Below are positions 1-15,790 of a DNA stretch of 15,790 bases, in pieces. The position numbers were made by a program, and so were the translations under genes. Each line of letters begins with the position of its first letter. Within the stretch, counting starts at the first letter, position 1. Source of the stretch: an uncultured Anaerolineales bacterium (lineage in GTDB: Bacteria; Chloroflexota; Anaerolineae; Anaerolineales; UBA11657); contig CAJWIA010000011.1 of NCBI GenBank assembly GCA_913040765.1, positions 1 through 15,790 of the forward strand. Direction: 5' to 3'. The notes beneath the pieces are model-generated. The model made no database searches. It saw nothing but the letters and a program-made list of their open reading frames with translations, and was not told the origin of the DNA.

Positions 1-400
1 TCTGTTTTAACAACCCTTTCTTGAATTCGTCAATCTGGTAACATGGATTGCGCAATGCAGTCAGTTCAACAATTGCATCATTTCCTATACATAGTTGTGT
101 TTGCCTTGGCAATGATGGCAGGTTTATTCCTCGCGTTGTTATATTTTCTCCAAGTTGACCTGGGTCTACAGAAAAACCATTATTATTGAGTTCATCAAGA
201 AACTCAGCTTGAATCAAGTGTACTTGTCTCAAATTAGGTTTATTAGGATTTTTACCAACGAGATAACGATGCTTGACTGTTTCACCCGCATGCGCATCCC
301 CTTCGACTCCTATACCTGTGATAAGGTTGATTGAGCTCCGATTAGCCTTGACAAATGTATGTTGCCCGCTAAGACTTACTGCTGTAACGATTTGCCCCAT
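1..400 (-). CDS. MOSC-domain protein, 3' end cut by window edge
   Basis: The minus-strand frame is open from an ATG at 400 to the left edge: 133 codons, with the C-terminus missing. MOSC domains (the C-terminal domain of molybdenum cofactor sulfurase, also YiiM-like) carry or transfer sulfur through a conserved cysteine; the substrate here is unknown. Visible family features are GVEGDAHAG (residues 31-39), the strand-helix VHLIQAEFLDEL (60-71), PGQLGENITTRGI (80-92) and LRNPCYQI (116-123), where Cys120 is the expected conserved cysteine. No signal peptide is seen, so it should be cytosolic. It is transcribed divergently from the arylsulfotransferase-like gene at 557, and both can be read as sulfur-handling enzymes, but that link is inference. 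A TATAAT lies nine bases before the ATG, leaving almost no leader and no Shine-Dalgarno site. Confidence 0.85.
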   Translation of the reverse strand, partial: MGQIVTAVSLSGQHTFVKANRSSINLITGIGVEGDAHAGETVKHRYLVGKNPNKPNLRQVHLIQAEFLDELNNNGFSVDPGQLGENITTRGINLPSLPRQTQLCIGNDAIVELTALRNPCYQIDEFKKGLLKQ

Positions 401-409
401 AACAAAACA

Positions 410-439
410 ATTATACATTTGCAAAACTGTAGTTACCAA
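410..439 (-). promoter_or_regulatory. Promoter of the MOSC gene, near-leaderless
   Basis: Read on the minus strand, TTGGTA (439-434), an 18-base spacer and TATAAT (415-410, preceded by TG) form a good sigma-70-type promoter. Only nine bases separate the -10 from the ATG at 400, so transcription should start zero to about three bases before the start codon. The 18-base spacing matches the other promoters of this window. Confidence 0.6.
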
Positions 440-519
440 GTGATTTTCATGGTCAATAATATTCACGCAGACACAGCTACGGACTCGTATTTATGGTAAA
501 CCACAAGCACATGAGCTAA

Positions 520-528
520 TGGTACAAT
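520..528 (+). promoter_or_regulatory. Possible extended -10 for the arylsulfotransferase-like gene
   Basis: TGGTACAAT resembles an extended -10 element (TG, one base, TACAAT). It would give a leader of about 22 bases before the ATG at 557. There is no convincing -35 at the usual distance and no Shine-Dalgarno site in the leader. A GATAAT directly abuts the ATG (551-556) but is too close to act as its -10. Confidence 0.3.
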
Positions 529-556
529 CCAATTGTCCTAACAACAATCTGATAAT

Positions 557-1684
557 ATGACCGATAACCAATCACCAACTCTAGATCAGGTTACCCATCG
601 GAGACGTGGTTGTGGCCTTATTGGCTACAACAAAGATGTGTCTGCGGGAGGCTACACCTTGTTTGCACCTGCTACAGGGAACGGGATGGTTTTCCTCATA
701 GACATGGAAGGTTCCCTTACCCACACCTGGCAAATGCCCTATCCTCCAGGTAGACATGCGGTTCTTTTACCCAATGGAAATCTTGGCTACAATGGTCGCC
801 ACCCGGATTCTCCAAACATTTACACGCCCTGGGCTCTCTGGCATGGTGGCGCATTCCTAGAAGCAACACCTGAAGGGAAAATTGTTTGGGAATACACGGA
901 CTTAACCCATCACCATGATGCGCAATGGTTACCCAATGGACACATATTGTATGGCGCAGTTGAACAAATGCCGAATGATTTTGCCAGAAAAGTGATGGGC
1001 GGACACACAAAGAACATCAATCAAGATAACGGAATGTATGGTGACGTTGTCAAGGAGGTAGATCGAAATGGTAAAGTTGTATGGTTATGGAGATCATGGG
1101 AAAACCTAACAATTGCAGACTTCCCTATACATCCCGATTTTGAGCGTACACACTGGCCATACATCAACGGAGTATGGCTTACTCGCGGAGATATAGTACT
1201 AATGAGCTTGCGTGTCACTTCCGGCCTTATTGGAGTAAGCAAAACTACGGGAAAAGTTGTTCTGCATGTCTCCAAACAAGTTGTGTCCCATCAACATTCT
1301 CCAATGGAGCTGGATAATGGCAACATATTAATATTTGACAACGGAAACTTTCGAAGCCAAGAACCCATACAATACTCTCGAGTCATTGAATACAATCCAA
1401 AAACCAATAAAATAGATTGGGAATATGTAGATCCGGTTAGTCCTTCTTTCTACTCTGCGTACCAAGGTGCAGCACAACGTTTGAGTAATGGCAATACCCA
1501 CATAACGGAGTCAGTAGCAGGTCGCCTGTTTGAAGTCACAACATCTGGAGAGGTGGTGTGGGAATATATAGTACCTTACTTCGCTAAATACAAAGACCCT
1601 ACCATCAAAAAATATGTGAGCGGCTATCACAACAGTGTTTTTCGAAGCTACCGATACACATCAGCTGAAATTCCGTGGTTATAA
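557..1684 (+). CDS. Arylsulfotransferase-family (ASST) protein
   Basis: A 375-residue protein of the arylsulfotransferase (ASST / Arylsulfotran_2) superfamily. Known members fold as a six-bladed propeller; the classical enzymes move a sulfuryl group between phenolic compounds without PAPS, using a histidine. Propeller-like repeats of the type LPNGN / GxxVWEY recur at 71-75, 107-113, 125-131, 171-177, 253-258, 310-313 and 331-337. Histidine-rich family motifs are HHHDAQWLPNGHIL (118-131), HWPYINGV (199-206) and HQHSPMELDNGNIL (245-258); which His is catalytic cannot be fixed by eye. There is no signal peptide, unlike periplasmic AssT of enterobacteria, so it is probably cytosolic. Many ASST-like proteins have no proven sulfotransferase activity, so the reaction is inferred from the family. 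It is divergent from the MOSC gene. Confidence 0.85.
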   Translation: MTDNQSPTLDQVTHRRRGCGLIGYNKDVSAGGYTLFAPATGNGMVFLIDMEGSLTHTWQMPYPPGRHAVLLPNGNLGYNGRHPDSPNIYTPWALWHGGAFLEATPEGKIVWEYTDLTHHHDAQWLPNGHILYGAVEQMPNDFARKVMGGHTKNINQDNGMYGDVVKEVDRNGKVVWLWRSWENLTIADFPIHPDFERTHWPYINGVWLTRGDIVLMSLRVTSGLIGVSKTTGKVVLHVSKQVVSHQHSPMELDNGNILIFDNGNFRSQEPIQYSRVIEYNPKTNKIDWEYVDPVSPSFYSAYQGAAQRLSNGNTHITESVAGRLFEVTTSGEVVWEYIVPYFAKYKDPTIKKYVSGYHNSVFRSYRYTSAEIPWL

Positions 1685-1701
1685 GGTGCCTTTCACCTTA
1701 T
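1681..1701. repeat. Perfect 8-bp hairpin over the ASST stop codon
   Basis: ATAAGGTG (1681-1688) and CACCTTAT (1694-1701) are exact reverse complements around a five-base loop. The left arm contains the TAA stop of the ASST-like gene. No T-run follows, so it is not a classic terminator; it may protect the 3' end or assist a factor-dependent terminator. Confidence 0.5.
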
Positions 1702-1772
1702 ACGCCAGTATTGCACGCCGCGTTATCAACTCACAAATTGATACAGCTACACCTGGTCTCAGACTGTGTACC

Positions 1773-1800
1773 GATCGTACTCAATCTATTGAGTGCGATC
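1773..1800. repeat. Near-perfect 13-bp inverted repeat, almost no loop
   Basis: GATCGTACTCAAT (1773-1785) and ATTGAGTGCGATC (1788-1800) pair with one mismatch around two bases. Such a compact palindrome is typical of a binding site for a dimeric protein, or of a cruciform or hairpin. It has no T-run and lies in no gene, and no promoter is recognisable beside it, so its partner gene is unknown. Confidence 0.5.
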
Positions 1801-1881
1801 TCACTACAACCGTGCTAGTCCTGAGAATGAGGAAACGAAGCCAGCTAGCTCCGTTATGTCTGTGGTATCTATACTAGGCCG

Positions 1882-2040
1882 CAGGTTTTCCTAAGTAATA
1901 TGTGGTAGAGCGGGAGATATACTTCGCGTCAAAGACAGTATATTAACCACTGCCCAACATTATGAGCTTTCCCATAATATTGCCTCAATTCGCGAAATAG
2001 CAATTAAAAAGCGGAGGGCAATTCCCTCCGCTTTTTTCTA
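1882..2040 (+). ncRNA. Candidate structured small RNA ending in a terminator
   Basis: The gene-free stretch 1685-2066 contains no plausible protein gene; its second half is a chain of pairings. ATATACT (1917-1923) pairs with AGTATAT (1937-1943), and GTGGT (1902-1906) pairs with ACCAC (1946-1950) outside it. ATTATG (1959-1964) pairs with CATAAT (1973-1978), and then comes a strong hairpin with T-tail (2007-2036). A TATACT (1870-1875) upstream could be a -10, placing a start near 1882, but no good -35 is visible. This would give a transcript of about 160 bases. The individual stems are short, so this is a hypothesis only. Confidence 0.25.
2007..2036. terminator. Bidirectional rho-independent terminator
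   Basis: AAAAGCGGAGGG (2007-2018) pairs perfectly with CCCTCCGCTTTT (2024-2035) around the loop CAATT. A T-run follows on the plus strand and a matching A-run on the left gives a T-run on the minus strand. It clearly serves the minus-strand DJ-1/PfpI gene that ends at 2067, and it would also stop plus-strand transcripts coming from the left. Confidence 0.9.
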
Positions 2041-2066
2041 TCTGTACATTAGGTTTAGTTAGATAT

Positions 2067-2591
2067 TCACCCTGACACTTTCGCAGTCTCAAGCAACCTA
2101 ACTATCTCCCGACAGAAGGCAGGAAGGTCACTGGGGATCCGCGAGGTAACCAGGTGGCCATCCACCACCACTTCGCTGTCTTCATACAAACCGCCGGCAT
2201 TCACGACATCTGTCTTCACCGCTTTGAAGCTCGTGCAGTGCTTGCCACGCAGTACATCAGCCTCGATCAAAACCTGAGGTCCATGACAAATGGCCGCTAC
2301 TACCTTGCCCTGGTCACACATATCCCGGGTTAGTCGCACCATACCCGCCTTAGTGCGCATAATGTCGGGCGCTCCGCCACCGGGGACAATAAGGCCAATG
2401 TAGTTTTTAGCTTGCGCTTCGTCAGCGGCTAAGTCCGATTTAAGCGGGTAACCTTGCTTGCTGAGGTATACGACCCCGGATTCGGAACCAACCACATCTA
2501 CCTCATACCCAGCTTCCAGTAGTCGATAATAGGGCACAAGCGCTTCGGCTTCTTGATAACCTTTCTCAATCAGCATTGCAACTTTCGACAT
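2067..2591 (-). CDS. DJ-1/PfpI family protein (class I glutamine amidotransferase fold)
   Basis: A 174-residue cytosolic protein of the DJ-1/PfpI superfamily, whose members include PfpI-type proteases, glyoxalase III/deglycase-like enzymes and stress proteins. The start is the ATG at 2591, chosen because AGGAGGT (2598-2604 on the minus strand) sits six bases upstream; a longer frame to 2615 is possible but would place the ribosome-binding site inside the gene. The nucleophile elbow is AAICHGPQVLIEA (99-111) with Cys102 and His103. Glu14 in GYQEAEALVPYYRL is the usual acidic partner, and LIVPGGGAPD (67-76) is the typical glycine turn. The C-terminal NAGG (131-134) and VTSRIPSDLPAF (148-159) match PfpI-type members. 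Length is normal. It is a single gene with its own terminator. The substrate is unknown. Confidence 0.92.
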   Translation of the reverse strand: MSKVAMLIEKGYQEAEALVPYYRLLEAGYEVDVVGSESGVVYLSKQGYPLKSDLAADEAQAKNYIGLIVPGGGAPDIMRTKAGMVRLTRDMCDQGKVVAAICHGPQVLIEADVLRGKHCTSFKAVKTDVVNAGGLYEDSEVVVDGHLVTSRIPSDLPAFCREIVRLLETAKVSG

Positions 2592-2597
2592 GTTCTG

Positions 2598-2638
2598 ACC
2601 TCCTATGGCGATCATAATCGCCTTTACGCCGGATTATA
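2598..2638 (-). promoter_or_regulatory. DJ-1 gene -10 and strong Shine-Dalgarno
   Basis: On the minus strand TATAAT (2638-2633) lies about 30 bases before AGGAGGT (2604-2598), which is six bases from the ATG. No clear -35 is seen. This gene therefore uses ordinary leadered initiation, in contrast to the leaderless pentapeptide genes nearby. Confidence 0.5.
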
Positions 2639-2787
2639 GGTAACTGATGTAAGTCATGTTGCCCGGCGGGAATCCACACAACTTCCAAGTCACTAGCCCA
2701 TAACTGTGTAGCTTTTACCGAAAGCATTCTATGACAGTTAGGTTCTTATCGCAACTATCTCCAAAACAAACTTCAACGAATTTGCGC

Positions 2788-2817
2788 TTGTCCACCCCCT
2801 TGATGTTGGTTTATAGT
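2788..2817 (+). promoter_or_regulatory. Promoter of the lipoprotein pentapeptide gene
   Basis: TTGTCC (2788-2793), 18 bases, then TATAGT (2812-2817). The -35 context CTTGTCCACC is nearly identical, at the same distance, to that of the pentapeptide gene at 5748 (CTTGTCGACC). The start would be near 2824, leaving a leader of about 20 bases that contains AGGTG a few bases before the GTG start. Of the pentapeptide genes this is the one with a leader. Confidence 0.6.
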
Positions 2818-2843
2818 ATAGGAAATATAAAAATAGGTGCGAT

Positions 2844-3248
2844 GTGAAAAAGGTATTGACTTTAGTGGTTTTTATGGCAGCTGTATTGATATCCGCATGT
2901 AGCCCAGACGTAATCACTATCAACGGATGTGAAATTGGCCCAAAAACTAGATGTATGAACGTTGTCTTGAGTAATGAAGACTTGAGCGAAGCTGATCTAA
3001 GTCATTCTACGCTATATCAGTCTGATCTGAGTGGCACTAACCTTAGTGGGGCCAATCTCAACTACGCTGACCTCCAAGAAGCCAATCTCAGTGAAGCTAA
3101 CCTGCAAGAGGCTCGCCTGTACGGCGCTGACTTGCGTGAGGCCAACTTAGACGGAACTGACCTGCGCGGAGCCAAGTACAACAAATACACACAGTTCCCT
3201 GAAGGATTCGACCAGGAGGCAGCAGGAATGGAACTAATTGAGGCATAA
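2844..3248 (+). CDS. Pentapeptide-repeat lipoprotein
   Basis: A 134-residue protein. Residues 1-19 are a lipoprotein signal peptide: MKK, a hydrophobic core, then the lipobox ISAC with Cys19 as the lipidation site. It should therefore be anchored on the outer face of the membrane. From about residue 40 to 113 it is made of A(D/N)LxX pentapeptides (for example SEADL, SGTNL, SGANL, QEANL, REANL), which in known structures form a right-handed quadrilateral beta-helix. The C-terminus has a cap, GAKYNKYTQFPEGF followed by AAGM, shared with the two other pentapeptide proteins in this window. The start is GTG at 2844; the ATG two bases earlier runs straight into TGA. Function is unknown. Export is unusual for small pentapeptide proteins, whose best-known members (Qnr, MfpA) are cytosolic gyrase binders. 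Confidence 0.85.
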   Translation: MKKVLTLVVFMAAVLISACSPDVITINGCEIGPKTRCMNVVLSNEDLSEADLSHSTLYQSDLSGTNLSGANLNYADLQEANLSEANLQEARLYGADLREANLDGTDLRGAKYNKYTQFPEGFDQEAAGMELIEA

Positions 3249-3266
3249 TTATTCGCGAAGTCATAC

Positions 3267-3296
3267 CTGGCATAAATCAAGGCCAGATGCGTTTTT
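3267..3296 (+). terminator. Weak terminator candidate after the lipoprotein gene
   Basis: CTGGC (3267-3271) can pair with GCCAG (3282-3286), with a T6 run about five bases further on. The stem is only five base pairs and it overlaps the end of the convergent kinase gene, so this is tentative. Confidence 0.25.
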
Positions 3297-4230
3297 TATG
3301 TAGGTCGAGTTTGTCTACAAACTCATATAATTGATCAACCCTATATTCAGGAAGCGTACTCACTGCACTACAAATCATAGCACCCATTCTACATGCAAAT
3401 TCGCATGCTTTGTCCAAAGATTCGCCCATTGCCAATTTATACAGCAGCCCCGCTGAAAAAGCATCTCCAGCTCCGACAGGATCAACTAAATCTACTGCAA
3501 AAGCAGTAGTACGACCTGTTTCATGACCGTCAAAATAATATGCTCCATTAGCTGCATCTGTAATCACAATCGAATCTATAAACAATTTGGAAGCTATAGT
3601 AGACATGAATTCATCAACCGAAGAAGCTCCAATACGAAGAAGCTCATTAGTGAGCACTGCTTCCTCCCAATTCATTTTTGCTATTGTGCATTTTTGCAAC
3701 GAATTAAATATAATCTCAGTAGAATAAAATGGCTCTCTAAGGTTCAAGTCCAAAAAAATAGTTTCGAATGCGCACTCTTCTATAATTTTAGCTAACGCAC
3801 TCCTCGATACGTCATTCCTTTGCTCTACAGTACCGAAGAAGAGTGTATTATACGCACCATTTTTTATGTAATTTATATCCGAATTACTTGTTTCAATATA
3901 GTCGAAGGACATGCCACTTTCAAAGCCTGAGAAGGTTGGATTTTTATCACTATCCAAACTTACTTTCACAAGGCAGGTAGGCTGTGGTACTGTTTTCACA
4001 AAATCCATGGCAAGTCCAAGCCCATTTAATGTTTTTAATGTCATAGAACCCAGATTATCATCGCCTACTGCAGTAAATATAGTCGATTGATAACCCAATC
4101 CATTCAGATGAACTACCACATTTAATGTGGTACCTCCTATATTCTGAGCACTTGGAGCCTGCGGGCCACTGGAGATGTCGTCCCAAACTACACATCCAAA
4201 TCCTAACGCTTTTGTTTTTGGTGTTTCCAT
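3277..4230 (-). CDS. PfkB-family carbohydrate kinase (fructokinase/ribokinase type)
   Basis: A 317-residue cytosolic sugar kinase of the ribokinase/PfkB superfamily, expected to transfer phosphate from ATP to a sugar or nucleoside hydroxyl. Visible signatures are the glycine signature IGGTTLNVVVHLNGLG (31-46), which packs against the sugar, DLNLREPFY (161-169), which resembles the fructokinase DxNxRxPF motif, and MNWEEAVLT (186-194). The C-terminal PfkB signature is DPVGAGDAFSAG (250-261), with catalytic base Asp256 and the anion hole GAGD. Length is typical. The ATG at 4230 is preceded by AGGA with a five-base gap. The aminopeptidase gene lies 85 bases upstream on the same strand, but a promoter-like TATAGT and an inverted repeat lie between them. 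It converges on the lipoprotein gene. The sugar cannot be named from sequence. Confidence 0.92.
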   Translation of the reverse strand: METPKTKALGFGCVVWDDISSGPQAPSAQNIGGTTLNVVVHLNGLGYQSTIFTAVGDDNLGSMTLKTLNGLGLAMDFVKTVPQPTCLVKVSLDSDKNPTFSGFESGMSFDYIETSNSDINYIKNGAYNTLFFGTVEQRNDVSRSALAKIIEECAFETIFLDLNLREPFYSTEIIFNSLQKCTIAKMNWEEAVLTNELLRIGASSVDEFMSTIASKLFIDSIVITDAANGAYYFDGHETGRTTAFAVDLVDPVGAGDAFSAGLLYKLAMGESLDKACEFACRMGAMICSAVSTLPEYRVDQLYEFVDKLDLHKKRIWP

Positions 4231-4260
4231 AGGTGTCCTACGTGAAGTCTAGAACCAGGA

Positions 4261-4300
4261 TACGGGATCACTAAGCTACCTAGTCCAACTATATCCCGTA
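4261..4300 (-). promoter_or_regulatory. Kinase promoter -10 inside an inverted repeat
   Basis: On the minus strand TATAGT (4293-4288) is the same -10 variant used elsewhere in the window, placing a start near 4281 and a leader of about 50 bases for the kinase. TACGGGAT (4261-4268) and ATCCCGTA (4293-4300) are exact inverted repeats bracketing this core promoter, suggesting an operator or a hairpin in the leader. No -35 is recognisable. Confidence 0.35.
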
Positions 4301-4315
4301 AAAGCAATCAAATAA

Positions 4316-5605
4316 TTATTCGCCAAACAGTTCAGTAAATACTTTGATCATCATTCCGTGATCTAATGAACCGGCCATTTCCCGTGCCGAATGCATACCT
4401 AGTTGCGCGTTACCAACATCAATAGTCGACACACCCAGTTTCGTAGCGATCAAGGGGCCTACAGTTGAGCCAGATGGGATGTCATTACGCCCAGTAAATG
4501 TCTGGTAAGGAACATCGGCTTGACGACACAGCAACACAAACCGAGAGGTGGTCTGAGAATCGGTTGCAAAGCGCATACCCGCATTCATTTTAATGACCGG
4601 ACCTTGGTTAATCAGTGGCCGATGGACATCGTCATGCCGATCCTCATAATTGGGGTGTAAAGCGTGTGCCATGTCTGCTGAGACCAAATATGATCTGGTC
4701 AGAGCTTTCATGAATTCCTGCCGGCTGCCACCTAGAGCTATAGTAATACGTTCCAATACCGAGTTGAGAAAATTAGAACTAGCCCCATGCGGAGAACTAC
4801 TTCCGATCTCTTCGTGGTCAAAGCTAGCAATCAGACTAACTTTTGTATTGGGGCTACCTGCCAGGAAAGCTTCATACGAGGCGTGTGTCATTGCCAGATT
4901 ATCAATACGCGGGCCAAAAATAAATTCTTGTTTCATCCCTCCATAAGAACAGGGTTGTGACTCATGAAAAAACAGATCCATAGCGCTAATATCTTTGGCT
5001 TCAACACCTTTTTCATCCAGTCGCTCTAATAACAGATCTTCAAACAAATTTTCGTCATTATCACTTAATCCCAGAACCGGTACCATGTGAGTTTCTGAAT
5101 TGAGCTTAAGTCCAGCATTAACCTCACGATCAAGATGAACTGCCAATTGTGGTACCCGAAAGAAAAGATCGCGGATCGAAATAAGTTTCTGCTGGAGTTT
5201 ACCCTCTTGAATATAGTTGATCCGTCCGGAAACGTTAAGGTCACGATCAAGCCATGAATTGAGCAAGGGGCCTCCATATATTGAGACGCCCCACTGCATA
5301 TAATTGCCAGTTACGTCTTTCTTGACCGGCTTTAGCTTGAGGCAGGGGCTGTCAGTATGAGCGGCTACCATATTAAAGGCGATCTTATTGAAATCAATAG
5401 CTTTAGGAGTACGAAAGGCAACAATACTGGCGTCGTTTCTGATAACGTAATAAAGACTACTCGCTTTACATTCCCAATCCTCGCTTTCTTTAAGTTCAAT
5501 GCCATCAAGTTTTTCCATTGTCTGCACCATGTTGTCGACAGCGTGATAAGGTGTAGGGCTTGAGTCGATAAACGTAAAGAGGGAGTCGATATTTTTATTT
5601 CTCAT
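4316..5605 (-). CDS. apeB: M18-family zinc aminopeptidase
   Basis: A 429-residue enzyme of peptidase family M18 (aspartyl aminopeptidase / aminopeptidase 2 type), a cytosolic dinuclear-zinc exopeptidase that forms large oligomers and removes N-terminal, often acidic, residues. Probable metal ligands and catalytic residues are all in recognisable motifs: AAHTDSP (81-87, His83), GPRIDNLA (231-238, Asp235), DHEEIGS (263-269, Glu265 and Glu266), SADMAHA (309-315, Asp311) and GMHSAREM (403-410, His404-405 region). GRNDIPSGSTVGP (372-384) is also family-typical. Length is normal. The ATG at 5605 is preferred because GGAGG (5617-5613) lies eight bases upstream; a longer open frame to 5659 lacks such a site. 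It is divergent from the pentapeptide gene at 5748. The symbol follows the usual bacterial name for this family. Confidence 0.95.
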   Translation of the reverse strand: MRNKNIDSLFTFIDSSPTPYHAVDNMVQTMEKLDGIELKESEDWECKASSLYYVIRNDASIVAFRTPKAIDFNKIAFNMVAAHTDSPCLKLKPVKKDVTGNYMQWGVSIYGGPLLNSWLDRDLNVSGRINYIQEGKLQQKLISIRDLFFRVPQLAVHLDREVNAGLKLNSETHMVPVLGLSDNDENLFEDLLLERLDEKGVEAKDISAMDLFFHESQPCSYGGMKQEFIFGPRIDNLAMTHASYEAFLAGSPNTKVSLIASFDHEEIGSSSPHGASSNFLNSVLERITIALGGSRQEFMKALTRSYLVSADMAHALHPNYEDRHDDVHRPLINQGPVIKMNAGMRFATDSQTTSRFVLLCRQADVPYQTFTGRNDIPSGSTVGPLIATKLGVSTIDVGNAQLGMHSAREMAGSLDHGMMIKVFTELFGE

Positions 5606-5691
5606 TATTAAGCCTCCATTTGATGGTGTCAAGTTTACGTCTTCTCTTTTTGCCGCCAAAGTAAAATTGCTTCAACCTGTGTTCTAGCTTG

Positions 5692-5697
5692 AGTATA
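5692..5697 (-). promoter_or_regulatory. Possible -10 of the aminopeptidase gene
   Basis: TATACT on the minus strand would start transcription near 5685, giving a leader of about 80 bases that ends in a good Shine-Dalgarno site (GGAGG, 5617-5613). No -35 is evident. It lies 15-44 bases from the divergent pentapeptide-gene promoter, so the two could share control. Confidence 0.35.
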
Positions 5698-5711
5698 CTA
5701 CACAGATAGAC

Positions 5712-5741
5712 TTGTCGACCTTTTAGCGGTCGGTGTATAGT
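5712..5741 (+). promoter_or_regulatory. Leaderless promoter of the second pentapeptide gene
   Basis: TTGTCG (5712-5717), an 18-base spacer, then TATAGT (5736-5741) preceded by GGTG. Exactly six bases (ATAGCC) separate the -10 from ATG at 5748, so +1 should be the A of the start codon. The 23 bases 5723-5745 match the promoter of the third pentapeptide gene (7816-7838) at all but two positions, which implies shared regulation or a common origin. Confidence 0.75.
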
Positions 5742-5747
5742 ATAGCC

Positions 5748-6134
5748 ATGACAGATTTCACCCGCGATGAAGTAATAGAAACAGTCCATAAGCTAATCAG
5801 AGCTGATTTACAGGGCATTGACCTTAGTGAGGCTGACCTCAGCCGAGCTGATCTATATAAGGCCAACCTGACTGGAGCCAACCTAAGTAGGGCTAATTTG
5901 CACTCAACAACTCTGACTTGGGCTCAGCTATACAGGGCTGACCTACAAGGTGCTAACCTGGGTCACGCTGACCTACGTTGGGCTGATTTAAGACAGGCTA
6001 ACCTAAGTGGCGCTAGCTTAGCTACTGCTAATCTGCGCTGGGCTTACTTAAAAGGTGCAAAATATGACCAATACACCAAGCTTCCCGACAGTTTCGATCC
6101 TCTTGCAGCCTGGATGGTGTTATCGGTAGAATAG
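5748..6134 (+). CDS. Pentapeptide-repeat protein, leaderless mRNA
   Basis: 128 residues from the ATG at 5748. An in-frame GTG at 5733 lies inside the promoter -10 and is rejected as the start. After a short N-terminal helix ([17 protein letters not shown]) the protein is almost wholly pentapeptides ([40 protein letters not shown]), predicting a four-sided beta-helix with no export signal. The C-terminal cap [16 protein letters not shown] plus AAWM matches the caps of the proteins at 2844 and 7841. The stop TAG is followed at once by TGA, and GAGG between this gene and the kinase at 6147 suggests an operon. Known cytosolic relatives include DNA mimics that bind gyrase, but no function can be assigned here. 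Confidence 0.88.
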
Positions 6135-6146
6135 TGAGGCTATCCA

Positions 6147-7121
6147 ATGCGTGATTTCTCTTTTACTGGCATCCCGACTGTGGACTATTATGACTTGTTT
6201 AAAGAAACAAAGCCTCGTATCCTATTGGGGAGTACGGCCGTCTATGCTGCTGCTGCACTAGCGAAACAGGGCGCAAATGTATTGTTTAGTGGGCCGGTCG
6301 GCGCCGATCTAAATCCAAATTTACTAACTCCACTACAAGATTCAGGTGTAATATTTGACCTACATGAAATGGATGGTCGCCAGGGCTCACTCGAAATGGC
6401 CTTTACAGCCAACGGCCAAGTAACTTCCCTAACAATAGATTCTGGCATAGGAACGGAGTTTCAAGCAGAACACCTTAGCGACGACTTTTGGAAAGCGCGC
6501 GTTTGCTGGATCGGAACTTGCCCCCACGATTACACAGTCGCGGTTGCCACAAAAGGACGAAGGCACGGATGCGAAGTTGTGCTCTCTCCTCAAGGTCAGT
6601 TCCGCAATAAGCTGAACGATGCCACCCAACTTGCTGAGCAATTACACTTTTTAAACTGCAATACAGCCGAAATGACAACTTTCGGTAACGGTCAATTAGA
6701 AAATGGTTTGGCTGTACTCCGTGAGATTAATCCCGAACTCCAAGTCCTGCTCACCAGGGGGAGAAATGGAGCCTGGTTTATAGGCCGTGATGAAGTATTC
6801 AGCATCCCAGCAATACCGCAAGTTGAGTCAGAATTCCTCGTTGGAGCTGGGGACGCATTTGCGGCAACTTTTCATTATCACCGCATACAGGGGCAACCAA
6901 TTCCTACATGTCTACAACGGGCCACCGCTGCGGCCGTACTCAAAATACGTGGTTTCTCCTACACTCGCATGGGAACAAACTCTGAGTTGTTGTTAAAAGT
7001 GGAAAAACTTGCACCGCAACTACCCGTTGAACATACTGCCTGGAATAGTAAAACTGCCATGCGCTGGTTTGAGGCGGAAGACCCCGACTTGACCCAGGAC
7101 GGGAGAATTACACTCAAATAA
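6147..7121 (+). CDS. Divergent PfkB-family kinase
   Basis: A 324-residue ribokinase/PfkB-superfamily protein only 12 bases after the pentapeptide gene, with GAGG (6136-6139) seven bases before its ATG, so the two are probably cotranscribed. Support comes from LLGSTAVYAAAALAKQGANV (26-45) and SGPVGADL (48-55), a degenerate N-terminal sugar-binding signature, and from LVGAGDAFAATF (231-242) with catalytic Asp236 and the GAGD anion hole. It departs from the family pattern: the first glycine signature reads GS instead of GG, and FLV replaces the usual D-T-T/D-P-V before GAGD. The lid region is hard to place. ATP binding and kinase activity are likely but the substrate may be unusual. It is only distantly similar to the kinase at 3277. 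It ends one base from the convergent LOG-like gene. Confidence 0.8.
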   Translation: MRDFSFTGIPTVDYYDLFKETKPRILLGSTAVYAAAALAKQGANVLFSGPVGADLNPNLLTPLQDSGVIFDLHEMDGRQGSLEMAFTANGQVTSLTIDSGIGTEFQAEHLSDDFWKARVCWIGTCPHDYTVAVATKGRRHGCEVVLSPQGQFRNKLNDATQLAEQLHFLNCNTAEMTTFGNGQLENGLAVLREINPELQVLLTRGRNGAWFIGRDEVFSIPAIPQVESEFLVGAGDAFAATFHYHRIQGQPIPTCLQRATAAAVLKIRGFSYTRMGTNSELLLKVEKLAPQLPVEHTAWNSKTAMRWFEAEDPDLTQDGRITLK

Positions 7122-7122
7122 T

Positions 7123-7704
7123 CTATTGGTCTCTTACATGTTCAACGGTCAGGCCAAGATCAGGAGCTGGCACAGTACCAATACGGGCAACAGCCTCGCG
7201 CACAGCCTCATCGGTTGTTTGCACAAATCCAATTTGAACTGTTCGTCTGTCGTCAAGATAACCAGGTATTGGCAAAAAAGCCTCTAGCCGGTCAGCCATG
7301 CCTCCAGAACCCTGCAAAACAGTCAGTGGCTTACCATGTGAATAAGCTTGGGTGACTTCATTAAGCGTGCCGCTTGAGCCTCGGACCATAATCACACTAT
7401 CACAGGCGCGAATAGTTGTAATGTTTCGCAACGCATACCCTATCCCGGTTGGGATTGCCACATCTATATAGGCATTTGCACCATGTCTATCCCCTTCGGG
7501 CAAAATGCCGACTACCAACCCACCTGCTTGCTTAGCCCCTCGGCTAGCCGCCTCCATAATACCCGTACCACCTCCAGTCACAGTGATACACCCGGCCACT
7601 GCGATGAGGCGTCCTACCTCTTCTGCCATCTTGAATATTTCATCCGGCACATTCGCGGCCGAACCGATCACACCGATATATTTCTGCTCTACTGGATGCA
7701 CCAT
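7123..7704 (-). CDS. LOG/TIGR00725-type Rossmann protein
   Basis: 193 residues with a nucleotide-binding Rossmann fold of the LOG / SLOG (formerly lysine decarboxylase-like) superfamily, TIGR00725-like. Visible elements are YIGVIGSAANVP (9-20) as the first strand and loop, TVTGGGTGIMEAASRGAKQA (41-60), GGLVVGILPEGDR (61-73) and GIGYALRN (87-94). RGSSGTLNEV (108-117) stands where true LOG cytokinin phosphoribohydrolases have PGGxGTxxE; the first residues are altered but GT and Glu116 remain. Enzymatic activity on a nucleoside monophosphate or a role in nucleotide sensing is therefore possible, unproven. The ATG at 7704 is chosen because GAGGA lies eight bases upstream; a TTG five codons earlier overlaps that site. 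It is divergent from the pentapeptide gene at 7841 and converges tightly with the kinase. Confidence 0.85.
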   Translation of the reverse strand: MVHPVEQKYIGVIGSAANVPDEIFKMAEEVGRLIAVAGCITVTGGGTGIMEAASRGAKQAGGLVVGILPEGDRHGANAYIDVAIPTGIGYALRNITTIRACDSVIMVRGSSGTLNEVTQAYSHGKPLTVLQGSGGMADRLEAFLPIPGYLDDRRTVQIGFVQTTDEAVREAVARIGTVPAPDLGLTVEHVRDQ

Positions 7705-7748
7705 TGGTAATTTCCTCAAAGTAGTCTAAAAACAGCTTAAGTTACTAT

Positions 7749-7754
7749 ATTATA
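7749..7754 (-). promoter_or_regulatory. -10 element of the LOG-type gene
   Basis: TATAAT on the minus strand, immediately followed by an overlapping TATAGT, lies about 45 bases before the ATG at 7704. The leader ends in GAGGA. No clear -35 is seen. It shares the 136-base divergent spacer with the pentapeptide-gene promoter. Confidence 0.4.
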
Positions 7755-7804
7755 GGTCTGCATCAAGTATATCAGGTATTAACACACCAATCGCATCAGA
7801 TCAC

Positions 7805-7834
7805 TTTCCAACTAATTAGCAGTCGGTGTATAGT
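7805..7834 (+). promoter_or_regulatory. Leaderless promoter of the third pentapeptide gene
   Basis: TATAGT (7829-7834) preceded by CGGTG, then exactly six bases (ACAGAT) and ATG at 7841. The -35 at the 18-base distance is a weaker TTTCCA (7805-7810). The spacer and -10 are nearly identical to those at 5723-5745. Confidence 0.7.
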
Positions 7835-7840
7835 ACAGAT

Positions 7841-8209
7841 ATGCGAGACGACGTAATAGCAAAGATTGCTGCAGGCGAAAGCTTAGAACAAGCTGACCTA
7901 GTAGGTATCGACCTCCGTGGTGTTGATCTTCATGCCGCTGATTTCAGCAAGGCTAACCTAAGTCAGGCTAAACTAAATGGAGCCAACCTGCAGGCAGCTA
8001 ATCTTAGTCAGGCTAACCTACGTGCGGCACATTTGAGTCAGGCTAACCTGGCTGATGCCAACCTTAGTAGCGCTAACCTGATCTGGACCAACCTTCGTGG
8101 CGCTAACCTAAGCGGTGCTGACTTACATGAAGCTATCTACGACGATACCACGATATTTCCTGAGCACTTCGAACCAGAAGAAGCAGGAATGGTGCGATCA
8201 ATCGAGTGA
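7841..8209 (+). CDS. Pentapeptide-repeat protein, leaderless mRNA
   Basis: 122 residues from ATG 7841; the upstream in-frame GTG at 7826 is part of the promoter. A short head (MRDDVIAKIAAGES) is followed by about 17 pentapeptides (EQADL, SKANL, SQAKL, NGANL, SQANL twice, ADANL, SSANL, RGANL, SGADL), then the cap EAIYDDTTIFPEHF with EEAGM. The DNA itself shows the repeat as recurring GCTAACCTNAGT-type 15-base units. No signal peptide, so cytosolic. It is closest to the protein at 5748 in promoter and head, and shares the cap with both paralogues. After its TGA stop the same frame stays open another 52 codons (to 8365), possibly by chance. Function unknown; gyrase-type DNA mimicry is only one possibility for this fold. 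Confidence 0.88.
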   Translation: MRDDVIAKIAAGESLEQADLVGIDLRGVDLHAADFSKANLSQAKLNGANLQAANLSQANLRAAHLSQANLADANLSSANLIWTNLRGANLSGADLHEAIYDDTTIFPEHFEPEEAGMVRSIE

Positions 8210-8374
8210 AAGCCATTCGGGACAATCTCTAGTTGCCCACATGAAGTTCCTCCCATATCTAATTGGTTTATTAAGTTCCTGTTTAATAGGCGCTATCAAC
8301 GACAACAACTAGCTATCGGTTTTATCCGGCTTCTTCGAGAAATCAAACGAATAATTAACTCCCAATAACTAAAA

Positions 8375-8405
8375 GAAGATCCCAAGATGGTGTCTTGGGA
8401 TCTTC
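8375..8405. repeat. Strong 13-bp hairpin
   Basis: GAAGATCCCAAGA (8375-8387) pairs perfectly with TCTTGGGATCTTC (8393-8405) around TGGTG. On the plus strand no T-run follows, so it is at best a factor-assisted terminator or an mRNA 3'-end stabiliser for the pentapeptide gene. On the minus strand TTTTAGTT follows, closer to an intrinsic terminator, but no minus-strand gene ends here. A smaller hairpin (TTTCTG/CAGAAA, 8411-8425) follows directly. The rest of the gene-free stretch 8210-8556 holds only the GC-rich element and promoter listed separately, plus a 23-codon hydrophobic ORF (8241-8312) that I do not accept. Confidence 0.65.
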
Positions 8406-8464
8406 ACTGATTTCTGGCTCAGAAACCTGTACCTCAAATTGTAACACAGCAAACTTTAGACATA

Positions 8465-8498
8465 CAAGGCTCGCGCGCGCAAGTGCGTGCCTTGCGAG
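8465..8498. repeat. GC-rich overlapping inverted repeats at the -35 of the propeller gene
   Basis: CAAGGC (8465-8470) pairs with GCCTTG (8489-8494), and CTCGC (8470-8474) with GCGAG (8494-8498); CGCAAG/CTTGCG offers a third, competing pairing. The block is strikingly GC-rich in AT-rich surroundings and its right arm contains the -35 hexamer TTGCGA of the following promoter. This is a natural place for a repressor or activator. Confidence 0.45.
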
Positions 8499-8521
8499 CT
8501 AATTGAGAATGGGTGTATGAT
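8492..8521 (+). promoter_or_regulatory. Promoter of the propeller surface-protein gene
   Basis: TTGCGA (8492-8497), 18 bases, then TATGAT (8516-8521) preceded by GGGTG: the same architecture as the other promoters with a -10 variant. Transcription would begin near 8528, giving a leader of about 29 bases before ATG 8557. No Shine-Dalgarno site is evident in that leader. Confidence 0.55.
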
Positions 8522-8556
8522 TACTCGTTTGATTATTAGAGTAAGCCATTGTATAT

Positions 8557-10653
8557 ATGCGCTATTTTCTTAGTAGTACCCTAATATTTGCCGCATTCGC
8601 CCTATTCCTGTACTCAGCAATCAGAGTATTTGCCGAAACCCCTTCCAACATCTCAGACGCCGGAAGCGTCACAATTCGTGATATAGGTCCAAGATACAGC
8701 GACACATTCACTATTGGTGCTAAAACATTTCTGATCGCTACCAGCAAAGGTGATGGTGGATTGGGCAATGAGGGTATATCGACTTACGACATTAGTGACA
8801 TCGACGATATCACATTTGTGGATCAGGTAAATGACACTTGCGGTATCTGCGGTTATGACCAGGGCTACGACTTCATTAGCAATCCCGCGGCCATTGAAGC
8901 TTTTACGATCGGGTCTGATACCTACGCAGTCCACATTGGCCAGGAAGGCATTCAGCTGATCGCGATAGATGCTGATGGAGATATGACTAGCAAAGGTGGC
9001 GTAGCTGATTCTGGTGATTACATAGCACTGGTGGGTTATGGTGGGAGACCTTCTGATCTCTCAACATTTGTAATAGGTTCTAACACATATGTCATTATCA
9101 CTGGCGGATATGGAAGTAATAAGGTCCAAATCATTGACTTGACTGATGTTGGTAGCGGCAATGAGGAAGCACCATCGATCACTGCTAAGGCCATAATAGA
9201 ACACGATGCAACTTTCACTGAACTTGCCGTTCCCAGTGGTGTTGATACCTTCAGCATTGGTTCGAACACCTACGCAATAGTTACCGGCCATGATGATAAT
9301 GGTGTTCAATTACTTGATATAAGTGATGTTGATAATATTGCCGCAAGGGGCATAGCAGAGGACGGAGCAACATTCACCACACTTGATGGCCCCATGGGCG
9401 TTGACACGTTCTCCATAGGCGCAAGCACATATGCAATAGTTACAGCTAACGATGATGATGGGGTGCAAATCCTTGATCTAAGCGATGTTGCAAACAGCAA
9501 CGTCAGTGCCAAGGGCGTAGCGGTGGATGGTGAAACTTTCACTGAACTAGAGGGCGCAGAGGATGTATCAACCTTCACGATCGGTACTTTTACATACGCA
9601 ATGGTAGCATCCTTCGAAGACGACGGTGTCCAGATCCTTGATATCAGCGATGTAGACAACATTGCGGCCAAAGATGCCGAAACGCATGGTGTGAACGGAT
9701 TTGAACTTTCTGAGGCTATAGATACAGATATAGTTACCATTGATAATATTCTGTATGGAGTAATCACATCGGGGTATCGAAGCGCTCGTGCGCAGTTCAT
9801 AAAACTCAACGATGACATAACCTCGCCGACCGTCGCAATAACATCTTCCTCCGGTTCTTCGGGCTCTTCGACTGGCTCGACCACATTGAGCTTTACTGCC
9901 ACGTTCAGTGAGTCCGTCAGCAATTTTGTGGTCGGAGATATTACTGTTACCGGCTCCGCTAACGGCGGTTCTCCGGCAGCCAGCAACTTTGCCGGATCGG
10001 GAACGACCTATACATTCGATGTGGTTAAAGGTTCATCTTCCGGGACCGTTTCAGTAACGATCGCAGCCGGAGCAGCTACCGATGCGGTTGGAAATGCCAA
10101 CACTGTCTCCAACACCTACATTCTGACTATCATCGACGCGACTAACACACCTACCAACACACCTACCAACACACCTATCAATACAGCGACAGTTACCCCT
10201 ACCCTGACCACTTTATCTGAAGACTATACTGAACCTCCTCCTACCGCTACCATTACAAGTACTGCCACCATCACTACCAGTCCGACTCTCACCCGGACTC
10301 CAAGTATCACGCCAACCTATACAGTCACTTTCACCCCAATTTACACACCGACATTCACACCAACATTCACGCCGACATTCACTCCAACAGCAACAGAAGA
10401 GGATGAGCCCGAAAGCGACAATGAAGAAGATGAACCTACCGCACCAAATAAGACACCCCAACCACCCACAGCATCATCTATCCCTACCAACTCACCTGTA
10501 GCTCCTACTGCGACCTCTTTATTGCCACAACCACTTGTCTTCGTGGGCACGCCTACCTCAACCTCAGTATCACCTGACCCGACAACAACCCCGCTGCCAC
10601 CCGCGCCGAGCGATCCCATTAACACCGCACTTAGTAATATCAAGTTCAGCTAG
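8557..10653 (+). CDS. Secreted seven-blade propeller / Ig-like / Thr-Pro-linker protein
   Basis: 698 residues up to a TAG. Residues 1-26 are a signal peptide (hydrophobic core, cleavage likely after VFA). Residues about 50-418 hold seven repeats of the pattern T/F-xIGxxTYAIVT ... GVQILDISD, starting near 50, 115, 169, 231, 284, 339 and 391; this resembles LVIVD-type beta-propeller repeats and predicts one seven-bladed propeller. Residues about 423-527 are a bacterial Ig-like domain (TATFSESVSNFVVGDITVTG, then GTVSVTIAAGAATDAVGN). Residues 528-690 are a Thr/Pro-rich linker with an acidic patch (EEDEPESDNEEDE). Such proteins sit on the cell surface and may bind sugars, proteins or matrix. The frame continues beyond the TAG through another stop to a membrane region ending at 11187, so the annotated end may not be the true end. 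Confidence 0.85.
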   Translation: MRYFLSSTLIFAAFALFLYSAIRVFAETPSNISDAGSVTIRDIGPRYSDTFTIGAKTFLIATSKGDGGLGNEGISTYDISDIDDITFVDQVNDTCGICGYDQGYDFISNPAAIEAFTIGSDTYAVHIGQEGIQLIAIDADGDMTSKGGVADSGDYIALVGYGGRPSDLSTFVIGSNTYVIITGGYGSNKVQIIDLTDVGSGNEEAPSITAKAIIEHDATFTELAVPSGVDTFSIGSNTYAIVTGHDDNGVQLLDISDVDNIAARGIAEDGATFTTLDGPMGVDTFSIGASTYAIVTANDDDGVQILDLSDVANSNVSAKGVAVDGETFTELEGAEDVSTFTIGTFTYAMVASFEDDGVQILDISDVDNIAAKDAETHGVNGFELSEAIDTDIVTIDNILYGVITSGYRSARAQFIKLNDDITSPTVAITSSSGSSGSSTGSTTLSFTATFSESVSNFVVGDITVTGSANGGSPAASNFAGSGTTYTFDVVKGSSSGTVSVTIAAGAATDAVGNANTVSNTYILTIIDATNTPTNTPTNTPINTATVTPTLTTLSEDYTEPPPTATITSTATITTSPTLTRTPSITPTYTVTFTPIYTPTFTPTFTPTFTPTATEEDEPESDNEEDEPTAPNKTPQPPTASSIPTNSPVAPTATSLLPQPLVFVGTPTSTSVSPDPTTTPLPPAPSDPINTALSNIKFS
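10147..10182 (+). repeat. 12-base tandem repeat in the Thr/Pro linker, three units
   Basis: Three consecutive units of ACACCTACCAAC or close to it encode TPTN-TPTN-TPIN. The first two are identical. Whole-codon units mean that copy-number change would lengthen or shorten the stalk without breaking the frame. Confidence 0.75.
10330..10389 (+). repeat. 12-base tandem repeat in the Thr/Pro linker, five units
   Basis: Five units of the form TTCACNCCNACA encode (F/Y)TP(T/I) repeats. The third codon positions differ between units, which points to selection on the peptide rather than very recent duplication. Confidence 0.75.
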
Positions 10654-10878
10654 AATTTGCTAGAGAATGCCGTACGCGAACCTTTTGACGGCGTACTTAC
10701 TGCACTCAGGCTCTTTACCAAATCTAACCGCCAGATAGATCGCACCTTTAGTACATCCAATAATATCGATCAACTAAGTGTGATCACCTGGGACAGTCCG
10801 GCCTGGCCTCTGCTTACAGGAGCACCTACACCAGTGCCTCAAACCGAACTACCCGCTCCAACCCAACCTAGTCTCTGA
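10654..10878 (+). pseudogene. In-frame continuation of the propeller gene between two stops
   Basis: This is the same frame as the propeller ORF, directly after its TAG, open for 74 codons to a TGA at 10876. The encoded segment (NLLENAVREPFDGVL... then a Pro/Thr-rich stretch with PTPVPQTELPAPTQPSL) keeps the amino-acid style of the preceding linker, so it looks like coding sequence rather than chance. It has no good start codon of its own (only a TTG at 10657) and no Shine-Dalgarno site. Either the gene has been split by nonsense mutations, or the stops are read through, or a sequencing or assembly error is present. I class it as a broken segment because readthrough cannot be shown from sequence. 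Confidence 0.5.
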
Positions 10879-10902
10879 CTGGCTATAATTCTCATACTGC
10901 CA

Positions 10903-11187
10903 ATGCTGCTAGCAATCAACTTTGCCCGTTTCCTACTTAAGCGTGGCATTACCCAAGCCTGGCTACGCTACGTGCTGGCACAACTACCTTTCATTGGAAC
11001 CACTCTGATATTACTTGTTATCTACCTGACCACGAACCCAGATTTTCTTCCAGCCATCACCATTTTGACTATCATTGTCTTACTATTTGTGCTCTTAGTC
11101 GAAGAAGTAATAATGCTTTTTTACGTTATAAAGCAGCGCCAAACCGAAATCATTCAAGCAGACACATCGCAGAGCGTTCGACAGTAA
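10903..11187 (+). CDS. Small three-helix membrane protein, or detached C-terminus of the propeller protein
   Basis: 94 residues from ATG 10903, in the same frame as the propeller gene. It holds a membrane segment MLLAINFARFLL, a second around LPFIGTTLILLVIYLTT, a third long one around AITILTIIVLLFVLLVEEVIMLFYV, and a charged tail (KQRQTEIIQ). The frame is open upstream of the ATG back to the TGA at 10876, and the codons there encode LAIILILP, which complete the first helix to a normal length. That favours an original single polypeptide whose anchor this was. A TATAAT (10884-10889) just upstream could now drive it separately with a seven-base leader. No Shine-Dalgarno site is seen. Confidence 0.55.
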   Translation: MLLAINFARFLLKRGITQAWLRYVLAQLPFIGTTLILLVIYLTTNPDFLPAITILTIIVLLFVLLVEEVIMLFYVIKQRQTEIIQADTSQSVRQ

Positions 11188-11237
11188 ATGCTGTAATACA
11201 TAAGCACCTATTCCAGTCCAAGTTGAAATACTTTTGC

Positions 11238-11267
11238 TTGCAGTCCCATAACTAGTGGGTGTATAGT
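11238..11267 (+). promoter_or_regulatory. Promoter of the unknown operon, leaderless register
   Basis: TTGCAG (11238-11243), 18 bases, then TATAGT (11262-11267) preceded by GGGTG. Seven bases after the -10 comes ATG at 11275, itself preceded by an in-frame GTG, so +1 should fall at the G before the ATG or on its A. Confidence 0.65.
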
Positions 11268-11274
11268 TATCGTG

Positions 11275-11397
11275 ATGATTGAGCAATCTGAATCTACTCG
11301 CATTAAAACACTGTATCTATGTCATCCACCAACTTCTACACAAGGAAGACAATTACTGCATGTTTGCAACCAACAATATACATCGCATTTACAGTAA
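11275..11397 (+). CDS. Putative 40-residue leader ORF
   Basis: From the ATG placed at the predicted transcription start, a 40-codon frame runs to TAA at 11395. The peptide begins MIEQSESTRIKTLYLC and has no recognisable domain. Its stop codon overlaps the best ribosome-binding site (TAAGGG, 11395-11400) of the next gene, whose ATG is at 11408. It could be a leader peptide that controls access to that site, or a non-functional ORF created by the leaderless start. The alternative is that the downstream gene begins at a TTG (11279) or at ATG 11359 in another frame. Confidence 0.35.
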   Translation: MIEQSESTRIKTLYLCHPPTSTQGRQLLHVCNQQYTSHLQ

Positions 11398-11407
11398 GGG
11401 CACGCCT

Positions 11408-11755
11408 ATGAACAAGATAAATTACTCTGAAATATCGTCCCCAATGGAAGGAATATCAAAGCTATCTTTACAGCAAATCACTAGCTGCATTAACAACTAT
11501 CTAGAAATGCGGCTTGACACATTAGTAACTGGGTATACGGATGGGTCAGATCATTGTGAATGGGAAGTAAAAGAAAATGATGTCACTGGCAGAATTTGGG
11601 TAACACTCGATGCAAACGACAGAACGATGAAGAATATTGGGTATGGTCTGAGAGCGGGTGTAAAACAACAAGACAATACCGTCCAATTGACTGCAATATA
11701 CATCGGTTGCATACATGCTCTCATTGAACTGTCCAACAACGAAGAAACAGACTAA
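11408..11755 (+). CDS. Unknown protein, first gene of a two-gene operon
   Basis: 115 residues from ATG 11408, chosen for the TAAGGG seven bases upstream; the frame is open back to 11279 without a better site. I do not recognise a family. It shows an N-terminal helix (GISKLSLQQITSCINNYLEMRL), then a beta-rich core (HCEWEVKENDVTGRIWVTLDAN), a glycine turn (IGYGLRAG) and a C-terminal helix (YIGCIHALIELSNN). There is no signal peptide or membrane segment. The order helix, W-x-V strand, turn, strand, helix recalls the first half of the next protein, hinting at distant relation. It overlaps the next gene as TAATG, so the two are translationally coupled and probably work together. Confidence 0.65.
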   Translation: MNKINYSEISSPMEGISKLSLQQITSCINNYLEMRLDTLVTGYTDGSDHCEWEVKENDVTGRIWVTLDANDRTMKNIGYGLRAGVKQQDNTVQLTAIYIGCIHALIELSNNEETD

Positions 11756-12372
11756 TGGTTACTAAATCAAATAAGGGTAACAGTAAAGCATACGCTGGCT
11801 GGAGTACGCTAAACAAAAAAGACGCGCTCCTGTCGGTAAGAGATGGTCTGAGACGTTACAATTTAGACAATTCACTCCTAAGTCTAAACTCGCGTAGATT
11901 CAATCTTGAAGATGGAGATACGCAATGGAGAATACGTTCCAATGGTAAGCCACTTTGCAATATTGTTATCAGAGCAAACAGAAAAGGAGGCGTGAAACTA
12001 GCTTATGAATTACCCGAGCAAGTCACAAAAGAAATACGCCAATCAATTGAACATATTGCAAAGCAGTTGCATGACCATCTAAAAATATGTGTAGATGTAG
12101 ACAACAATATTGGCACTCATTGGGAGATACCAGGAGTACCTCACAAAGTAAAGAAAAGAATTGAGTGGAGTAAGGCTTGGGACGAAATCAAAGAATACCG
12201 TCGCAGCTGCAAACACTCAGGATACAAACCCAAGCTAGCCGATATAATAGACTTTTTTATATATGCCGACAAAGACTCCCCTCTTTTTAGCGAGAGTACT
12301 CTCCAAAAGCTAATCCAAGCTGGAGAAGAAGGTAAGTTAGATAACATCAAATCGTACCGCACGTATAGGTAA
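11755..12372 (+). CDS. Unknown protein coupled to the gene before it
   Basis: 205 residues; the ATG at 11755 overlaps the TAA of the upstream gene. No family is recognised. The N-terminal 110 residues contain a helix (LNKKDALLSVRDGLRRYNL), a strand pattern (DTQWRIRSNGKPLCNIVIRA), GVKLAYELPEQ and a long helix (TKEIRQSIEHIAKQLHDHL). The C-terminal third is basic and helical (KVKKRIEWSKAWDEIKEYRR, then PKLADIIDFFIYAD and STLQKLIQAGEEGKL) and could be a nucleic-acid- or partner-binding module, though no helix-turn-helix is convincing. Cytosolic by composition. No terminator is seen after it. Confidence 0.65.
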   Translation: MVTKSNKGNSKAYAGWSTLNKKDALLSVRDGLRRYNLDNSLLSLNSRRFNLEDGDTQWRIRSNGKPLCNIVIRANRKGGVKLAYELPEQVTKEIRQSIEHIAKQLHDHLKICVDVDNNIGTHWEIPGVPHKVKKRIEWSKAWDEIKEYRRSCKHSGYKPKLADIIDFFIYADKDSPLFSESTLQKLIQAGEEGKLDNIKSYRTYR

Positions 12373-12476
12373 CACCGTACTACAGGCATGTTAGGATATA
12401 ACTATATTAGGTGCCTTTAGTCAGTCTATATCAAGCTAACCCAGTTAACTAAACACACCAATATCCGTACGTGGAC

Positions 12477-12504
12477 TTGCACTATAACAATGTTCCCCTA
12501 TAAT
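12477..12504 (+). promoter_or_regulatory. Promoter of the DEAD-box helicase gene
   Basis: TTGCAC (12477-12482), 16 bases, TATAAT (12499-12504). The start would be near 12511, leaving a leader of about 94 bases that ends with AAGAGG (12588-12593), eleven bases before the ATG. A long leader is common for DEAD-box and cold-induced genes, but no specific element is recognised. The rest of 12373-12604 holds no gene. Confidence 0.6.
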
Positions 12505-12604
12505 ACCCCGTCTTGTATTAGATTTTTTCATGCATAGTTCCCAAAGAACAGCCTGAATATATACCAACCGCTTGCCAGTAGCGAAGTAAGAGGATTTATT
12601 CTAT

Positions 12605-13849
12605 ATGACATTTAAGCAATTTGCTCTAGATAAACGTATAATCCATGCAATTAAACTTGCTGGATACACCACACCCACTCCCATCCAGTCTCAATCTATC
12701 GCCAAAATACTCGATGGCTATGATGTAATGGGCTTAGCCCAAACGGGCACTGGCAAAACCGCAGCATTCACATTACCAATACTGCAACATCTATTGAAGG
12801 GTCCGAAGCAACAACTTCGCGCACTTATTATTGCTCCTACTAGAGAATTGGCTGAGCAAATCCATTTGACGACTGTTGAACTTGGAAAAGGCACTAATTT
12901 GCGCAGCTTAGCCATATATGGCGGCGTTAGCAAAAATTCGCAAATCTCCAAATTACGCAAAGGTGTAAATATAGCTATAGCCTGTCCGGGCAGACTACTT
13001 GACCTTGTCGGCGACAAATACATTGATCTGTCGAATATTGAGATATTGGTGCTCGACGAAGCTGATCGTATGTGTGATATGGGTTTTTTACCCGACATTC
13101 GTCGCATAATAAAACTTCTTCCATCAAAACGGCAAACCCTGTGCTTCGCAGCTACCATGCCAGACGACATCAAGCGTCTGACGGACAAGATTCTGAAAGA
13201 TCCTCTCAGAATACAAGTCGGAAAAATGTCCCCGATCAAATCTGTTGCTCATGCCCTATATCCAGTACCTACCGCACTAAAAAAGTCTCTTCTGTTTGCA
13301 ATGCTAGAGCAGACACCCACCGGTCGTGTACTAATCTTTACTCGCACTAAATATAGAGCACGTAATCTAGCTCGCGATTTAGCAAAGCGCGGATACCGTG
13401 CAGAAGCACTCCAAGGAAACATGTCTCAAAATAAGCGTCAGAGAGCAATAGATGGCTTTCGCGGAAAAAAATACGACATTCTCGTAGCTACAGATGTTGC
13501 TTCACGCGGCATAGATGTACTGGATATATCTCACGTTATTAATTACGATATTCCTGATTCTACAGAGACTTACACTCATAGGATTGGGCGCACTGGTCGG
13601 GCTAATAAAACAGGTGAAGCCTTCACATTTGCGTCGACAGAAGATACTAGAATTGTACGAGAGATCGAACAAGCCATGGGGTCACCAATTGAACGAAGGA
13701 CTTTGCAAGATTTCCAATACGGTAATTTCGTACCGGATAAACAATTCCAGGGCAAATACTCAAAACTAAAGCACTCAAAACCATCTCGCCGCCGCCGACG
13801 GAGAAGACGGTCTCGCATTCAGTCCAAGAAGGCGGGCACTAGAAACTAA
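12605..13849 (+). CDS. DEAD-box ATP-dependent RNA helicase, RhlE-like
   Basis: A 414-residue, two-RecA-domain RNA helicase that unwinds short RNA duplexes using ATP, typically in ribosome assembly, mRNA decay or cold adaptation. All core motifs are visible: Q motif with TPTPIQSQSI (23-32), motif I AQTGTGKT (45-52), Ia APTRELAEQ (77-85), Ib CPGR (127-130), II DEAD (151-154), III FAAT (181-184, where SAT is usual), IV LIFTRTK (243-249), V TDVASRGID (296-304) and VI HRIGRTGRA (325-333). The tail (388-414) is very basic, with eight consecutive arginines, as in RhlE/CsdA-type RNA-binding tails. ATG 12605 is preceded by AAGAGG. Single gene with its own promoter. Motif III with Ala for Ser may weaken coupling of ATP hydrolysis to unwinding. 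Confidence 0.95.
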   Translation: MTFKQFALDKRIIHAIKLAGYTTPTPIQSQSIAKILDGYDVMGLAQTGTGKTAAFTLPILQHLLKGPKQQLRALIIAPTRELAEQIHLTTVELGKGTNLRSLAIYGGVSKNSQISKLRKGVNIAIACPGRLLDLVGDKYIDLSNIEILVLDEADRMCDMGFLPDIRRIIKLLPSKRQTLCFAATMPDDIKRLTDKILKDPLRIQVGKMSPIKSVAHALYPVPTALKKSLLFAMLEQTPTGRVLIFTRTKYRARNLARDLAKRGYRAEALQGNMSQNKRQRAIDGFRGKKYDILVATDVASRGIDVLDISHVINYDIPDSTETYTHRIGRTGRANKTGEAFTFASTEDTRIVREIEQAMGSPIERRTLQDFQYGNFVPDKQFQGKYSKLKHSKPSRRRRRRRRSRIQSKKAGTRN

Positions 13850-13927
13850 CCCAAAAAAATACTAGCGTCTACTTCTCCCCATCTCCAGCTCAGAAAGACA
13901 CAAGACACTGCTATCGGCTAATTGTTG

Positions 13928-13933
13928 TATAGT
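13928..13933 (+). promoter_or_regulatory. -10 element before the cupin remnant
   Basis: TATAGT preceded by TTG, with start expected at 13940. In the leaderless register the codon at +1 is ATC, in frame with the downstream ORF, not ATG. The -35 is not convincing (GACACT at the 18-base distance). The first ATG, at 13973, would have a 33-base leader without a Shine-Dalgarno site. Confidence 0.45.
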
Positions 13934-13972
13934 ATTACGATCAATCATTTTTATCGAGCCCTGGAATACACA

Positions 13973-14155
13973 ATGAAGCCTATTGTCGTAACCAAAAAAG
14001 ACAACCTAGAGAAAGAGATAAATTCAGGCGCAATGACTAGATTAGCAGGAGTCCCAGAACATCTTAGTAATGCAACAAATATTCATATGGCGATAGCCAA
14101 TATCCCAACTGAAATCGTGGAGGAAAAGCCTAGTTTAGGAAGACAAGACTGCTAA
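13973..14155 (+). pseudogene. Truncated cupin-domain protein
   Basis: 60 residues from ATG 13973. The segment GAMTRLAGVPEHL...ATNIHMAIANIP (19-44) matches the N-terminal lead-in of a known type of small cupin protein, which normally continues with PPG, a His-x-His metal motif and the rest of a barrel. Here it breaks off after IANIP into an unrelated 15-residue tail (TEIVEEKPSLGRQDC) and stops. The metal-binding half is absent and I do not find it in the other frames downstream. It is therefore a remnant, probably left by deletion, that still carries the local promoter. It could be expressed as a short peptide but cannot fold as a cupin. Two small unknown genes follow on the same strand. Confidence 0.5.
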
Positions 14156-14204
14156 CTAAAGCTCTTCCGTTCTCTAACAACAAATACCGAATCGTGAAAC
14201 AAAA

Positions 14205-14600
14205 ATGAAAAGAGAAAGTATTCGTTGGAACCCATCGCACAACAAGCGCCCAAAAAGCAACACATGCTTTAGTCCAAGAACGGGTAAGCCACTAAGTGTG
14301 TATCCGTCACATTCTGCAGCGAAACAAGGAGCTGACTACGCAAACTCAGCGTACGATAGTAACCTAGTTCCTTATCAATGCAAAAAATGCAGGAAATGGC
14401 ATTTGTCCCCGCAAGATAGGCACACACCAAGTAGTTTATGCCCTAAATGTATTGGAGCTAACGGCCGACGCAAGTCTCTGTACAAAACAAAAAGCGACGC
14501 AGCTAGTCGAGCCGACATACTAGCAAAAGAACAGCAGGTAGACCTTACTGTTTACCAATGTCCACACAACCGCGGTTGGCATCTAACAAAAGCACAGTGA
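14205..14600 (+). CDS. Small protein with duplicated Cys / Trp-His-Leu unit
   Basis: 131 residues, basic. Two tandem copies of one unit are visible. In copy one SVYPSHSAAKQGADYANSAY leads to VPYQCKKCRKWHLSPQ (55-70). In copy two SLYKTKSDAASRADILAKEQ leads to TVYQCPHNRGWHLTKAQ (115-131). Between them lies CPKC (79-82). The pattern helix, YQC, a few residues, then WHL resembles the CxxC..WHL ending of small zinc-finger-like proteins of unknown role common in bacteria and phages. Copy one has a CxxC pair; copy two has lost the second Cys and offers CxH instead. It probably binds zinc and nucleic acid, but that is inference. ATG 14205 lacks a Shine-Dalgarno site. It is probably cotranscribed with the remnant before it and the gene after it (24-base gap). 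Confidence 0.7.
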   Translation: MKRESIRWNPSHNKRPKSNTCFSPRTGKPLSVYPSHSAAKQGADYANSAYDSNLVPYQCKKCRKWHLSPQDRHTPSSLCPKCIGANGRRKSLYKTKSDAASRADILAKEQQVDLTVYQCPHNRGWHLTKAQ

Positions 14601-14624
14601 TCCGATCAATACATTGATATCATC

Positions 14625-15023
14625 ATGATGACCAACGAAGAAACTGATCCCGCCAATCTACAGACAATCCTAGACAATATTCGTGCAATAGCACACAATT
14701 ACAAACTCAAATATAGATTAGAGTTTTTATATGAGAATGATAGTGGAGCTCGTATAAGATTAGCCTCAGTAAGGCCTGAGAACGAACCTAACTACCAACG
14801 CACTCTTGTGGCCGGCAGAAGTTTTACAGAACACATGAAAGCTATATTAGAAGAAGAAATTCTTGTCGAACTACTAAAAGACCATAGCCAATGGACAGCA
14901 CGTTACAATCAGACAGTAAAAGCCGCTAACTCAAATGTAGATGGGCACGCAATCAGTCAAGCCGTCGAGGAAATAAACAAAGCACTTGTGGATACAAAAT
15001 TTTTGGATAAGAACACACAGTAA
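14625..15023 (+). CDS. Unknown small protein
   Basis: 132 residues, starting at ATG 14625 or at the adjacent ATG 14628; neither has a Shine-Dalgarno site. No family is recognised. Predicted as mainly helical at both ends (NLQTILDNIRAIAHNYKLKY; SFTEHMKAILEEEILVELL; AISQAVEEINKALVDTKFL) with a short beta section in the middle (RLEFLYENDSGARIRLASV). No signal peptide, membrane segment or metal motif. The 24-base gap to the upstream gene and shared strand suggest one transcript. No terminator is seen between 15024 and the hairpin at 15145. Confidence 0.6.
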   Translation: MMTNEETDPANLQTILDNIRAIAHNYKLKYRLEFLYENDSGARIRLASVRPENEPNYQRTLVAGRSFTEHMKAILEEEILVELLKDHSQWTARYNQTVKAANSNVDGHAISQAVEEINKALVDTKFLDKNTQ

Positions 15024-15144
15024 CTACTGTTCTCTATTTTGAAAAAGATCTAACTTCATCATACTACTCTTTTTATTGGATTCACTACAGAAGAGCAGAG
15101 TTCAGCATCCTATTTCGATCGAGATAATTTGTAGCCGACATTCA

Positions 15145-15184
15145 AGCATCACGATATCTATCACCTATTCAATATCGTGATGCT
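15145..15184. repeat. Perfect 13-bp hairpin with a stop codon in its loop
   Basis: AGCATCACGATAT (15145-15157) and ATATCGTGATGCT (15172-15184) are exact reverse complements. The 14-base loop contains the TAG stop (15165-15167, minus strand) of the zinc-ribbon gene. No T-run follows on either strand. It may end or stabilise the mRNA of the convergent genes at 14625 and 15605. Confidence 0.7.
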
Positions 15185-15605
15185 CGTCAGATTCGAAGTT
15201 GTCACTATCATCATCCAGCAATTCATCATTATATGCGTCATCCACGTCTATTCGACCGGCAAATCTCTTTGAATTCCAGCCTCTTGTGTAAGCCCAGTAC
15301 AAACCGATCACTACTGCTGCTGCCAGCCTAACATTTTGCGCAATAACAATGTCAAACCGACGAGCTCCAATAAAAACGATTGCGGTCAGACCCACGCCTA
15401 TTCCTAACCACATTATAGTGAGGATGATCCTACCACTCAGTCTACTCAACCACGATCCGCTACTGTAGGATACTCGATATTCTGGCTCAAACGCCGGTGC
15501 TGAACCTGCCAGCTCTGCCACAGTCTTATCTAAATAACTGCCGCAATTGCTGCAGAACCTATGATCAACGTCAGCTTTGTTACCGCATTCAGTGCAAAAC
15601 ATCAT
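15165..15605 (-). CDS. Zinc-ribbon membrane protein
   Basis: 146 residues from ATG 15605; the preceding TTG three codons earlier is a weaker choice. An N-terminal double-knuckle zinc ribbon FCTECGNK...HRFCSNCGSYL (Cys4, Cys7, Cys18, Cys21) is followed by a Ser/Pro linker, a membrane helix about residues 59-80 (IILTIMWLGIGVGLTAIVF), a second about 91-106 (LAAAVVIGLYWAYT), and a highly acidic tail (DVDDAYNDELLDDDSDNFES) ending near a His pair. Zinc-ribbon plus membrane segments is a widespread bacterial design of mostly unknown function, often a sensor or scaffold. Both ends are likely cytosolic if there are two spans. No Shine-Dalgarno site. It is convergent with the gene at 14625. Confidence 0.8.
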   Translation of the reverse strand: MMFCTECGNKADVDHRFCSNCGSYLDKTVAELAGSAPAFEPEYRVSYSSGSWLSRLSGRIILTIMWLGIGVGLTAIVFIGARRFDIVIAQNVRLAAAVVIGLYWAYTRGWNSKRFAGRIDVDDAYNDELLDDDSDNFESDEHHDIE

Positions 15606-15636
15606 ATTCAGCAATTAAATGAATTATTGCATTGAT

Positions 15637-15642
15637 TTTATA
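15637..15642 (-). promoter_or_regulatory. Extended -10 of the zinc-ribbon gene
   Basis: On the minus strand TGGTATAAA has TG one base before the hexamer TATAAA, an extended -10 that can work without a -35 (none is visible). The start would be near 15630, giving a leader of about 25 bases. Confidence 0.4.
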
Positions 15643-15790
15643 CCAATTACGACTACTGCACCATTTCTGGAGCTGCCTATTAGTGAGCAACTTGCTGTTC
15701 TTCCATAGATGTCCAGAATCATATCCAATCACTCGAAACCATTAATCGAAATCAACATACACGTCAGTAGTACGCCTATCTTCAACGCGA
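15643..15790. other. Right-edge sequence, no gene assigned
   Basis: A minus-strand frame enters from the right edge and stops at a TAA near 15741 after about 15 codons (ending VYVDFD), which could be the C-terminus of a neighbour. A plus-strand frame from ATG 15709 (MSRIISNHSKPL) is open to the edge but has neither a promoter in register nor a Shine-Dalgarno site. Neither is long enough to call. Confidence 0.3.

Follow-up and report, generated by a model that had tools for sequence, protein, structure and literature searches.

Promoter-like sites in the window

The window, as we call the whole 15,790-nt stretch of a contig from an uncultured Anaerolineales bacterium, carries several promoter-like sites close to start codons, which raises the question of whether they represent a general leaderless promoter of this lineage or a sequence of another kind. 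The preliminary description had reported TATAGT followed by six bases and ATG, and this arrangement was recovered at 5736-5750 and 7829-7843 (2 occurrences against 0.22 expected; 2 of 200 shuffles reached 2), as was the form with seven bases at 11262-11277. The sequence (C/G)GGTG precedes TATAGT at all three sites (5736, 7829 and 11262), and the hexamer itself occurs 19 times in the whole window on both strands. The string GGTGTATAGT was found three times against 0.03 expected, and TTG-N21-TATAGT three times, at 2788, 5712 and 11238, against 0.19 expected; neither count was reached in any of 200 shuffles. A TTG with an 18-base spacer had also been described at 8492 and, on the minus strand, at 439, but there the hexamers differ from TATAGT: at 8492 it is TATGAT, about 40 bases upstream of an ORF start at 8557, and at 439 it is TATAAT, with nine bases to the ATG. 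In the -35 position, the 7829 site carries TTTCCA instead of TTG, and GGTT precedes the hexamer at 2812. Shine-Dalgarno-like sites are visible in the sequence upstream of 2591, 5605, 7704 and 6147, as had been noted.

The window sites represent copies of one sequence module, CTTGCYGACCCRCTNGNAGYGGGTGTATAGT-N6-ATG, about 40 nt in length. On the plus strand, the copy at 5711..5750 (CTTGTCG...GGTGTATAGT-N6-ATG) has a -35-like TTG at 5712, a -10-like hexamer at 5736-5741 and an ATG at 5748-5750, which opens the pentapeptide-repeat gene MTDFTRDE... (5748..6134), whose start we set at this ATG and not at GTG 5733. The copy at 7804..7843 (CTTTCCAAC...GGTGTATAGT-N6-ATG), kept in genomes G000, G001 and G004, precedes the pentapeptide-repeat gene MRDDVIAKIA... 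(7841..8209), which starts at ATG 7841. The copy at 11237..11277, with seven bases to its ATG, opens a 40-aa frame in which no Pfam match at E 0.01 was found. A divergent copy (GGTTTATAGT, 2787..2817) lies upstream of a pentapeptide-repeat lipoprotein gene (2844..3248) that starts at GTG 2844, leaving a short leader, and a degenerate copy with TATGAT (8491..8521) falls under the threshold of the profile model. The likeness among the window sites spans 30-45 nt, spacer included, and pentapeptide-repeat genes lie behind three of them.

Promoter statistics in the genome

Promoter statistics were collected from 556 kb of the 1.6-Mb Anaerolineales genome, namely contigs C1 to C41, the larger ones; of the eight module copies in the genome, four (on C55, C68, C87 and C178) are located outside this sample. 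Of 422 genes, 18 had a -10-like hexamer at -12 relative to their first ATG, against a background of 4.74 +/- 1.89 per position, with other positions near -12 reaching 10 or 11 in the same genes. This peak supports a modest leaderless-like class in this genome, as far as sequence can indicate one, and the leaderless layout is present at genes 5748 and 7841. It also favors the proposal of the preliminary description that TATAGT with an 18-nt spacing is the general leaderless promoter of the lineage. However, the excess at -12 that the distance to start codons revealed is mostly not one of TATAGT, which accounts for 3 of the 18 hexamers, two of those three in the window; a modest leaderless-like class is supported, but a sizeable one with TATAGT and an 18-base spacer as its preferred form is not. 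In addition, TATAAT outnumbers TATAGT between genes (135 vs. 89; inside genes, 299 vs. 403), and TTG before intergenic TATAAT peaks at a spacing of 17 (11 of 128), the commoner arrangement. TTG at a spacing of 18 precedes intergenic TATAGT outside the window in 1 of 81 cases in this sampled third of the genome, where the highest count was 8, at a spacing of 23. A position weight matrix (PWM) built from 10 copies, including one window copy, gave four matches above 14 bits in the 556 kb, all inside the window, and none in a reversed control; the assembly has five TGTATAGT-N6-ATG sites, all of them within copies of one repeat. The module is not a general promoter of this genome, and it is highly improbable that TATAGT with an 18-nt spacing is the general leaderless promoter of the lineage.

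Distribution of the module and the genes behind it

A search with a model of the module (E<=1e-4), under stricter filters by which weak matches are lost, returned 48 matches in 7 of 151 genomes of the order. These were distributed over all five genomes of genus g1 and both of g2, with none in the three genomes of g3 or in the 141 others, so that the module-bearing genomes belong to two genera of one Anaerolineales family. A pattern allowing three mismatches found 14 copies in 10 genomes and none in a backwards control, while a further scan of G000 gave 26 matches against 22 backwards, among the matches listed. The sites for the flank profile (n=37) and the alignment (n=40) were hand-picked from PWM and pattern matches; 39 of the 40 aligned sites are among the 48 model matches, and nine of the 48 are outside the alignment, including those on G000:C68, G003:C117 (twice), G005:C98, G005:C128, G007:C49 and G007:C149. 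The near-invariance of GGTGTATAGT is partly a matter of ascertainment, because copies were found by patterns containing it.

Just over half of the copies (21 of 40) have an ATG precisely at +12, upstream of unrelated accessory genes, and 19 have none there. The ATG opens a frame of at least 40 aa in 16 of the 21, and these frames are of six kinds by sequence, one of which (L134:10820) may be no gene. The genes behind the copies encode pentapeptide proteins, an HNH protein, lipoproteins and small proteins of unknown function. Many pairs of copies are alike only from about -13 to +39 and have unrelated flanks; a near-identical promoter-like sequence before unrelated genes with non-homologous flanks is what characterizes a putative mobile promoter.

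Relation to a tyrosine recombinase gene

Read in frame, the module agrees with the final codons of a XerC-like tyrosine recombinase (LADPLGAGV and stop, ...EQAMLADPLGAGV), with the stop codon inside TATAGT. Among 37 sites read in this frame, 31 are open to TAG, 15 spell DPL and 10 spell ADPL, which is spelled by none of the four window copies; of 43 metagenomic relatives, 34 contain LADPL and 27 end in LADPLxxGV. Recombinase remnants were found upstream of several module sites. A search of 10 genomes with an 88-aa recombinase piece gave eight matches, spread over five genomes and each running into a module site; the genome that contains the window gave none, and a short remnant precedes the C178 copy there. 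Two broken whole recombinase genes stand before module copies in G003, five module copies are internally deleted recombinase genes, and some copies are preceded by broken, internally deleted or no recognizable recombinase sequence.

P0064, a partial protein, is by its sequence related to XerC/XerD, though below the curated cut-offs (TIGR02224, 137.4 vs. 335 bits; TIGR02225, 122.8 vs. 330 bits). An integron integrase was rejected on the TIGR02249 scores of P0064, P0061 and P0059, all three partial (71.8, 68.5 and 71.8 vs. 265 bits). A phage origin was also rejected: the 152 matching phage records all showed <60% identity, and the best 5 of the 152 at most 37%. One pattern scan of viral contigs found no relative.

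The apparent favorite promoter of this bacterium seems, on these comparisons, to be a repeated module that matches the tail of a recombinase gene and lies upstream of accessory genes. We consider it fairly probable that the module is a recombinase-associated portable leaderless promoter of two Anaerolineales genera. It would work as a sigma-70-type promoter whose transcript begins on the ATG or beside it, so that the gene behind it would be expressed as a leaderless mRNA; more tentatively, it might have spread along with the recombinase element and might perhaps also be a recombination site of that recombinase. If this is right, one short sequence would serve as gene end, promoter, start codon and possibly recombination site, newly placed genes would have a route to expression that needs no host leader, and accessory genes of uncultured Anaerolineales would gain ready-made expression.

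In three contigs (G005:C105, G003:C114 and G000:C178), a recombinase gene or its remnant is followed by site, gene, site and gene in one orientation. These layouts would fit an integron-like capture system, in which the last codons of the recombinase gene would be its own recombination site as well as a leaderless promoter and start codon, a bolder reading that we hold to be doubtful; were it true, any gene inserted behind a copy would gain expression immediately, whatever its position in the array.

Alternatively, an ordinary leaderless promoter could have been multiplied by duplication of pentapeptide-repeat genes with their upstream sequence, the overlap with the recombinase gene being incidental. 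Pentapeptide genes, orthologues counted, make up eight of the 16 frames that open at +12, and the promoter and start of the 5748 gene are 86% identical to C178 (65 bp, region 5710-5774), as duplication would predict. However, the same 30-40 nt also precede other genes (HNH, lipoprotein, MINLNDK and MSDRTEPE), many pairs of copies have no common flank, and recombinase tails are found before non-pentapeptide genes as well (L137:1365, L164 and L139), which makes duplication an unlikely explanation.

Conservation among orthologous copies and the start codon

The orthologues of both window genes retain the -10, the spacing and the ATG. As evidence of selection, we observed that 4 of 40 columns are variable in the 7805 core, compared with 24 of 76 upstream, and that in the G001 counterpart of the 5712 copy GGTGTATAGTATAG-N2-ATG survives, with the left half gone. 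The G004 counterpart likewise keeps GGTGTATAGTATAG-N2-ATG, with one inserted base, and has lost the left half. At 11238 the core is only slightly more conserved than the sequence upstream (7 of 41 vs. 16 of 81 columns variable); this copy, at 11237, has an orthologous copy in G004. Orthologues of the 2788 copy have TATGAT, reading GGTGTATGAT, and those of the 8492 copy have TATATT for the TATGAT of the window (GGTGTATATT and AGTGTATATT). Conservation of the recombinase-bearing copies may reflect coding.

Excision between two copies was rejected as the source of the 2.8 kb by which G001 and the window differ, the junction lying about 45 nt past the copy. The single readable indel between orthologous contigs breaks in microhomology, not in the module, and a comparison with G006 to G009, which gave no match or short ones with little synteny, yielded no empty/filled pair for the module loci.

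The mechanically called ORFs do start at GTG 5733 and 7826, as the preliminary description had anticipated, and its preference for the ATG over the GTG within the -10 agrees with three observations that make the ATG the likely start. First, the G004 orthologue of the 5748 gene has one extra base between GTG and ATG, inserted ahead of TATAGT. Second, the GTG frame contains a stop in 2 of the 21 copies having an ATG at +12. Third, four among 120 listed database homologues (151 found) start upstream, inside the module. If the ATG is right, gene predictions such as these four would extend into the module and add false residues, a systematic start-site error.

Inverted repeat and orientation of the copies

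A dyad, ACC-N11-GGT, fills the 18-nt spacer and is centered there, and standard base pairs are formed at its three outermost positions in 38, 35 and 34 of 40 copies. This pairing, centered in the spacer, would suit a regulon in which a dimeric regulator, MerR-like or otherwise, would control these genes by binding the dyad. However, the left half of the dyad is gone in the 5712 orthologues, the dyad also lies within the coding end of the recombinase, and it is absent from the three genomes of the family's third genus; a regulon is quite improbable. The 7-bp imperfect inverted repeat is 73.6% paired, a value reached by 102 of 500 shuffles, and one pair alternates between A-U (11) and G-C (11). 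A hairpin RNA was rejected, since pairing and covariation were no better than in shuffles and only this pair alternates; the 40-copy alignment, compared with shuffles, does not show an attC-type folded site.

In all 10 contigs with two or more model matches, the matches are co-oriented, two of these contigs (G000:C11 and G004:C35) being orthologous. L138:7217, a PWM-only match, is oriented against the remaining copies of its contig. In 20 of 26 contigs, several of them orthologous, the strand with the site has a negative GC skew, and replication-strand bias may explain part of the co-orientation; as its sole cause, it was rejected.

Comparison with known systems

Putative mobile promoters, reportedly described by Matus-Garcia et al. 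2012 ('Promoter propagation in prokaryotes') as one sequence before unrelated genes, resemble the module in that one promoter sequence is repeated upstream of unrelated genes in a single genome, whereas the module corresponds to the 3' end of a recombinase gene and in many copies has an ATG at a fixed leaderless distance. In integrons, as in the module loci, repeated sites and small accessory genes follow a tyrosine recombinase in a single orientation; unlike in integrons, the module precedes each gene and is promoter-like, no folded site is supported and the integrase score is under the cut-off. The dif/pdif modules of Acinetobacter plasmids have Xer-type sites of roughly 30 bp around shuffled modules of small accessory genes and are bounded by oppositely oriented sites. 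Short sites beside small accessory genes are a trait shared with the module, whereas the module copies are promoter-like and their model matches point one way in 10 of 10 contigs, with one PWM-only exception elsewhere. In insertion sequences and MITEs with outward promoters, the element end drives the neighboring gene, as the module would, and internally deleted copies exist here too; the enzyme in the present case, by contrast, is a tyrosine recombinase. Titles and abstract openings in the leaderless, mobile-promoter, tyrosine-recombinase and dif-module literature contained no described counterpart of the module.

According to Zheng et al. 2011 (PMC3160421), leaderless genes occur in 4 of 12 Chloroflexi genomes, at 4.7% on average. 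The TA-led leaderless genes described there share with the module a -10-like signal about 10-12 nt upstream of the start codon; in those genes the signal belongs to each individual gene, whereas the module is one long repeated sequence. A -10-like hexamer at about -12, the mark of TA-led genes, was found at window genes 5748 and 7841.

Promoter signals in the window and across the genome

The window is contig C11 of a 1.6-Mb assembly (77% complete, 259 contigs), and its aminopeptidase gene shows 90% and 88% protein identity with those of the nearest named relatives, Anaerolineales bacteria UBA3001 and UBA3499, both of the phylum Chloroflexota. The hexamers, spacings and TTG positions in the window are as the preliminary description gave them, apart from some details that needed correction, and lie above dinucleotide shuffles. 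We surveyed promoters in 41 contig stretches (556 kb) with 431 non-edge genes called by a simple script. For 18 of 422 genes, the first ATG had a -10-like hexamer exactly at -12, against a background of 4.74 +/- 1.89 per position (some neighbouring positions reached 10 or 11) and 4 of 314 in a control before fifth ATGs. Thus, a leaderless-like class of about 3% of genes exists in this genome. In Zheng et al. 2011 (PMC3160421), leaderless genes are reported for 4 of 12 Chloroflexi genomes, at 4.7% on average; having such a class is ordinary. A Shine-Dalgarno-like four-letter motif was present within -18 to -4 in 129 of the 422 genes.

The proposal that TATAGT with an 18-nt spacer is the preferred form throughout the lineage did not hold: TATAGT was the hexamer in 3 of the 18 sites at -12, and outside the window TTG preceded intergenic TATAGT at spacing 18 in 1 of 81 cases. 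TTG at spacing 17 before intergenic TATAAT was found in 11 of 128. Assembly-wide, TGTATAGT-N3..12-ATG gave 17 matches vs 11 in a backwards control; the gap was six bases in five of the 17 (read off the list), and all five were copies of one repeat of about 40 nt, here called the module. The generalisation rested on copies of this repeat. The local leaderless reading of two window genes was judged sound, as was the view that the GTG inside their -10 is a false start. An ordinary-looking promoter unrelated to the module, TTGGTA-18-TATAAT-9-ATG, lies on the minus strand at 380-460.

Distribution of the module

The window carries module copies at 2788, 5712, 7805 and 11238 and a degenerate one at 8492. 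A position matrix run on the 556 kb gave four matches above 14 bits, all inside the window, and none in the reversed control; by blastn, the 5712 region matched 65 bp of contig C178 of the same genome at 86% identity. When at most 3 mismatches were allowed, a 32-nt pattern detected 14 copies in five genomes of the window's genus (G000-G004, G000 being the window's own); five genomes from other genera gave no match, and neither did a backwards control. Further copies came up with a looser pattern, among them exact matches in a second genus of the family (G005 and G007); its control matches numbered four in G003 and one in G002. A sequence model built on 40 copies and searched against 151 genomes of the order gave 48 matches in seven (G000 8, G001 5, G002 3, G003 7, G004 7, G005 13, G007 5), and none in three genomes of the family's third genus or in 141 others. 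Ten contigs had at least two matches (26 in total), and on each of them the matches shared one orientation; a weaker copy detected by a matrix only, L138:7217, is an exception. GC skew on the module strand was negative in 20 of 26 module-bearing contigs, indicating a tendency for modules to run counter to the G-rich strand.

Genes behind the module and its conservation

In 21 of 40 copies, the distance from the first base of TATAGT to an ATG is exactly 12 nt. Frames of 40 aa or more begin at 16 of the 21; the other five have only a short frame behind, so that the ATG may belong to the module itself. The 16 frames encode pentapeptide proteins (eight, orthologues counted), an HNH protein (three; Pfam PF14279 and PF01844), a lipoprotein and others. 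An alternative is that the promoter was duplicated along with pentapeptide genes. When 48 flanks, some of them orthologues, were compared pairwise, many pairs were alike only over about -13 to +39.

At 7805, 4 of 40 core columns varied among G000, G001 and G004 vs 24 of 76 upstream; at 11238, G000 and G004 showed no clear difference (7 of 41 vs 16 of 81). At 5712, G001 and G004 have lost the left half and kept GGTG, TATAGT, the spacing and the ATG, with one inserted base in G004. Orthologues read TATGAT at 2788 and TATATT at 8492, changes that preserve TA...T, as expected of a -10 element. We infer that the module is a putative sigma-70-type leaderless promoter; a regulon with a dyad operator is an alternative account. 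A protein family with a GWSTLN motif recurs beside modules in two genera (window 11755-12372; L137:1838-2446; L140:3068-3733), and its window member had no Pfam match at E 0.01.

Link to a tyrosine recombinase

The repeat is a recombinase gene end that other genes seem to use as a portable start, which is a more interesting finding than the general-promoter reading. The frame ending at the TAG within TATAGT is open in 31 of 37 sites, with ADPL in 10 and DPL in 15, and upstream of several copies it continues into the C-terminus of a tyrosine recombinase that contains LLGHS and TTEMYLHCS. The four copies of the window depart more from the recombinase-end sequence than other sites do. An 88-aa recombinase piece matched Pfam PF00589 weakly (E 0.009, below cut-off); searched against 10 genomes of the family, it gave eight matches in five, all running into a site, and none in G000. 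The whole recombinase gene is present in G003 in two copies, both broken. Among 43 relatives of the catalytic part in a large protein set, 27 end in LADPLxxGV, 17 of them exactly in LADPLGAGV. In frameshifted relatives the frame continues past TATAGT into the gene that follows, as in P0093, where it enters a pentapeptide protein; P0064 (278 aa, partial) is similar to XerC, XerD and XerA, below every curated cut-off. G005 and G007 hold five copies in which part of the recombinase's leader and start is fused to its end, three of them sharing the same internal deletion (read by eye). In G005, sequence from upstream of the L136:4674 module recurs separately at L136:2466-2578, L137:35-111 and L137:4535-4607.

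Possible spread of the module and rearrangement in the window

As to how the module may have spread, the layout recombinase, site, gene, site, gene, seen on contigs G005:C105, G003:C114 and G000:C178, resembles that of integrons and dif modules. However, by score the module-linked enzyme is no integron integrase, and the break of the sole readable indel lies outside the module. Window segment 8540-11345 is missing from G001:C71, with AAGACAA microhomology at the junction, about 45 nt beyond the degenerate copy.

The window differs from its relatives in two further ways. At 2087-4230, G001:C71 and G004:C35 carry a DJ-1-like gene and a pentapeptide lipoprotein gene in the order opposite to that of the window, and neither contig has a match to the PfkB-like gene at 3277-4230; this is a plastic region. 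The gene at 8557-11187 looks broken in the window's genome: stops at about 10651 and 10876 divide what is a single 998-aa frame in G004:C35.
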